This document shows, in pieces, positions 1-64,000 of a stretch of 64,000 nt of DNA. The position numbers were made by a program, and so were the translations under genes. The notes under the pieces are model-generated. The model saw only the letters and a program-made list of their open reading frames with translations, ran no database searches and was not told the DNA's origin. Position 1 is the first letter of the stretch; each line of letters opens with the position of its first letter. Where the stretch lies: the NCBI RefSeq assembly GCF_900101995.1, contig NZ_FNAS01000002.1, positions 62,001-126,000 on the forward strand. Reading direction: 5' to 3'. This stretch comes from Riemerella columbipharyngis. GTDB taxonomy: Bacteria > Bacteroidota > Bacteroidia > Flavobacteriales > Weeksellaceae.

Positions 1-2
1 AA

Positions 3-110
3 TCTTTTGAAAATTTACACCTCGCCCAAAATACAAGGGTCATTTTAGCTGTGTGGCTTGAGGGAGCAGATGGAAAAGAAAGCACCACAGCAAAGTTTAT
101 AGAAATTTAA
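3..110 (+). CDS. 3' end of an unrecognised protein (partial)
   Basis: An open frame enters from the left edge and ends at a TAA, leaving 35 residues. They contain the stretch VWLEGADGKES and look like ordinary coding sequence, but they are too few for a family call. It runs in the same direction as the recombinase fragment and lysozyme that follow and may be part of the same phage-like remnant, which is inference. The roughly 70 bases after it hold no gene. Confidence 0.45.
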   Translation, partial: SFENLHLAQNTRVILAVWLEGADGKESTTAKFIEI

Positions 111-183
111 AAAAAAACATATTGTGATTCATTGATGAGGTTGGATAGTAATTTCCAGCCTTTTTTTAAATAAAAAAAACAAG

Positions 184-693
184 ATGAAAAACAAAATAAT
201 ATTAGATAATAAAATTATTGATTACGTATGTCAAGAGCTAAGAGATAGAATAGAAAAAAAATATCCACCTTATAAATCTTATATTAATTTTATCTATGAG
301 TATGGTTGTCGCATTAACGAGCTTTTTGACTTCCGAATATCTTACAATGCCGAAATTAATAAAGTAGAAATAATACCCCAGAAAAAAAACAACACTAGAA
401 TATTAGAGGTTACGAAGCCGGAAGTATTGAAGTGGATAGAAGAAATAAATATGACACAGCCATTATTTCATCTCAATAAGAGGAATTTGCAACGGATAAT
501 AGAGGTAGAAATGCCTATAAATGGGTTAATGTGTGGAAATAAAAAAATTGGAGGGCATATTTTCCGACATAATTACATTAAGAAAATGGAAGAAAAAGGT
601 TATTCAATTGAAAAAATGGATTTGATAATGGGATACACCACACAATCCGTTGCAAATACTTATGCAGTTAGTGAAATTTATTATAAAAATTAA
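184..693 (+). CDS. Tyrosine recombinase, catalytic-domain-only protein
   Basis: The 169 residues keep the main landmarks of the tyrosine recombinase catalytic domain: the first arginine in GCRINEL (R43), the H-x-x-R box HIFRH (H125, R128), and a C-terminal ANTYAV placing the probable nucleophile at Y160. Full integrases are about 300-400 residues with N-terminal DNA-binding domains; these are absent, so this is a minimal or truncated recombinase. Whether it can still cut DNA is unknown. A one-helix peptide and a phage-type lysozyme follow with short gaps, so the three probably belong to a prophage remnant or small mobile island. An AAACAAG stretch sits directly in front of the ATG. Confidence 0.7.
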   Translation: MKNKIILDNKIIDYVCQELRDRIEKKYPPYKSYINFIYEYGCRINELFDFRISYNAEINKVEIIPQKKNNTRILEVTKPEVLKWIEEINMTQPLFHLNKRNLQRIIEVEMPINGLMCGNKKIGGHIFRHNYIKKMEEKGYSIEKMDLIMGYTTQSVANTYAVSEIYYKN

Positions 694-695
694 GG

Positions 696-827
696 ATGAG
701 AAATATAATAATTATATTAAATGAAAGTGAGAAAGCGCTAGATAACTATAATAGTTTGCTTCTAGCAGTGCTCATTATTCTAATGATTGGTAAAGCTATA
801 GACAATAATTTAAATAATAAAAAATAA
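696..827 (+). CDS. Small one-helix membrane protein, holin-like by position
   Basis: The frame starts 2 bases after the recombinase stop and ends 5 bases before the lysozyme ATG. It encodes 43 residues with one hydrophobic segment (about residues 21-33, LLLAVLIILMIG), a charged N-terminal half and a basic tail (NNKK). A short membrane peptide directly before an endolysin is the usual arrangement of a holin, which lets lysozyme reach the wall. Size, position and hydrophobicity fit, but no sequence family is recognisable, so the holin role is inference. The start GGATG lies in a GGA context that could act as a weak ribosome site. Confidence 0.5.
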   Translation: MRNIIIILNESEKALDNYNSLLLAVLIILMIGKAIDNNLNNKK

Positions 828-832
828 AAAAA

Positions 833-1315
833 ATGAATACAAAAGAAATATTACAAGAAGCAACAAAAATAATTTGCGAATTTGAAGGCTTTCGCGAGTA
901 TGCATATAAAGATAGTGCAGGTGTATGGACAATAGGATATGGACAAACAAATACAATACACGGCGGAAAAATACATGAATACCAGAGGATAAAAAAGGAG
1001 GAAGCCCTATATTTTGTACAAGAAAAAGTCGAGAAAATATACTATAATATAATGGGGAGAATTAGTATACCATTGCAAAAATCTCAATATATAGCTCTCA
1101 TTTCTTTAATTTATAATATTGGTGAGAGTGCTTTCAATCGCTCTATTCTACTAAAAAAAATTAACAGAGAGTATGAAATACAAGATATAAAAAAAGAATG
1201 GTTAAGATGGAGTTATGTAAAAGGTATCTGGAATAAAGCTTTATATAAAAGAAGAGTAAAGGAATTCAACATATATATATCGGAAAAACAAAGCTGTATA
1301 AATTTTGATAGTTGA
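833..1315 (+). CDS. Phage-type lysozyme (glycoside hydrolase family 24)
   Basis: This 160-residue protein matches the T4/lambdoid lysozyme fold. The catalytic triad is visible with T4 spacing: E18 in EFEGF, D27 in YKDSAG and T33 in WTIGYG. The later ALISLIYNIG and RR segments are also typical. It hydrolyses the glycan of peptidoglycan, normally to release phage. There is no signal peptide, so it would need the neighbouring membrane peptide or another route to leave the cytoplasm. Length is usual for the family and the frame is intact. The last codons overlap the promoter of the candidate small RNA that follows. Confidence 0.88.
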   Translation: MNTKEILQEATKIICEFEGFREYAYKDSAGVWTIGYGQTNTIHGGKIHEYQRIKKEEALYFVQEKVEKIYYNIMGRISIPLQKSQYIALISLIYNIGESAFNRSILLKKINREYEIQDIKKEWLRWSYVKGIWNKALYKRRVKEFNIYISEKQSCINFDS

Positions 1316-1333
1316 AATTTATTTGTATCTTTG
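1304..1333 (+). promoter_or_regulatory. Strong Bacteroidetes-type promoter before the small RNA
   Basis: TTTG at 1304-1307, an 18-base spacer and TATCTTTG at 1326-1333 exactly match the Bacteroidetes sigma-ABfr consensus (TTTG-N18-20-TAnnTTTG). The expected start is near 1339-1341. No protein gene follows, so it appears dedicated to the RNA. It straddles the lysozyme stop codon. Confidence 0.75.
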
Positions 1334-1338
1334 TCGTA

Positions 1339-1447
1339 CCTAAGTGAATGATAAAAAAGCTCTGCAGGGGTGCAACTTAATAACAATAACTTAGGTGTGG
1401 AATACGCAGAAAAAAAAGACAGTTATTTAAAGCTGTCTTTTTTTTGT
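1339..1447 (+). ncRNA. Candidate structured small RNA, about 105 nt
   Basis: A consensus promoter and an intrinsic terminator bracket about 105 bases without a plausible coding frame. The predicted 5' end CCTAAGT (1339-1345) pairs perfectly with ACTTAGG (1389-1395). Inside lies a small hairpin TGCA-GGGG-TGCA (1366-1377), and CTGC at 1365-1368 could also pair with GCAG at 1406-1409. These are the marks of an independent sRNA. It does not carry the signatures I know for SRP RNA, tmRNA or RNase P. A flavobacterial motif such as Rfam Flavo-1 is possible, but I cannot assign it. Target and function are unknown. Confidence 0.55.
1415..1446 (+). terminator. Intrinsic terminator of the candidate small RNA
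   Basis: An 8-bp perfect stem AAAGACAG (1415-1422) / CTGTCTTT (1433-1440) with a 10-base loop runs into a continuous T tract. It is a strong rho-independent terminator on the plus strand. Confidence 0.8.
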
Positions 1448-1832
1448 TTACAAAAATAAAATTCTCAATTACTGCGGTTTCACGTATTGTAAAAAAAACC
1501 CATATACATAGAGCTGGAGCGCTCTCATATTATGGATTTATCTAATACTTCATTTTTCAAACTCTATACATTAATATGACAAATAGACATTTAAAAAATT
1601 CTTTTTTGACATTTTGTCCTCGTAATATTGCAGTGTGAAAATTGAAGAGTATAGAAAATATTTATACAATATTTAACATTCCAAACTATAATTTACCTCT
1701 GTAAAAGAATAGCTAACAAGATGAAAAACAAATACCTTTAATTTTAGATAATATAAATTATAAGACTAGTATTTAGAATTTCGATATTTGTTATTTTGTT
1801 TCTTTCTTTGTTTATTTTTTCATCTATAAATC
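1448..1832. other. Gene-free AT-rich stretch
   Basis: No convincing coding frame on either strand. The only features seen are the 18-base repeat of the recombinase start and several short AT-rich near-repeats. It separates the plus-strand phage-like remnant from the minus-strand heme cassette. Confidence 0.6.
1715..1733 (+). repeat. Second copy of the recombinase start region
   Basis: Eighteen bases, AACAAGATGAAAAACAAA, are identical to 178-195, which spans the start of the recombinase fragment. A looser similarity follows in both (TTAGATAATA-type sequence). At the second site the reading frame stops soon, so this looks like a decayed duplicate or a boundary repeat of the small island. Confidence 0.45.
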
Positions 1833-1862
1833 AAAGGGCTTATAGATTTTTATAAGCCCTTT
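1833..1862. terminator. Bidirectional terminator
   Basis: A perfect 12-bp stem AAAGGGCTTATA (1833-1844) / TATAAGCCCTTT (1851-1862) lies 40 bases downstream of the minus-strand 155-residue gene. A/T tracts on both sides would let it stop transcription from either direction. Confidence 0.75.
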
Positions 1863-1901
1863 CTTTAGATTGATAAAATAACAGATTAGAAAAATTAGTT
1901 T

Positions 1902-2369
1902 TTATTTTTTTGTATAAATATTCCAGCCGTGATTTTCTTTATTATCATCTGCTGGTCTAGCGAATTTGTCAGCGTCTGATTTTGTTTCAAATTCAGCTTT
2001 GTAAATCATTGTACTCTTGCTTGTGATATCTTTTAGAAACATTGCATAGTATTTGCCTTTTTTACTATCCACTCCTTCAAGAACAATTTTTTTAGTTTTA
2101 GAATCATAACTTACTACTTTCATTCTATATTTAGTATTGTACGCTTTCCCTTTCATTTCCTGAAGTACAATCGTATTACTAAATGTAATTGTTGATTTTT
2201 CTGTTCCCAATCCGGGAATTTCAAAATCCCATTCATATACTCCGGATACTGGTAAATTCAGAGCCGTTGATATTTCTATTTTGCTGTCATTATTTCTATT
2301 ATGTGCTGCAACAGAAAATGAAAATGTAATAGCCAAAAGCAAAGCGGCTGAAAATGAAATCTTTTTCAT
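1902..2369 (-). CDS. Secreted protein of unknown function, heme cassette
   Basis: The 155-residue product begins with a Sec signal peptide (MKK, a hydrophobic run, cleavage probably after SVAAH or nearby) and has no lipobox. The mature part is beta-rich, with alternating charged and hydrophobic residues, and a lysine-rich C-terminal half. I recognise no family. It is the last gene of the minus-strand series receptor-HmuY-this gene, ending before a strong terminator, so it is probably cotranscribed and may serve heme or iron handling; that is inference from position only. Confidence 0.7.
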   Translation of the reverse strand: MKKISFSAALLLAITFSFSVAAHNRNNDSKIEISTALNLPVSGVYEWDFEIPGLGTEKSTITFSNTIVLQEMKGKAYNTKYRMKVVSYDSKTKKIVLEGVDSKKGKYYAMFLKDITSKSTMIYKAEFETKSDADKFARPADDNKENHGWNIYTKK

Positions 2370-2462
2370 AATAAATTATATTTTATTGTTAAGTTTTTAT
2401 TTTATTTATCAGGGTGTCCAATACACTTTAAAGACACCCTGATATTGAAAAAAATGAAAAAA

Positions 2463-3119
2463 TCATCTACTAAACACTTTAATATCAGGGATTTCCTGAT
2501 AGGCATATTCAAAATTATAATACCCTGATGATAATAGTGTTTTATCATAAGTAGGTATTTCGTTGTCTTTATAATAACTCGTAATTTTTATTTTTGCAAA
2601 ATGTTTACCATCCCCTGTTCTTAGTACTATTGTTTTTGGCAAAGCAAAAACATTGTGTGTGTTTTTGTCATACTGGCACCAGCTTTTTCCATCGGTTACA
2701 TCACTTGGAATGGCCAATTTTTGTTCCGAATTATCTTTTCTTAAAAGTGCTATAGAAACAAGAGAATTTACGGTTTCATATGGCTTATCCAATAGAGCAG
2801 CTCCTCCATTTCCAGTTCTTATATTACCTCCGTTAATGATAATTTTTGTTCCCTGGAAACCTATATCCCATTTATCCGTATCAATTTCTGTTAATGGGAT
2901 AGTATCATGCTTTGCCAGACTGTATAATTTATAACGATTAGGATTAAACTGACTACCAGGACCTGCATATCCAGGTGCTGCTTTGAGGTTCCTTACAGTC
3001 TCTACTCTTACAGATTCTGATAGCTGCTCCTCTGTTATTACATCGTCTTCTTCTCTCGAGCAGGAGTTCATTGCTAATGTTAGTAGCGATAAACCTAAAA
3101 TATATTTTTTCATAATCAT
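2463..3119 (-). CDS. hmuY: HmuY-family heme-binding lipoprotein
   Basis: The 218-residue protein has a lipoprotein signal ending in LAMNSC, so the mature protein starts with a lipidated cysteine about residue 20. The body carries HmuY-family features: KWDIGFQGT (about residues 83-91), the IIINGGNIRTGNGG block, and later Y-F-Y-rich beta strands. HmuY proteins capture heme at the surface and pass it to a TonB receptor. Porphyromonas HmuY uses two histidines; homologues elsewhere may use methionine, so the heme ligands here are not established. A second ATG two codons in (MKKY) may be the true start. It lies 29 bases after the receptor gene in the same direction. Confidence 0.8.
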   Translation of the reverse strand: MIMKKYILGLSLLTLAMNSCSREEDDVITEEQLSESVRVETVRNLKAAPGYAGPGSQFNPNRYKLYSLAKHDTIPLTEIDTDKWDIGFQGTKIIINGGNIRTGNGGAALLDKPYETVNSLVSIALLRKDNSEQKLAIPSDVTDGKSWCQYDKNTHNVFALPKTIVLRTGDGKHFAKIKITSYYKDNEIPTYDKTLLSSGYYNFEYAYQEIPDIKVFSR

Positions 3120-3148
3120 TCTATTATTCGTTATGAGTTAAATTTAGA

Positions 3149-5236
3149 CTAAAATTCCATTTTAAGAGTTACCCAATATAATCTTCCTAAAAGCTCGGGA
3201 TTATATTTGTCGTTCCTATAATTGAGTATATTATCTACACTCAGCTGGGTAGTAAATTTATTCCAAAACTTTTGCCCGACAGAGCCATTTAATAAAAAGT
3301 AACCAGGTGCAAGTTCTGATTTTTTATTGATAATCCCGTTGCCATCTAAATCTGCAAATCCATAAGGGCCTCTATAGATTCCTCTCAGATTAACAAATGT
3401 TCCTATCTTGTTATGATAGAATACTTTTGCATTAAAAGTATGTTTACTCCTTGATGGAATACCAAAATAATTTTTCTCTTTAATTCTTATTAACTGACCT
3501 TTATCATTTGTTCCGTATAATTTTCTCTGTTTTATTTTGTCTAATACTGCAGGACTTTTTGCTTCCAAATATTGATACCCTCCTGAAAAGTTGATGCTGT
3601 TGCATACATTCCAGTTAAGTTCTGCTTCTATTCCTTGCGTAAAAATCTTATCCATATTACGATAAGAGAATACATATTTAGTATTTGTCTTTTGAGCTAC
3701 GGTAACAGCATTTATAAAGTTCTCAATATTATTCCTGAAAACATTTGCATTGATTTTCAATGTATTGAAAAAGCTAAGTGTACCACCAAAATTAAAAGCC
3801 CACGAATTCTCTGCCTTCAATGATGCCTCTAATGTCTCCGGTTGTATAATTACATTGGAAATAAGCCCTTTCGAAGCAAGTTCATTCAGTTTATCTTTAA
3901 GAACTAATACACCAAAAACCGAGTAGCCATTGGAAGGATTGCTAAAATTGAGATATAAATTTCCAAAATCAGGAGCTTTGAATCCTCTTCCTGCAGAAGC
4001 CCTTAATGTAAGCCAATCCGTTGCTTTAAAGTCCATTGCTAATTTGGGATTAAACTGGGAGCCGTAAGCACTATTTTTATCAAATCTAAACCCTACCTGA
4101 ATATTCCACCTATTTATAGGCTTATACCCTATCTGAGCTAATCCATAATACTGATGCTGGTGTTTTTTATTCTCATAAAAAACAGGAGATGTAACATCTT
4201 GCAATATCCCTCCTATCCCTACTGTAGCCTCTACCCTATCATTCAGCTTGATATTAGTGAAGTTTTCTATTTTTTTATAATTCTCTGTGTATGAGCCGGT
4301 ATCTTCAGATGTTCCTCTGTCCAAAAATTCTATTTTTCCTTTATTGGAAGTTTGAGTAATGTATGCTCTTAGCACAGATTTAACTCTGGAATTTGGAGTC
4401 CAAGATAAAGTAGGTGCAATAGTATAATTCAATGAATTAGAAATCTCATCATATTTTCCAAATTGACTGCTTGTATTATACTCATCACTATGCTCCAAAT
4501 ACATTTTTGAATAAAGTTCTGCCGAGAATTTATCCGAAAACTTATACTTCATATTTCCAGAATAAGTATAAGACTGATACGGCGGCGTAGAAAAAGCGGC
4601 TATACCACTTCCTCTTTTTACCTTAAAACCATTAGTGGAATATCGGGACGCCATAAAATTTCCGGAAAAATTATTCTTCACAACATTCAGATCGCCATTT
4701 AGTTCATAAGAATAGTTTTTCCCTATGCGGGTATAAATACTACCACTATTAGTGTTGGCATCTTCTGTGATGATGTTTACCACTCCAGCGATAGCATCAG
4801 AACCGTATAACGACGAGCTGGGACCTCTCACGACCTCTATTCTTTTTATATTATTGATAGATATTCTTGATAAATCCAATGTGCCTATACCCGGAACACG
4901 ATCTATGAGAGGCTGCCCATTGACTAACACCAAGGTATATTCCGAATTCAATCCCTGCATTTGAAGACCTGTACCGTGATCTTGTACTAGTACGAGACCC
5001 GATTGCTCTTGAAGAACTTGTCCAAGATTTCTACTTCCCGATTGTTCTATTTGCTTCTTGCTTATAATTTCAATGGGAATAGGAACATTTTTAGCTTTTT
5101 GTAAAAAAGTATTCCCCGATATTACTACCTGTTCTATATTTTTAGTTTTTATACTATCTTCCTTCTTTTGCTGCCCATAAGATAGATATCCACAAAAAAA
5201 AATAACAGATAAAGGTAATAATTTAACATTTTTCAT
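3149..5236 (-). CDS. hmuR: TonB-dependent outer-membrane receptor, HmuR-like
   Basis: About 695 residues. The chosen start is the internal MKNVKLL, because it begins a clean signal peptide ending in SYGQQ and lies just downstream of a consensus -7 box; the frame opens 12 codons earlier. A plug domain follows (EQVVISG TonB-box region, VLVNGQPLIDR, RIEVVRGPSSSLYGSDAIAGVVNIIT), then a beta-barrel ending in aromatic YWVTLKMEF, typical of outer-membrane insertion. With HmuY directly downstream it probably imports heme or hemin into the periplasm using TonB energy. No SusD partner is present, which argues against glycan uptake. Confidence 0.85.
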   Translation of the reverse strand: MKNVKLLPLSVIFFCGYLSYGQQKKEDSIKTKNIEQVVISGNTFLQKAKNVPIPIEIISKKQIEQSGSRNLGQVLQEQSGLVLVQDHGTGLQMQGLNSEYTLVLVNGQPLIDRVPGIGTLDLSRISINNIKRIEVVRGPSSSLYGSDAIAGVVNIITEDANTNSGSIYTRIGKNYSYELNGDLNVVKNNFSGNFMASRYSTNGFKVKRGSGIAAFSTPPYQSYTYSGNMKYKFSDKFSAELYSKMYLEHSDEYNTSSQFGKYDEISNSLNYTIAPTLSWTPNSRVKSVLRAYITQTSNKGKIEFLDRGTSEDTGSYTENYKKIENFTNIKLNDRVEATVGIGGILQDVTSPVFYENKKHQHQYYGLAQIGYKPINRWNIQVGFRFDKNSAYGSQFNPKLAMDFKATDWLTLRASAGRGFKAPDFGNLYLNFSNPSNGYSVFGVLVLKDKLNELASKGLISNVIIQPETLEASLKAENSWAFNFGGTLSFFNTLKINANVFRNNIENFINAVTVAQKTNTKYVFSYRNMDKIFTQGIEAELNWNVCNSINFSGGYQYLEAKSPAVLDKIKQRKLYGTNDKGQLIRIKEKNYFGIPSRSKHTFNAKVFYHNKIGTFVNLRGIYRGPYGFADLDGNGIINKKSELAPGYFLLNGSVGQKFWNKFTTQLSVDNILNYRNDKYNPELLGRLYWVTLKMEF

Positions 5237-5259
5237 TTTATACGAAATTATTTTTTTTG

Positions 5260-5267
5260 CAAATTTA
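5260..5267 (-). promoter_or_regulatory. -7 box for the heme receptor operon
   Basis: On the minus strand this reads TAAATTTG, a perfect TAnnTTTG. It places the transcript start about 16 bases before the receptor ATG at 5236 and supports that start over the upstream one. No good -33 element was seen, as expected of an activated or repressed promoter. Confidence 0.5.
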
Positions 5268-5298
5268 TACATTTAATTTTACTAATTCTAAATAAAGC

Positions 5299-5316
5299 AA
5301 ATGATATTTATCATAT
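5299..5316. promoter_or_regulatory. Inverted repeat between divergent heme genes, possible iron-regulator site
   Basis: ATGAT (5301-5305) and ATCAT (5310-5314) form a short palindrome separated by ATTT, halfway between the divergent receptor and DUF6607 promoters. AT-rich GAT/ATC palindromes resemble Fur boxes, and iron-regulated heme genes are expected to carry one. The match is short and function is inference. Confidence 0.35.
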
Positions 5317-5338
5317 TAGTATTTAAAATATTTTTATT

Positions 5339-5346
5339 TATTTTTG
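5339..5346 (+). promoter_or_regulatory. -7 box for the DUF6607 gene
   Basis: TATTTTTG matches TAnnTTTG and lies 17 bases before ATG 5364. Because it falls inside the longer possible reading frame, it argues that translation starts at 5364, not at 5301. Confidence 0.45.
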
Positions 5347-5363
5347 CTAAAAATTTTTTAAAA

Positions 5364-6269
5364 ATGAAAAGTAATAAATCAATTATCGCTGCTCTATTTT
5401 TATGCAGCTTAGGTATGAGTGCTCAGAGCAAACAAGATGTTCAATCCATCAAGGATATGACAGGCTGTTATGATGTTACATTTAATTTTGCGGAAACATT
5501 TTCCCAAAGCAAGGATTATGTAAGAAAACCAACATCGCAATCTCACGCGGTAGAATGGGTAACCGTAGCAGAAGAAGCTCCGGGTAAAATAGAATTACAA
5601 CACATTCTTATAGCTGATCCAGACGGAGAAGGAAAAGATGCTATCGTAAAACATTGGAGACAAGACTGGATCTACCAAAACACAGACCTTTACTTGTATG
5701 ATAAAGATAACCATTGGACTTACAAAAAACTATCTCCAAAAGATGTAAAGGGACAATGGACACAAATAGTTTATCAAGTAGATGATGCTCCTAGATATTC
5801 CGGCTCTGGAACTTGGGTGCATGTAGATGGTAAAAACTATTGGGAAAACAACGCTGATGCACCGCTACCGAGAAGAGATAAAACTAAAAGAAATGACTAC
5901 AATGTAATGAACAGAACCAATAGACAAGAAATATTTGATTGGGGCTGGTTGCATTTCCAAGATAATAAAAAATTAGTAAGAGAAGACGGTAAACCAGATC
6001 AACTCATTACAGAGGAAATAGGTAAAGATTACTATAGAAAAACGGATAATGCCAAATGTGCTAAAGCCGTTGCTTACTGGAAAGACTATGCTTCTCTTTG
6101 GAAAACCGTGAGAGATACTTGGCAAACAAGAATGGATCAGAAAAAAGATTTGTATGTTTTACCTGCCGTAAAAGATACTCATCTATATGATGCACTTATG
6201 AAACTGAATCCTAAACAAAACAAAGAAGCTAAAGTTCTAGTAAATCAATACATTTTAGATAAAAAATAG
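5364..6269 (+). CDS. DUF6607 family secreted protein
   Basis: About 301 residues from the preferred ATG, with a signal peptide MKSNKS...GMSAQ. It matches the DUF6607 family as I know it: an early GCYDVTFNFAETF block, HWRQDWIYQN, a PLPRRDKTKRNDYNVMNRTNR stretch and W-rich middle. The family has no proven biochemical role, but it commonly neighbours HmuY/TonB receptor genes in Bacteroidetes, so a part in heme or iron acquisition is likely. It is divergent from the receptor operon across a shared control region. A strong terminator follows. Confidence 0.75.
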   Translation: MKSNKSIIAALFLCSLGMSAQSKQDVQSIKDMTGCYDVTFNFAETFSQSKDYVRKPTSQSHAVEWVTVAEEAPGKIELQHILIADPDGEGKDAIVKHWRQDWIYQNTDLYLYDKDNHWTYKKLSPKDVKGQWTQIVYQVDDAPRYSGSGTWVHVDGKNYWENNADAPLPRRDKTKRNDYNVMNRTNRQEIFDWGWLHFQDNKKLVREDGKPDQLITEEIGKDYYRKTDNAKCAKAVAYWKDYASLWKTVRDTWQTRMDQKKDLYVLPAVKDTHLYDALMKLNPKQNKEAKVLVNQYILDKK

Positions 6270-6300
6270 ATTATTTTTCTCATAATTATTTTTATTTATG

Positions 6301-6330
6301 AAGCCACTTTTTATTTAAAAGTGGCTTTTT
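6301..6330 (+). terminator. Terminator after DUF6607 gene
   Basis: Stem AAGCCACTTTT (6301-6311) / AAAAGTGGCTT (6317-6327) followed by a run of T residues on the plus strand. Confidence 0.85.
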
Positions 6331-6444
6331 TTAGCATTTTATTTTTTCATGCTTCTTTCAATGGTTATAAATTAAAATAATTTTATCATAGAGACTCCTA
6401 TTACTTTTTCCCTCTCTCTGAAAATACTATTAGATTAAACTCAT

Positions 6445-6480
6445 AAAAAATAAGTACGACACTAATAGTATCGTACTTAT
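6445..6480 (-). terminator. Terminator after the tandem secreted-protein pair
   Basis: Stem TAAGTACGA (6452-6460) / TCGTACTTA (6472-6480); on the minus strand it is followed by TTTTTTA. It lies 23 bases past the stop of the downstream paralogue. Confidence 0.8.
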
Positions 6481-6502
6481 TAAATAATTATAAAATATTT
6501 CT

Positions 6503-7282
6503 CTAAAATTTCTCTGCAGAAAGGATATATTTATTTCGATTTTGACTTGATCCACCATTATCCCTTGCTCTATAATAAGTTACTCTATAGAATGAACCAT
6601 CGAGTATGAGAGAAGCAACATTCAGCTCTGATGACGCCATGCCTGCTACGACTCTACTAGGAGGCATAAACACGTCATTATTTGAATTAGAGTACCTCAT
6701 TTTATTATACCCATACTCAAATCCAGATCTACCATCATTTTTTCCCTGCCAATATTGAGAAAAACCAATATTAGCCACAGGATTAGTATTAGGAACTGTA
6801 GTTCCAGTACTAGCCTGAGGAGTATTACCATAATCATCTATAAAAAATCTAAGAATTCCTATTGTTAGTTTTTTATTTCTTGTAGCTCTCCCTTTATATA
6901 TTAATTTTCTAGAACTAAATATATCATCTGCACCTATTATCTGTTTTCTCCATACCTCATTAGGGGCGTCATAATAATATACTCCGGGGCTTCCCACATA
7001 TTTGGTTTTCGAAGAACGGTGCTCAGCCTCTAATCCACTTGTTGCATAGATTAAAGTCCCATCTTGAGCCTCTAAATATTGACTATCTTTTAATTTAAGC
7101 TCTTCCCCAGTCAGTTTTGGGATTAAAAAACCTTCGGCTCTATTTTCTACAGATGGATCTATTATACGGATATCTAATGTTGCCTTAGGATCTGTTGTAT
7201 TAATCCCCACTTTGTTTACATTTTGTGAAAACAATGCTTTCGTAACAAAACTCAAAAATATTGATATAATTATTTTTCTCAT
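6503..7282 (-). CDS. Secreted protein with VGINT-x-P-x-ATLD N-terminus (paralogue 2)
   Basis: The 259-residue product has a signal peptide (MRKIIISIF...ALFSQ), then KVGINTTDPKATLDI, a motif at the mature N-terminus of many flavobacterial surface and cell-wall proteins. LIPKLTGEELKLKDSQYL follows, a match to LTYAQLKAKNSAY in the gene upstream. The C-terminal half has YYRARDNGG and ends KYILSAEKF. Function is unknown; a surface or adhesin-like role is only suggested. It starts 5 bases after the upstream paralogue's stop, so both are surely one transcript. Confidence 0.7.
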   Translation of the reverse strand: MRKIIISIFLSFVTKALFSQNVNKVGINTTDPKATLDIRIIDPSVENRAEGFLIPKLTGEELKLKDSQYLEAQDGTLIYATSGLEAEHRSSKTKYVGSPGVYYYDAPNEVWRKQIIGADDIFSSRKLIYKGRATRNKKLTIGILRFFIDDYGNTPQASTGTTVPNTNPVANIGFSQYWQGKNDGRSGFEYGYNKMRYSNSNNDVFMPPSRVVAGMASSELNVASLILDGSFYRVTYYRARDNGGSSQNRNKYILSAEKF

Positions 7283-7287
7283 AAGAA

Positions 7288-8103
7288 TTAGTATTTTTCA
7301 ACTACTATAGCATAATCGTTATCAGTTCGTGAATCGGAGGAATTTGCTGAAAAAAATGTCACTCTGTAATAGACCTCATTAGCCGAATCTACCAGATGTA
7401 CTAAAATCAAACTCCCAGTTGTCAAAGGAAAATTACTGTTAGAAGAAGGGGCTAGATTTTTCCAAGTAGTCATATCTCTGGGGCTAAATGTAATACCCCC
7501 ATTAAGATAATAAAACCTATTACTAGCCATCTGTTTATTGTATCCAAAATCTAGTCTTCTATTTCCTGTTAAAGTAGCAATATCATCTCTAAAACGCACT
7601 TGAGGCCTCCACACGCTACCATCTAAATGAATACGAAATTCCAAGTCTAAGGATTTAACTGTTTTGTCGTCCAAAGGAGTAGTAGATGTATAAACAATTT
7701 TACTTACTTCTACTCCATCAACTTCTGTTTTTACATTCCTCCATAGATATGGAGGCTCAGTACCATTCGGATTTCTTTCATATATATAGTATCCTGGCCT
7801 GTTAACTTCTGTAGTTTTAGCATCAGAGCTGTCATAACCGGTCACATCTGTAACGAAAATCAATGTTCCTACTTGATCATCACTATCAGCATAAGCACTA
7901 TTTTTTGCTTTTAGTTGAGCATATGTAAGTTTTGGAATAATTACACCTTCTGCTGTACTAGGTTCTGTGCTATAAGGTTTTACCTCCAGCGTAGCTGCAG
8001 GAGATTCCGTGTTAATGCCTACTTTGCCTTCTTGCTGTGCATAAATCATTGGGGCGAAAAGTAAACATACCGCTGTAGATAATTTTATCAGTCTTTTTCT
8101 CAT
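7288..8103 (-). CDS. Secreted protein with VGINT-x-P-x-ATLE N-terminus (paralogue 1)
   Basis: The 271-residue product has a signal peptide ending in MIYAQQ, then GKVGINTESPAATLEV and VIIPKLTYAQLKAKNSAYAD. The middle YYIYERNPNGTEPPYLWRNV and the end YRVTFFSAN...YAIVVEKY align with the same regions of the next gene (YYYDAPNEVWRK; YRVTYYRARDN...YILSAEKF), so the pair arose by tandem duplication. The family role is unknown. No type IX C-terminal signal or lipobox is seen, so how it stays at the surface is open. Confidence 0.7.
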   Translation of the reverse strand: MRKRLIKLSTAVCLLFAPMIYAQQEGKVGINTESPAATLEVKPYSTEPSTAEGVIIPKLTYAQLKAKNSAYADSDDQVGTLIFVTDVTGYDSSDAKTTEVNRPGYYIYERNPNGTEPPYLWRNVKTEVDGVEVSKIVYTSTTPLDDKTVKSLDLEFRIHLDGSVWRPQVRFRDDIATLTGNRRLDFGYNKQMASNRFYYLNGGITFSPRDMTTWKNLAPSSNSNFPLTTGSLILVHLVDSANEVYYRVTFFSANSSDSRTDNDYAIVVEKY

Positions 8104-8128
8104 CGCTATTTTTTTATAATAAAGGTTG

Positions 8129-8136
8129 CAAAGATA
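8129..8136 (-). promoter_or_regulatory. -7 box for the secreted paralogue pair
   Basis: Minus-strand TATCTTTG, a perfect -7 element, about 25 bases before the first gene's ATG. The upstream region is a long A/T tract without a clear -33. Confidence 0.5.
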
Positions 8137-8251
8137 ACAATTTTCATATACTAAAAAAAATATTTCTTTTTTATTTTTTAAATAAAGTGTTATTTCTTCT
8201 CATTAAAAACAACAAAAAGATCATTATAATTACAAAACAATATCTAAAATC

Positions 8252-8308
8252 AATGAATTTACGACATTACCACGATAATAACAACAACAATAATAATGTA
8301 AATTCATT
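8252..8308. other. Hairpin in the 300-base gap after the ABC exporter
   Basis: AATGAATTTAC (8252-8262) pairs perfectly with GTAAATTCATT (8298-8308). The loop is an AACAACAACAATAATAA-type simple stretch. It may terminate the minus-strand exporter transcript, although the stop lies 97 bases away; no gene was seen in 8104-8404. Confidence 0.35.
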
Positions 8309-8404
8309 AAAGATTCCGTAAAATAGAATTCAACCTTGAAGATGGTTAATTACTTTTTATTTATCAATAGAAAAACAATCAATAAGACAGAAATAATTTT
8401 TATT

Positions 8405-10144
8405 TTATTTTATCTGGGATTGATACAATAAAGAATAGTAGCCATCCTTAGCCAAAAGCTCTTGATGAGTCCCTGCTTCTACTACTTTGCCTTTATGCAT
8501 TACAATAATTTTATCGGCATTCACTATAGTAGATAGACGATGGGCTACAATAATAGAAGTTCGGTTTTTGGTGATTTTTTCTGTGGCACTCTGTATCAAT
8601 TTTTCACTCTCGGGGTCTATGGAAGAAGTCGCCTCGTCCAGAATAAGAATTTTAGGATTAGAAAGATATGCCCTTAGAAAAGATAGCAACTGCCTTTGTC
8701 CTAATGATATAGATGCTCCACGCTCACTTACAACATATTGGTACCCCCCCGGAAGACTTTCTATAAAATCATCCACCCCTATTTCTTGGGCTATGTTTTT
8801 TATTTCTTCTAATGTAATATGAGACTCGCCCAGCGTAAGATTTTCAAAAATACTTCCATTAAATAAAAATACATCTTGTAATACCACGCCTATATTTCTA
8901 CGAAGCTCATAGAGGTCATATTCTCTTAAATCTACCCCATCTAACAAAATACGCCCAGAACGGACATCATAAAACCGTGTAATCAAGCTAATAATAGTAG
9001 ATTTTCCTGCTCCCGTAGCCCCTACTACAGCCACAGTTTCTCCTTTGTTTACTCGGAAGTTTATGCCTTTCAGTACCTCTTGTTTATCATCATAAGAAAA
9101 ATGTACATTATCAAATACTATTTCGCCTTGGATATACTCCAGCTTTTTATTTCCTGTATTGGGCATTTCTTCACTCTGCTCCATTACTCCCAAAACACGC
9201 TCTGCCCCCACCAGACCTCTTTGGATATTATTAAATCTATCTGCTATCTGCCTAAGCGGACGAATGAGCATACTGATAAATTGTATAAAAGCAATCACCT
9301 CTCCGGGAGTAGCGTCACTACTGTACAATGCTTTATACCCCGCATAAAACAAAATCAATCCAATGAATACAGAAGAAATAAGCTCTACCACAGGGAAGAA
9401 CAAAGAAAAATAAAAAACAGTTTTCAGCAATGCGGTTCTCAGCGTTAAATTAATCTCATCGAATTTCTTAAACTCCGCTTGCTCTCTATTAAACACCTGA
9501 ATAATAGACATTCCCGAAAGCCGCTCTTGTACAAATGAGTTTTGTATGGAAGTCCACTGGCGTTCGTCTCCAAAAGCCTTCTTCAATCTCGTCTGAAAGA
9601 ATCTGGTAATTATCAACATTACAGGCAGTATAGCCAATGCTATAAAACTCAATTTGGCATTGACATTAAACATTGCCACCAAAACCATTACCACACGAAG
9701 AACATCACCAAATACCATAAGAAAACCGTCTGTATAAATCGTCGCGATAGTTTCTACATCACCCACTGCTCTGGTTACCAATTGCCCTATGGCGGTTTTA
9801 TCAAAAAATGAAGTCTTGAAGTAAATCAACTTATGATAGAGATGCTCCCGAATATCCCTTATCGCATTCTGAGAAATATAGTTAGACAAAAAAACCAATG
9901 CGAAATTAAGAAAGGTCTCTGCAAAAACCAAACCTACAAGCCAATAAATATCATGCATTAAAAGCACTTTGCTTTTATGTCTAATGATATCGTAATCTAC
10001 AATGTCTTTGGTAAGAATAGGACGATAGGTAGAGACAAATGCCAAAATAACAGAAGTGATAAAAGCTGTGATAAACCACGCCCTGAACTTCATTCCAATA
10101 GAAAACAATTGCTTGATTATAGCCCTCGTTGATTTTTTTTTCAT
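8405..10144 (-). CDS. ABC exporter half-transporter (MsbA/MdlB type)
   Basis: A 579-residue fusion of a six-helix membrane domain (residues about 1-320) and a nucleotide-binding domain. The ATPase part shows Walker A GATGAGKST, the signature SLGQRQLL (ISLGQ in place of LSGGQ), Walker B ILILDEATSS and H-loop IIVAHRLST. Such homodimers or heterodimers export lipids, peptides or drugs across the inner membrane; the substrate cannot be told. The signature replaces the usual GGQ by LGQ, a common variant. Its ATG follows directly on the truA stop (TAA-ATG), so the two are translationally coupled. Confidence 0.9.
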   Translation of the reverse strand: MKKKSTRAIIKQLFSIGMKFRAWFITAFITSVILAFVSTYRPILTKDIVDYDIIRHKSKVLLMHDIYWLVGLVFAETFLNFALVFLSNYISQNAIRDIREHLYHKLIYFKTSFFDKTAIGQLVTRAVGDVETIATIYTDGFLMVFGDVLRVVMVLVAMFNVNAKLSFIALAILPVMLIITRFFQTRLKKAFGDERQWTSIQNSFVQERLSGMSIIQVFNREQAEFKKFDEINLTLRTALLKTVFYFSLFFPVVELISSVFIGLILFYAGYKALYSSDATPGEVIAFIQFISMLIRPLRQIADRFNNIQRGLVGAERVLGVMEQSEEMPNTGNKKLEYIQGEIVFDNVHFSYDDKQEVLKGINFRVNKGETVAVVGATGAGKSTIISLITRFYDVRSGRILLDGVDLREYDLYELRRNIGVVLQDVFLFNGSIFENLTLGESHITLEEIKNIAQEIGVDDFIESLPGGYQYVVSERGASISLGQRQLLSFLRAYLSNPKILILDEATSSIDPESEKLIQSATEKITKNRTSIIVAHRLSTIVNADKIIVMHKGKVVEAGTHQELLAKDGYYSLLYQSQIK

Positions 10145-10894
10145 TTACTCTCTAATAAAACGATTCCAGTCATACCCCACATCTACCAAAAAAAGACCTT
10201 GTGCCGGCGCCGAACTTCCTGCCATATTTCGGTGTTTTTTTTCTATGATGGTTTTCAATTCCTCCGGTGGTATTTTTTTTAGCCCAATGTCCACCATCGT
10301 CCCCACGATAGCCCTCACCATATTTCTCAGAAATCTATTGGCGGATATTGTGAAAATCAAAAGCTCTCCGTCCTTTACCCATTCTGCTTTATAGATTTCA
10401 CAGAGATTGGTTTTAGTATCGGTATTAAGTTTAGAAAAGCTCGTAAAATCATTGTAATCAAAAAGATAACCACAAGCCTTGTTCATCAAATCCAAATCCA
10501 GAGATCTTTTCCAATGTTGCCAAGCCGAATTTCGGGTAAAAGGATTTTTATCTAAAGAGATATAATATTCGTAAGTCCGATAAATCGCGTCAAAACGAGC
10601 GTGAAAATCAGGGGTTACCTTGAAAATACTCCGAACCGCAATATCCGGCGGCAAAAATCCGTTAAGCCTTTTTACCAAGTCCTCTCCTACCTCTGTATTC
10701 GTATCCCAGTGGGCAAACATTTTCTTGGCGTGGACACCGGTATCCGTACGCCCTGCTGCAGTTATTTTTATATGCTCTCTTAGTATTGTGGATAGTGCTT
10801 TTTCCAATTCTTCTTGTACGGAAATCTGGTTCGGCTGTATCTGATAACCAAAATAATTTTTACCGTCATAAGAAAAAGCAATACAATATCTCAT
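10145..10894 (-). CDS. truA: tRNA pseudouridine(38-40) synthase TruA
   Basis: The 249-residue protein isomerises uridines 38-40 in the anticodon arm of tRNAs. The family start RYCIAFSYDGKNYFGYQ, and the catalytic motif AAGRTDTGVHA with its aspartate (about residue 51), are intact. The later FLRNMVRAIVGTMVDIG block is diagnostic. Length is normal. It directly precedes the ABC exporter. Confidence 0.95.
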   Translation of the reverse strand: MRYCIAFSYDGKNYFGYQIQPNQISVQEELEKALSTILREHIKITAAGRTDTGVHAKKMFAHWDTNTEVGEDLVKRLNGFLPPDIAVRSIFKVTPDFHARFDAIYRTYEYYISLDKNPFTRNSAWQHWKRSLDLDLMNKACGYLFDYNDFTSFSKLNTDTKTNLCEIYKAEWVKDGELLIFTISANRFLRNMVRAIVGTMVDIGLKKIPPEELKTIIEKKHRNMAGSSAPAQGLFLVDVGYDWNRFIRE

Positions 10895-10909
10895 TAAATC
10901 ATTATAAAT

Positions 10910-10961
10910 AACAAACCTCTACCCTTTTTTTATTTCTAAAAAAGTACGAGCAAGGTTTGTT
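10910..10961 (-). terminator. Possible long-loop terminator between ferredoxin and truA
   Basis: AACAAACCT (10910-10918) pairs with AGGTTTGTT (10953-10961) over a 34-base loop that itself contains T and A tracts. The perfect 9-bp stem suggests it separates the ferredoxin transcript from truA, but the large loop makes this uncertain. Confidence 0.35.
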
Positions 10962-10990
10962 AAAGTTTTATTTCTGTTAAATAACAATGC

Positions 10991-11320
10991 CTATGGATAT
11001 GGTGCCAGCTGTACCTCAAGGCCTTCCAATTCCTCTGTGATAGGAATCTGGCATCCCAATCTGGAATTGTCCTGCACATGAAAAGCCTCTGCCAGCATAG
11101 CGTCTTCCTCGTCGCCCATCTCCGGAAGCGGAGTGTCGTTTAAGACATAGACTTGGCAAGATGCACACATCGCCATTCCACCGCATACACCTATCGTACC
11201 GTCTTCCGCTATTTCGTAGGCTCTTACCACTTCCATCAAGCTCATCGCCATATCGGTAGGTGCCGCTACATTATGCGTTACACCATTACGATCCGTAATT
11301 TTAATATTTACATCTCCCAT
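10991..11320 (-). CDS. [2Fe-2S] ferredoxin, adrenodoxin type
   Basis: The 109-residue protein carries cluster ligands C46, C52, C55 and C90 (C-x5-C-x2-C-x34-C), the pattern of vertebrate-type ferredoxins, with GVCGGMAMCASCQVYV as the core. It carries electrons between a reductase and an acceptor. The ATG is one base after the stop of the flavoprotein reductase, which strongly suggests that reductase is its electron donor. The acceptor is not encoded here. Confidence 0.9.
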   Translation of the reverse strand: MGDVNIKITDRNGVTHNVAAPTDMAMSLMEVVRAYEIAEDGTIGVCGGMAMCASCQVYVLNDTPLPEMGDEEDAMLAEAFHVQDNSRLGCQIPITEELEGLEVQLAPYP

Positions 11321-11321
11321 A

Positions 11322-12374
11322 TTAGTCTATTTTTTTCACTACTGCCTTTTCAGCCTCTTTACGACTGCCATCAAACCCATCTACACCGCTTACGGTAGTA
11401 TATTTGAGGACATAGTTTTTACCCGGGTTCAGTCTTTTGTAAACACTTTGACACATCAGTGTAGCTTCGTGGAAACCACAGAGAATCAGCTTGAGTTTAC
11501 CCGGATAAATATTCACATCACCAATAGCATAAATCCCTTCCCTATTAGTTTGATAATCCAAAGAATTATCTACTTTGATGGCATTCTTTTCTATCTCAAG
11601 TCCCCAGTCTGCTATAGCACCAAGCTTAGGTGTAAGCCCGAACAATGGAATGAAATAGTCTGCGGTAATCTCTACCTCTTCACCCTCTTTAGTAATGATA
11701 AGGCTTTCTACATGTCCATCACCTTTTATTCCTGTAACTTCTGCAGGGGTGATAAGATTTATTTTACCTTGGTCTTTCAGTACTTGTACTTTTTCCACAG
11801 AATCCAAAGCCCCACGGAACTCATTTCTTCTATGCACCAGTGTTACCTCTTTAGCGACATCAGACAAGAAAATACTCCAGTCCAGTGCAGAATCTCCCCC
11901 GCCTGCAATCACAATTTTTTTATCTCTAAAAACTTCAGGGTCTTTTACAAAGTACTCTACCCCTTTCTCTTCATAGAGGGCGATATTTTCAATAGGTGGT
12001 TTCCTTGGCTCAAAAGTCCCGAGGCCTCCTGCTATCGCTACGGCTTTAGCGCGGTGAACAGTTCCTTTATTCGTTACCACCTCAAACCACTCATCGTCTA
12101 TTTTCTCCAAAGTCATTGCCGTTTCAGCGAGTGTAAATCCGGGCTGGAATTGCTTAATCTGCTCCATCAGGTTATCAATAAGATCTCCTGCATTTACAGA
12201 CGGATATCCCGGAATATCAAAAATAGGTTTTTTGGGATACAACTCTGCCAACTGCCCTCCCGGCTGTGGCAATGCGTCTATAATATGGCATTTTAGTTTT
12301 AATAGTCCTGCTTCAAAAACAGCAAAAAGCCCTGTAGGCCCTGCTCCTATGATAAGTAAGTCTGTTGTAATCAT
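11322..12374 (-). CDS. Ferredoxin--NADP reductase, thioredoxin-reductase-like
   Basis: The 350-residue flavoprotein has an FAD-binding GAGPTGLF at residue 10, PGGQLAELYP, a NAD(P)-binding IAGGGDSALDWS near residue 158 and the C-terminal AIGDVN motif. It lacks the CxxC redox pair of thioredoxin reductase, so it belongs to the YumC/FNR2 type that reduces ferredoxin with NADPH. Immediate linkage to the [2Fe-2S] ferredoxin supports this. A minus-strand -7 box lies about 38 bases before its ATG. Confidence 0.88.
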   Translation of the reverse strand: MITTDLLIIGAGPTGLFAVFEAGLLKLKCHIIDALPQPGGQLAELYPKKPIFDIPGYPSVNAGDLIDNLMEQIKQFQPGFTLAETAMTLEKIDDEWFEVVTNKGTVHRAKAVAIAGGLGTFEPRKPPIENIALYEEKGVEYFVKDPEVFRDKKIVIAGGGDSALDWSIFLSDVAKEVTLVHRRNEFRGALDSVEKVQVLKDQGKINLITPAEVTGIKGDGHVESLIITKEGEEVEITADYFIPLFGLTPKLGAIADWGLEIEKNAIKVDNSLDYQTNREGIYAIGDVNIYPGKLKLILCGFHEATLMCQSVYKRLNPGKNYVLKYTTVSGVDGFDGSRKEAEKAVVKKID

Positions 12375-12411
12375 TGGAAAAACTTTTTTTGATAAATTTA
12401 GATTATATTTG

Positions 12412-12419
12412 CAAAAGTA
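12412..12419 (-). promoter_or_regulatory. -7 box for the reductase-ferredoxin operon
   Basis: Minus-strand TACTTTTG, a perfect TAnnTTTG, 38 bases before the reductase ATG. A -33 element was not clear. Confidence 0.5.
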
Positions 12420-12481
12420 GTGATTTTTAAAGTTACAGCATTATAATATTTGTCATAAGTTTCAAAAATATATTTTGAAAT

Positions 12482-12498
12482 GTGGCAAGCTCTTTGCG
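12482..12498 (+). promoter_or_regulatory. Sigma-54-like promoter before the DUF3108 gene
   Basis: TGGCAAGCTCTTTGCG has GG and GC exactly 10 bases apart and matches the -24/-12 consensus TGGCAC-N5-TTGCW at nearly every position. No TAnnTTTG box was found before this gene. Expected start near 12510, leaving about a 30-base leader. Confidence 0.55.
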
Positions 12499-12539
12499 AA
12501 GAACTTTAAATCTATTAGTAAATTAAATTAGTTATAAAA

Positions 12540-13304
12540 ATGAAAAAAATATTTCTTTTATTATTATTCGTAATGACTGGGCTGTCATCGGCTCAAATCA
12601 ACAACATCAAATCGGGTGAAAAATTAGTTTATAGAGTCCACTACGGACCACTGAATGCCGGATATGCCACCCTTACCGCTACAAATACGACCTACAAAGG
12701 ACAGCCTACCCTATTCGTGAAAGGTGAGGGAAGAACTTCGAGAACGGTAGGTTTTTTCTTCAAAGTAAAAGATTTGTACGAAAGTTTCATCAATATAAAA
12801 ACCGGACTGCCAAGCTACTACATAAGAAATGTAAAAGAGGGTAACTACACCCAGCATTTGGAAACTGTATTTAACCACGATAATAATACTTTAATCCTAT
12901 CCGACAAAAAAAATAATACCCCTCCAAAAATGATAAAAACTGTAAGTGGAGTTCAGGATATGCTCTCTGCATTTTATTATCTGAGAAGCCTTAACAACAA
13001 AAATCTCAACATAGGAAGCGTCATCAAAATAAATGTATGGATAGATGACAACCTTTTTCCATTCCAGCTAAGAGTAGTAGGTAAAGATGTGAAAAGTACC
13101 AAGTTTGGAAAAATAGAATGCCTTAGAATAATCCCAAGAGTAATGAGCGGACGGGTATTCAAAGACAAAGAAGGGGTAACAATGTGGGTAACTAATGACG
13201 CCAACCACATCCCTATAGAAGTGAAAGCCGAATTGGCTGTAGGCTCTCTAAAAGCAGATATAGACGACTACCAAAATATAATGTTCCCTATCAATTTCAA
13301 ATAA
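12540..13304 (+). CDS. DUF3108 domain secreted protein
   Basis: The 254-residue protein has a signal peptide (MKKIFLLLL...LSSAQ) and the DUF3108 start GEKLVYRVHYGPLNAGYATL. The rest is beta-rich, with VSGVQDMLSAFYYLR and a closing I-P-I-E-V-K-A segment that is conserved in the family. The family is periplasmic and of unknown function, sometimes linked to envelope biogenesis. The start is chosen because it gives the signal peptide and lies 42 bases after a sigma-54-like promoter. It converges on the aminotransferase-fold gene across a shared terminator. Confidence 0.82.
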   Translation: MKKIFLLLLFVMTGLSSAQINNIKSGEKLVYRVHYGPLNAGYATLTATNTTYKGQPTLFVKGEGRTSRTVGFFFKVKDLYESFINIKTGLPSYYIRNVKEGNYTQHLETVFNHDNNTLILSDKKNNTPPKMIKTVSGVQDMLSAFYYLRSLNNKNLNIGSVIKINVWIDDNLFPFQLRVVGKDVKSTKFGKIECLRIIPRVMSGRVFKDKEGVTMWVTNDANHIPIEVKAELAVGSLKADIDDYQNIMFPINFK

Positions 13305-13328
13305 AGTCAAGACAACTTGGCTTTATTT
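13303..13328. terminator. Shared terminator between convergent genes
   Basis: AAAGTCAAG (13303-13311) pairs with CTTGGCTTT (13316-13324) with one G-U pair; T residues follow on the plus strand. It begins inside the DUF3108 stop codon. Confidence 0.7.
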
Positions 13329-13336
13329 TTTTTGTA

Positions 13337-14155
13337 TCAATGCAACAACATTGCACGCCACTGCTCCACCATACTGGAAAATCGTGTGTTAGGAAATGTT
13401 TTATTCCTGATTTTAGAAACAGAATGAATCCCCTTGGTATCCGAAATCATAAGAATTTCTTCCGCTTTTTGACTTTCAAATGCTATGATTTCCGCTTGCT
13501 CTATATCAGCGAGTTTTTGGCGGTGCACAAAGGTAACAAAACTCTCCATCAGAGGCGAAATATAGACTCCTTCCGATTGTTTAGGAATTTTGATGACATT
13601 ACCTTCCAAAAAAAGGAGATTTCCATAAATGCCTCTTGCTATTCGTTTGTTAGAATTAAGAAGTAGTAAATCATCTAGATCGTTTTCTTTAGCGTAAATT
13701 TCCGCATAAATATTCTCGGGACAGTGTGTGCGTATATTGCTCAACAAGTTTGTATTCACGAAGATTTCCTTTATGAGATCCATTTCTATTTCTTGATTAA
13801 TAGAAAATAGATTAGGCTCTTCTTCTATTTCATAGAAATAATGAACAGGCGCTTTACTAGAGAAAATATCTTCTCTATTTCTAAAAACGATAAAGTTGAT
13901 TCTTCCGGAATTTATCTTTTGTTCAGAGATAGCCATGGTAAATGTCTCTACAAAAAACTCAAGTGTAAAGCTAAGAGGAATATTCATTCTCATTTTTCGC
14001 ATAGAAGACATTAGAAAAAAATAGACATCTTCTGCAAGATATATTTTTTCCTGAATAAAGAAAAAAGACACCGATACAGCATCTCCATTGATGAAGGCAC
14101 CATTGGAATAGGGCTTTGCCTCTTCCGGTGATAATAATTGTCCGTTGAGATACAT
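13337..14155 (-). CDS. Class IV aminotransferase-fold protein lacking PLP residues
   Basis: The 272-residue protein aligns with the branched-chain aminotransferase / aminodeoxychorismate lyase fold: MYLNGQLLSPEEA, then a two-domain pattern ending AEEILMISDTKGIHSVSKI. But in the segment where the PLP lysine should stand (around IRTHCPENIY, residues 141-150) there is no lysine between K129 and K156, and the usual (V/T)-E-(G/C) glutamate before the N-L-F motif is arginine (R174 in RIARGIYGNLLF). It may therefore be a non-enzymatic homologue. It could sit in the folate (PabC) pathway by descent only. Confidence 0.7.
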   Translation of the reverse strand: MYLNGQLLSPEEAKPYSNGAFINGDAVSVSFFFIQEKIYLAEDVYFFLMSSMRKMRMNIPLSFTLEFFVETFTMAISEQKINSGRINFIVFRNREDIFSSKAPVHYFYEIEEEPNLFSINQEIEMDLIKEIFVNTNLLSNIRTHCPENIYAEIYAKENDLDDLLLLNSNKRIARGIYGNLLFLEGNVIKIPKQSEGVYISPLMESFVTFVHRQKLADIEQAEIIAFESQKAEEILMISDTKGIHSVSKIRNKTFPNTRFSSMVEQWRAMLLH

Positions 14156-14216
14156 ACTTTTTATCTTAATTATAAAAAATGAACAACAAAAGACCGCTCA
14201 TTTACTTAAAAATTTT

Positions 14217-14603
14217 CTATGCAGCTCCGAGTTTTATCCTCAGATTTTCAATAAGGTTTTCCCAATAGAGTTTGTTTTCTTCCTCATCACCCGGATCACA
14301 GAAATCTGTAATATTAAGGGATAAATCTTCCGTAATTTCATCAATGATGATGCTCATTTCAAAGAAATTTTTAGTTCCTTCGTCCTCTTCCCATCTGAAT
14401 CTCACAAAACTTTCTGGTTTATAGCGTATAAGTGTAGCTTTTTCTTGTGGTCCGTCTCCCCATCTGAAATAAAAATCGTCTCCTTTTTCTGTTACCTCAT
14501 CTGCAAACCATTCTGCCAATCCTTCCGCCGTAGCCATATATTCATATAATATTTCTGAAAGGCAATGCATTGGAAATTCATAACTCACTTTAATTTTTGC
14601 CAT
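14217..14603 (-). CDS. START-like (SRPBCC) domain protein
   Basis: About 128 residues from the internal MAKIKVSYEF, chosen because the earlier part of the frame is a low-complexity A/T stretch. The SRPBCC fold is suggested by YEFPMHCLSEILYEYMATAEGLAEWFADEV, FYFRWGDGP and the C-terminal helix ENKLYWENLIENLRIKL. This family, widespread in Bacteroidetes, binds hydrophobic ligands in related proteins; here ligand and role are unknown. It lies between the aminotransferase-fold gene and purN in the same direction. Confidence 0.8.
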   Translation of the reverse strand: MAKIKVSYEFPMHCLSEILYEYMATAEGLAEWFADEVTEKGDDFYFRWGDGPQEKATLIRYKPESFVRFRWEEDEGTKNFFEMSIIIDEITEDLSLNITDFCDPGDEEENKLYWENLIENLRIKLGAA

Positions 14604-14702
14604 AATTCTATTTTTTAAGGTTTGCAATATAAAAATATTTTTTGTTTCTGCAAATTTTATCAATAAAAAATTATATTCCCAAAATAGCTTATCTATTAAA
14701 AA

Positions 14703-15269
14703 TCAGTTTAAAACGATACTAATTGCCTTAGGCAAAATCTCATACTCCACCTGATGGACTTTTTTCGATAGTACTTCGGCTGTATCTCCGTAATTAACGC
14801 TTACTTTTTTTTGCAAAACAATCTCGCCCTCGTCTATCCCTGCTGTTACAAGATGTACCGTCGCACCGCTTTCCGGATCTCCGCTGTCTATAACGGCTTG
14901 ATGAACATTCATTCCCCACATCCCTTTACCTCCAAATTTTGGCAATAGAGAGGGGTGTATATTAAGTATTTTTCCGGAGAAAACTTTAAGAATTTCACCG
15001 CTGAGAATAGATAAAAAACCAGCTAAAACAACTAAATCAGTGTTGGCGGGAATTTCTTCAAACAAACGCTCTGCAAAGCGTACGCCTCTTTCAACCAATT
15101 TATACGGAATCCCTACCTTTGCTGCTCTTTCAAGACCATAACACTCTCTGTCTGCAATAACTTTAGAAACTTTAGCATCGGCTATTTCTCCTTTTTTTAT
15201 ACAGTCCAAAATACGCTGGAGATTAGTCCCCGAACCGCTTACCAGCACAACTATATTCTTGGGTACCAT
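14703..15269 (-). CDS. purN: Phosphoribosylglycinamide formyltransferase PurN
   Basis: The 188-residue enzyme transfers a formyl group from 10-formyl-THF to GAR, step three of purine synthesis. It shows SGSGTNLQ (phosphate binding), the DRECYGLERA loop, NIHPSLLPKFGG with the catalytic N-H pair, and HLVTAGIDEGEIV with the aspartate. Length is usual. It lies 5 bases after purM. Confidence 0.93.
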   Translation of the reverse strand: MVPKNIVVLVSGSGTNLQRILDCIKKGEIADAKVSKVIADRECYGLERAAKVGIPYKLVERGVRFAERLFEEIPANTDLVVLAGFLSILSGEILKVFSGKILNIHPSLLPKFGGKGMWGMNVHQAVIDSGDPESGATVHLVTAGIDEGEIVLQKKVSVNYGDTAEVLSKKVHQVEYEILPKAISIVLN

Positions 15270-15274
15270 AACGA

Positions 15275-16270
15275 TTAGTTTACTAATTCTATTTTGTTTT
15301 CTCCTTTCACTATTTCTCCTATCACATAGGCATCATCTAATAATCTCAATACAGTTTGTACATCTTCTTCCGCTACCACTACTACCATCCCCACTCCCAT
15401 ATTAAATGTACCGTACATCTCCATTCTATCTATGTTTCCTCTCTTCTCAAGCTCTAACATTATCTCTGGAATTTTAATCTTATACGTATCTATTTTGGCA
15501 CATAGTCCATTTGGGATAATTCTCGGCACATTCTCTATGAGACCTCCTCCTGTAATATGGGCAATTCCTTTCAATTCTATTTCTTTCATCAGCCGATGAA
15601 CCGATTGGTAATACAACTTTGTAGGAACCAAAAGCGTCTCGTAGAGTGGTTTTTCGTTAAATATTTCTTGAAAATCCGTAAACACTTTTCTCACTAAAGA
15701 AAATCCATTTGAGTGAAATCCAGAGCTTGGTAAAGCTACTATTTTTTGTCCATCAACAATTTTGGAGCCATCTATTATTTTGTCTTTTTCTACCACTCCT
15801 ACACAAAAACCTGCCACATCATAATCCCCTACTTGGTACATACCGGGCATTTCTGCTGTTTCTCCTCCTATCAAAGCACAATAATTGTCCTTACAAGCCT
15901 TCACCATACCCAGCACTATCTCTGCAGCTACATCAGCATCTAATTTTCCACACGCCAAATAATCCAAAAAGAAAAGCGGCTGCGCCCCATGACAAAGAAT
16001 ATCGTTGGCACACATAGCAAAACAATCTATTCCGATAGAACTATACTGGCGGGTATCCAAAGCGATTTTAAGCTTAGTTCCTACCCCATCGGTACCACTT
16101 ACCAAAACAGGATTTTTATAACCGGAAATATCATAGAAAGCCCCGAAACTTCCAAGATTATTCAAGACATTAGCATTGTGAGTATCGGCTACGGCAGCTT
16201 TTATTTTATCTACTGTTTTATAGCCTTCTTCTTTATCCACCCCTGCAGATTTGTAAGTATTGTTACTCAT
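15275..16270 (-). CDS. purM: Phosphoribosylformylglycinamidine cyclo-ligase PurM
   Basis: The 331-residue AIR synthase closes the imidazole ring in an ATP-dependent step. Visible motifs are SGTDGVGTKLK, IGIDCFAMCANDILCHGAQPLFFLDY, ALIGGETAEMPGMY and the ITGGGL loop. It is followed at once by purN. Upstream there is a 960-base gap where purF would normally be adjacent. Confidence 0.95.
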   Translation of the reverse strand: MSNNTYKSAGVDKEEGYKTVDKIKAAVADTHNANVLNNLGSFGAFYDISGYKNPVLVSGTDGVGTKLKIALDTRQYSSIGIDCFAMCANDILCHGAQPLFFLDYLACGKLDADVAAEIVLGMVKACKDNYCALIGGETAEMPGMYQVGDYDVAGFCVGVVEKDKIIDGSKIVDGQKIVALPSSGFHSNGFSLVRKVFTDFQEIFNEKPLYETLLVPTKLYYQSVHRLMKEIELKGIAHITGGGLIENVPRIIPNGLCAKIDTYKIKIPEIMLELEKRGNIDRMEMYGTFNMGVGMVVVVAEEDVQTVLRLLDDAYVIGEIVKGENKIELVN

Positions 16271-17192
16271 TGTTTTATTTATTAGAACATTAACACAAAA
16301 AAGAAAGTCAAAAAAATTTTATCGAGAGAACATTAAATTATGCTAAATCTATAAATTCTTTTTCTTCACTTTCACAGATGCACAAAAGTAAAAAATTAAA
16401 TGGAATTTTATCTCATAAAATTTATGTTTTTTTTCAGCTAACTCTTCATATATTCATTCCATCTCTTTTTTCTTTATTAAAAAGAATTCATTATTAAATT
16501 GAACTTAAGTTTCAAAATAATTTCTTATATATTCCAACAAAAGGATATGATACCCAACAACTTTAGCAAATGCTTCAGAAGTTGCAGTGAATTCGAACAG
16601 CAAAATTGCCAATGAACTTCTAAAAAAGATTAGGTATTATACACAACGAATAACTGTTCTGATATCCATTACTCTTACCTTAAATACAACTTAGTTCAAT
16701 TTTAAATAATAATTATTTAATATACTTATTAGAACTTAACTTTAGATTATTAAAATTCAACTTTAGATAGTGATTATAAAAAAACTACTATTTTATGACT
16801 TATCTTCCAATTTATTTCCAGTGGTAAAACAGTAAAAATACTCCCAGCAAAAAAAATCCTATCATTGCAATTATAAAGATCTTACTTTAAGTCAATATTA
16901 ACAATAAATATCAATATAAGTTGTGTAATTATAACAATTAAAGAAACTAAATCCATTATTTTGAAAATTATTTTTTTAAAAAAAATACCCAGTTTTGAAT
17001 ATTTTTCATAGAGCACACTGTTCTATACCCATATACACCATTGATATTTTTAGGAGGATAAAAATAGAATAAAGTGGGTATTATGATTATAAAAAATCAA
17101 ATACCAAAATTGAAATAATTTCTTTTGACATAATTAAATATGATGACAGAATACTCAAAATTAAATCATTTTTATTTATCGGAGTGAAATTA
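16271..17192 (-). other. Long intergenic gap inside the purine cluster
   Basis: About 920 bases of AT-rich sequence separate purF from purM, unusual inside a purine operon. A minus-strand -7 box TACTTTTG (16383-16390) suggests purM has its own promoter. Two short minus-strand hydrophobic frames, 16882-16956 (MDLVSLIVIITQLILIF...) and 16812-16865 (MIGFFLLGVFLLFYHWK), could be parts of one broken two-helix membrane peptide. No other gene was seen. Confidence 0.5.
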
Positions 17193-17193
17193 A

Positions 17194-17225
17194 AAGGACA
17201 TAGATAGATTAAAATCTACGCCCTT
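17194..17225 (-). terminator. Terminator after purF
   Basis: AAGGACATAGAT (17194-17205) pairs with ATCTACGCCCTT (17214-17225) with two G-U pairs; on the minus strand it runs into TTTTAATTT. It separates purF from the downstream gap and purM. Confidence 0.6.
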
Positions 17226-17230
17226 CTTTT

Positions 17231-18715
17231 TTATTTCATCTCGTCCAGATAAGGAACGGGATACTTTTCCGTAAAACAACCAAAACAATGTTTATCCGAA
17301 CCTAATATCTCCATTAAACTTTTCATACTCAAAAACTCCAACGAATCTACGCCCAAGTATTTTGTAAGTTCCTTAAGGGACATATTAGCCGATATTAAAT
17401 CGTCTTTAGTCGGGGTGTCTATACCTAAATAGCACGGGGCTATTATCGGTGGGGAAACGCTTCGGAAGTGGATTTCTTTCACGCCCGCATCTTTTAATAT
17501 CTTCACCAGGCGCTTAGAGGTAGTCCCTCGAACAATAGAATCGTCAATGATAACCACCCTCTTGTCCTTAATTTCCGAAATAATAGGATTTAGTTTTAGA
17601 TTGACGATTCGTTCTCTCATTTCTTGTGTCGGTACGATGAACGAACGCCCTATATATCTGTTTTTTATCAATACCGGGCGAAATGGTATCCCCGATGCTT
17701 TGGAAAACCCAATAGCCGCAGGCACACCGGAATCCGGAACACCTATCACGATGTCGGCTTCCACAGGAGCTTGCTCCCAAATTTTCTCTCCGGATTTCTC
17801 CCTAATCTCATGGACATTGATATGCTCCATCTCCGTATCGGGACGGGCAAAATATATATATTCAAAGGCACAAATATGCCTCACACAATCATCTTTTACC
17901 AAGTAAGATTTTAGTCCTTCTTCATTTGTACTGGTATAAACAATTTCTCCCGGAGCTATATCTCTGATATACTTTGCACCTACTGCATCCAAAGCACAAG
18001 TTTCGGAAGCCACAGCAAAGGTTTTGTCATCTATACTTCCTAAAACCAAAGGGCGGATGCCATGAAAATCTCTAAATGCGAAAAATTTATTCCGTGTCAT
18101 TCCCACTACCGAGTAAGCACCCTGAATGCGGCTCATAGCAGCTTTGATGGCACCTCTAAGTCCCAAATCCAAGTTTTTCTGCAAAAGCCGTAGTATCACT
18201 TCCGAATCCGAAGTTGCTTTGAAAACCACGCCTTCCTCTTCCAGCTCTTTTCTCAATTGTCTTGCATTGGTAAGGTTGCCATTATGAGCTATAGAAAGAA
18301 TGATTTGATCATATTCGTTTTTAGCGAAAAACGGCTGGTAATTGTATTTTTTCTTATCACCTGCCGTTGTATATCTCGTGTGCCCTATGACACTGTTTCC
18401 CATAAAAGCCTCTGGTTCATTGATCTCTTTGTAAACATCCAAAACCAGTCCTTCGTCTTTTATGTTGTTGATTTTTCCGTTTTTGCTTACCGAGATACCA
18501 CACGCCTCCTGCCCCCTGTGTTGCAGAGCAAAAAGACCAAACTGAGACAGAGAAAAAGTATCTAAATTATTTTCGGAATAAAGCCCGAAAATACCGCATT
18601 CCTCCGCAGGTGCATCTATTTGTTCCTCTTTTTGGGTTCTGAAAAGGTTTCTTCCGTAAGCACGATTTTTGAATTGTTTTAAATACTCTTCTCTGTACTG
18701 TTCTAATTTTTTCAT
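17231..18715 (-). CDS. purF: Amidophosphoribosyltransferase PurF
   Basis: The 494-residue enzyme commits PRPP and glutamine to purine synthesis. The N-terminal nucleophile cysteine is C40 in EECGIFGLY, so about 39 residues form a propeptide. LQHRGQEACG and SIAHNGNLTN mark the glutaminase domain, and VVIIDDSIVRGTT is the PRPP loop. It follows purC by 28 bases and ends at a terminator; AMP/GMP feedback is known for the family. Confidence 0.95.
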   Translation of the reverse strand: MKKLEQYREEYLKQFKNRAYGRNLFRTQKEEQIDAPAEECGIFGLYSENNLDTFSLSQFGLFALQHRGQEACGISVSKNGKINNIKDEGLVLDVYKEINEPEAFMGNSVIGHTRYTTAGDKKKYNYQPFFAKNEYDQIILSIAHNGNLTNARQLRKELEEEGVVFKATSDSEVILRLLQKNLDLGLRGAIKAAMSRIQGAYSVVGMTRNKFFAFRDFHGIRPLVLGSIDDKTFAVASETCALDAVGAKYIRDIAPGEIVYTSTNEEGLKSYLVKDDCVRHICAFEYIYFARPDTEMEHINVHEIREKSGEKIWEQAPVEADIVIGVPDSGVPAAIGFSKASGIPFRPVLIKNRYIGRSFIVPTQEMRERIVNLKLNPIISEIKDKRVVIIDDSIVRGTTSKRLVKILKDAGVKEIHFRSVSPPIIAPCYLGIDTPTKDDLISANMSLKELTKYLGVDSLEFLSMKSLMEILGSDKHCFGCFTEKYPVPYLDEMK

Positions 18716-18743
18716 TTTTTTACAATCCGAGAAAATAACTGAA

Positions 18744-19463
18744 TTATTCTAAAATAGTTTTTAGGCGGTTATAAATTTCCACATATGCTTCTGTAACCTC
18801 TCCCAAATCTCTTCTGAAACGGTCTTTGTCAAGTTTTTTCTTAGTATCCTTATCCCAAAGGCGGCAGGTATCAGGAGAAATTTCATCGGCAAGGATTATT
18901 TTGCCATCGGAGGTTTTTCCTAATTCAATTTTGAAATCCACCAAGATAATATTTACCTTGTCAAACAACTCTGTAAGGATATCGTTAATCTTCCTTGCCA
19001 AAGCATACATCTCTTTCAGCTCCTGCTCTGTAGCTGCACCGAGGAAAATAGCGTGGTAGTCGTTGATAAGCGGGTCTCCTAATTCGTCTTTTTTGTAGCA
19101 AATATCAAAAATAGTTACCGGTGATTTTATCCCTTCTTCTAATCCCAGACGCTTAGCCATACTTCCAGCAGAATAATTCCTTACCACAACTTCCAATGGA
19201 ATGATATTTACCTTTTTCACCAATTGCTCTCGCTCGTCTAACTGTTTAATAAAGTGCGTAGGCACCCCTTTTTGATTGAGGTATTTAAAAATTAAAGTAG
19301 TGATGGCATTATTCATCTCTCCTTTTTTGTCTACCTGGCCACGCTTTTGAGCATTAAAAGCTGTAGCATCATCCTTGAAACGAACAACCACCTCGTCCGC
19401 TTTCTCTGTAGCGAATACTTGTTTTGCCTTACCTTCGTAGAGCATTTCTCCTTTGTGACTCAT
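18744..19463 (-). CDS. purC: SAICAR synthase PurC
   Basis: The 239-residue ATP-dependent ligase joins aspartate to [13 protein letters not shown], the [13 protein letters not shown] stretch, [16 protein letters not shown] and [12 protein letters not shown] are diagnostic. It heads the purC-purF block and lies downstream of a good promoter. Confidence 0.95.
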
Positions 19464-19533
19464 TTTACTTAGTATTAAATTTAGTGTAATTCACTGATTT
19501 ACTTTAACTAAAACAGACTTTATTTTAGCTCCG

Positions 19534-19565
19534 TAAAGATACCTATTTTATCATCAATTATCAAA
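19534..19565 (-). promoter_or_regulatory. Promoter of purC
   Basis: On the minus strand TTTG (19562-19565), a 20-base spacer and TATCTTTA (19534-19541), one base from consensus. It drives purC-purF. No purine riboswitch was recognised in the leader of about 65 bases. Confidence 0.5.
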
Positions 19566-19760
19566 ATATTTTTTGCGGGAAATTAACATAAAATTTTCAC
19601 TGCCTTTTTTGTGGGGTAAAATTCAAGACAGATTGGTTAGAATTTATAATAACTTTTGAAAATAAAAAACACCACCGTACTGAACACAGCCCGCATTTTT
19701 ATTCGGTGTATCCCCCCCCTATTCAAAAGAATATGAGGCGAGGCATAAAATGAAAATTTG

Positions 19761-19768
19761 TACCTTTG
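19761..19768 (+). promoter_or_regulatory. -7 box before asparaginase
   Basis: TACCTTTG, a perfect -7 element. It overlaps the earliest possible start codon, so the longer reading frame cannot be used from this promoter. Confidence 0.5.
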
Positions 19769-19849
19769 CTTATCGAGTTAATGCAAGAAAAAAAACTTCT
19801 AATTTGCCTTAAACTTAATTTGGTATTTATAAAAGAAATCTATACTGTA

Positions 19850-20866
19850 ATGAAAAAGAAAGTTTTGCTAATCTATACGGGAGGGACTATCGGAATGGAA
19901 AAAAATTACGATACGGGCAGCCTTCAGCCATTCGATTTTGAAAATATTTTTAATAAAATCCCGGAGCTAAACCTTTTGGAATGCGAGCTTAGTATTAAGT
20001 CTTTCGATACTCCCGTCGATTCTTCGGATATGGCATTGAAACAATGGCAGCTTATCGCCCAAATAATTAACGATGCTTATTACAGTTTTGATGGATTTTT
20101 GATTCTACACGGTACGGATACTATGTCTTATACCGCTTCTGCTCTAAGCTTTATGTTGAAAGGATTGAGCAAGCCCGTCATTTTAACAGGCTCCCAGCTT
20201 CCTATAGGAGACCTGAGGACAGATGCCAAAGAAAATCTGCTCACGAGCTTATACTATGCCAGTCTGTATAATGATAATGAACCCGTGATACAAGAAGTTG
20301 CCATATATTTTGAATACAAACTATTGAGAGGAAACAGAACATTAAAGTATTCCGCAGAATTTTTTGACGCCTACCAAAGCCCCAACTATCCCATATTGGG
20401 ACAATCCGGCGTACATCTAAACATAGATAGAGAAGTCTTGTTGAGACCAAAAGACAGGAGATTTCAAGTAGACTTACATCTGTCGGAAAAAGTATTGTTT
20501 TGGCGTATATTCCCTGGTATGGATTGGCAGTTCTTCCCTCATAATGCTGATTTCAAAGTGCTTATTCTACAAGTCTTCGGCTCGGGAACTATTTTTAATA
20601 ATGAAAAAACCAAACAGACCCTAAAACAACTGAGGAATAAAGGTATAGAAATCGTCGTGATAAGCCAATGCGTTTCCGGAGAAATAGCCTTTGGTAAATA
20701 CGAAAATAGTAATATTTTTAGAGAGATAGGGGCTGTAAATGGCAGAGATATCACAGCAGAAAGTGCCATCACCAAAGCAATGCACCTAATAGAAAACCCT
20801 AATTACGACAAGCCTTTCAGAGAAATGTTTACAACAGATATTTGCGGAGAGATAAGCACAGACTAA
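19850..20866 (+). CDS. ansA: Type I (cytoplasmic) L-asparaginase
   Basis: About 338 residues from MKKKVLLIYTGGTIGM, the start usual for the family and the one compatible with the promoter. It hydrolyses asparagine to aspartate and ammonia. Active-site elements are the TGGTIGM threonine, DSSDM, HGTDTMSYTASALSFM and the LRTDAKENLL lysine. No signal peptide, so cytoplasmic. It converges on ychF across a hairpin. Confidence 0.9.
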   Translation: MKKKVLLIYTGGTIGMEKNYDTGSLQPFDFENIFNKIPELNLLECELSIKSFDTPVDSSDMALKQWQLIAQIINDAYYSFDGFLILHGTDTMSYTASALSFMLKGLSKPVILTGSQLPIGDLRTDAKENLLTSLYYASLYNDNEPVIQEVAIYFEYKLLRGNRTLKYSAEFFDAYQSPNYPILGQSGVHLNIDREVLLRPKDRRFQVDLHLSEKVLFWRIFPGMDWQFFPHNADFKVLILQVFGSGTIFNNEKTKQTLKQLRNKGIEIVVISQCVSGEIAFGKYENSNIFREIGAVNGRDITAESAITKAMHLIENPNYDKPFREMFTTDICGEISTD

Positions 20867-20885
20867 TAATTCCTATATTAGTCTG
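20859..20885. terminator. Terminator between asparaginase and ychF
   Basis: CAGACTAATA (20859-20868) pairs perfectly with TATTAGTCTG (20876-20885); the asparaginase stop lies in the left arm. It could serve both convergent genes. Confidence 0.65.
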
Positions 20886-20897
20886 GCTATAAAAGTT

Positions 20898-21989
20898 TTA
20901 TACATTAAATCTAAAGTGTATTATATCGCCGTCTTGAACCACATATTCCTTACCCTCTACAGAAAGTTTTCCGGCTTCTTTTACTTTCGCTTCAGAGCCA
21001 TAGTTTACAAAATCATCATATTTTATTACCTCTGCACGGATAAACCCTTTCTCAAAATCGGTATGGATAACGCCCGCTGCCTGTGGTGCCGTCCAGCCTT
21101 TCTCAATCGTCCAAGCGCGAACTTCCTTCACTCCCGCAGTGAAATATGTCTGTAGTTTCAGTAATTCGTAAGCCTTTCTGATAAGCCTATTCACGCCCGG
21201 CTCTTCCAAACCCAACTCATCTAAAAAGAGCTGTCTCTCTTCGTAAGTTTCCAGCTCGTTGATATCGGCTTCTATTTGTGCGGCAAGAGCAATGACTTCG
21301 GCACCTTCTTTTTTTGCCATTTCTTCTACTTTCTCTATCCAAGGATTTCCTGCTTTTATAGAATTTTCATCAATATTACAAACATAAAGAATTGGTTTTT
21401 TGGTCAGAAGATGTATTTCATCAATAATAGGTTTGGTAAGATCGTCTGTTTCAAATTCTCTGGCATTCCTCCCGCTTTCTACAAATTCCAAGATAGATTT
21501 TAGTGTTTCATACTTCTGAATATCCTCCTTTTTACCGGATTTTATAAACTTTTTAGCTTTTTCGGCTGCCTTAGTCAAGGTCTCTATATCCTTAAGCTGA
21601 AGTTCTATGTCTATAATCTCTTTATCCCTGATAGGATCTACCGAACCTTCTACATGGACGATATTTCCGTTTTCAAAGCATCTGAGTACATGGATAATCG
21701 CCTCACATTCGCGTATATTTGCAAGAAACTGGTTGCCAAGACCTTCTCCTTTACTCGCTCCCTTTACCAATCCGGCAATATCCACAATTTCCACTACCGC
21801 AGGAAGTACCCGCTCCGGCTTTACCAAACTTTCCAATACATTAAGACGAGGGTCCGGTACAGAAACAGTACCCAGATTAGGTTCTATGGTGCAAAAAGGA
21901 TAGTTTGCAGACTGAGCTTTCGCATTACTAAGACAATTGAACAAAGTTGATTTCCCTACATTAGGTAGTCCCACGATTCCACATTTCAT
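20898..21989 (-). CDS. ychF: Ribosome-binding ATPase YchF
   Basis: The 363-residue Obg-family ATPase begins GIVGLPNVGKSTLF (P-loop), has DIAGLVKGASKGEGLG (G2/G3) and the altered nucleotide-base motif NIDE instead of NKxD, which gives ATP rather than GTP preference. The C-terminal TGS domain ends in GDIIHFRFNV. It acts on ribosomes and in stress responses in other bacteria. Length is typical. Confidence 0.95.
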   Translation of the reverse strand: MKCGIVGLPNVGKSTLFNCLSNAKAQSANYPFCTIEPNLGTVSVPDPRLNVLESLVKPERVLPAVVEIVDIAGLVKGASKGEGLGNQFLANIRECEAIIHVLRCFENGNIVHVEGSVDPIRDKEIIDIELQLKDIETLTKAAEKAKKFIKSGKKEDIQKYETLKSILEFVESGRNAREFETDDLTKPIIDEIHLLTKKPILYVCNIDENSIKAGNPWIEKVEEMAKKEGAEVIALAAQIEADINELETYEERQLFLDELGLEEPGVNRLIRKAYELLKLQTYFTAGVKEVRAWTIEKGWTAPQAAGVIHTDFEKGFIRAEVIKYDDFVNYGSEAKVKEAGKLSVEGKEYVVQDGDIIHFRFNV

Positions 21990-22096
21990 ACTTTAATAAG
22001 TTTATAAAATTGAGGCACAAAGATAGTATTTTTATTTGAGAACACTAAATCTCTTCTCCATCCGAATTCATTCACCGATTTTGTGAAATAAAAATC

Positions 22097-22705
22097 CTAA
22101 CGGAACATCTTGAAAAAAGTATTGAGTACTATTTGAATATTCTGAAATGTCTTAGGAAAAATATGGTATTGTACCTCAGAAAAAGATTTCCAAGCAACAT
22201 CCGTAATTCCTTCTTCTGCCTGTGGTATCAGCTTATCACTAAATTCCGTATTCATAAGATACCAATATGTCTTTTTGAGAATTTTCTTATCTTTTTTATT
22301 GATATAAATATGATAAGTAGTCTCCACTAGCTCTGAAATTTTTAAGCCGTTAACTCCCGTTTCTTCCTCCACTTCTCGTTTTGCACCTTTTTTGGGCGTT
22401 TCGCCTTTTTCCAGCTTTCCTTTAGGCAAATCCCATCTTCCTAATCTGTGGATAAACAATATTTCTTTTTTAGAATTAAGCACCACCCCGCCGGCAGCCT
22501 CTATTATTTTGAACATTGCCTGAAAGTTTTCCCAGATCAAATCCAAATTTTCTCCATAAACTCCGACTTCGGATATAGAAACCCTTTCTATATACTCTAT
22601 CGCCTTCTCCAAAGAGGCTGCACCCGTATAAGGAATATCTCTTTGCAAATTCTGAGGCTTCTTACTTAGACAAATTTTTTTGTCATTAATAAAAACTTTA
22701 TACAT
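22097..22705 (-). CDS. Nudix hydrolase
   Basis: About 202 residues from MYKVFINDKK; the 29 codons before it are in a promoter region. The Nudix box GKLEKGETPKKGAKREVEEETG (about residues 113-134) is present, preceded by VVLNSKKEILFIHR. It cleaves an X-linked nucleoside diphosphate that cannot be named. It shares a divergent promoter region of about 30 bases with the SRPBCC gene. Confidence 0.85.
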   Translation of the reverse strand: MYKVFINDKKICLSKKPQNLQRDIPYTGAASLEKAIEYIERVSISEVGVYGENLDLIWENFQAMFKIIEAAGGVVLNSKKEILFIHRLGRWDLPKGKLEKGETPKKGAKREVEEETGVNGLKISELVETTYHIYINKKDKKILKKTYWYLMNTEFSDKLIPQAEEGITDVAWKSFSEVQYHIFPKTFQNIQIVLNTFFKMFR

Positions 22706-22708
22706 TTG
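22679..22708 (+). promoter_or_regulatory. Promoter of the SRPBCC gene, inside the Nudix start
   Basis: TTTG (22679-22682), 18-base spacer and TACATTTG (22701-22708). The -7 box overlaps the Nudix start codon on the other strand, so this gene's promoter lies within its neighbour's coding sequence. Confidence 0.65.
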
Positions 22709-22724
22709 TATCTGAATTATAAAA

Positions 22725-22732
22725 CAAAAATA
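22725..22732 (-). promoter_or_regulatory. -7 box of the Nudix gene
   Basis: Minus-strand TATTTTTG, 20 bases before the Nudix ATG at 22705. The two divergent promoters overlap and probably compete for polymerase. Confidence 0.5.
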
Positions 22733-22736
22733 AGAA

Positions 22737-23123
22737 ATGAATTTAGAAGGACGAAAAATTATTGTAAATAAATCGGCAAAAGAACTCACCAATATGCTGA
22801 AAAACTCGGAAGATTACAAAAATCTAATGCCGGAAGGTCTCCAAAAATTTGAATCTACAGGAGATGGTTTCAAATTCGGACTAAAAGGAATGCCAGAAAT
22901 TGCCCTAAAAATAGACGATGTGGACCAGCAAAGAGTTGTGCTAAAATCAGCTAGTTCCAGTTTGGATTTTTTCCTGACAGGAACTATGAATCCTATCAAT
23001 GAAAATCAAACAGAGGTACAGCTGCTTTTTGAAGGAAAATTCAATCCTTTCATCAAAATGATGGTAGAAAAACCATTGCAAAATTTCATCAATGCCCTAA
23101 CCGATAAAATAGAAAAAATATAA
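22737..23123 (+). CDS. SRPBCC-family protein
   Basis: The 128-residue protein shows the START/SRPBCC pattern: LEGRKIIVNKSAKELTNMLKNSEDY, an alternating beta sheet with GKFNPFIKMMVEKPLQNFINALTDKI as the closing helix. The family binds lipids or acts as an envelope-linked factor in relatives; here the ligand is unknown. From memory, related flavobacteria often have pyrE between this gene and the Nudix gene; pyrE is absent here. A terminator follows. Confidence 0.8.
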   Translation: MNLEGRKIIVNKSAKELTNMLKNSEDYKNLMPEGLQKFESTGDGFKFGLKGMPEIALKIDDVDQQRVVLKSASSSLDFFLTGTMNPINENQTEVQLLFEGKFNPFIKMMVEKPLQNFINALTDKIEKI

Positions 23124-23167
23124 CATTAGTAATATTTTTTTATTTAAAATATATTTTTGATGAATTA

Positions 23168-23195
23168 AAACCGCTTTATCCGGAGGCGGTTTATT
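23168..23195 (+). terminator. Terminator after the SRPBCC gene
   Basis: AAACCGC (23168-23174) pairs with GCGGTTT (23186-23192) around TTATCCGGAG, then a T-rich tail. Confidence 0.65.
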
Positions 23196-23739
23196 TATCA
23201 AAAAAATAATTACAATTCTAAAATTTACCTTCGCTCGATTTTAGATATATTTTGTCTTTTAACCTTGATTTAGCCGGCTAAATTTTCAAATATAATAAAA
23301 CACTATTTCAAAGCTATATAAAATTTTGAATAATAAAAGCATATGAATCAATGATTTAAGATCAAATCCTATCAATCAAATAAATTAAAAAGTAGTTTAA
23401 GTACGAATTTAAGTATTTGGGATATTGTTTTCTTTAGAATTTCGACTATCATTAGAGCATAGAATTGAAGAGTTTCATCAATAGTTTTTATTTACGTCTA
23501 CTGGCTTTTTACGTATGTTTTAAGGTATTTATTTGCATGAAGTGATTTATGCTTCTATTCTCTGTATTGTGGTCTATTAATTTTTTTTGATACCATAACT
23601 GGGAAAAGGCTCTTGTCGTCTGTATTTACCTACAATAATGAGCAAAGAAAATTAGTTTTGGTTTGGACTCTGGCTTTATAGGTCTGACTATATATTTTAT
23701 CTACGAATAACAGTATAGAACTTTGAAAGAAAATAACTT
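23196..23739. other. Gene-free stretch of 540 bases
   Basis: No complete gene seen. Short minus-strand pieces such as RAFSQLWYQKKLIDHNTENR look protein-like, but stops and frame changes interrupt them within 40 codons, so this may be a heavily decayed gene or transposon trace. Nothing can be named. Confidence 0.4.
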
Positions 23740-24357
23740 TTAACATCCAATAAAAATCAAAAGATTTCCTTCTTCATAAGAAACTGAAATAATATCATCT
23801 GTTGCCATATTTCTTGTTCCTAGTCTTTTGGTAATATCCAAATCTTCTCCACAAAGGCACCACTTCACACCTTTGCTTACGATATTTTTAGCATAAGGAA
23901 ACGGATACAACGAAATCATTTTTCCCTTTACGCCTTCTACAGAAAAATTTTTAGGAATAAAAAAATACCTTGAAAACTCATCATAAAAGATAATTTTCAT
24001 TAACTTTTTGAAATGATAAGCTACCGAGATATTTCCGAGAAAATGATCCTGTTCTCCTCCGCTTCCTCCCAAAACATCAACCTCTGCTATACCTCTATCC
24101 AAAAGAAGCTGAAGGGCTTTATGAAAATCTGTGAAATCTTGGTCAGGAGTATGTATGAATTTCCCATCAGACATCATCTCTTCGTCTGTAAAAGAATCAA
24201 AATCCCCGGATACGAAATCCAAATTTTGTATGGGAAAATCCAGTTCTTTCAGATAATGTAATGCTCCGTCTGTACAAACTATTACATCGTATTTATAAAT
24301 ATCTGGAATAGATTTGGGCGGAACTCCATTGATGAATAGCAAAGCTTTCTTACACAT
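23740..24357 (-). CDS. Thiamine pyrophosphokinase
   Basis: The 205-residue enzyme transfers pyrophosphate from ATP to thiamine to make TPP. Family features are IVCTDGALHYL, the SGDFDSF loop, TPDQDFTDFHKAL and GGSGGEQDHFLGNIS. The C-terminal beta domain binds thiamine in known structures. It allows direct use of salvaged thiamine; no thiamine transporter or TPP riboswitch is visible nearby. Confidence 0.88.
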   Translation of the reverse strand: MCKKALLFINGVPPKSIPDIYKYDVIVCTDGALHYLKELDFPIQNLDFVSGDFDSFTDEEMMSDGKFIHTPDQDFTDFHKALQLLLDRGIAEVDVLGGSGGEQDHFLGNISVAYHFKKLMKIIFYDEFSRYFFIPKNFSVEGVKGKMISLYPFPYAKNIVSKGVKWCLCGEDLDITKRLGTRNMATDDIISVSYEEGNLLIFIGC

Positions 24358-24451
24358 TAAATATAACTTTTAGATTACAATAACACCGTTAATTAAACAA
24401 ATATAATATTATCTCTCATAATCTTAGTTTTTTTTGCTAACTCTATAAAAT

Positions 24452-25558
24452 CTACTTTACTTCAAAATTGACTTTTTCATTTATCTTTGGGAAACAATTA
24501 TCCGAAAAGATAATTTTCTTGTCCTTACAATCTATTTCCTTCCAAGCTTTTCTTTTGGAACAGTCGCCTATCTCTATTATATATGGAACAAAACTAATCT
24601 CACTATCTCCTTCATAACATTCTTGATACTGAACCGCAATATCCACTTCGCAGTCAAAGGAAATCGGCAGTTGTACATTACGGTAAATCAAATCGCAATG
24701 CGTTGCTTTATTTTCAGGAATTTCATTATAAGTTTTATAAAAGTCTATTTTTCCTTTCAGCTCTGTCATCGCCTTCAACGCAAGATAAAAAGCATAAGTA
24801 TAATATTTACGCGTTCCCACCCTGATATAATCATCTGGAAAATGACCTCCTTCAAACAGCAACGTAGGAATACCTGCTTTCATAAAATTATCTCCCACGG
24901 AAGTAGGATAAAATTCATCGGTATAGCGGCCTATTTGATTAGGTATCTCTTGTTCCAAATATTCATAAATTTTACCAATCACCGCCATACTTTTTTTTCG
25001 GTTTTCCGTGAGCGTACGCTCTTCATCTTCAGAAGGAGAAAGAAACGAAAGCGTGGCAGGAGTACTACCATCGGTGGTAAAAATAGTTCGCTGGTCGTGC
25101 AAATTCAATGCATAGTCGTATTTCTTTTTAAGTATAAAATTTTTCAGCACATTGATTTCCGGAGATGAAGACTTCAAAAAATCACGATTAAGATCTATCT
25201 CTAAAGCATTTCTCCTCGTCCATTTTTCCGCACCATCAGGATTCAGCATAAAGATAAAATCCAAATGAATTTTTTCAAAAAGTTCATTGCTCAAATAGGG
25301 TGCTTCCAAAATCGTGCTTAGAAAATCCAACATTGCCAAAGTAGCCGTAGATTCGTTTCCATGCATTTGAGACCAAGCTGCCACATTTATATTGCCCTTG
25401 CCAATAGAAAAACAGTATATAGGTTTCCCTAAAACAGACCTGCCTATCTCTTGAATACCATCACTAAAATTTTCTCTAAGATAGATAAACAATTTTTCAG
25501 GCGAAATATAACGATGAGGAAAGTTTACATTTCTAACATAAGGAAATTTATCGATCAT
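24452..25558 (-). CDS. M14-family zinc carboxypeptidase
   Basis: The 368-residue protein has the zinc motif H-x-x-E in SQMHGNESTATLAML, the substrate-binding LNPDGAEKWTRRNALEIDLNRD and the third zinc ligand in LNLHDQRTIF. No signal peptide is seen, so it is probably cytoplasmic. It may remove C-terminal residues or amidated groups; the substrate is open. It is monocistronic, with its own strong promoter. Confidence 0.85.
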   Translation of the reverse strand: MIDKFPYVRNVNFPHRYISPEKLFIYLRENFSDGIQEIGRSVLGKPIYCFSIGKGNINVAAWSQMHGNESTATLAMLDFLSTILEAPYLSNELFEKIHLDFIFMLNPDGAEKWTRRNALEIDLNRDFLKSSSPEINVLKNFILKKKYDYALNLHDQRTIFTTDGSTPATLSFLSPSEDEERTLTENRKKSMAVIGKIYEYLEQEIPNQIGRYTDEFYPTSVGDNFMKAGIPTLLFEGGHFPDDYIRVGTRKYYTYAFYLALKAMTELKGKIDFYKTYNEIPENKATHCDLIYRNVQLPISFDCEVDIAVQYQECYEGDSEISFVPYIIEIGDCSKRKAWKEIDCKDKKIIFSDNCFPKINEKVNFEVK

Positions 25559-25576
25559 TTTGCTTCTTTTCTAATT

Positions 25577-25608
25577 CAAAGATACTACGATTTTTTCAAC
25601 CTATCAAA
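25577..25608 (-). promoter_or_regulatory. Promoter of the M14 peptidase
   Basis: On the minus strand TTTG (25605-25608), 20-base spacer and TATCTTTG (25577-25584), a full consensus. About 20 bases separate the -7 box from the ATG. Confidence 0.65.
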
Positions 25609-25903
25609 ATTCACTTTTGTAACACTATCAAACACCTATATATGACAAAAAGTCTGTGGATTAAATTGTGGATTGAAAACTAATTAAATTTAAAATACAA
25701 AATAAATATAATCAGTTATTTATAAAATTTATATAAAGTTAATTATTAAATATACTTTAGGTATTAAACTGGGATATAATTATGAAGTGTATAAAATTTA
25801 TTCAAACATTATTTTTTCTTATATTTGAGTTATTATATATGTGTTTACAAATATAAATAAGAGAGAAAATTTTTTTTATCTTATATTTGCTATATTTTTA
25901 TTT
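25609..25903. other. AT-rich divergent promoter region
   Basis: No gene seen. Two plus-strand TATATTTG boxes (25820-25827 and 25882-25889), each preceded by TCTTA, precede the TerC gene and may be tandem promoters. Confidence 0.45.
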
Positions 25904-26953
25904 ATGAGTAACGAAGAAATATTTTTATCCGGTTTTTTATTATTTATTGCAGTTATATTAGCCTTAGACTTAGGACTATTCAATCGCAAAAATGTAGAAG
26001 TAGTATCCTTTAAGAAAGCATCTCTTATGAGTTTCTTTGTCGTTGCACTCTCAGCAGGATTCTACTTTTTCTTGGTCAATTATGGTAATTATCTACACGG
26101 TATTACCGATGTGGAACACTTGGAGTTGCTTGTCAAAAAACACTATCATCCCATCAAAATCATGCCCAGAGATTTTGAACACAGCATAGCCCTCTACAAC
26201 CATAATATAGGAATTGAATTTTTTACCGGATATATTATAGAATACGCCTTGTCTGTAGATAATATTTTTGTAATATTACTCATATTTACTTCTTTCGGTG
26301 TAAACAAAAGGCATTATCATCGAGTATTATTCTGGGGGATTATAGGAGCTATTATGATGCGTTTTATCTTTATTTTTATAGGTGCAGCACTCATTGAAAA
26401 ATTCAGCTGGATAATGTATTTATTTGGATTATTCCTAATCTACACTGCTATCAATATGTTTATAAAAAAAGATGAAACTGATGAAATAAGTACGGATAAC
26501 CACCCTGTTGTAAAATTTGCAAATAAATACTTCAGAGTACATAATAGCTTTGTAGGCAATAAATTCTTTGTGAAAATAGACGGAAAGAGAATAATAACGC
26601 CTTTATTTTTAGTTCTTATCATCATAGAGGTTTCCGATTTGATTTTTGCAGTGGATAGTATCCCCGCGATATTTTCGGTAACCAAAGACCCTTATATCGT
26701 TTTCTTCTCAAATATTTTTGCCATTATAGGGCTTCGGTCTATGTTTTTTCTTTTATCTGGGATTGTGGATAAGTTCCGGTTTTTGAAAGTAGGTTTAGCC
26801 GTATTATTGACTTTTATAGGTCTAAAAATGCTTCTTCATACACAATTAGAAAGCATTGGTTTTAATAATAATCATTCTCTGCTTATTATTGTATCAATAT
26901 TGATTATAAGCATTATTACTTCATTAGCTACACCGGAAAAAAAAAATGGCTAG
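25904..26953 (+). CDS. TerC/Alx-family membrane protein
   Basis: About 349 residues from MSNEEIFLSGF; the longer frame starts in the promoter. It has eight or nine hydrophobic segments and the TerC signatures FFTGYIIEYALSVDNIF and VSDLIFAVDSIPAIFSVT. Alx relatives respond to alkaline pH and export manganese, and TerC relatives aid tellurite resistance and metal loading of exported enzymes. The conserved acidic residues in both membrane motifs are intact, so metal transport is probable. Confidence 0.9.
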   Translation: MSNEEIFLSGFLLFIAVILALDLGLFNRKNVEVVSFKKASLMSFFVVALSAGFYFFLVNYGNYLHGITDVEHLELLVKKHYHPIKIMPRDFEHSIALYNHNIGIEFFTGYIIEYALSVDNIFVILLIFTSFGVNKRHYHRVLFWGIIGAIMMRFIFIFIGAALIEKFSWIMYLFGLFLIYTAINMFIKKDETDEISTDNHPVVKFANKYFRVHNSFVGNKFFVKIDGKRIITPLFLVLIIIEVSDLIFAVDSIPAIFSVTKDPYIVFFSNIFAIIGLRSMFFLLSGIVDKFRFLKVGLAVLLTFIGLKMLLHTQLESIGFNNNHSLLIIVSILIISIITSLATPEKKNG

Positions 26954-27038
26954 AGTGTATATATCTTTGACAATCAAACACCTGTATTTTAATTTACAAA
27001 AATAAACTAAACTATCTTTCATTTGTTACATTTGTGTA

Positions 27039-27068
27039 TTGTGAATTAAATTTAATTGTTTACATTTG
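27039..27068 (+). promoter_or_regulatory. Promoter of the XRE regulator
   Basis: TTG (27039-27041), a 19-base spacer and TACATTTG (27061-27068). Two near-direct repeats, GTTACATTTGTGTATTG at 27025-27041 and GTTTACATTTGTTATTG at 27058-27074, lie over it and could be operators for the regulator itself. Confidence 0.5.
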
Positions 27069-27093
27069 TTATTGGTAAATTTTATATTTGTAA

Positions 27094-27618
27094 ATGACTT
27101 TTGATACAAGAATAACTAAGGTTATAGAATACTCTGGACTAACAGCATCGGATTTTGCCGATGAAATAGAAGTACAGCGTTCTAATATTTCGCATATTAC
27201 CTCTGGCAGAAACAAGCCTTCTTTGGATTTTATAAAAAAAATTAAAAACAAATTTCCAGAGCTTAGCTGGGATTGGCTCATCAATGGTGAGGGAGATATG
27301 CTCGAAAAGCAAGAAAAAGCATACGAAAAAACAACGCCTAAGAAAGAAATAACAACAACTCCCCCACTCGATTTATTTTCTTTTGCCAATCAAGACATAA
27401 ATGAAAATCTGAATTTGGAAAAACACAAAATTTCTAATAATGCTCCAGAATCGCCTATACAAGTAGAACCCACGGAGAAAAAAAATATAACGCATTCTCA
27501 GCCATTAGCCTACAAAGAAACTTTATATACCTGTCAAAATACTGATAATAAAAAAGTTAAGATAAAAAGAATCGTTATCTTTTTTGAAGACGGTACTTTT
27601 GAGAGTTTTGAGGGATAA
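27094..27618 (+). CDS. XRE-family helix-turn-helix regulator
   Basis: The 174-residue protein has an N-terminal HTH_3 domain (about residues 8-65): LTASDFADEIEVQRSNISHITSGRNKPSLDFI, followed by an acidic and lysine-rich linker and a C-terminal KRIVIFFEDGTFESFEG, seen in other flavobacterial regulators of this kind. DNA binding is likely; targets are unknown, perhaps its own promoter repeats. It converges on rarA with 2 bases between the stops. Confidence 0.85.
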   Translation: MTFDTRITKVIEYSGLTASDFADEIEVQRSNISHITSGRNKPSLDFIKKIKNKFPELSWDWLINGEGDMLEKQEKAYEKTTPKKEITTTPPLDLFSFANQDINENLNLEKHKISNNAPESPIQVEPTEKKNITHSQPLAYKETLYTCQNTDNKKVKIKRIVIFFEDGTFESFEG

Positions 27619-27620
27619 TT

Positions 27621-28901
27621 TTACTCATACTTATCTTTCCACTTCTTATTGAGCTCACTTTGAATTTTTTGCTCCGTGGTATTATCCTGCGGAATATAGA
27701 ATTTTGTTCCGGATAGCTCTGTGGGTAAAAATTCTTGCTCCACGAAATGATTGTCATAATCGTGGGCATAAAGATACTCTCTACCATAATCCAAATCCTT
27801 CATCAGTTTTGTAGGGGCATTTCTTAGATGAAGCGGAACAGGAAGATGCCCCGTTTTCTTTACTAAGGCCATTGCCTCATTTATAGCTTTATAAGTAGAA
27901 TTACTCTTAGGAGATACCGCCAAATAAACCGCACACTCGCTGAGAATAATCCGTGCCTCCGGCATTCCTATAACATTGATTGCCTGAAAACAATTATTAG
28001 CAATGACTAAGGCATTAGGATTAGCCAGCCCGATATCTTCAGAAGCCAAAATCAACAGCCGCCGAGCGATAAACTTAATATCCTCCCCTCCTGCCAGCAT
28101 TCTTGCCAGCCAATATACTGCAGCATTCGGATCACTCCCCCTAATAGACTTGATGAATGCAGAAATAATATCATAATGCTGCTCGCCATTCTTGTCATAA
28201 ATCGCCATATTTTCCTGCAATACAGACAGTATATCTTGATTGTCAATCGTCGTTTTAGTAGAGTTTTTAAACTGATTGAGAACCCACTCTATGGCATTAA
28301 TGAGTTTTCTTGCATCACCACCGGAATATTGTATAAGAGATTGATTTTCAGAAAATACAAAATTAGTATTTGCATCTTGATTAAATCTATTTAAGGCAAT
28401 GCTTATCAATTCTTCCAATTTTTCAAATGAAAGAGATTTTAACACAAAAACCTGAGTGCGAGAAAGTAATGCCGATACCACCTCAAAACTCGGATTTTCG
28501 GTAGTGGCGCCTATGAGAATAATCCAACCTTTTTCCACCGCGTGAAGCAACGAATCCTGCTGAGACTTATTGAACCTATGTATCTCATCAATAAACAATA
28601 TCGGGGATTTTCCGGAAAATAAATGTTGTTTCTTTGCCTCCTCTATGACCTCTCTTACATCTTTTACGCCACTCGATACGGCAGACAATTTGAAAAACCG
28701 CCTTCCGGAATGCTCCGATATAATTTCAGCTAAAGTTGTTTTGCCCGTCCCCGGTGGCCCCCAGAAAATCAAAGAATTAAGGGTGTCATTCTCCAGCATT
28801 TTCCGTATAGTTCCATGGGTATCCGTAAGATGCTCCTGCCCGAGAACATCATCTAATTTCTTGGGTCTTAGTTTTTCGGCCAATGGACTATTTTCGTTCA
28901 A
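27621..28901 (-). CDS. rarA: Replication-associated recombination protein RarA (MgsA)
   Basis: The 426-residue AAA+ ATPase belongs to the clamp-loader group. It shows FWGPPGTGKTTLAEII (Walker A), LFIDEIHRFNKSQQD (Walker B), GATTENPSFEV (sensor 1) and the C-terminal MgsA domain with WLARMLAGGEDIKFIARRLLILASEDIGLANP. It acts at stalled forks together with single-strand binding protein. Length and motifs are normal. Confidence 0.95.
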   Translation of the reverse strand: MNENSPLAEKLRPKKLDDVLGQEHLTDTHGTIRKMLENDTLNSLIFWGPPGTGKTTLAEIISEHSGRRFFKLSAVSSGVKDVREVIEEAKKQHLFSGKSPILFIDEIHRFNKSQQDSLLHAVEKGWIILIGATTENPSFEVVSALLSRTQVFVLKSLSFEKLEELISIALNRFNQDANTNFVFSENQSLIQYSGGDARKLINAIEWVLNQFKNSTKTTIDNQDILSVLQENMAIYDKNGEQHYDIISAFIKSIRGSDPNAAVYWLARMLAGGEDIKFIARRLLILASEDIGLANPNALVIANNCFQAINVIGMPEARIILSECAVYLAVSPKSNSTYKAINEAMALVKKTGHLPVPLHLRNAPTKLMKDLDYGREYLYAHDYDNHFVEQEFLPTELSGTKFYIPQDNTTEQKIQSELNKKWKDKYE

Positions 28902-28984
28902 TGCTATAATTTTATTTGTACAAAAGTACGGATTCTGGATGTATCATAAAATATCATTTAAAAAAAATTAAGTTCAAGATAATT

Positions 28985-29277
28985 AAGAGGATTATTTCGT
29001 ATCAATTTACATAAACAAAAATACAAATTTCTATTTCTATTGTTATATCTAAATTCACATTCCTTTAGGTGGTAATAAAACTTATGCAATACCTCTAAAT
29101 CGAGATAATCTTACTTTACAGAGCCCTCAAAAAGTTTCTATTCCGTTGATATGATTCCTCCCTAAGGCAAATTCATTATCACTATGTTTAATACGATAAT
29201 GCTTCTTGTATCCAAAATCAGCAAGTCCGTCGTAGGCTTTAAATCCGTCCGTATAAAGCGTTGATTCTTTATCTACA
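28985..29277 (-). pseudogene. C-terminal half of IS1595-family transposase, decayed
   Basis: Read on the minus strand this begins VDKESTLYTDGFKAYDGLAD, continues YKKHYRIKHSDNEFALGRNHINGIETF, and after a TGA where Trp is expected (W in F-W-G) and a frameshift, ends FYYHLKECEFRYNNR. That is the C-terminal half of an ISXO2-type DDE transposase including its conserved H-x-N-G-I-E region. It cannot give a protein. Confidence 0.8.
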
Positions 29278-29336
29278 TTTTGTTAGGTTCAAGATAATTT
29301 AAGGATGTTTATAACTTTGTAAATTATTCTTAATCA

Positions 29337-29690
29337 ATAAAAAATAAGTATATTGTCCGTTCAATAATTTCTGAAGCAAAATTTAGAGAAATTTTAATTC
29401 TATTTTGTATTGATATTGAAGCCCAAAAAGTTAGTGAAATTACTGGCATTTCTTGCCCAACTATTAATAAAGTGTTTGATAAAATAAGAGAACTTATTGC
29501 AGGAGAATACGAGAAAGATAAAGGAGAAATAGAACTTGACGAGAGTTATTTCGGAGTCCAACGAGTTCGAGGAAAAAGAGGAAGAGGTGAGAAGGGTAAA
29601 ATACCTGTTTTTGGTATGTTAAAAAGAGAAGGAAAGGTATATACTCAAATTATAAAAACTACTCAACGGCTGATATACTACCTATTATAA
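29337..29690 (+). pseudogene. N-terminal half of IS1595-family transposase, truncated
   Basis: The frame reads KNKYIVRSIISEAKFREILILFC, ISCPTINKVFDKI and then IELDESYFG, RGKRGRGEKGKIPVFGMLKREGKVYTQII, typical of the ISXO2 zinc/HTH and first catalytic region (the aspartate of LDESYFG). The expected ATG is ATA at 29337. A frameshift after QIIK and a stop near 29690 end it where the next part (VDKEST) should follow; that part lies at 29277 on the other strand. Confidence 0.8.
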
Positions 29691-29695
29691 AATAA

Positions 29696-30320
<625 letters not shown>

Positions 30321-30324
30321 AACA

Positions 30325-31437
<1,113 letters not shown>

Positions 31438-31448
31438 TATTCCTATCC

Positions 31449-31481
31449 AAAGGCTGCCCTGCAAAAGGCAGTCTTTGTTTT
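31449..31481 (+). terminator. Terminator after the reductase pseudogenes
   Basis: AAAGGCTGCC (31449-31458) pairs with GGCAGTCTTT (31467-31476) with one G-U pair, then GTTTTT. It was probably carried in with the reductase genes. Confidence 0.65.
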
Positions 31482-31691
31482 TGGGTAAAAGGCAAAAAAA
31501 ACCGCTAAAATTGCTTGTCAAAAACTTAGGCTTATCCCCTTCCCTTTTTCGCCATACCCCCCATATAATTCAACGATTAAAAAAAGCGTACGGGCAGCTC
31601 AAATCCGGCTTCATGCAGTAATTAAGTGCGGAAATAGGATATTTAATTCAGATTTTTGTATGAAATTCAAGTTAAGTTTTTGCTCCAATAA
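31482..31691. other. Right end of the foreign segment
   Basis: No gene recognised. The first part keeps the G/C-richer composition of the pseudogenes up to about 31620 and then returns to AT-rich sequence, so the foreign segment ends around there. No inverted-repeat end equal to the left IS was found. Confidence 0.4.
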
Positions 31692-31724
31692 TTTGGTACA
31701 TATAGTAGATATAGGGTATATTTG
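31692..31724 (+). promoter_or_regulatory. Promoter of the DUF262 nuclease gene
   Basis: TTTG (31692-31695), 21-base spacer and TATATTTG (31717-31724). It leaves a leader of about 32 bases to ATG 31763. Confidence 0.55.
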
Positions 31725-31762
31725 AAAGTTACTTAACAACACTCTTGATAATATTAAACAAT

Positions 31763-33808
31763 ATGAAAACCAATGAGCCCAAAATTTTAGAATTATTATC
31801 AAATAATGATGTAACGTTTTTTATTCCCCCTTACCAAAGAAATTATGAATGGGAAACAGATATCTGTGAGATATTTTACAAAGACATTGAGAAAGTAGCT
31901 TACAATAGTGGTAGTCAGCACTTTTTTGGAACGGTTATCTATTATGCGGAAAGTACAATTTTAGGACAGCCCGATAAATATATTCTGGTTGACGGACAGC
32001 AAAGACTGACCACTACAATGCTATTCTTAATAGCAGCTCGTGACTGTATATCAGATGAGAATTTAAGAAACTATATTGATTCCAAGTACCTTAAAAATAA
32101 CAATGTCAGTGGCGATGTTGAATATAAAATCAAATTAAAACAAGTTGAATCCGACTGGCAAGCCTATAAAAATATCATATTGAACGAGCCTTTAAATGAA
32201 AAGGATAAAAAATCTGCTGTATTTAGAAACTACCAATTTTTTAAATTTAAATTAGCTAATCTAAGTGAAGGCGATATTCGTCATTTGATTGAGAAAGGTT
32301 TGACTAATTTTAATATCGTAACCATTCAGTTAGAACCCGAAAGAAATGCTTGGGAGAAACCTCAAGAAATTTTTGAGAGCATGAACTCGCTTGGGAAGCC
32401 CTTATCTTTAGCGGATTTGGTAAGAAATTACCTATTGCTTGGCAAGTCTTCTGAAGAGCAAGATAATTTATACCGCCGCTATTGGTTGAAAATAGAAGAA
32501 AACTTGTCGGGTGATAATGATGCCTTTTCAGTTTCGGCTTTTATTCGTGATTATATGCAGCTTGAGGATGCCACCAGCTATAAAAAAGCCACTGATACTA
32601 ATCACAAAGAACTCTATCGTAATTTCAAGAGCTTATTTGAAGGTGAAAATTACGAACAACTGATAAGAAAATTAGCTGAACATTCCTATCTTTATGCTGT
32701 TTTAGCCGGCTATCAATCAAGTGGAAACCTTAAAATTGATCAAAAAATTGCTGATTTAAAACTGGTTGAAGCATCGGGATTTTATTCTTTCATTTTAGGT
32801 GTATTACACTTAAGAAAAGGAACACAATTAAATGATAGTGATACGCTTGCTATTTTAGAGGCGATTTTTATTTACGTTGCCCGTAGAAGGATTTTGAGGC
32901 TTACACAAGGGGAGAATAAAAATGCCCCTTTATTGGTAAAATACTTTGATAACTTGATTACTGCTACAGATAAGAAAGAAAAAATGTTGTCGCTGTTATC
33001 CAACCAGCAATACGCCTTAAGATTACCAAACGATAACGATGTGATGAATTATTTATCAAGTAAAGAATCCAATTTCTACAACTTGAGAAGCGGTAAATTT
33101 TTGTTTAGTTTGATAGAAGAAAAACTCACAAAAAGCCGTCCGATTTTGAATGAAAAAGATCTGCAAGTAGAACACATTATGCCACAAAAACTCAACAGTA
33201 CTTGGAAAAATGAATTGGGCGAAAAGTATGAGGAAATCCATAATAATTATTTGCACCATATCGGCAACTTAACTTTAATTCGCCACAATCAAGAACTGGG
33301 CAACAAACCTTTTGCTGATAAAAAAGCGATTTACGAAAATAATGCAGGTATGCAGATAGCTAAAGATAAAATCGTTACCGAACAAAGCTGGGGTGAAACG
33401 CAAATAAAAACCAGAGCCGAATATTTGATAAGGCTATTGACCGAAAAGATATTACCAATAAGTGATAAATTTAAAACAAACAACAATTATTCAAATGAAA
33501 AAAGAGGGAGAGGTCGTAAGCTTTCTTTTTTAAAATTAGGATTGATAGGTAAAACGATTGTCTATTTTGATGACGAAAATATTGTGGCAGAAGTTATTGG
33601 GGATAAAAAATTAAAATTTGAGGGAACCGATTGGAAACTATCACCTCTTACCTGTGAAATTGAGACCAGAAAAAACCGAAGAAATCGCTCCGGTGCTTAT
33701 TGGGGCATCAATAAATGGATATATCAGGGGAAAACGCTTGAAGACTGGATTGACGAAATGAAAGATGATGAAGCCGGCGATAATGATAATGAGGTGGAAT
33801 ACTTTTAG
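31763..33808 (+). CDS. GmrSD-type DUF262 + DUF1524 nuclease with RAMA-like C-terminus
   Basis: About 681 residues; the ATG at 31763 is preferred to a TTG six codons earlier. N-terminal DUF262: IPPYQRNYEW (21-30) and the nucleotide-site motif DGQQRLTT (77-84). C-terminal DUF1524 HNH nuclease: VEHIMPQ (H471), HHIGNLTL (H499, N502) and NKPF...K. These are the halves of type IV GmrS/GmrD enzymes that cut phage DNA with modified bases. The last part (about 590-670: FDDENIVAEVIGD, SGAYWGINKWIYQGKTLEDW) resembles RAMA or DUF4357 domains that read DNA modification. The gene stands alone in accessory DNA with composition like the host. Role in phage defence is probable by family. Confidence 0.85.
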   Translation: MKTNEPKILELLSNNDVTFFIPPYQRNYEWETDICEIFYKDIEKVAYNSGSQHFFGTVIYYAESTILGQPDKYILVDGQQRLTTTMLFLIAARDCISDENLRNYIDSKYLKNNNVSGDVEYKIKLKQVESDWQAYKNIILNEPLNEKDKKSAVFRNYQFFKFKLANLSEGDIRHLIEKGLTNFNIVTIQLEPERNAWEKPQEIFESMNSLGKPLSLADLVRNYLLLGKSSEEQDNLYRRYWLKIEENLSGDNDAFSVSAFIRDYMQLEDATSYKKATDTNHKELYRNFKSLFEGENYEQLIRKLAEHSYLYAVLAGYQSSGNLKIDQKIADLKLVEASGFYSFILGVLHLRKGTQLNDSDTLAILEAIFIYVARRRILRLTQGENKNAPLLVKYFDNLITATDKKEKMLSLLSNQQYALRLPNDNDVMNYLSSKESNFYNLRSGKFLFSLIEEKLTKSRPILNEKDLQVEHIMPQKLNSTWKNELGEKYEEIHNNYLHHIGNLTLIRHNQELGNKPFADKKAIYENNAGMQIAKDKIVTEQSWGETQIKTRAEYLIRLLTEKILPISDKFKTNNNYSNEKRGRGRKLSFLKLGLIGKTIVYFDDENIVAEVIGDKKLKFEGTDWKLSPLTCEIETRKNRRNRSGAYWGINKWIYQGKTLEDWIDEMKDDEAGDNDNEVEYF

Positions 33809-34177
33809 AAAAGGAAGTGAAATAAACACACCTTATAATATCTATGTAAAAGATAATAATCATCTACTGTTTTAAAAGGTAAAACACTAATCAGAAAAAG
33901 GGATTTCTCTATAATCTAGGTACATTACACACTTTTCTTTCGAGGGCTTCTTTTCTGCGAAATCGGATCCGTACCGCTTAAAAATCCCTTTTTTACCCCA
34001 GCCATCTGATTAGATTTATCCATATTTTCAAGTATGTATTTGCTAAAAGAAGGATTACCCTAATATTTAGCATCTTAACTTACTTTTTACGAGTTGTCTA
34101 AAAAAGAGAATTACAAAAATCCCTCTATATGCTTATTGCAAGGAGGGACAAAAAATGCTTGATTTGTTTTTGACTCT
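33809..34177. other. Intergenic region with a 100-base inverted-ended segment
   Basis: No gene. AAAAAGGGATTT near 33896 and AAAATCCCTTTTT near 33983 form an inverted pair enclosing about 80 bases; this could be a small MITE, a structured RNA or a relic. Further on TCCCTC and GAGGGA around 34120-34147 make another hairpin. Confidence 0.4.
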
Positions 34178-34195
34178 TTGGAACAATTGTTGCAA
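34178..34195 (+). promoter_or_regulatory. Sigma-54-like promoter before the coiled-coil gene
   Basis: TTGGAACAATTGTTGCAA has GG and GC exactly 10 bases apart and TTGCA at -12; only the C of TGGCAC is altered. Expected start near 34205, 28 bases before ATG 34233. It lies inside the longer upstream frame, which is therefore unlikely to be translated. Confidence 0.5.
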
Positions 34196-34232
34196 GAGAA
34201 AGAGTAAAACAATTTTAATAAATTCTGAAATT

Positions 34233-34529
34233 ATGGATCTACAAGATTTAAAAAACGACGCACAACAGAAAATTGACGAAGTTTCTAAACACATCGAAGA
34301 CATTAAAGCTAAAATCTCTTCAAACCCCGGAGAGCTGAAAGATGAAGTTCAGGAGCAGCTTTCCCACTTAGAAAATTTAAAGGAAAGTATGCAGAAAAAA
34401 TATGAGGAATTAGAAGATGCTGCCGAGGATAAGTTAGAAGATCTAAAAAACTCTTTCTCCGAATTATCTAAAAAACTACCAGATTCCTTGAAAGACGGCT
34501 TAGACAAATTGAAAAATTTATTCAGTTAA
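34233..34529 (+). CDS. Small acidic/lysine-rich coiled-coil protein
   Basis: About 98 residues from MDLQDLKNDAQQKIDEV. Almost all of it is heptad-like helix (EVQEQLSHLENLKESMQKKYEELEDAAEDKLEDL) with no cysteine, signal or membrane segment. I recognise no family with a known role; it looks like a stress or structural helix protein. It follows a sigma-54-like promoter and precedes a terminator, so it is monocistronic. Confidence 0.65.
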   Translation: MDLQDLKNDAQQKIDEVSKHIEDIKAKISSNPGELKDEVQEQLSHLENLKESMQKKYEELEDAAEDKLEDLKNSFSELSKKLPDSLKDGLDKLKNLFS

Positions 34530-34549
34530 TATCTTAAAAAACATCTAAT

Positions 34550-34580
34550 AAGCTGCCTTGTAATAGAGGTGGCTTTTTGT
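34550..34580 (+). terminator. Terminator after the coiled-coil gene
   Basis: AAGCTGCCT (34550-34558) pairs with AGGTGGCTT (34567-34575) with two G-U pairs, followed by TTTTTGTTT. The next gene starts soon after, so some read-through is possible. Confidence 0.65.
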
Positions 34581-34599
34581 TTGCTAAAATTGAATTAAA

Positions 34600-35271
34600 T
34601 TGAAAAGAGAAATAAGAACTACTGCCGATGGCTCTAAAACCCTTTTTATAAACGAGCTGAATGAAGGCTATCACTCACACCATGGTGCTTTGCAGGAAGC
34701 AAAACATGTTTTTATAAAAAATGGCCTTGCACGCATAGAAAAAATTGAGTTTAATATTTTGGAATTAGGATTTGGCACGGGGCTGAATGTTTTGGTAACT
34801 GCCGAAGCTCTAATGGCGACAAATATTTCCAAAATAAACTATTACACCATAGAAAAATATCCAGTTACCTCTGACGAAATCCAAAATATGGGTTTTGAAC
34901 ATTTATTTGAAAATACTAAGATGGCATCTATCTATGAAAAAATTCATAGTTGTGAATGGGAGACGCTCTGCAGTATTATGCCAAAACTTAGCCTAAAAAA
35001 AATAAAATCCGATTTTCATAATCTTGAAAATATAGAGCTTCCAACGATAGATTTAGTTTATTTTGATTGTTTTGGGGCAAGAGTTCAGCCAGACTTGTGG
35101 GAATTACCTCTGGTGAAAATGGTTTCAGATAAAATGACAACAGGAAGTTTACTCAGCACCTACTCCTCTAAGGGAAGTTTTCAGCGTGTACTAAAGTCAC
35201 TTAATTTTAATTTAGAAAAATTAGAAGGTCCGAAGGGGAAACGAGAAATGATCAACGCTTGGAAAACATAA
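34600..35271 (+). CDS. mnmD: tRNA-modifying methyltransferase MnmD
   Basis: The 223-residue protein is the methyltransferase half of MnmC, which makes the final mnm5 group on uridine 34. It has LELGFGTGLNVLV (SAM binding), EGYHSHHGALQEAKHVFI and the DLVYFDCFGARVQPDLWE motif. A TTG is used as start; it fits the family N-terminus KREIRTTADGSKTL. The oxidase half MnmC2 is absent, as usual for the short MnmD form. Confidence 0.85.
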   Translation: MKREIRTTADGSKTLFINELNEGYHSHHGALQEAKHVFIKNGLARIEKIEFNILELGFGTGLNVLVTAEALMATNISKINYYTIEKYPVTSDEIQNMGFEHLFENTKMASIYEKIHSCEWETLCSIMPKLSLKKIKSDFHNLENIELPTIDLVYFDCFGARVQPDLWELPLVKMVSDKMTTGSLLSTYSSKGSFQRVLKSLNFNLEKLEGPKGKREMINAWKT

Positions 35272-35310
35272 TAAAAGTTTTGAGAAAATTTCTCAAAACT
35301 TTTATTTTTT
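35271..35310. terminator. Terminator between mnmD and porV
   Basis: ATAAAAGTTTTGAGAAA (35271-35287) and TTTCTCAAAACTTTTAT (35289-35305) form a long stem followed by T residues; it serves both convergent genes. Confidence 0.8.
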
Positions 35311-35324
35311 ATGACTAAAAATTT

Positions 35325-36458
35325 TTAGTTCTGTGTATTTGAAGTTTCTCCACCTATGTTCCAAGTAAGCCCGAAACGAAGCGTATTATCCAATGCACTA
35401 TTTTGTTTAGATGTATTGATTAAGTAGGAAACATCTAATCCAAAGGATTGGTAATTAAACCCTACCCCTAAAGTAGCGTATTGTCTTGCACCTTGCAATT
35501 CATTTTCTGCAAAATACCCTGTTCTTACCGCAAAAGCATTATCATAAGAATACTCTAATGCCCCGCTGAACATCCAGCTTTTAGGGTTACTGAAAGATTT
35601 TCCTACTCCTTCCATTACCCCTACATTTGGAATAGAATATGTTCCGTCTTCATTCTCTTCTGCTCCTGGTACTAATAATTTAGAAGCCTCTACACTTAGC
35701 CCTACTTTATTGGTATCGTCTAAAAATAAATCATATCCGGCTCCTAACCTCAATGTTGTAGGCAGATAAGAACGAGAATCATCGTTCCCCGTATAATCCA
35801 ATTTCGGACCTAAATTTTGTACCGCAAAACCGGCTTTGGCTTGGCCTTCATAGTTTCCGAAGCTTTCGCCTCTGTCGGATTGAAAATATCCGGATACATC
35901 TACGGCAAAAGAATTTGCAGGTTTTAGATTACTATTGGAATTAAAATTTCCAAAGTCTGAACGAATGTATCGTCCCGTAACCGCCATTGAGTAATTATCC
36001 GATAATTTCAATCCATAGGATAAATCTATAGAGAACTCATTTGGGTGGACAGTCCCCTCTTGAACAATTTGAGTTCCCGATATAGAGTTTAGTTCCACCT
36101 GTCCCATATTGAAATAATAAACACTTGCTCCGATAGTAGATCTTTCAGAATCTCCTAAAAAAGTATAATAAGAACCGTAGAGCAAGAATACATCACTTAC
36201 CAATTTACTCAAGTACGGCATATAGTTTACTCCCACAGCCGAAGAATTTCTACTAAATGGATATTTAGCAGCATTCCAATACTGAGAATAAACATCCGGT
36301 GAAGTAGCCACCCCTTGGTCTCCCAAACCTCCTGCTCTGGCATCTGGTGAGATCCTAAGAAAAGGAGCTCCTGTAAGTACCTGACCTTTCTGCTGTGCCA
36401 ACGCTAAGCCTGAAAGCCCCATACCCAAGCTCAAAATAAGTTTTTTCGTTAGTTTCAT
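35325..36458 (-). CDS. porV: Type IX secretion outer-membrane protein PorV (LptO)
   Basis: The 377-residue beta-barrel protein has a signal peptide ending LALAQQ, then the PorV sequence VLTGAPFLRISPDARAGGLGDQGVATSPDVYSQYWNAAKYPF and an aromatic-rich barrel. PorV is the shuttle that brings cargo from the translocon to the PorU sortase at the cell surface. Its gene follows porU by 19 bases, as in other Bacteroidetes. No LPS-O-deacylase partner is implied by the sequence. Confidence 0.93.
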   Translation of the reverse strand: MKLTKKLILSLGMGLSGLALAQQKGQVLTGAPFLRISPDARAGGLGDQGVATSPDVYSQYWNAAKYPFSRNSSAVGVNYMPYLSKLVSDVFLLYGSYYTFLGDSERSTIGASVYYFNMGQVELNSISGTQIVQEGTVHPNEFSIDLSYGLKLSDNYSMAVTGRYIRSDFGNFNSNSNLKPANSFAVDVSGYFQSDRGESFGNYEGQAKAGFAVQNLGPKLDYTGNDDSRSYLPTTLRLGAGYDLFLDDTNKVGLSVEASKLLVPGAEENEDGTYSIPNVGVMEGVGKSFSNPKSWMFSGALEYSYDNAFAVRTGYFAENELQGARQYATLGVGFNYQSFGLDVSYLINTSKQNSALDNTLRFGLTWNIGGETSNTQN

Positions 36459-36477
36459 ATCATTATTATATTAAAAT

Positions 36478-39400
36478 TTATTTCAATAATACCATTTTTT
36501 CTAATCCCGTAGCAGTTCCTTTGCACACATCAGCATTTTGACCTTTTACAAAAACTTTGTAAATATAAGTGCCTTTCCCTACTGTGGCACCATAGTTATC
36601 GGTACCATCCCACTCTATCTGCTCTCTTCCCGTTCTATATCCTTCTAAGTACGGTTCCGAGCTTACCATCTGGTGTATAATTTTTACCAGATGCCCTGTA
36701 ATAGTATATATCTGTACCGTAACTTCCAAAGCATCAGCACAATTGTGCTCAAACTGAATATATGTCTTATCCGTAAAAGGATTCGGCCAATTTAGTAATT
36801 TTTTTATAACTAAATTTTCTTCGCCCTGAGGTCTTACTATAAAGTTTAACGAAGCAGTAGCAGAATTATTGTTAATGTCCCAAGCTTTAAGCAACAATTG
36901 ATGCTCTCCTGCTTTTAAATCTTTGAAAGGATAACTTACCGACCCCTTTTGATATTCTTTAAGATTAGTAGTGATGCAGCCGCCTGACTGCCCGGAAGTA
37001 AAATAATTATTAAGTACCGTAGTATTGACTACTTCTCCGTCTAAAACAAGCGTAATATCGTGACCTATCCCCGCTCCTGTAGCATTGATACCAGTGTCAT
37101 CTGTGAGACAAGCCAGCAGTGTAGGGCTTTCATTGGTTATACCGCCATTAACGAAATTGGTATTATTCATATAGAGCTTAATGCCCGGCGGCTGATGGTC
37201 ATTAATTCCATCAGGATTGATACCTCCTACCAAAACACTGTCTGATTTGTAAAAATCTTTTTCGTTATCATTCGCATAGACCATCATTCTCATATGGCTG
37301 TCTTTGGCATCAATATCTTTCGGCATATAGAACTCTACATTAAATTTTCCATCTTTTACAATGGCTGAGGATTTTACCGCAGGATTTCCTTCTTCTTTAT
37401 AAGTCAAATCCGGAATTGTTTTATCCTGAAATTGATTAAACAATGTTAAAGATACCTTTCCATTAAAATCATTATGCCCATCAATATGCCCCTGAACAGA
37501 GACAAAATCCAAGCCTCTTATTTTTCCTGATACTGGTGTTTTTATATCATCAATAACTATTTTTGGCAATGGTCTGGTAAGCCTCATCGCCGGATCTCCT
37601 ATAAAATTAACTCTTAAATGATTAGACGAAGCCCCAAACTCTATTTTTGCTTTCAAGAAATCATCTCCCAGACGATTAAAATTCCCTTCGTTATTTTTAG
37701 ACAATATACCGTTAAGAAAAATGCTGGTAAAATCTACACCATAGCTTATAGGCAAGGCTCGGCTGGAAGTAATCATCGCAGCAGGACCTCCTTCTTTTAG
37801 TTTGTAAAGCATCGCCCCTGCCGAATTGATTTTGGCATTATCCCAAAGCGTAAATTCGCAGGTAATGGTAGAAACCAAAGGAAATCTACTATACGATTTA
37901 TTGAAATTATTAAAGTTCTTGATATTGTCCGTCGTAAGAACACGCTCCTGTGCCCAGCCATTAACGCCTCCGTGCCCAAAATAAAATACAAAAAGACTGC
38001 TGCTCATAGCATCTGTTATCGCCTTGTTGATGCTAGGATACCTTACTCCTCCTGCAGTACTCACAGCAGGATAAGCTCCTAAATAAAGCTTGCGAATATG
38101 ATACTCCTTTTCATTGGAATCTCTTGTCTCGAAAATATTTTTTATATAGGGGTCTATAGTAGCGTAAAATGCTTTACTGCCATAATCTCTATCATCGTCT
38201 ACCACCATATCAATATTCATTTTCCAATCTCCAAAAGGATTACTCTGCTGGGGTAAAGCATTATAATAGGCTAAAGTTTTATCTACTGCTGTTTTGGCTT
38301 CTGTTACATTATTGGCTAAAATCCTCCCTATCGGTAAATCCGGAAGTATTGTTCCTACTGAATTATAATTTTGCGGACTCGTCATTACAAAATAATCATC
38401 TGTAACATAAGATCTTTCATAATTAAGACTGTACTCACTCTCATAGCTTGGGATGATATTGGAGTAGGTATAATCTTTATTTTTGTAATCATAAGAACCA
38501 TTCCCCATCAAAAGAACATACTTTAGCTGCCCATCATTTTTCAAATGTGAAACAAAATTTCTAATGGCAGTAATATCTTGGCTCCCGGAACTGTATTCAT
38601 TATAAATCTGCTGAATATAAACAATTGCTGTCTTGAAATTATTTTCCCTCTCGTGGTAATCTGCAAGGCGTTTTGCTTCATTATAAAATTCCGGAATGGT
38701 AATAATGAGATAATCCGTATTTGTGAGGCTATGCAAATCTTGATTCTGGACACGCTCTACATAAACAGGCTCGTAAGCGGCCTCTCTCTTAAATGCAACA
38801 AATTCATTGGCAAAATATTCAGAATCTGCTTGATAATCAAAGCTGAATTCATTAGCATTAGTGGCATTGTTCTTTTCCCGTTTAGGATTGACCACATCAG
38901 AAACATTCCAAACTTCGTCAGCAGAAGCGGTATTGTCCATTAGAAATTGATAAATGCCACCATTTCCCTCTTGGATATCATAGTTTCTAAAATTCATCTG
39001 CTGTCCATTAAAAATCAAAGGCTGTTTATAAGTGGCTTCTACATAATCCAAATAAAAAACAGCACTCGGATTTCGCGAGATATCCGGCGATATTTTTACA
39101 TTTATTTCTTTCTCTCCATTAGCTTTTACACTTTGGAATATATAAAAATCTGAATTTGCATTTATTGTATTTACAGTCCCATTGGTATTAACTGAAACAG
39201 AAGAGTTTTTTGGATTTTCCGCTATGATACGCGTTCTAAGAAAAATATCGGAACCAGAGGGTATAGACTGCGTAGTCTTAAAATTAAAAGACAGTTCTTT
39301 GGTAAAAGAATCACCGACCCAAAGCCGCCCTACATTTTTTAGATTTGTTTTATCCTCATTTATGTATTGATAATCATCATAATTTCTAACAACTTGGGAT

Positions 39401-40296
39401 GCTGTACCTGCTGCTGAGCCGATATTTATCCTCTTCCCCTCCCCTTTATCAAAGGTTATAAAATAGTATGAATAGTCGCTATATAAATTCTGAAAGTTGG
39501 AAGCTCTGTCTGTCCTATTATCTGTCCTTCCATTTCTAAAAACCCTGTATCCATTAGGACCTTGTGCATAGAATAGAGCATAGTCTCCATCATCCCATTT
39601 TCCATCTTCCTCCCCCACTACTTCTATGGCATTTTCTTGAAGCGTCTTGTAGTAAGGGTTTGTATTAACTTCTGGCAGCATCAATCCTCCATTTCCATAG
39701 ACTCTGAGGTTTTTAGGATTTACATCCGACGGAGTAATTCCCATAGAGCGAAGTAACTGCGTGGTTATTTTGAAAACACCGCTTTTATCCACTCTTATCT
39801 TGTAGAAAGTCCCTGATTTCAGAGGGTTATCAGAAGTGCCAAGTGCAGCTGTACTTCCAAAATTGACATATTGATTAGACTTTTTCAAATCGTAAGACAC
39901 CAAACGATAAATATCTTGCCCCACTTTTTTCAAAGTTTTTACTCTCACATTCAACAGATATCCTGGTGCTATCGGATTTTTTTGAATACCGGCTATGTTT
40001 TCTTCCTCCGAATTGATGGCATTTTTATCAATATCATACAATTGATTCCGGGGCATCTTCTCCCAAACAAGATTTTCAATAGTATATTGATAAGGCTCCG
40101 AAAGCACTTCAGAGTAGCTTATGAATATATTATTCTTGTCGTAATCAAAGTTTTTATTGTCAAAATTAGGCAGCTCTACGGTATTATTAGAAAAAACGAC
40201 ATTTCTTTTACCTTTCCATAAAACATTTACCTTCTGTCCATAAGAGAAAAGGCTCAGTAGAAACAAAAAGAAAAAGAAGTAAAAGTTTTTTTTCAT
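36478..40296 (-). CDS. porU: Type IX secretion system sortase PorU
   Basis: The 1272-residue protein has a signal peptide (MKKNFYFFFFLF...SYGQ), a long N-terminal region, and a C25-type peptidase domain: catalytic H775 in YFGHGGVNGW and C813 in TITCEFTLWD. A C-terminal domain with NWPNPFTDKTYIQFEH and GTYIYKVFVKGQ resembles a type IX cargo signal, as is known for PorU itself. It cleaves C-terminal signals and attaches cargo to A-LPS. Normal length. Confidence 0.95.
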   Translation of the reverse strand: MKKNFYFFFFLFLLSLFSYGQKVNVLWKGKRNVVFSNNTVELPNFDNKNFDYDKNNIFISYSEVLSEPYQYTIENLVWEKMPRNQLYDIDKNAINSEEENIAGIQKNPIAPGYLLNVRVKTLKKVGQDIYRLVSYDLKKSNQYVNFGSTAALGTSDNPLKSGTFYKIRVDKSGVFKITTQLLRSMGITPSDVNPKNLRVYGNGGLMLPEVNTNPYYKTLQENAIEVVGEEDGKWDDGDYALFYAQGPNGYRVFRNGRTDNRTDRASNFQNLYSDYSYYFITFDKGEGKRINIGSAAGTASQVVRNYDDYQYINEDKTNLKNVGRLWVGDSFTKELSFNFKTTQSIPSGSDIFLRTRIIAENPKNSSVSVNTNGTVNTINANSDFYIFQSVKANGEKEINVKISPDISRNPSAVFYLDYVEATYKQPLIFNGQQMNFRNYDIQEGNGGIYQFLMDNTASADEVWNVSDVVNPKREKNNATNANEFSFDYQADSEYFANEFVAFKREAAYEPVYVERVQNQDLHSLTNTDYLIITIPEFYNEAKRLADYHERENNFKTAIVYIQQIYNEYSSGSQDITAIRNFVSHLKNDGQLKYVLLMGNGSYDYKNKDYTYSNIIPSYESEYSLNYERSYVTDDYFVMTSPQNYNSVGTILPDLPIGRILANNVTEAKTAVDKTLAYYNALPQQSNPFGDWKMNIDMVVDDDRDYGSKAFYATIDPYIKNIFETRDSNEKEYHIRKLYLGAYPAVSTAGGVRYPSINKAITDAMSSSLFVFYFGHGGVNGWAQERVLTTDNIKNFNNFNKSYSRFPLVSTITCEFTLWDNAKINSAGAMLYKLKEGGPAAMITSSRALPISYGVDFTSIFLNGILSKNNEGNFNRLGDDFLKAKIEFGASSNHLRVNFIGDPAMRLTRPLPKIVIDDIKTPVSGKIRGLDFVSVQGHIDGHNDFNGKVSLTLFNQFQDKTIPDLTYKEEGNPAVKSSAIVKDGKFNVEFYMPKDIDAKDSHMRMMVYANDNEKDFYKSDSVLVGGINPDGINDHQPPGIKLYMNNTNFVNGGITNESPTLLACLTDDTGINATGAGIGHDITLVLDGEVVNTTVLNNYFTSGQSGGCITTNLKEYQKGSVSYPFKDLKAGEHQLLLKAWDINNNSATASLNFIVRPQGEENLVIKKLLNWPNPFTDKTYIQFEHNCADALEVTVQIYTITGHLVKIIHQMVSSEPYLEGYRTGREQIEWDGTDNYGATVGKGTYIYKVFVKGQNADVCKGTATGLEKMVLLK

Positions 40297-40312
40297 TCTA
40301 AATATAATTGGC

Positions 40313-40320
40313 CAAAAGTA
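40313..40320 (-). promoter_or_regulatory. -7 box for porU-porV
   Basis: Minus-strand TACTTTTG, 17 bases before the porU ATG. A good -33 was not found. Confidence 0.45.
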
Positions 40321-40383
40321 CTACATAATTTGTAAAAACGGAAATTCCACTGATTTATTATATAACGACACCAATATAAGTCT

Positions 40384-40719
40384 CTACAAAATTTCCAAAA
40401 TATTTACGCCATCTCTACCTATGAGTATACCCTTTTCAGTAAGGAATACCGGTCTTTTCAGAAAGCTGTAATGTTTTAATATCAAGTCTTTAAAATCTTT
40501 TTCTGTAAGTTTTTTCACCTCTATATTTTGAATACGAATCTGCGTAGAGCGTTTACTGAAAAGTGCTTCATAGGATTTAGTAAAATGATGCATTTCAGAG
40601 AGCTCCTCCTCTGTTACATTATTAGATTTCAGTTCTCGTAGTTCCCATCCGTCCAAATCCAGTTCTGACATTATCCTCCTGCAAGTACTGCAAGTTTTTA
40701 GATAGAATACCTTTTTCAT
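40384..40719 (-). CDS. ArsC/Spx-family protein
   Basis: The 111-residue thioredoxin-fold protein has CSTC (residues 10-13) at the ArsC position; true arsenate reductases usually have a single C-x5-R, while Spx has CxxC. The SKRSTQIR loop and RPVFLTEKGILIGRDGVNIL are family-typical. It may be a redox or Spx-like factor rather than an arsenate reductase. It follows the CvfB gene's opposite end and runs with porU. Confidence 0.8.
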   Translation of the reverse strand: MKKVFYLKTCSTCRRIMSELDLDGWELRELKSNNVTEEELSEMHHFTKSYEALFSKRSTQIRIQNIEVKKLTEKDFKDLILKHYSFLKRPVFLTEKGILIGRDGVNILEIL

Positions 40720-40734
40720 TATTTATTTTTGAGA

Positions 40735-41559
40735 TTACAAAAGTCTTATTTTATCTTCTAATATTTCTATAACTTTCTCTTTATAAAGTCCGCCTATTGC
40801 CTTTTTGAAATTCTTTTTGCTCATATGGACTTCCGCTTTTATTTCCTCAGGCGAAGACTTGTCCGACAAATAAAGGATACCATAATTTTCGTCTAATTTA
40901 TCCAAAATTCTTTGCTTAAACTCATCTATATTTTGGAAACCTTCCGGCTGTAGGGAAACATCTATCTTGTGGTCTTCCCGAATATTTTTGATATAGCCTG
41001 TTTTTTCGGAGAGAGGATATATCTTTTCATAAACATCCGATGCATAGATTAGTCCAATGTACTTCTTGTTAATAATGACATTCCAGCCCAGTTCTGTTTC
41101 GTTCATCATCAGCAAATCCACTTGCTGCCCCTTTTTCAGAGGTAAGTTTTCATATTGCGGATTTCGCTTAAACTTAGTAGTCCCTGTAAGAAGTCCCGTT
41201 TCTTCATCCACATAGACATAGATAATATACCGCTTCCCCTCCTGCATTTTACCTTTCTGCTGTTTATACGGCACAAACAAATCCTTGATTATTCCCAAAT
41301 CTACAAAAGCCCCGCTGCTCAATACTTGTACGCACTTCAGTGCAGCATATTCACCAGCTTCGCAATATGGTATTTCGGTAGTAGCAAATAGCTTCCCGTC
41401 ATCTTGATAGACAAAAACTTCTATCTCCTCTCCTTCTTCCCATTTCTCTTCCACAAAAATATTAGGGAGAATGCATTCTTCTCCCTTTTCATTCTGCAAT
41501 ATGACTCCATATGAAGTTTTACGAATATATTTTAGTAATTGTATTTTACCTATTTCCAT
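40735..41559 (-). CDS. cvfB: S1-domain RNA-binding protein, CvfB family
   Basis: The 274-residue protein has two S1-like barrels (about residues 65-135 and 145-205, including GAFVDLGIIKDLFVP and IGLIYASDVYEKIYP) and a C-terminal winged-helix region with MSKKNFKKAIGGLYKEKVIEIL. CvfB relatives bind RNA and affect gene expression. Length and order match the family. It is 3 bases upstream of the rhodanese gene's start on the minus strand, so the rhodanese-CvfB pair is probably cotranscribed. Confidence 0.85.
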   Translation of the reverse strand: MEIGKIQLLKYIRKTSYGVILQNEKGEECILPNIFVEEKWEEGEEIEVFVYQDDGKLFATTEIPYCEAGEYAALKCVQVLSSGAFVDLGIIKDLFVPYKQQKGKMQEGKRYIIYVYVDEETGLLTGTTKFKRNPQYENLPLKKGQQVDLLMMNETELGWNVIINKKYIGLIYASDVYEKIYPLSEKTGYIKNIREDHKIDVSLQPEGFQNIDEFKQRILDKLDENYGILYLSDKSSPEEIKAEVHMSKKNFKKAIGGLYKEKVIEILEDKIRLL

Positions 41560-41562
41560 TCA

Positions 41563-41850
41563 TCAGATGGTATTAAAAATTTCTTCCAAATCTGCGAAGC
41601 CTCCTCCATTATAAAGATTAGTCCCTCCCTCGGACGCCAAAAACTCGATGGCTTTCTCACTTCTTTTACCACTTCTGCAAAATAGGATTTTAGGACCTTC
41701 CAAAGATAGTATTTCGTCCTTTCGCTCCGCTACTTCTCCCAAAGGAATATTGACTGCGGACTCAAAATAACCATCCATCTCCAGTTCCATAGGTTCTCTT
41801 ACATCTACTAAGTGGTAATTACCTGATTTTAATATTTCTGCTATTGTCAT
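41563..41850 (-). CDS. Rhodanese-like domain protein
   Basis: The 95-residue single-domain protein has LVDVREPMELEMDGYFESAVNIP and the active-site cysteine in LFCRSGKRSEKA. It may carry sulfane sulfur or act in protein interactions; short single-domain rhodaneses are common. It sits between CvfB and the acid phosphatase gene with gaps of 3 bases. Confidence 0.88.
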   Translation of the reverse strand: MTIAEILKSGNYHLVDVREPMELEMDGYFESAVNIPLGEVAERKDEILSLEGPKILFCRSGKRSEKAIEFLASEGGTNLYNGGGFADLEEIFNTI

Positions 41851-41853
41851 TTT

Positions 41854-42663
41854 TTAGTCTTTAAATGTTTCCAAATTTTGTATTTTAACCTCTTTAGAAT
41901 TGAATTTCCTCTGAGGATATTTTTTCTTAAGTTCCTTATTCATTTCTGTACTCCAATTTCCATACATAGCATTTGGAAGAATGATAAACTTTTTGCCAAA
42001 TATACCAGGATCTTCGTTTACCATCTCAGAAGCAGATTTACCTTCACCATTGTAATAATAAATATCCGAAAAATCATTCAAATTATCCCCAAAAAGCAGT
42101 ACTATATTATAATGCTCTGCCACGCTTTGTCTTCGGCTTTCTTTGCTTGAAGATTTTTCCGATTTAAGGATAAGATGCTCATTATCTGCAAAAGGATAAT
42201 TGTATTTTTGAAGATTCTTAAGGGTTTTCACTCTTTCTTTTTCATCTCTGTTTGTAATATAGAAAATAGTTACGCCGTTTCTTTTAGCAAAGTTCAAAAA
42301 CCCCAATGCTCCCGGAATAGGCTTAGCATCCGCAAGGTCTGACCATTTCATCCAATCCTCATTAGAAAACTCTTTATTATGAAGAATCTCATAAGCCTCT
42401 AATGGGGAATTATCCAATACTGTCTCATCAATATCCAAAACTACCGCCTTAGGCTTCGGAGTTTTATCATGGGTAATGATATCCGCCAGCCTCGTCTGCC
42501 CAATCTGATAAGCCTGATAAGCGAGAGCCTTGTACTCTCCGGATTTCTGCATCCACACAGTGGCATTGATAAGGTTCTGCCCATCATCTTTAGTAACCTG
42601 AGCGTAAGATTGCAATGAATAAGACACCGCTGCAATTTCCAAAGCAAAAAGTATTTTTTTCAT
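41854..42663 (-). CDS. 5'-nucleotidase, lipoprotein e(P4) family
   Basis: The 269-residue protein has a signal peptide (MKKILFALEIAAVSYSLQSYAQ) without a lipobox, so it is periplasmic or secreted rather than lipid-anchored. The HAD class B/C motif VLDIDETVLDN holds the two catalytic aspartates, and FYITNRDE and FGDNLNDFSD complete the site. It removes phosphate from nucleotides, which may feed purine salvage. It precedes the rhodanese gene by 3 bases. Confidence 0.9.
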   Translation of the reverse strand: MKKILFALEIAAVSYSLQSYAQVTKDDGQNLINATVWMQKSGEYKALAYQAYQIGQTRLADIITHDKTPKPKAVVLDIDETVLDNSPLEAYEILHNKEFSNEDWMKWSDLADAKPIPGALGFLNFAKRNGVTIFYITNRDEKERVKTLKNLQKYNYPFADNEHLILKSEKSSSKESRRQSVAEHYNIVLLFGDNLNDFSDIYYYNGEGKSASEMVNEDPGIFGKKFIILPNAMYGNWSTEMNKELKKKYPQRKFNSKEVKIQNLETFKD

Positions 42664-42689
42664 AGATTTTCAGATTTAATTTATTTTAT

Positions 42690-43730
42690 TTAATTCGTAC
42701 CAAAAGCCCCATAATAAGCCGCACCTAAAAGATTAGCTTCTCCATTGGTCAATAGATAAATGGGAGTATTGCACAAAATATTCTCCATCTTATCACTTAC
42801 GATAAAATTTTCATAAAAGTTAGAATTTTTAAGACAGATTTCTATACTCTTGACAATATCTCCGGTAATGATGAGTCCTCCCACAGATTTTAATTTCAAG
42901 GTAAGGCTGTGTGCCTCTCTCGCAATAAACTCCGAAAGCCGCTCTAATGCCATCACACAAGTTCTATCATTACCGCTAAGACCTTCTTTTATAATCTCCT
43001 GATAACAAGAGCTGTCTGTAAAATTCACATTGGTTTCTCTCTGGTGCTTTACATCTCTGAGAAATCTGAAAATATTGAAAATCCCTTCATAAGAAAGCAC
43101 CGATTCCCAAGTCACTATACCGTATATTTTTTTTAAGAATTGATAAAACTCTACTTCTTCGTCGGTTCTTGGGGAAAATTCCGAATGTCCACCTTCTGTG
43201 GCAAAAGGTCGGAGAAAAGTACCGTCCCAAAACATTCCTGCTTCACCCAAACCTTTACCTGGAGCTATTATGGCTACATTTCCTCTAATTTTACTATTCC
43301 CTTGGTGGATGACCTGAAAATCATTTTCCTGCATCCCGCCTACACCATATGCCAGAGCCTCTACATCATTGATAAGATAAACATTTTCTATAGAAGTTTT
43401 AGTCTTGATAATGGTTTCCGAAAGCTCAAAAGGCAAATGCTGAGTAACACAAAAGCCATTCATTACAGGCCCGGGAACGCTTACCGATATTTTATCCGTT
43501 TTCTCTATTGCTACATCTCGTAAAAACAGTTTGAGCATATCACTAAAACAGCTGAACTCTTTCGTAAGATATTCTCTACGATGGTTCTGAGTAAGCTTAC
43601 CGCCATTGCTTGTAAAATGGGCTAATACTGTTTTATCCTGTTTCACATCTGCCGCAATGATGCTCTTGCCGTTATGTTCCTCATTTTTTCTATAAGGAAA
43701 ATACAACGGAAATTTATTTTGAAAAGGCAT
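42690..43730 (-). CDS. glk: Glucokinase with degenerate phosphate-binding motif
   Basis: The 346-residue protein aligns with bacterial glucokinase. The glucose site is kept (INDVEALAYG, EGGHSEF, and GKGLGEAG), as is the overall length. But the N-terminal phosphate loop, normally D-I-G-G-T, reads AADVKQDKTVLAHF, with both glycines lost. That loop contacts the ATP phosphates in known structures, so activity may be lost or changed. It lies alone between the e(P4) and yidC genes. Confidence 0.82.
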   Translation of the reverse strand: MPFQNKFPLYFPYRKNEEHNGKSIIAADVKQDKTVLAHFTSNGGKLTQNHRREYLTKEFSCFSDMLKLFLRDVAIEKTDKISVSVPGPVMNGFCVTQHLPFELSETIIKTKTSIENVYLINDVEALAYGVGGMQENDFQVIHQGNSKIRGNVAIIAPGKGLGEAGMFWDGTFLRPFATEGGHSEFSPRTDEEVEFYQFLKKIYGIVTWESVLSYEGIFNIFRFLRDVKHQRETNVNFTDSSCYQEIIKEGLSGNDRTCVMALERLSEFIAREAHSLTLKLKSVGGLIITGDIVKSIEICLKNSNFYENFIVSDKMENILCNTPIYLLTNGEANLLGAAYYGAFGTN

Positions 43731-43874
43731 ATCTATATTATTTATTCAGCCTCAAATATAGGCTTTTTCTCTTAATTGCACAAAAAACATTCTTTGTAAG
43801 AGAAAGACTTTTCTTGTTCGTAAAAATAATGTTTATAAAAACTTGATGTTTTCTTTTGAATGGGGTCAAATAAA

Positions 43875-43904
43875 AATCTCGCTGCTTATAATAACAGCGA
43901 GATT
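43875..43904 (-). terminator. Terminator after yidC
   Basis: AATCTCGCTG (43875-43884) pairs perfectly with CAGCGAGATT (43895-43904); a T-rich stretch follows on the minus strand. Confidence 0.85.
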
Positions 43905-43938
43905 AAAGTCATAACAAAAAATATAAATTGAAAATAAA

Positions 43939-45735
43939 TTATTTTCTGTTTTTTCTTTGCTGTTCCTGAAGGCGTTGTTGCTCTTGTGCTTTTTCCATCA
44001 TTTCACGCATCCTTTTTTGAAACTTACCTTCTTTTTTCGGTTTTGTTTTATTAGCCTGAATCTGAGCGTGAATTTTCTTTTCATCTAATATCCAATTTTT
44101 AATAACCAAAATAATGATAATATTGATGGTATTGGACACAAAATAATACCAAGACAACCCCGATGCTTCTGAATTTAAGAAGAATAAAAATGTAATCGGG
44201 AAAATATACATCAGAGGTTTCATATTAGGCATTCCCTGCTGTGTAGGCTGCTGCATATTCCCTGCTGTCATTACGGTATAAATGAGCATTACAGCAGTAC
44301 AAGCCAATGCAAATATACTCAAGTGGTCTCCTAAAATCGGAATACTGTACGGGAATTTTATCACATCATCATAAGCCGTCAAATCATTTGCAAACCAAAA
44401 ACTCTTACCTCTAAGATCAAGCATATTCGGAAAGAATCGGAACAATGCGTAGAAGATAGGAATCTGTATCAATCCAGGTAAACACCCTGCCAACTGATTG
44501 ACTCCGGCTTTTCTATAAACAGCCATTGTTTCCTGCTGTCTTTTCATAGCGTCGGCATCTTTATACTTTTCGTTTACCTCTTCTATTTCGGGACGGATTA
44601 CCTTCATCATCGCGCTCAGCTTATGCTGCTTGTACATAATCGGTGATAAGATAATCTTTACCACAATGGTCATCAGGAATATAACCCAGCCTGCCGCTAT
44701 TCCCCAAGAAGAAAGTAGATTGTACATATTGATAAAGAATATGCGGTTCACCCAACCGATGATAGACCAGCCTAATGGCAATATTTTATCAAATTCTTTA
44801 TCGTAACTTTTGAGTAAATCAATATTTAACGGCATAAAGTACCAAGTAAAATCTTGATTGAACTCATCTCCGGATATTTTCACGCGACCGCCATAGCTGA
44901 ATTTCTTTATTTCTTTTCCTGTTTCTACAAGGTCTTGTTTACCGGTGGAATGTGTAAAGCCTGTTTTAGATTCTATTATAGAAGTAAAGAATTGTTGTTT
45001 TACGGCTAACCAATTGAGCGTTACTTTATCTTCTTCCATCTCACCTCGCGAGTCGTAGTCTGTATTTCCATAGTTGTCAAATGCATAGACAAACTCCGAA
45101 TGGTTCTGCTCTTGGCGACGACCCTTCTCTGCCGCGAGGACATCATAATTCCACACAAAATCAGCATCCGAACCATCGGATATTGCTGCAAGTCCGTTCG
45201 TTCTCACCTTGAAATCTACGCGATAGTCATCCATTATGGTATAGACATATTGGATGGTTGCCCCATCTACGGAAGCTGTCATCGTTACGGTGTTACCATT
45301 CACCTGAGGGGTAAAAAGCAAATTTCGTGTATCGATTACCTTTCCGTTTTTTTCCTTAAAACGAAAACCATAAGACGAACTTTTATCATTCATTAGATAG
45401 AGAGGCTGGTCATCTTTATCTGTTTTAGAATTATAGGCTTTGTAGTTATTCATCATCACCGATGAAAGCTGCCCACCCAGTCCGTTTATGGCTAATGTTA
45501 AATCTTTGTTTTTAAGACTTACCGTTTGTATTTCTCCTTCTGGTACTGCCGGTACATTGTTTTGCAAAGTGTTGTCCTGAACGGTCTTTGCGTCTGTCTT
45601 TTGTTCTGTTTTCTGTTGGTTTTTGTAATTTTCGGCTTGTCTGTTTTGAAAATAAAACAAAGCACCGAAAAGCACCAAAGTCAATACAGCAAAGTTTATC
45701 AGTTGGTTTTTGTCTAATCCATTATTCTGTTGCAT
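43939..45735 (-). CDS. yidC: Membrane protein insertase YidC
   Basis: The 598-residue protein has an N-terminal membrane anchor, a large periplasmic beta domain (about 60-350) and a conserved C-terminal insertase domain with the SPIMYKQHKLSAMMKVIRPEIEE region and GCLPGLIQIPIFYALFRFF. A positively charged tail (KRMREMMEKAQEQQRLQEQQRKNRK) may bind ribosomes. It inserts proteins into the inner membrane with or without SecYEG. It lies after pyrG in the same direction. Confidence 0.95.
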   Translation of the reverse strand: MQQNNGLDKNQLINFAVLTLVLFGALFYFQNRQAENYKNQQKTEQKTDAKTVQDNTLQNNVPAVPEGEIQTVSLKNKDLTLAINGLGGQLSSVMMNNYKAYNSKTDKDDQPLYLMNDKSSSYGFRFKEKNGKVIDTRNLLFTPQVNGNTVTMTASVDGATIQYVYTIMDDYRVDFKVRTNGLAAISDGSDADFVWNYDVLAAEKGRRQEQNHSEFVYAFDNYGNTDYDSRGEMEEDKVTLNWLAVKQQFFTSIIESKTGFTHSTGKQDLVETGKEIKKFSYGGRVKISGDEFNQDFTWYFMPLNIDLLKSYDKEFDKILPLGWSIIGWVNRIFFINMYNLLSSWGIAAGWVIFLMTIVVKIILSPIMYKQHKLSAMMKVIRPEIEEVNEKYKDADAMKRQQETMAVYRKAGVNQLAGCLPGLIQIPIFYALFRFFPNMLDLRGKSFWFANDLTAYDDVIKFPYSIPILGDHLSIFALACTAVMLIYTVMTAGNMQQPTQQGMPNMKPLMYIFPITFLFFLNSEASGLSWYYFVSNTINIIIILVIKNWILDEKKIHAQIQANKTKPKKEGKFQKRMREMMEKAQEQQRLQEQQRKNRK

Positions 45736-45845
45736 TCTTCAATTTTTTTTAATGATTAAATCAGAGATAATGCCTCCAATTTCAGACTGCGAATTTAAGT
45801 TTTTTTCACGAATTGAACATTATCCCCTATTATAAAAAGAATAAC

Positions 45846-45872
45846 CCCGAACAAAAATCCGGGATTAAACAT
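45846..45872 (-). terminator. Weak terminator after pyrG
   Basis: AACCCCG pairs with CGGGATT with one mismatch over an AACAAAAATC loop, in the short gap before yidC on the minus strand. The stem is short, so read-through into yidC is plausible. Confidence 0.4.
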
Positions 45873-45873
45873 A

Positions 45874-47487
<1,614 letters not shown>

Positions 47488-47503
47488 TTAGATTAGGTTT
47501 GTG

Positions 47504-47511
47504 CAAATTTA
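47504..47511 (-). promoter_or_regulatory. -7 box for pyrG
   Basis: Minus-strand TAAATTTG, 17 bases before the pyrG ATG. No clear -33 element; no pyrimidine attenuator was seen. Confidence 0.5.
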
Positions 47512-47607
47512 GCAGAAATATTATAAAGGTACAAAAGATGGAAAAATTTATTTGGCATATCCCTTTATATTACAAATGAATAGATTTAATCTTTTTTTTA
47601 ACAAAAC

Positions 47608-47636
47608 AAACCCTCTAAACTATGTAAAGAGGGTTT
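47608..47636 (-). terminator. Terminator after tpiA
   Basis: AAACCCTCT (47608-47616) pairs perfectly with AGAGGGTTT (47628-47636); on the minus strand TTTGTTTTG follows. Confidence 0.85.
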
Positions 47637-47662
47637 ATGTTCTAAGAAAATATTTCCGTTTT

Positions 47663-48421
47663 TTAAGAAAACGCTTCTATAATTTTTGTAAAATCCTCTA
47701 CATTGAGTGCCGCACCGCCAATCAAACCTCCATCTACATCAGGCTGAGAGAAAATTTCTTTAGCGTTATTAGGTTTTACAGAGCCCCCATAGAGAATGGA
47801 TATTTCATCAGCAACTTCTTTACCATATTTATCGGCAATCAGGTTTCGGATAAAAGCGTGAACCTCCTGAGCTTGTTCTGCCGTAGCGGTTTCTCCCGTG
47901 CCTATTGCCCATACAGGTTCGTAGGCAATAACTACTTTTTTAATGTCTTCTGCAGACAAATCAAATAGAGCCGTTTCGGTTTGTTTTTTTATAACATCAA
48001 GGTATTCTCCTGCTTTTCTTTCTTCCAGCTTTTCACCATTACAATAGATAGGCGTAAGTCCTTTTTCCAGAAGTTTTTTTACTTTTACCGCTGCAGACTC
48101 ATCGGTTTCATTGTGATACTGTCTGCGCTCCGAGTGGGCTACAATACTGCCGTTTGCCTTTAAGGACAACAGCATATCCACAGATATTTCCCCTGTGTAA
48201 GCTCCGGCATCGTGGGTAGAGAGGTCCTGAGCATAGACTTCTACCTCTCCATTGTCAAAAATATTTTTCCCCATAGCAAGGTATAGCGAAGGCGGGGCTA
48301 TCATTACTTTGCAATTAGGCTTATTAGATTTAGAATAAGCCAACAGCTCCTCCATTAATTTCTTTGCTTCGAGGTAGGTTTTATTCATTTTCCAGTTACC
48401 CGCAACTATTTTACTTCTCAT
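47663..48421 (-). CDS. tpiA: Triosephosphate isomerase
   Basis: The 252-residue enzyme interconverts DHAP and G3P. NWKMN (lysine), AHSERRQ (histidine) and AYEPVWAIGTG (glutamate) are all intact, as are the flexible loop and the IIGGAALN phosphate site. It lies 16 bases downstream of the TerB-like gene. Confidence 0.97.
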   Translation of the reverse strand: MRSKIVAGNWKMNKTYLEAKKLMEELLAYSKSNKPNCKVMIAPPSLYLAMGKNIFDNGEVEVYAQDLSTHDAGAYTGEISVDMLLSLKANGSIVAHSERRQYHNETDESAAVKVKKLLEKGLTPIYCNGEKLEERKAGEYLDVIKKQTETALFDLSAEDIKKVVIAYEPVWAIGTGETATAEQAQEVHAFIRNLIADKYGKEVADEISILYGGSVKPNNAKEIFSQPDVDGGLIGGAALNVEDFTKIIEAFS

Positions 48422-48437
48422 TTTTATTTTTTTAGGG

Positions 48438-48788
48438 TTAATCTAATTTCCAAATGGTTTTCATTAATTTATAAAACTGATGCTCACGCTCTGTCACTTC
48501 ATTATCAGCTTTAATCAATCTTTTGGCAAAATCCGCAAATTTTATACGCTCTTCTTCCGTAGAATCGTCGTAAAAACAGTGGGCGTGAAACTCAAAGTGG
48601 TCTTTCCATTCCTCAGGCTGAAGGCTGGAAATAACCTCCAATTCATTATCCAAATTCATTTTGAATGGAAATTCTTCTTGTAAATATTCTTTCACCAAAA
48701 GCCCTTCTTCGGGGCAAAATTCGTAATCGACAGCCGAAAGAATCATTAGTAAATGATATCCCGCTATAGATTTGTTAGATTTCTTCAT
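48438..48788 (-). CDS. TerB-like alpha-helical protein
   Basis: The 116-residue protein is almost all helix. YHLLMILSAVDYEFCPEEGLLVKEYL and FAKRLIKADNEVTEREHQFYKLMK resemble the TerB/DUF family fold, which is a helical adapter in tellurite and stress systems. No catalytic motif is present. It precedes tpiA in the same direction, probably one transcript; a link to the TerC gene 21 kb away is not implied. Confidence 0.65.
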   Translation of the reverse strand: MKKSNKSIAGYHLLMILSAVDYEFCPEEGLLVKEYLQEEFPFKMNLDNELEVISSLQPEEWKDHFEFHAHCFYDDSTEEERIKFADFAKRLIKADNEVTEREHQFYKLMKTIWKLD

Positions 48789-48864
48789 ATCAGTTTTATA
48801 TTAAATCTTTTTTCTACTTTCAAATCTAAGAAGAATTTTCGAATTTAGAGGTATTATAAAACTT

Positions 48865-50394
48865 TTATTCCCACTCTATAGTTGCCGGCGGTTTACTGGA
48901 AATATCGTAGGCAACGCGGTTGATACCTTTTACTTCGTTGATAATTCTATTGGAAACATTCTCCAAAAACTCGTAAGGCAGCTTACTCCATGTCGCTGTC
49001 ATAAAGTCTATAGTATTGGCAGAACGCACCACAGCCGTGTATTCATAGGTTCTTTCATCTCCCATTACACCTACTGATTTTACCGGCAATAGTACAACGA
49101 AAGCCTGTGAAACTTTGTGGTACAAATCATTTTTGTACAGCTCTTCTATGAAAATATCGTCAGCATCTTGCAGTATCCTTACTTTTTCGGCATCTACTTC
49201 ACCCAAAACGCGGATACCTAAGCCCGGACCAGGAAAAGGATGACGATAGACCAAATGATGAGGAATACCCAATTCTTCTCCTACTTTTCTCACTTCATCT
49301 TTGAACAATTCTCTCAAAGGCTCCAATAGTTCAAAATCCATATCCTCCGGAAGTCCTCCTACATTGTGGTGGGATTTGATAACCGCCGATGGTCCTTTAA
49401 CAGACTGAGACTCTATCACATCTGGATATATAGTTCCTTGAGCTAAGAATTTAGCGCCTTCTATTTTAGAAGATTCTTCATCAAAAACTTCAATGAATTC
49501 ATTGCCAATGATTTTCCGTTTTCTTTCAGGATCCGACACACCTTTGAGCTTGGACAAGAAGTGCTCCGAAGCATCTATAAGTTTTATATTAAGGTTAAAA
49601 TATTCACCATAATTTTCCATTACTTTTTGGGCTTCATTTTTCCTTAGAAGTCCCGTATCTACGAAGATACAAGTCAATTGGTTGCCTATTGCTTTATGAA
49701 TAAGCACCGCAGCCACAGAAGAGTCCACACCTCCGGATAATCCTAATATTACTTTTTGAGTGCCTACTTTTTCTTTGATTTCGGCTACTGTCCTGTCTAT
49801 ATAGTTGGTAAGTTTCCAGTTTTTCTCTGCTTTACAGATATTAAAAACAAAATTCTCCAACATCTTTGTGCCATACTCGGAATGTGAAACTTCGGGGTGA
49901 AATTGCACACAATAGATATTTTTTGTTTCATTAGAAATAGAAGAAATCACATCAGTTTCAGCATTGATGACAAAACCTTCCGGAATATTCTCCACTTCAT
50001 CAAAGTGGCTCATCCACACTACGGAGTTCTCTGGAATATCAGTAAATAATTTTGATTTTTCTCTAATTCTCAAACTAGATTTTCCATATTCTCCCTTGAT
50101 TCCTTTTTTCACTTTTCCACCTAACAAATGTGTGGTAAGCTGCATTCCGTAGCAAATTCCCAATATGGGGATTCCTGCTTCGAAAAGAGATTTTTTCACC
50201 AAGTGAGCATCTTCTGCATTTACTGAGCTCGGTCCGCCGGATAAGATAATCCCTGCCGGCTTTTTGGCTAATATTTCCTCTAAAGGGGTATTGAATGGAA
50301 TAATTTCCGAATAAACTTCCATCTCTCGGATTCTTCTTCCGATGAGCTGATTGTACTGAGAACCAAAATCTAAGATGATTATTCCGTTGGTCAT
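48865..50394 (-). CDS. guaA: GMP synthase (glutamine-hydrolysing)
   Basis: The 509-residue enzyme has a glutaminase domain (nucleophile cysteine in LGICYGMQ, HPEVSHSEYG), an ATP-pyrophosphatase domain with the P-loop LGLSGGVDSSVAAVL, and the dimerisation domain ending SKPPATIEWE. It converts XMP to GMP. It is downstream of purD across a terminator. Confidence 0.97.
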   Translation of the reverse strand: MTNGIIILDFGSQYNQLIGRRIREMEVYSEIIPFNTPLEEILAKKPAGIILSGGPSSVNAEDAHLVKKSLFEAGIPILGICYGMQLTTHLLGGKVKKGIKGEYGKSSLRIREKSKLFTDIPENSVVWMSHFDEVENIPEGFVINAETDVISSISNETKNIYCVQFHPEVSHSEYGTKMLENFVFNICKAEKNWKLTNYIDRTVAEIKEKVGTQKVILGLSGGVDSSVAAVLIHKAIGNQLTCIFVDTGLLRKNEAQKVMENYGEYFNLNIKLIDASEHFLSKLKGVSDPERKRKIIGNEFIEVFDEESSKIEGAKFLAQGTIYPDVIESQSVKGPSAVIKSHHNVGGLPEDMDFELLEPLRELFKDEVRKVGEELGIPHHLVYRHPFPGPGLGIRVLGEVDAEKVRILQDADDIFIEELYKNDLYHKVSQAFVVLLPVKSVGVMGDERTYEYTAVVRSANTIDFMTATWSKLPYEFLENVSNRIINEVKGINRVAYDISSKPPATIEWE

Positions 50395-50425
50395 AAATAA
50401 ATATTTTTAACAGTTATAAAAGAAA

Positions 50426-50454
50426 AAGGTTTAGAAAAAAGCATTCTAAACCTT
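50426..50454 (-). terminator. Terminator between purD and guaA
   Basis: AAGGTTTAGAA (50426-50436) pairs perfectly with TTCTAAACCTT (50444-50454). It means purD and guaA are separate transcripts, at least in part. Confidence 0.8.
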
Positions 50455-50473
50455 GTTGAAATATCATATAAAA

Positions 50474-51715
50474 TTAGTGAAAGTCTGCAATATCTTCGCG
50501 ATAAAAGCAATAGTCAAACCTTACCGGCAGAGCATCTGCATAGACTTTATCTCTTGCCTCTTTATAAGTAGAGGCAGTTGCTACGAGATTAAGTACTCTA
50601 CCACCTGTGGTAATGACTCTATCGCCTTGATTTCTTGCACCTGCAAATAATACTTGGCTATGTTTCACTTTGTCCAAACCTTTTATTTCAAAGCCTGTTT
50701 CTATATTCCTTGGATATCCACCGGAACACATCACGAGGCAAACCGCTTTCTCATCTTTGAATTTAAGCTCGATATCTTTCTCATGAAGACAATCATCTAT
50801 CAAATCATAAAGATTGTTTTCAAGAAGCGGCATAATTACCTGTGTTTCAGGATCACCCAATCTCATATTGTACTCAAGACAATAGCAACCGTCTTGGGTA
50901 ACCATTAGACCAAAAAATATAACGCCGTGAAACTGTATATTTTCTTCTTGAAGTCCTTTCATCGTAGGTTCAAGGATATTTTTTTGAAAATCAGCCATAT
51001 GAACCATTGTAAATTCGGGGCTTGGGGCTACGCTTCCCATTCCTCCAGTATTTGGACCTTTATCCTTGTTTCCTGCTTTTTTATAATCTTTTACGGGAAT
51101 GCAGGGAAAAAGTTTCTTACCATTAGAAAAAGCAATAATAGACGCTTCAAAGCCTTTGAGATAGTCTTCTATCACTACACGGATGCCCGCGTCTCCAAAT
51201 ATTCTTCTAATCATAAAGTCGTCTAATGTGGCCTGTGCTTCTTCTAAGTCTTCACAGATGACCACACCCTTTCCTCCTGCCAGTCCAGAAGCTTTGATAA
51301 CGGTAGGATAGCTTGTCGTTTTGATATATTCGCAAGCTTCTTTGTAAGAGTCAAAAATTTTGGCTTTAGCTGTTTTTACATTATGCGTCTGCATAAATTT
51401 TTTAGAGAATGCCTTGCTGCCTTCTAGAGAAGCCGCTTTTTTATTAGGACCAAAAACCCTGATTCCATTTTTTTCAAACTCATCTACAATACCGTCCACT
51501 AAAGGTGCCTCAGGACCTACGATTGCTAAATCGATTCTCTCCTTGAGGGCAAAATCTCTCATCGCAACGATATCTTCTTCGTTAAAGTTTTTGCCTAAAT
51601 GGTCTGTGGTAGCATTTCCTTTAGCAAAATACAAACCTGTAATTCTCTTATCGTCTTTAAGTTTCATTGCAAGAGCGGATTCACGACCGCCGTGCCCTAC
51701 GATTAGTATTCTCAT
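50474..51715 (-). CDS. purD: Phosphoribosylamine--glycine ligase PurD
   Basis: The 413-residue ATP-grasp ligase makes GAR, the second step of purine synthesis. VGHGGRESALAMKL at the start, VIKASGLAGGKGVVI (ATP grasp) and the NMRLGDPETQVIMPLLE metal site are intact. The N-terminal domain follows the family order. It follows purH by 55 bases. Confidence 0.97.
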   Translation of the reverse strand: MRILIVGHGGRESALAMKLKDDKRITGLYFAKGNATTDHLGKNFNEEDIVAMRDFALKERIDLAIVGPEAPLVDGIVDEFEKNGIRVFGPNKKAASLEGSKAFSKKFMQTHNVKTAKAKIFDSYKEACEYIKTTSYPTVIKASGLAGGKGVVICEDLEEAQATLDDFMIRRIFGDAGIRVVIEDYLKGFEASIIAFSNGKKLFPCIPVKDYKKAGNKDKGPNTGGMGSVAPSPEFTMVHMADFQKNILEPTMKGLQEENIQFHGVIFFGLMVTQDGCYCLEYNMRLGDPETQVIMPLLENNLYDLIDDCLHEKDIELKFKDEKAVCLVMCSGGYPRNIETGFEIKGLDKVKHSQVLFAGARNQGDRVITTGGRVLNLVATASTYKEARDKVYADALPVRFDYCFYREDIADFH

Positions 51716-51734
51716 TCTAAGATTTTTTATTTTA

Positions 51735-51742
51735 CAAATTTA
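51735..51742 (-). promoter_or_regulatory. -7 box for purD
   Basis: Minus-strand TAAATTTG, 20 bases before the purD ATG, in the short gap after purH. It may let purD be expressed independently of purH. Confidence 0.45.
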
Positions 51743-51769
51743 CAAATTAAGAATTGATAAAAAGAATTT

Positions 51770-53281
51770 CTAATGAAAAAAATGTCTCATTCCGCTAAAA
51801 ACCATTGGTATCTTATGCTCGTTTGCTGCCTGTACGCTGTCTTCATCTCTCATGCTTCCACCAGGCTGGATGATGGCTTTAATTCCCTCTTTGGCACAAG
51901 TGTCTACTACATCTCTGAATGGGAAAAATGCATCTGATGCTAATACCAATTCACCACCGAATTTTTCTTTGGCGCGTTCTATTGCCTGCTGTGTAGCCCA
52001 GATACGATTAACTTGTCCTCCGCCTATGCCTAAGGCTTGTTGTCCGTTACTTACGACAATGGCATTGGATTTCACATATTTCACTACACGCTGTGAAAAC
52101 AATAAGGCGTTCATCTGAGCTTCGGTTGGCTGGACTTCCGTTACTACTTTTATGTTGTTAGAAAACTGATTATCTGCATTCTGCACGAGCATTCCACCGT
52201 CTATCTTTACCCAAACTTGTTTATCGGATACCGCGTTTTTAATTTTAATGATTCTCAAATTTTTCTTTTTGGATAATACTTCTAATGCCTCCGGACTAAA
52301 ATCAGGTGCCATTACGATTTCCAAGAATGTTTTATTGAGTTCCTCCGCAGTGGATTTGTCCATTTTGTAATTCATTGCAACGATACCTCCGAAAATAGAT
52401 ACAGGATCGCACTCAAAAGTTTTTTGATAAGTCTCCAGAGGGGTGTTTCCTATCGCTACGCCGCAAGGTGTGGAATGTTTAACAGCACAGCAAGCCATTT
52501 CCTCCTTAAATTCATTTACCACTTTCCAACAAAGATCCATATCCCTTAAATTATTGAAGGATAATTCTTTGCCACCCAATTGCTCAAAATCCTTCATCGC
52601 ACCGTTTTCTGTATTAGAAACATAATATGCTGCCGACTGGTGCGGGTTTTCTCCATATCTGAGGTCAGAGACTTTTCTGTAAGATGAGTTGAGATACTTT
52701 GGATATTCCTCGTCCAAAAGCATTTGGGAAATAGCAGCATCATAAGCCGAAGTCAGGTTAAATACTTTTCCGGCGAAGCGTTTTCGGGTTTCGGAAGTGG
52801 TATTTCCTTGTTCCGAAATTTCCTGCATTACTTTTTCGTAATCTTCTACATCTGTGACTACGGTAACGGAAGCAAAATTTTTGGCAGCCGAACGAAGCAT
52901 AGAAGGCCCACCGATATCTATAAATTCAATTTTTTCTTCTAAAGGAATGTCTTTACCCACATTCTCAAAAAAAGGATAAAGATTAACCACCACCATATCA
53001 ATAAGTTCTATATTATGGTTTTTTACGGTGCTCATATGTTCATCATTATCTCTAAGAGCCAGAAGACCACCGTGTACTTTCGGGTGTAATGTCTTCACTC
53101 TTCCGTCCAGCATTTCGGGAAATTCGGTCACTTCATCAATGGGAATAGGTGACAGCCCCGCGTCTTTGAGGTGCTTGAAAGTTCCTCCGGTAGAGATGAG
53201 CTGGTAGTTTTGTTGGGCTAAAAATGTTGCAAATTCTGTAAGTCTCGTTTTGTCGGAAACTGAAATAAGTGCTCTTTTCAT
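51770..53281 (-). CDS. purH: Bifunctional AICAR formyltransferase / IMP cyclohydrolase PurH
   Basis: The 503-residue protein from MKRALISVSDKTRLTEFA makes the last two steps to IMP. ISTGGTFKHL, FPEMLDGRVKTLHPKVHGGLLA, GGPSMLRSAAKN and the formyltransferase CAVKHSTPCGVA (lysine-histidine) are intact. The usual family start is chosen; the frame continues upstream without a stop for 78 codons through a DUF1810-like remnant. Confidence 0.95.
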   Translation of the reverse strand: MKRALISVSDKTRLTEFATFLAQQNYQLISTGGTFKHLKDAGLSPIPIDEVTEFPEMLDGRVKTLHPKVHGGLLALRDNDEHMSTVKNHNIELIDMVVVNLYPFFENVGKDIPLEEKIEFIDIGGPSMLRSAAKNFASVTVVTDVEDYEKVMQEISEQGNTTSETRKRFAGKVFNLTSAYDAAISQMLLDEEYPKYLNSSYRKVSDLRYGENPHQSAAYYVSNTENGAMKDFEQLGGKELSFNNLRDMDLCWKVVNEFKEEMACCAVKHSTPCGVAIGNTPLETYQKTFECDPVSIFGGIVAMNYKMDKSTAEELNKTFLEIVMAPDFSPEALEVLSKKKNLRIIKIKNAVSDKQVWVKIDGGMLVQNADNQFSNNIKVVTEVQPTEAQMNALLFSQRVVKYVKSNAIVVSNGQQALGIGGGQVNRIWATQQAIERAKEKFGGELVLASDAFFPFRDVVDTCAKEGIKAIIQPGGSMRDEDSVQAANEHKIPMVFSGMRHFFH

Positions 53282-53296
53282 TTTACAATTATTATA

Positions 53297-53497
53297 TTTG
53301 AGTATATTTAATGTTTTTTCATCTTTTTCTCCATCAAAAAATTCATCCAAAACTTGCCCAAATAAATTGTTTTGTCCCAAATCAGCTATTGAAAAAAGCG
53401 TCATCGAAGACTTTAGTTTCATAAAATCAGGGTAGCCAAAAATTTCATCAGTATTATTATGGTTAAGGCTAAGTAATGCATTGGAAATTTCTTTCAA
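53297..53497 (-). pseudogene. C-terminal remnant of a DUF1810 protein, in frame with purH
   Basis: Reading into purH, LKEISNALLSLNHNNTDEIF, GYPDFMKLKSSMTLFSIADL and FFDGEKDEKTLNIL match the last 65 or so residues of DUF1810 proteins. The N-terminal half is absent, cut off at the gcvT terminator. Four codons (KYNNCK region) join it to purH with no stop. It could make a longer fused PurH only if a start existed upstream; the first possible one, a GTG at 53515, lies in the terminator stem, so translation is doubtful. Confidence 0.7.
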
Positions 53498-53506
53498 TGG
53501 TAAAAT

Positions 53507-53538
53507 AAAAAACACCCGATTGGATTTCGAGTGCTTTT
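53507..53538 (-). terminator. Terminator after gcvT
   Basis: AAAACACCCGA (left) pairs with TCGAGTGCTTTT (53527-53538) with one bulge and one G-U pair; the minus strand continues with TTTTTATTTTA. Confidence 0.65.
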
Positions 53539-53549
53539 AAGGTTTTATT

Positions 53550-54629
53550 TTATACAAAAGGAAGTTTAACTACTTTGGCAGGGATATTTTTATTCCGAAT
53601 TTGGATAAATATCTCGGAGCCTACTTTGAAGTGAGGTTTGTTCACATAAGCCAATCCTACACCTATTTTTTTCATTGGCGACATCGTCCCTGAAGTTACT
53701 TTGCCAATCGCATTGCCTTCTGCATCTACTACGAGATAGTCGTGTCTTGGAACTGCTTTTTCTTGCATTTCAAAACCTACTAATTTTCTCGTGATGCCCT
53801 CCTCTTTTTGCTTAGCGAGAAAATCTCTATCTACAAAGTCTACATAAAGTTTTGTAATCCAGCCCAATCCTGCCTCTAAAGGCGAAGTGGTGTCATCAAT
53901 ATCATTTCCGTAAAGACAAAACCCTTTCTCCAATCTAAGGGTATCTCTAGCAGCCAACCCGCAAGGGATAAGCCCCAAATCTTTTCCGGCATTGCTTATA
54001 GCGTCCCAAAGCTGTTCTGCATATTCGTTTTTGAAATAAAGCTCAAAACCACCGCTGCCCGTATATCCCGTATTCGAGATAATAACCTCTTGTACGCCAT
54101 CTACAGTTCCTACGCGGAAGTGATAATATGGGATTTCGGAGAGATTTACATCTGTGAGTTTCTGTAAAATTTCAGTGGCTTTCGGACCTTGTAATGCAAT
54201 GAGCGAAGTATCGTCAGAAACATTAGTCATCTCTGCACCGAACTTTTCATTGTACTTCTGGAAGTGAGCCCAGTCTTTATCTATATTAGAAGCATTTACA
54301 ACTACAAAGTATTTGTTTTCATTCATTCTGTAAACAATCAAATCATCTACGATACCACCTTTTCCGTTCGGCAAGCAAGAATATTGGGCTTTTCCGTCTT
54401 CCAGAGTATCTACATCATTAGAAGTAATATACTGCAAGAGTTTTTTAGCATTTTCTCCTTCAATGAAGAATTGCCCCATATGAGATACATCAAAAATCCC
54501 TGCTTTTTCCCTTACGGCGAAGTGTTCTTCTGTAACGCCAGAATATTGCACCGGCATTTCAAAACCGGCGAAAGGAACTATTTTAGCGCCTAAGGAAACA
54601 TGTTTGTTGTATAATGCTGTTCTATTCAT
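53550..54629 (-). CDS. gcvT: Glycine cleavage T protein (aminomethyltransferase)
   Basis: The 359-residue THF-dependent enzyme takes the aminomethyl group from H protein. [46 protein letters not shown] and the C-terminal [19 protein letters not shown] are diagnostic. It is monocistronic here; gcvH and gcvP are elsewhere. No glycine riboswitch was recognised in the upstream gap. Confidence 0.95.
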
Positions 54630-54651
54630 TATTTTGATTTTTTAATTCTCA

Positions 54652-54683
54652 CAAAATTAAATTAAAAAAAAACTTAAACCAAA
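54652..54683 (-). promoter_or_regulatory. Promoter of gcvT
   Basis: On the minus strand TTTG (54680-54683), 20-base spacer and TAATTTTG (54652-54659), a full consensus; the -7 box is 22 bases before the ATG. Confidence 0.65.
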
Positions 54684-54972
54684 CTTTCTATAATTTATTT
54701 ATCCATTTAATGTGAGTTAGCTTTAAAGAGCTTAAATAAAAAACAGTCTATATGTCTCTCCAAATACTTAATCCTTAAAAATATAGTCTATCTTTATTAT
54801 AAAAATATAGAGATAAAAAAATATCAAATTATACTGTTTTGTCAAATTAAATATTTTTTTATCCATATTTATGTTATCATTTTTTCTTAAATTAGCAGTC
54901 CGAAAAGTGGAAGTTTAGTATACTCTGTTTTTCTTAGTATTTAATTGTTTAATTTATAAATTTATAAAAATT
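54684..54972. other. AT-rich gap between divergent gcvT and mdh
   Basis: About 290 bases, no gene and no recognisable riboswitch. The mdh side has no perfect -7 box; TAAATTAG near 54890 is the nearest. Confidence 0.5.
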
Positions 54973-55899
54973 ATGAAAGTAACTGTAGTAGGTGCAGGTG
55001 CAGTAGGTGCGAGTTGCGCCGAATACATTGCCATTAAAAATTTCTGTTCAGAAGTTGTATTATTGGACATCAAAGAAGGGTTTGCCGAAGGTAAAGCAAT
55101 GGACCTGATGCAAACAGCTTCTCTAAACGGATTTGACACAAAAATCACAGGAGTAACAAGCGATTACTCCAAAACTGCAGGATCTGATGTAGCAGTAATC
55201 ACTTCCGGTATCCCGAGAAAACCTGGAATGACGAGAGAAGAGCTTATTGGCATCAATGCCGGTATCGTAAAAGAAGTGACCGAAAACTTAGTAAAGTATT
55301 CACCTAATGTTATTATCATTGTGGTATCCAATCCTATGGACACAATGGCTTACCTTGTACACAAAACTTCAGGATTACCAAAAGAAAGAATTATAGGTAT
55401 GGGTGGAGCATTAGACAGTGCAAGATTTAAGTATAGACTGGCAGAAGCTTTAGGCTGTCCAATCTCTGATGTAGATGGAATGGTAATAGCCGCTCACTCT
55501 GATAAAGGTATGCTTCCTCTAATGAGCAAAGCAACCAGAAATGGAGTTCCCGCAACTGATTTCCTTAGCAAAGAACAACAAAACTATGTGATAGAAGAAA
55601 CCAAAGTAGGAGGAGCTACTCTTACTAAACTTTTGGGTACTTCTGCTTGGTATGCACCTGGTGCTGCAGTATCTGCTATCGTTCAAGCAATTGCTTGCGA
55701 CCAAAAGAAAATGATACCTTGTTCTGTAATGCTTAATGGAGAATACGGAGAATCCGATATTTGTATGGGAGTTCCTGTAATCATTGGTAAAAATGGTGTA
55801 GAAAAAATCGTAAACATCAACCTTACTGATGCTGAAAAAGCAAAATTTGCAGACTCTGCAAAAGCAGTAAGAGAAGTAAACGGCGATTTGAAATTCTAA
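54973..55899 (+). CDS. mdh: Malate dehydrogenase
   Basis: The 308-residue NAD-dependent enzyme of the LDH-like MDH type has GAGAVGASCAEYIA (NAD fold), the substrate loop GIPRKPGMTREELIGINAGIV with both arginines, VSNPMDTMAYLV (aspartate region), and AHSDKGMLPL with the catalytic histidine. It interconverts malate and oxaloacetate. Length is normal; a shared terminator follows. Confidence 0.96.
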   Translation: MKVTVVGAGAVGASCAEYIAIKNFCSEVVLLDIKEGFAEGKAMDLMQTASLNGFDTKITGVTSDYSKTAGSDVAVITSGIPRKPGMTREELIGINAGIVKEVTENLVKYSPNVIIIVVSNPMDTMAYLVHKTSGLPKERIIGMGGALDSARFKYRLAEALGCPISDVDGMVIAAHSDKGMLPLMSKATRNGVPATDFLSKEQQNYVIEETKVGGATLTKLLGTSAWYAPGAAVSAIVQAIACDQKKMIPCSVMLNGEYGESDICMGVPVIIGKNGVEKIVNINLTDAEKAKFADSAKAVREVNGDLKF

Positions 55900-55922
55900 A
55901 CTAAAGAATTGATATAAATTAA

Positions 55923-55951
55923 AATAAGCTGTCCAATAGGGCAGCTTATTT
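55923..55951. terminator. Terminator between mdh and the M42 peptidase
   Basis: AATAAGCTGTCC (55923-55934) pairs with GGGCAGCTTATT (55939-55950) with one G-U pair, followed by T on the plus strand and A/T on the minus strand. Confidence 0.85.
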
Positions 55952-55954
55952 GTT

Positions 55955-57028
55955 TTAATGGTATGTAAGTTTCATTTCCGGTTTTATACTAAGTAATGTT
56001 TCGTAGATAAGTAAAATTACATTCCTTACATCTTCCTTATTCACCATCTCTACAGTGGTATGCATATATCTTAAAGGCAAGGATATAAGTGCCGACGGTA
56101 CACCTCCATTAGAATGAGCAAAGGCGTCTGTATCCGTACCGGTAGAACGGCTGGCTGCTGCCCTCTGAAAAGGAATTTTTTTCTTTTGAGCTGTTTTCAC
56201 AATAAGCTCTCTAATATTGTGATGCACACTCGGCGCAAAGAACACCACCGGACCATCACCACACTTTTGATCACCTTCTTTTTTCTTATCGATAAAAGGC
56301 GTTGTCGTATCGTGAGTAACATCAGTTACTATTGCAATATTTGGTTTAATGGTATCTGCTATCATGTCTGCCCCATAAAGTCCCACCTCTTCTTGCACAG
56401 AATTGGTAATATAAAGCCCAAACGGAAGTTTTTTCTTATTCTCTTTCAGTAATCTCGCTACCTCTGCAATCATAAAGCCACCTATACGATTGTCTAAAGC
56501 TCTGCAAACAAAATAACGGTCGTTCATTTCAAAAAACTTATCCGGATAAGTAATCATACAGCCTACATAGATCCCCATTTCCTCCACTTCTTTTTTGGAA
56601 GTTGCCCCACAGTCTATGAATATATTACTGATCTTAGGTATAGGTTCATCTTGTTTTGCTCTGGTATGAATCGCCGGCCAACCAAAAACACCTTTTACGA
56701 TACCTTTTTCCCCGTGTATATGAACCACTTTGGAAGGTGCTATCGTTTGGTCTGAACCTCCATTGCGAATAACATAGATGAGCCCGTCATCAGTAATATA
56801 ATTAACATACCAAGAGATTTCATCAGCGTGGGCTTCTATTACCACTTTGAACTCTGCTTCGGGATTAATAATGCCGTAAGCCGTGCCATAGTGGTCCACA
56901 CGAATCTCATCTACATAAGGACGGATATAGTCCATCCAAATTTCTTGCCCGTTTCTTTCGTAGCCTGTCGGAGAGGCTTCATTAAGATAATTCTCTAAAA
57001 ATGATAAAGATTTCTTCTCAAATTTCAT
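55955..57028 (-). CDS. M42-family metallo-aminopeptidase
   Basis: The 357-residue enzyme shows metal ligands in VIEAHADEISW (H, D), QEEVGLYGADM (catalytic EE), and VTDVTHDTTTP; the PDZ-like insertion typical of M42 is between about 70 and 160. It removes N-terminal residues from peptides and forms dodecamers in relatives. The 5' end overlaps the divergent DUF4294 upstream frame but not its chosen start. Confidence 0.93.
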   Translation of the reverse strand: MKFEKKSLSFLENYLNEASPTGYERNGQEIWMDYIRPYVDEIRVDHYGTAYGIINPEAEFKVVIEAHADEISWYVNYITDDGLIYVIRNGGSDQTIAPSKVVHIHGEKGIVKGVFGWPAIHTRAKQDEPIPKISNIFIDCGATSKKEVEEMGIYVGCMITYPDKFFEMNDRYFVCRALDNRIGGFMIAEVARLLKENKKKLPFGLYITNSVQEEVGLYGADMIADTIKPNIAIVTDVTHDTTTPFIDKKKEGDQKCGDGPVVFFAPSVHHNIRELIVKTAQKKKIPFQRAAASRSTGTDTDAFAHSNGGVPSALISLPLRYMHTTVEMVNKEDVRNVILLIYETLLSIKPEMKLTYH

Positions 57029-57033
57029 ACAAA

Positions 57034-57047
57034 GGAATGATTTTTGC
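57034..57047 (+). promoter_or_regulatory. Weak sigma-54-like site before the DUF4294 gene
   Basis: GGAATGATTTTTGC has GG and GC 10 bases apart and TTTGC at -12, but the rest of the -24 element does not match. Start expected near 57059, before ATG 57085. Low confidence. Confidence 0.2.
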
Positions 57048-57084
57048 GTGTTTAACTTTCGATTATTTTAACGCTGTAAAAGTA

Positions 57085-57795
57085 ATGAATTTTAAGTTAT
57101 TTTCCTCTGTATTTTGTTTGATTTTAGGTTTTTTAACCTTTGCTCAAAACGCTAATGGCATTAAGGTAAAACCTTTGTCCGAATATCCACAAGATAAAAT
57201 CCAAACCGATAAGTTTGGAAATCGTTTTTATTATGATGCCCAGCAGAAAGCTAAAATATATAATATCAATGACGAGCCGGTCATTGTAATGGACGAAATT
57301 GTATTGGTGGCTAAACCTCATTTTAACAACAGATTAGACCGAAATTTCTACTCCTTTCTTAGTAAAAAACTAAACCGAGTTTATCCTCTTTTTCTTCAAG
57401 CTTTGTATCAATACCGAGAAATATCCGAAGAAACTGCTAATATGAGTGATAAAAAAGAAAGAAGAAAATTCATAAAAGCGAAACAACAAGAACTTGCAAA
57501 TCAGTACGAGGCAAAACTACGAGATCTTACAACTACGGAAGGTCGTGTATTTGCCAAGCTAATGTATCGTGCCACTGGAAAGACGGTATATCAAATCATA
57601 AAAGAACTGAAGGGAGGCTGGAGTGCTTTCTGGTGGAATGTAAAAGGCAACCTTGCCAACGTAGAAATAAATGAGCCTTACGCCCCTCATAAAAACAGAG
57701 AAGATGCATTCATAGAATCGCTCCTTCAATCCAATTGGAATATGGGCTACCTAAGACCCTACGATGGCTATCAAAATTTTCAAATAAAAAAATAA
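57085..57795 (+). CDS. DUF4294 domain secreted protein
   Basis: About 236 residues from MNFKLFSSVFCLILGFLTFAQN, which gives a signal peptide; the frame opens 28 codons earlier inside the M42 gene's start region. The core VIVMDEIVLVAKPHFNNRLDRNFYSFLSKKLNRVYPLFLQAL and GRVFAKLMYRATGKTVYQIIKELKGGWSAFWW is conserved in Flavobacteriia as DUF4294. The role is unknown. The S1/P1 nuclease gene follows 18 bases later, so they are probably cotranscribed. Confidence 0.82.
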   Translation: MNFKLFSSVFCLILGFLTFAQNANGIKVKPLSEYPQDKIQTDKFGNRFYYDAQQKAKIYNINDEPVIVMDEIVLVAKPHFNNRLDRNFYSFLSKKLNRVYPLFLQALYQYREISEETANMSDKKERRKFIKAKQQELANQYEAKLRDLTTTEGRVFAKLMYRATGKTVYQIIKELKGGWSAFWWNVKGNLANVEINEPYAPHKNREDAFIESLLQSNWNMGYLRPYDGYQNFQIKK

Positions 57796-57813
57796 AAAAC
57801 CTTAACAACAATT

Positions 57814-58605
57814 ATGAAAACCAAAACAAGCATTTTAGCATTTATGCTCCTAATGGTGTTTCAGAATGCTTTTGCATGGGGAACCATAGGGCATAGAGTA
57901 GTTGCAGAGATTGCAGAAAACCACCTCTCGCTTAAAGCAAAAAAAAATCTAAAGAAAATTATTGGCAACCAAAAGTTAGCAAACTGGGCAAACTGGGCAG
58001 ATTTTATAAAATCTGATACCACAGGCGTATGGAAACCTACTTACAGCTGGCATTATTTAGACTTGAAACCTGCCAAAAATTTCCCTGATTTTGTAAAAGA
58101 GCTTAAAGCTGTCAAAGGACCTAACCTATATACTCAAATAAAAATGTTGTCCGAACAAATAAAAAACAAAAATACTTCGCCCAAAGACCGAAGAATAGCT
58201 CTAATATTTTTAATCCACCTGATGGGCGATATGTCGCAGCCTCTGCATGTGGGACGCGAAGAAGATTTAGGCGGAAACAAAATAAATGTAAAATTTTTCA
58301 ACAAACCTACTAATCTACACAGCGTATGGGACGACAAGCTAATCGATTTCCAAAAATACAGCTATACGGAATTTGCCCAAGTCTTAGACACAAAATCTCC
58401 AAAAGAAGTAAAAAAAATCCAAAGCGGAACATTGGAACAATGGCTCTACGAAACCCAACAAGCCACTAATAAAATCTACGCCGATATAAAACCCGATGAA
58501 AACTTAAAGTACTATTACAACTACAAATTTAAAGATTTACTGGAATACCAACTTCTTTCAGGCGGATTAAGACTGGCCAAAATACTTAATGAAGTGCTGA
58601 AATAA
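57814..58605 (+). CDS. S1/P1-type secreted nuclease
   Basis: The 263-residue protein has a signal peptide (MKTKTSILAFMLLMVFQNAFA) and the mature N-terminal tryptophan W-G of this zinc nuclease family (AWGTIGHRVVAEIAENHL). Zinc ligands are visible in WADFIKSD, SWHYLDL, FLIHLMGDMSQPLHVGREEDLGGN and NLHSVWDD. It cleaves single-stranded nucleic acid outside the cell and could supply nucleotides for salvage. Confidence 0.95.
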   Translation: MKTKTSILAFMLLMVFQNAFAWGTIGHRVVAEIAENHLSLKAKKNLKKIIGNQKLANWANWADFIKSDTTGVWKPTYSWHYLDLKPAKNFPDFVKELKAVKGPNLYTQIKMLSEQIKNKNTSPKDRRIALIFLIHLMGDMSQPLHVGREEDLGGNKINVKFFNKPTNLHSVWDDKLIDFQKYSYTEFAQVLDTKSPKEVKKIQSGTLEQWLYETQQATNKIYADIKPDENLKYYYNYKFKDLLEYQLLSGGLRLAKILNEVLK

Positions 58606-58612
58606 TTTTTCA

Positions 58613-58645
58613 AAAGGCTACTAAATTTTAGTAGCTTTATTTTTC
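58613..58645. terminator. Terminator after the S1/P1 nuclease
   Basis: AAAGGCTACTAAA (58613-58625) pairs with TTTAGTAGCTTT (58627-58638) with a one-base bulge, then ATTTTT. It also serves the convergent DUF493 gene. Confidence 0.75.
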
Positions 58646-58951
58646 TTACAACATCATAATATCAGGAATGTTTCCTGCGGATTTATAGATCTTTATCACT
58701 TGTGCCGCATCTAATACAAAAACTTGGGCACTTATAGAGATATATTTCCCGTTTTTACTCTCACGAGTAGAGATTGTGTTCTTAGTTCCGTCAAATATTT
58801 TATATACTTCCGTAAGTTTTTCTTTATCATTAGGAACAATGAATTTGAAAAGGTAATCTTCGGGAAAGCTGTGGGCTTCCGTCAATTTTTCTTCGAGAGA
58901 TTTATAAAAATCCTCCGGAGTTTGATTGGGGTTATCTTGAAATATCTGCAT
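58646..58951 (-). CDS. DUF493 family protein
   Basis: The 101-residue protein has the YbeD/DUF493 pattern: FPEDYLFKFIVPNDKEKLTEVYKIF and the SxRESKNGKYISISAQVFVLDAAQVIKIYK core, an ACT-like regulatory fold. Its biochemical role is unknown. It follows the marC gene by about 10 bases. Confidence 0.88.
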   Translation of the reverse strand: MQIFQDNPNQTPEDFYKSLEEKLTEAHSFPEDYLFKFIVPNDKEKLTEVYKIFDGTKNTISTRESKNGKYISISAQVFVLDAAQVIKIYKSAGNIPDIMML

Positions 58952-58961
58952 TTTTTAATAA

Positions 58962-59576
58962 TTAAAATAACAATTTAATACCTGCAATTACCATACCAGT
59001 ACCCATAATGGCAAGAATAAGCCCCATAAGCTTATCCAGAACGCTTATTACATTCCGTCCAAGCTTAGAGAGGATAAAGTCTCCATACTTCAATGCCAGA
59101 TAATTGATATACAAGACAAAAGTTACGATTACTGTTACAATAAAAAGATGGATGTAGCCGGTATTAGAAATAAAATCCATTGTAGTAACAATAGTACCAG
59201 GGCCGGACAATAGAGGAATAGCTAAGGGAGAAATAGCAATACTGTCATCTAACTCTATATCTGCTGGCATCTTCTTGGTCCCTGCAGTCCTTGATTGCAA
59301 CATATCAAAACCTATCTTAAATATCAAAATCCCTCCGGTAATCTTAAACGCTGGTATTGTAATTCCAAAAATAGAAAATATAAATTTCCCAAGTAAAACG
59401 AAAGCAATAATAATAACCAAAGCTACAATGCACGCTTTCTTAATAATGTACCGTTTTTGTTCTGCTGTATAGCCACTCAAAACTCCTGTAAATGCAGGAA
59501 TACTTGTGAGAGGATTCAACATCGCAATTAAACCTGTAAAAACTGTTAATGAAAATGCAAAAAGCTGGTTGTCCAT
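58962..59576 (-). CDS. MarC-family membrane protein
   Basis: About 204 residues from MDNQLFAFSLTVFTGLIAM; the 10 codons before it are unlikely. Six hydrophobic segments and the family motifs LNPLTSIPAF, ISPLAIPLLSGPGTIVTTM are intact. MarC proteins are inner-membrane proteins of uncertain function; older links to multiple antibiotic resistance are not supported. It is downstream of dinB. Confidence 0.9.
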   Translation of the reverse strand: MDNQLFAFSLTVFTGLIAMLNPLTSIPAFTGVLSGYTAEQKRYIIKKACIVALVIIIAFVLLGKFIFSIFGITIPAFKITGGILIFKIGFDMLQSRTAGTKKMPADIELDDSIAISPLAIPLLSGPGTIVTTMDFISNTGYIHLFIVTVIVTFVLYINYLALKYGDFILSKLGRNVISVLDKLMGLILAIMGTGMVIAGIKLLF

Positions 59577-59623
59577 ATGCTGAAAAATTTCTTGCAAAAG
59601 TAACAAAAATTCAACTTACATTT

Positions 59624-60724
59624 TCATAAATCCTCAAAAGGAATTTTCAATTGTACATAGACCGTCTTTTGTCCGCTTGTATTCAGCCCCGATATAGAAA
59701 GCCCCAACAGCCGTACCGCCCTATCGTAGGGTCTCAGCTCCCATAGCCTTAAAGCATTTGTATAAAACTCGTCTGCGGTTTCGTAATAGTGTTCCTGTGT
59801 TTTGCTGCGTGTGTAGAGCGAGAAATCCTTGTATTTTATTTTTAGCGTCAGTGTTTTTCCTTTAATAGATTTGGCAGCAGCTCGGTTATAAAGCTCTATG
59901 CTTAATGATTTCAATTTATCGTAGAGATGAGCCTCCTCATCAATATTTTCATCAAAAGTATGCTCTACCCCTATGCTTTTTGGAGTTCTATTGGGTTTCA
60001 CAGGGCTAAGGTGAATTCCTCTGACAACATTGTAATAATATTCTCCTGACTTTCCAAAATACTGTATCAGAAAGTTTTTATCTTTACCCCTAAGGTCTTT
60101 GCCTCTGTATATGCCTAAACTAAACATTTTAGCCGCAGTAACCTTTCCTATGCCATAAAATTTCTCTATAGGCAGTTCTTCCAGAAAATTCAAAACTTTT
60201 TGAGGGTGTATCGTTTTTTGTCCATTGGGCTTATTGATATCCGAGGCTACTTTAGCCAAAAACTTATTAACTGAAATCCCGGCAGAAGCCGTAAGCCCCG
60301 TAGTCTGATATATTTTTTGCCTAATCTCTTTTGCAATCTGATTGGCAGAACTTATATTTTTTTTATTTTGGGTAACATCCAGATAGGCTTCGTCCAAAGA
60401 TAAAGGCTCTACTAAATCTGTATATTCCAAAAAGATATTCCTAATGATTTTGGAAATTTCTTTGTATCGTGAAAATCTTGGCTTTGCAAAAATAAGATGA
60501 GGACATTTCTCTTTCGCTATTTTGGCAGACATTGCCGAGCGGACACCATACTTCCTTGCCTCGTAGCTCGCTGCCGCCACCACGCCTCGATGCTCATATC
60601 CTACTGCTACCGGCTTACCTTTCAATTCGGGGAAATCGTGTTGCTCTACAGACGCATAGAAAGCATCCATATCAATATGGATAATTTTTCTTTGGGGCAG
60701 AGAATCAGAAACACGAGACTTCAT
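59624..60724 (-). CDS. dinB: DNA polymerase IV
   Basis: The 366-residue Y-family polymerase has HIDMDAFYASVEQ (first catalytic aspartate), SLDEAYLDVT (second pair), the thumb helix-hairpin-helix GIGKVTAAKMFSLGI and a little-finger domain. The C-terminal end QLKIPFEDL resembles a beta-clamp binding tail. It copies past damage with low fidelity. No LexA box was seen before it. Confidence 0.95.
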   Translation of the reverse strand: MKSRVSDSLPQRKIIHIDMDAFYASVEQHDFPELKGKPVAVGYEHRGVVAAASYEARKYGVRSAMSAKIAKEKCPHLIFAKPRFSRYKEISKIIRNIFLEYTDLVEPLSLDEAYLDVTQNKKNISSANQIAKEIRQKIYQTTGLTASAGISVNKFLAKVASDINKPNGQKTIHPQKVLNFLEELPIEKFYGIGKVTAAKMFSLGIYRGKDLRGKDKNFLIQYFGKSGEYYYNVVRGIHLSPVKPNRTPKSIGVEHTFDENIDEEAHLYDKLKSLSIELYNRAAAKSIKGKTLTLKIKYKDFSLYTRSKTQEHYYETADEFYTNALRLWELRPYDRAVRLLGLSISGLNTSGQKTVYVQLKIPFEDL

Positions 60725-60785
60725 CTTATAATTTCATATTGATTAACCTATCTCGTGTTTCAAATATTTTATAGATACAAGTGAC

Positions 60786-61601
60786 TTAGTGATAATTTTT
60801 CACTACACCTTTCACTATTTTTATCACACTTGGCATTGCTTTATTAGCAGCGGCTAAAACTTCCTCGTGAGAAACATTAAAGGAAATCTCAGGACCACCG
60901 AGATCCGTAATGATAGAAATACCAAAAACATCCATTCCTTGATGCTTTGCTACAATTACCTCTGGTACTGTACTCATACCTACAGCATCGCCGCCTATGG
61001 CACGAACCATTCCATACTCTGCTGGGGTTTCAAAGGTAGGACCTTGAAGGGCTACATAGACACCGCTGTGTACTTTGATATCTGCTGATTGTGCTACATC
61101 TTCGGCTATTCTAAGCATTTCTCTATTGTAAGGCTCGCTCATATCCACAAAACGAGGCCCCAACTCATCGTAGTTTCTTCCTCTTAGCGGATGCTCTGGT
61201 ATCATATTGATATGGTCATTGATAAGCATTATATCTGCTACCCTGAAATTAGGATTTACCCCACCAGAAGCATTAGACACAATAAGATTTTTGATGCCTA
61301 AAAGATGAAAAACACGGAAAGGAAAAGTCACCGTTTCGATAGAGTGTCCCTCGTAGTAGTGAAATCTCCCACTCATCATAAGCACCTTTTTACCTTCCAG
61401 AATACCATAGATAAGTTTTCCACCGTGCCCTGCTACGGTAGTCTGAGGGAAATTAGGAATTTTCTTATAATCCAATACATGAATAGCTTCCACCTCATCT
61501 TTCAACTTACCAAGACCGGAGCCTAATACAATGGCAAAGTCAGGTGTTTCTTTGATTATATTTTTAATAAAATCCGCTGTTTGTTTAAATTTTTCTAACA
61601 T
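60786..61601 (-). CDS. punA: Purine nucleoside phosphorylase
   Basis: The 271-residue trimeric-type PNP has VLGSGLG (phosphate), SGRFHYYEGH, VSNASGGVNP, and MSTVPEVIVAKH with the purine-binding glutamate. It splits purine nucleosides with phosphate and so feeds salvage next to the de novo genes. Its start overlaps the last 17 bases of lpxK on the minus strand, so they are translated from one message. Confidence 0.95.
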   Translation of the reverse strand: MLEKFKQTADFIKNIIKETPDFAIVLGSGLGKLKDEVEAIHVLDYKKIPNFPQTTVAGHGGKLIYGILEGKKVLMMSGRFHYYEGHSIETVTFPFRVFHLLGIKNLIVSNASGGVNPNFRVADIMLINDHINMIPEHPLRGRNYDELGPRFVDMSEPYNREMLRIAEDVAQSADIKVHSGVYVALQGPTFETPAEYGMVRAIGGDAVGMSTVPEVIVAKHQGMDVFGISIITDLGGPEISFNVSHEEVLAAANKAMPSVIKIVKGVVKNYH

Positions 61602-62610
61602 AATTTATTATTTTATTATTAAAATCCTCCACCCTATCAATCTCTACATTGATGGGCCAATAGTATAATTTCTCTCTTAGTTGATCAAAAGTTTTTAACC
61701 TCACATAGTCTTTCTCTGTGGTCAGAATAAGCTTGTAGTCTCCCATTTTTTTGTATTCGCCTACAATTTTCTTTACATCTGCATCTGAAAAACTATGATG
61801 GTCTGGAAATTTTAGATGCTTTACTTTCTTAGCAAACCTATCCAAATGCTTCAACAATGGCTTAGGATTAGCAATCCCAGTAATCAGCAAGATGTCGTAA
61901 TAAGCCAGATTATTATCAGGAAGTTTCTCTGTTTTTGAAAAAACATTTTCATCATAGCTTATCGTAGAGAAATAAACTTCTTGATGAGGTGTTGGTTTTA
62001 TTCTTGATATGTAATACCGTTTTTTCTCCTCTGTAATATCCGATGGGCATTTGGATACCATAATAACATCTGCCCTTTTCATTCCGTTTCGGCTTTCCCT
62101 TAAATCCCCTGCGGGGAGTATAAAATCTTTGAAATAAGGGTCGTTATAATCCGTCATCAAGATATTGAATCCAGCTTTGATACTGCGGTGCTGGTAGGCG
62201 TCGTCTAAAATCAACACTCCTAAATCCATATCGCTGATAATTTTTTTAGCTCCAAATACACGGTCTTCGCATACGCCTATTACAAATTTGTTTTTGAAGC
62301 GTTCAAAAAGCTGCATTGCCTCGTCCCCCACCATTTTATAATTGCTGTCGTAGTTGGTAATTTTGTAGCCTTTGGTCTTTCTCCCATATCCTCTTGAAAG
62401 TACCCCTGTGCGGTATCTTTTAGACAAAAGCTCTGCCAGATACATTACCATAGGTGATTTTCCGCTCCCTCCTACGGACAAATTCCCTACATTGATGATA
62501 GGTGTCCTAAACGAAGTGGAACGAAACAATCCTATATCATAAGCTTTATTTCTAAAAGAGGTCCCTATATGATACAAAACAGAAAAAGGATAAAGATACC
62601 ATCTCTTCAT
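61585..62610 (-). CDS. lpxK: Tetraacyldisaccharide 4'-kinase LpxK
   Basis: The 341-residue enzyme phosphorylates the lipid A disaccharide at the inner membrane. N-terminal membrane-association region, P-loop VGNLSVGGSGKSPMV, DDAYQHR (catalytic aspartate region) and ISRGYGRK are intact. Length is normal. It overlaps the phosphorylase start. Confidence 0.95.
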   Translation of the reverse strand: MKRWYLYPFSVLYHIGTSFRNKAYDIGLFRSTSFRTPIINVGNLSVGGSGKSPMVMYLAELLSKRYRTGVLSRGYGRKTKGYKITNYDSNYKMVGDEAMQLFERFKNKFVIGVCEDRVFGAKKIISDMDLGVLILDDAYQHRSIKAGFNILMTDYNDPYFKDFILPAGDLRESRNGMKRADVIMVSKCPSDITEEKKRYYISRIKPTPHQEVYFSTISYDENVFSKTEKLPDNNLAYYDILLITGIANPKPLLKHLDRFAKKVKHLKFPDHHSFSDADVKKIVGEYKKMGDYKLILTTEKDYVRLKTFDQLREKLYYWPINVEIDRVEDFNNKIINYVRKI

Positions 62611-62712
62611 TGTAAGACGCAGTTACAAATTTCCGAGTACAAAAGTAGTAAAATTATCGGTTTTAAGCAGGAAAAACTAAAGCTTTTTCACTAAAAAACC
62701 AATACCGCATTT

Positions 62713-63411
62713 TCACCTCCCTAACACAAATACCGAAGGGATTTTATGCAAATCAGGTTTGTTTTTAGCCCAAAACTTAATAGGCTGAGTGCTAATGAAT
62801 TCATCGCTCGGGTGATTGATATTTGCTGCTATACAGAGCTGAGCGTTAGGATTCAAGACTTTACACAAATCCTCTACCATAGCATTATTCCGATAAGGAG
62901 TTTCCATAAAAATTTGAGAATATCCCGTTCTCTGTACAACCTCTTCCAGGTGCTTTATCTTCTTTTTCCGTTCAGCCTTATCTATCGGCAGGTAGCCGTT
63001 AAAAGTAAAATTCTGCCCATTAAAACCACTCGAAATAAGTGCCAAAATGATAGACGACGGTCCGCTGATGGGTACCACTCGGATTTGATTTTTGTGTGCC
63101 CATTTTACCATAATGTTTCCAGGATCTGCTATACACGGCAACCCTGCTTCTGAAAGCAACCCAAAATCCTGCCCTTGCTTCATCAAATCTTGAGCTTCTG
63201 CCAAATCAGAAGTTTCGGAGTATTTGTCAAGCAAATACAATTTGAGTGCAGACTGGGGTTTCTCCGGACAGAAAAACTTAATTACTCTGCGTGCGGTCTT
63301 TTCGTTTTCCACAAAAAAATAATCCGTATTCAGAATGTAAGATTTAATGGCAGGTGCAAAATACTCCAAAGGTGTTTGCTCCGTAAGATATGCCGGAATA
63401 AGGAATAACAC
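62713..63411 (-). CDS. RsmI-like SAM-dependent methylase, short form
   Basis: The 232-residue protein has a tetrapyrrole-methylase fold: LSEAGLPCIADPG, VPISGPSSIILALISSGF and FMETPYRNN. Canonical RsmI (16S rRNA 2'-O-methylation at C1402) is about 280 residues with GTPxISDPG; this shorter form is common in Bacteroidetes and its substrate is inferred only. A second hairpin lies upstream of it. Confidence 0.82.
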   Translation of the reverse strand: MLFLIPAYLTEQTPLEYFAPAIKSYILNTDYFFVENEKTARRVIKFFCPEKPQSALKLYLLDKYSETSDLAEAQDLMKQGQDFGLLSEAGLPCIADPGNIMVKWAHKNQIRVVPISGPSSIILALISSGFNGQNFTFNGYLPIDKAERKKKIKHLEEVVQRTGYSQIFMETPYRNNAMVEDLCKVLNPNAQLCIAANINHPSDEFISTQPIKFWAKNKPDLHKIPSVFVLGR

Positions 63412-63441
63412 TTTAATTCGTTTTTGTTGTTATTATTAAAA

Positions 63442-63468
63442 AAAACTTCTGCTCGAGAAGTTTTGAAT
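63442..63468 (-). terminator. Hairpin upstream of the RsmI-like gene
   Basis: AAAACTTCT (63442-63450) pairs perfectly with AGAAGTTTT (63456-63464). Minus-strand T residues follow toward the methylase start, so this may be a second terminator of the TPR gene or an attenuator for the methylase. Confidence 0.55.
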
Positions 63469-63500
63469 TCATTTCGTCTATCTGGTATAAAAAGACTTAA

Positions 63501-63541
63501 AAGAACAAGCCGCTCCAAAATTTCTGAAACGACTTATTCTT
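63501..63541 (-). terminator. Terminator after the TPR gene
   Basis: AAGAACAAGCCGCTCC (63501-63516) pairs with GAAACGACTTATTCTT (63526-63541) using several G-U pairs, just past the TPR stop; the minus strand ends in TTTTAAG. Confidence 0.65.
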
Positions 63542-63547
63542 AATTTT

Positions 63548-64000
63548 TTACTTCAAACTTTTGAGAAGTTTCTCTGTAGAAGAAGTATCTTCGTCTTCTT
63601 TTTTGCCTAATTCAATGGATTTCTCTGCCCAAATTTTGGCATTTTTATCATCGCCAAGTTTGTGGTAAAGATTGGCCAATGTATCCGTATTCGCATACTC
63701 CTCTGATTTTTTCACAGAAACCTTAGCCCACTCCAAAGCTTTTTCCAAGCCGGCTTTATCATCTACTTTCTCAAAGAAATTCCAAGCTATTTCATTAAGC
63801 TGTCCTGACTCAAAATTTTCAGGATTTTTATAGACTTTCAATGCCAATTCCACATACTTTTTATAGTCCTTTTGGTAAAAAGCAATTTCCATTTTTAATG
63901 CTGAAAGTGATTGCTCTGCTTTTTCTTTACCCAAAAACTTCTCCGCTTCGGATAAATAAATTTTATCATTTACAGCCAAAGTTTTTCTGTCAAATGCTTT
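63548..64000 (-). CDS. C-terminal part of a TPR-like protein (partial)
   Basis: The frame is open to the right edge and reads KAFDRKTLAVNDKIYLSEAE, then two or three TPR-like helix pairs (EWAKVSVKKSEEYANTDTLANLYHKLGDDKNAKIWAEKSIELGKK) and a lysine/serine tail. The start is outside the window. Bacteroidetes thioredoxin-family proteins of about 400-450 residues often end in such repeats, so it may be one, but no thioredoxin motif is in view. Confidence 0.65.
   Translation of the reverse strand, partial: KAFDRKTLAVNDKIYLSEAEKFLGKEKAEQSLSALKMEIAFYQKDYKKYVELALKVYKNPENFESGQLNEIAWNFFEKVDDKAGLEKALEWAKVSVKKSEEYANTDTLANLYHKLGDDKNAKIWAEKSIELGKKEDEDTSSTEKLLKSLK

Follow-up and report, generated by a model that had tools for sequence, protein, structure and literature searches.

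The 64,000-nucleotide stretch of Riemerella columbipharyngis DNA analysed here (the window) carries a gene for a GmrSD-type nuclease that continues beyond its second catalytic domain, and the question that it raises is what such a protein does and what the additional C-terminal residues contribute. An initial annotation had described a one-gene defence system in which a RAMA-like tail may choose modified phage DNA. The protein combines two catalytic domains, invariant motifs, and a recognisable core fold with a portable tail that is likely RAMA-like, and we consider it probable that it is a single-gene, NTP-dependent GmrSD-family DNA nuclease that restricts invading DNA.

The gene occupies positions 31763 to 33808 of the forward strand (681 aa), and its 681-codon frame runs from the ATG at 31763 to a stop codon ending at 33808 with no internal stop, as had been annotated. 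Domain assignment was performed using Pfam. GmrSD_N (DUF262) was matched at residues 8-225 (31784 to 32437, forward strand; PF03235, E 9.3e-33) and GmrSD_C (DUF1524, HNH nuclease) at residues 430-557 (33050 to 33433, forward strand; PF07510, E 4.5e-22), both in one chain and both exceeding the curated cut-offs. Between them lies a middle region, residues 226-429 (32438 to 33049, forward strand), which is predicted to be mostly helical from the secondary structure of the model and from conservation. An alignment of 23 rows was constructed from the window protein and 22 sequences from public contigs. The DGQQR motif (residues 77-81; 31991 to 32005, forward strand) was invariant in 23 of 23, as were E205, N208, N502, N509, and, in the EHIMP motif (residues 470-474; 33170 to 33184, forward strand), E470, H471, and P474. 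The longer motifs listed earlier, DGQQRLTT (residues 77-84), VEHIMPQ (469-475), and HHIGNL (498-503), were present, and the numbering of H471 was correct. The core was also matched by the PADLOC models Orf5, HEC-06, and SspE. A full-chain structure model built on the 23-row alignment had a mean pLDDT of 82, with values mostly of 80-97 to residue 570; its top solved match was DndI (Z 20.5, 509 residues, rmsd 7.8), followed by SspE (Z 18.4) and BrxU (Z 11.2). The rmsd values, which reached 19 angstroms, suggest that domain placement differs between the model and the solved structures. Since both Pfam domains, the invariant motifs, and the core fold agree, the assignment to the GmrSD family is firm.

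The remainder of the window was then considered. It holds 81 ORFs of at least 100 aa, many of them overlapping, and 32 of these besides the gene were scanned using Pfam or NCBIfam (part of them only to E 1e-8). Two gave no match at the threshold applied, and none of the 32 belonged to a restriction or defence family, in keeping with the description of the gene as solitary. The identified flanking genes are mostly housekeeping or secretion genes, and the island mentioned initially was not supported. Downstream lie genes for a small coiled-coil-like protein (sll1863 stress family), mnmC2, and porV. Upstream, a GC-richer stretch (0.41-0.44) contains a pair of neighbouring aldo/keto reductase genes (29700-31437), both with disrupted reading frames; among the 20 plasmid records listed of the 62 matching this stretch, the best E-value belonged to a Hymenobacter aldo/keto reductase. 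An insertion sequence scar, also claimed initially, was not recovered: the flanks (31438-31762 and 33809-34200) are single-copy in the genome and have no plasmid match, a 45-aa remnant ORF had no plasmid match, and the broken reductase genes were found instead. No tRNA or known RNA element was detected in the window.

The decay of these neighbours would fit a nuclease gene that is itself an inactive or decaying passenger. That reading is highly improbable, given that the frame of the nuclease gene is uninterrupted and its tested catalytic residues are intact; in addition, comparison of residues 1-565 with a full-length relative from another family within the same phylum (L052, 71% identity) gave a dN of 0.18 with a saturated dS of about 3, and these residues thus appear to be under purifying selection. 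The locus was also compared with those of congeners. The genes mnmC2 and porV are adjacent here (34600-36458) and lie apart in all five congeners searched, which implies a rearrangement point close to the gene. No clean empty site was obtained from this comparison, both because of that separation and because the surroundings of mnmC2 in the congeners contained no recognised gene of this stretch apart from mnmC2 itself and one for thiamin pyrophosphokinase. Three further features of the window may be recorded. Between mnmC2 and porV (35270-35306) there is a perfect inverted repeat with arms of 18 bases separated by a single base, perhaps a shared terminator. In a PurH-like ORF (51770-53515) that contains MGS and AICARFT domains, residues 7-72 additionally match DUF1810; this may be either an atypical N-terminal extension or an artefact of the reading frame. 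A phage-lysozyme family gene (833-1312) is located near the left end, in an AT-rich first 2 kb.

The last 116 residues of the protein (566-681) gave no Pfam match at E up to 10, PF18755 (RAMA) included, and none to the PF14267 (DUF4357) model, and the genome of the organism likewise held no match to either of these two models. NCBIfam made no assignment for the tail, and searching PDB sequences with a profile of the tail returned no credible match. Despite the missing Pfam match, the tail is a distinct, portable domain, since it is common to three full-length relatives and to separate T5orf172 proteins. The C-terminal domain noticed initially is therefore upheld, at about residues 589-664 (33527 to 33754, forward strand), and is common to the PADLOC candidate PDC-S57. 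Four tail-bearing GmrSD proteins were found: the window protein, L052, L042 (from a Lachnospiraceae MAG, 53% identity, ending early in the tail), and L077 (on an IMG/VR contig, 46% identity). Within the genus, the closest GmrSD protein has 35% identity and lacks the tail, and none of 39 loci of the same order (L003-L041) was matched by the tail in a single-sequence search (E up to 1, ORFs of at least 150 aa). Tail identity to L052 was 72% (75% in the HNH domain) and to L042 53% (60%), whereas the tail of L077 is less conserved (33% versus 52% in the HNH domain).

The same tail forms the C-terminal half of proteins with a T5orf172 N-terminal half, which constitute PDC-S57; the model of this candidate matched P0002 (E 1e-13, C-terminal half only) and L050 (E 2.6e-71). 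T5orf172 is a GIY-YIG-related family, and the PLSDB annotation of the L050 T5orf172 protein is GIY-YIG. A 380-aa protein (L073:1486-2625) has the same tail and otherwise no Pfam match at E up to 10. Tail-bearing proteins are uncommon: carriers were found in 3 of 395 sampled genomes of the phylum, the genome under study included, using the single sequence, and in 8 of 395 using a profile, to which three of those eight had supplied rows. Searches of phage records with the tail gave matches of E 0.5 or weaker, and a scan with P0001 confirmed no phage-borne copies. Among viral contigs, one of the 80 loci kept of 215 confirmed, L077, carries a relative at 46%.

Whether the tail is RAMA-like was addressed by fold comparison, profile comparison, and context. 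The tail was modelled alone from four sequences, with a mean pLDDT of 57, a pTM of 0.45, and 38 of 116 residues at 70-90; in the full-length model, its pLDDT is mostly below 50. RAMA folds ranked highest in both fold searches. Foldseek returned 64 PDB matches, of which the RAMA domains of MPND and CcrM held ranks 1, 2, 3, and 5, with a best E-value of 0.07; none of the E-values is significant and the tail model is of low confidence. VIA-align, run over 224 chains, placed CcrM at the top (Z 6.8, 80 residues, 3.1 angstroms), two MPND entries at ranks 2 and 3 (Z 5.7 and 5.6), and an unrelated chain at rank 4 (Z 4.5), where a Z below 8 may reflect a common arrangement. Identity between the tail and the CcrM and MPND RAMA domains in the fold alignments was 11-23%. 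The ranking is persuasive because its top places are filled by the family that had been named before the search.

Profile comparison was performed using hhalign. An 11-row tail alignment scored 25.1 (probability 17%) against a pooled set of 11 sequences (10 of DUF4357 type and one RAMA), and the maximum for 100 column-shuffled decoys was 18.0. DUF4357 was rejected as the direct parent family, as the score against eight DUF4357 sequences alone, 18.1, was attained by 1 of 100 decoys and had a probability of 2%. A plain tail HMM matched only L077 (ORFs of at least 300 aa, 80 viral-contig loci) and missed the GmrSD proteins with DUF4357 or RAMA domains. As to context, other GmrSD proteins carry at the same position either DUF4357 (L051, L100, L107) or RAMA (L119, E 2.4e-16). 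One protein from another genome matched the DUF4357 and RAMA models at one site, with RAMA under its cut-off, and L107 and L119 also matched both. Since three proteins match both models, the two families look related.

On the fold ranking, the profile comparison, and the context together, the tail is likely RAMA-like; this element of the initial annotation is supported by the fold rankings, though by no Pfam match or significant E-value. The competing view, which is independent of the other alternatives weighed here, is that the domain is another small beta domain and its fold match accidental. The low-confidence model, the non-significant E-values, the lack of a Pfam match, and the hhalign probabilities would all accommodate it; we nevertheless judge it unlikely, given that the family topping both rankings had been named beforehand, that the tail occupies the DUF4357/RAMA position of other GmrSD proteins, and that it is fused to T5orf172, as is DUF4357 (PMC4619093).

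Taking the tail as RAMA-like, the following mechanism is proposed. The DUF262 domain would bind and hydrolyse NTP and thereby license the DUF1524 HNH domain, which would then cut or nick DNA. Connected by a flexible linker some 30 residues long, the RAMA-like domain would dock onto the DNA backbone and bias the enzyme to particular DNA, in the simplest case DNA with a modification that the host lacks. The net role in the cell would be restriction of invading DNA; that the protein uses NTP, cuts DNA, defends against phages, and prefers any modification is proposed in this sense. According to PMC9963953, DNA binding by the MPND RAMA domain requires S113, S115, and W135. Two of these residues have plausible counterparts in the tail, matched by eye and not by superposition: S627, a position occupied by S or T in all 11 aligned rows, and W652, occupied by W or F in all 11. 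For S115, no clear counterpart was seen in the tail alignment.

Modification reading by RAMA domains is disputed. PMC9963953 describes the RAMA domains of MPND and CcrM as touching the DNA backbone and making no specific base contacts, with no significant gain in MPND binding from 6mA, whereas a previous pull-down experiment that it cites pointed to a 6mA preference. PMC11037411 records GIY-YIG-RAMA and RAMA-Mrr-NTPase fusions and proposes RAMA fusion endonucleases as candidates to be tested for 6mA reading. Furthermore, BrxU, whose solved chain of about 580 residues has no such tail, prefers modified cytosines, glucosylated cytosine included, according to PMC12409352. Both the backbone-only contacts and the BrxU preference would suit an arrangement in which modification is sensed by the DUF262/HNH core, as it is in BrxU, and the tail serves as a sequence-neutral clamp that raises affinity. 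The diversity of GmrSD tails (DUF5655 in 4 of 23, DUF4268 in 2 of 23, DUF4357 in 2 of 23) suggests a specificity role instead, as does the pull-down result. A clamp of this kind is possible, although we lean against it; it overlaps with the favoured explanation, and the odds given to the two do not sum to one. We therefore regard the tail as a module that docks the nuclease onto DNA and may also contribute specificity, and its choosing modified phage DNA, as first put forward, would be an extension of that role.

The initial annotation had also pointed to the lack of a nearby methylase as consistent with type IV action. A search with PF02384 gave nine rows in the genome (seven open frames). 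Two of these are strong matches (E 3e-68 and 7e-60), and some of the others are weak. All nine lie outside the window, the nearest being about 51 kb before the gene. Judged by PF02384, the statement is accurate for the window, but strong matches exist elsewhere in the genome. A search of the genome for dndC was negative at E 0.001, and 14 control genomes also had none over the model cut-off. The R-M context of the tail was surveyed at 12 carrier loci using six R-M query proteins on the fetched stretch; L179, the second G446 copy, was left out because its 95-aa ORF is below the 120-aa limit. An adenine-methylase gene lay within the fetched stretch for 5 of 12 carriers (L049, L054, L077, L050, L052). 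In L049, L054, and L077, the carrier gene belongs to a type I R-M gene run: the L077 GmrSD gene directly follows it, and in L049 (1802-6895, on a Phocaeicola plasmid) and L054 (5976-11068, in a genome of the same class) the tail-bearing T5orf172 protein is encoded between hsdR and hsdM. The distance was 4.2 kb in L050 and 3.5 kb, to a type ISP methylase gene, in L052. Two carriers (L178, L181) had only an HsdR-like match, and five (L042, L180, L182, L183, and the window) had neither, a class that may include misses. At L042 (5092-7974), three ORFs precede the GmrSD gene; the first of them matches the PADLOC model cll and the third a RES domain, and the group is possibly another defence operon.

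Two of the four tail-bearing GmrSD proteins (L052, L077) are accordingly in or near adenine-methylase R-M loci and two are not; because of this, and because of the PF02384 matches in the genome, readings other than type IV action also have to be considered. R-M and defence genes are known to cluster in general, so that the proximity of the tail to R-M genes is a lead and not proof. The core type itself allows for either polarity: according to PMC11662687, a DNA mark controls DndI and SspE with opposite effects, and a mark could therefore be attacked or spared. It is conceivable in this light that the tail recognises adenine methylation of the host and thereby holds the nuclease back, with unmarked DNA being attacked, much as DndI is restrained by phosphorothioate. 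The ranking of DndI and then SspE as closest solved cores, the R-M positions of L077, L052, L049, and L054, and the strong PF02384 matches in the host genome are in its favour. However, 5 of 12 carriers, the window and L042 among them, had no R-M match to the six queries in the fetched stretch, a solitary movable gene dependent on a distant methylase should be toxic upon transfer, and BrxU and Eco94GmrSD are type IV enzymes, and we regard such a guard as decidedly unlikely. That the tail is a true 6mA reader of either polarity is also rather unlikely. If foreign 6mA were hunted, the protein would represent a GmrSD branch that targets adenine and not cytosine marks; if host 6mA were a self tag, it would read adenine methylation in the way that DndI and SspE read phosphorothioate.

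Restriction of invading DNA remains the favoured role. The protein was also compared with known systems. No description of this tail on a GmrSD protein was found in the open-licence PMC literature, supplements aside, and no paper on PDC-S57 was found in that literature. The type IV enzymes Eco94GmrSD and BrxU likewise have DUF262 and DUF1524 in one chain, with DGQQR and EHxxP motifs, and BrxU shares the core fold; the window protein differs from them in its extra RAMA-like C-terminal domain. DndI and SspE, which are phosphorothioate-sensing DUF262-DUF1524 nickases with the closest solved core structures, have YQR and DGQQR motifs in common with the window protein, but the window gene has an extra tail, and neither an adjoining modification operon nor a genomic dndC match was found. 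GmrSD proteins with DUF4357 or RAMA tails (L051, L100, L107, L119) have the same three-part architecture, from which the window protein differs in a divergent tail, unmatched in Pfam, whose sequence places it with PDC-S57. DUF4357, DUF4268, and DNA_binding_1 were reported in 2015 as extra domains of GmrSD homologues (Machnicka, PMC4619093), and the novelty here is the uncommon, divergent tail on an otherwise familiar type of enzyme. CcrM and MPND supply the best fold matches of the tail and have different partner domains. PDC-S57 has the same C-terminal domain, joined to a T5orf172 N-terminal half where the window protein has GmrSD. One tail is therefore found on two unrelated nucleases, sometimes within type I R-M loci, and swapping it between them would provide a clean test of what it reads.
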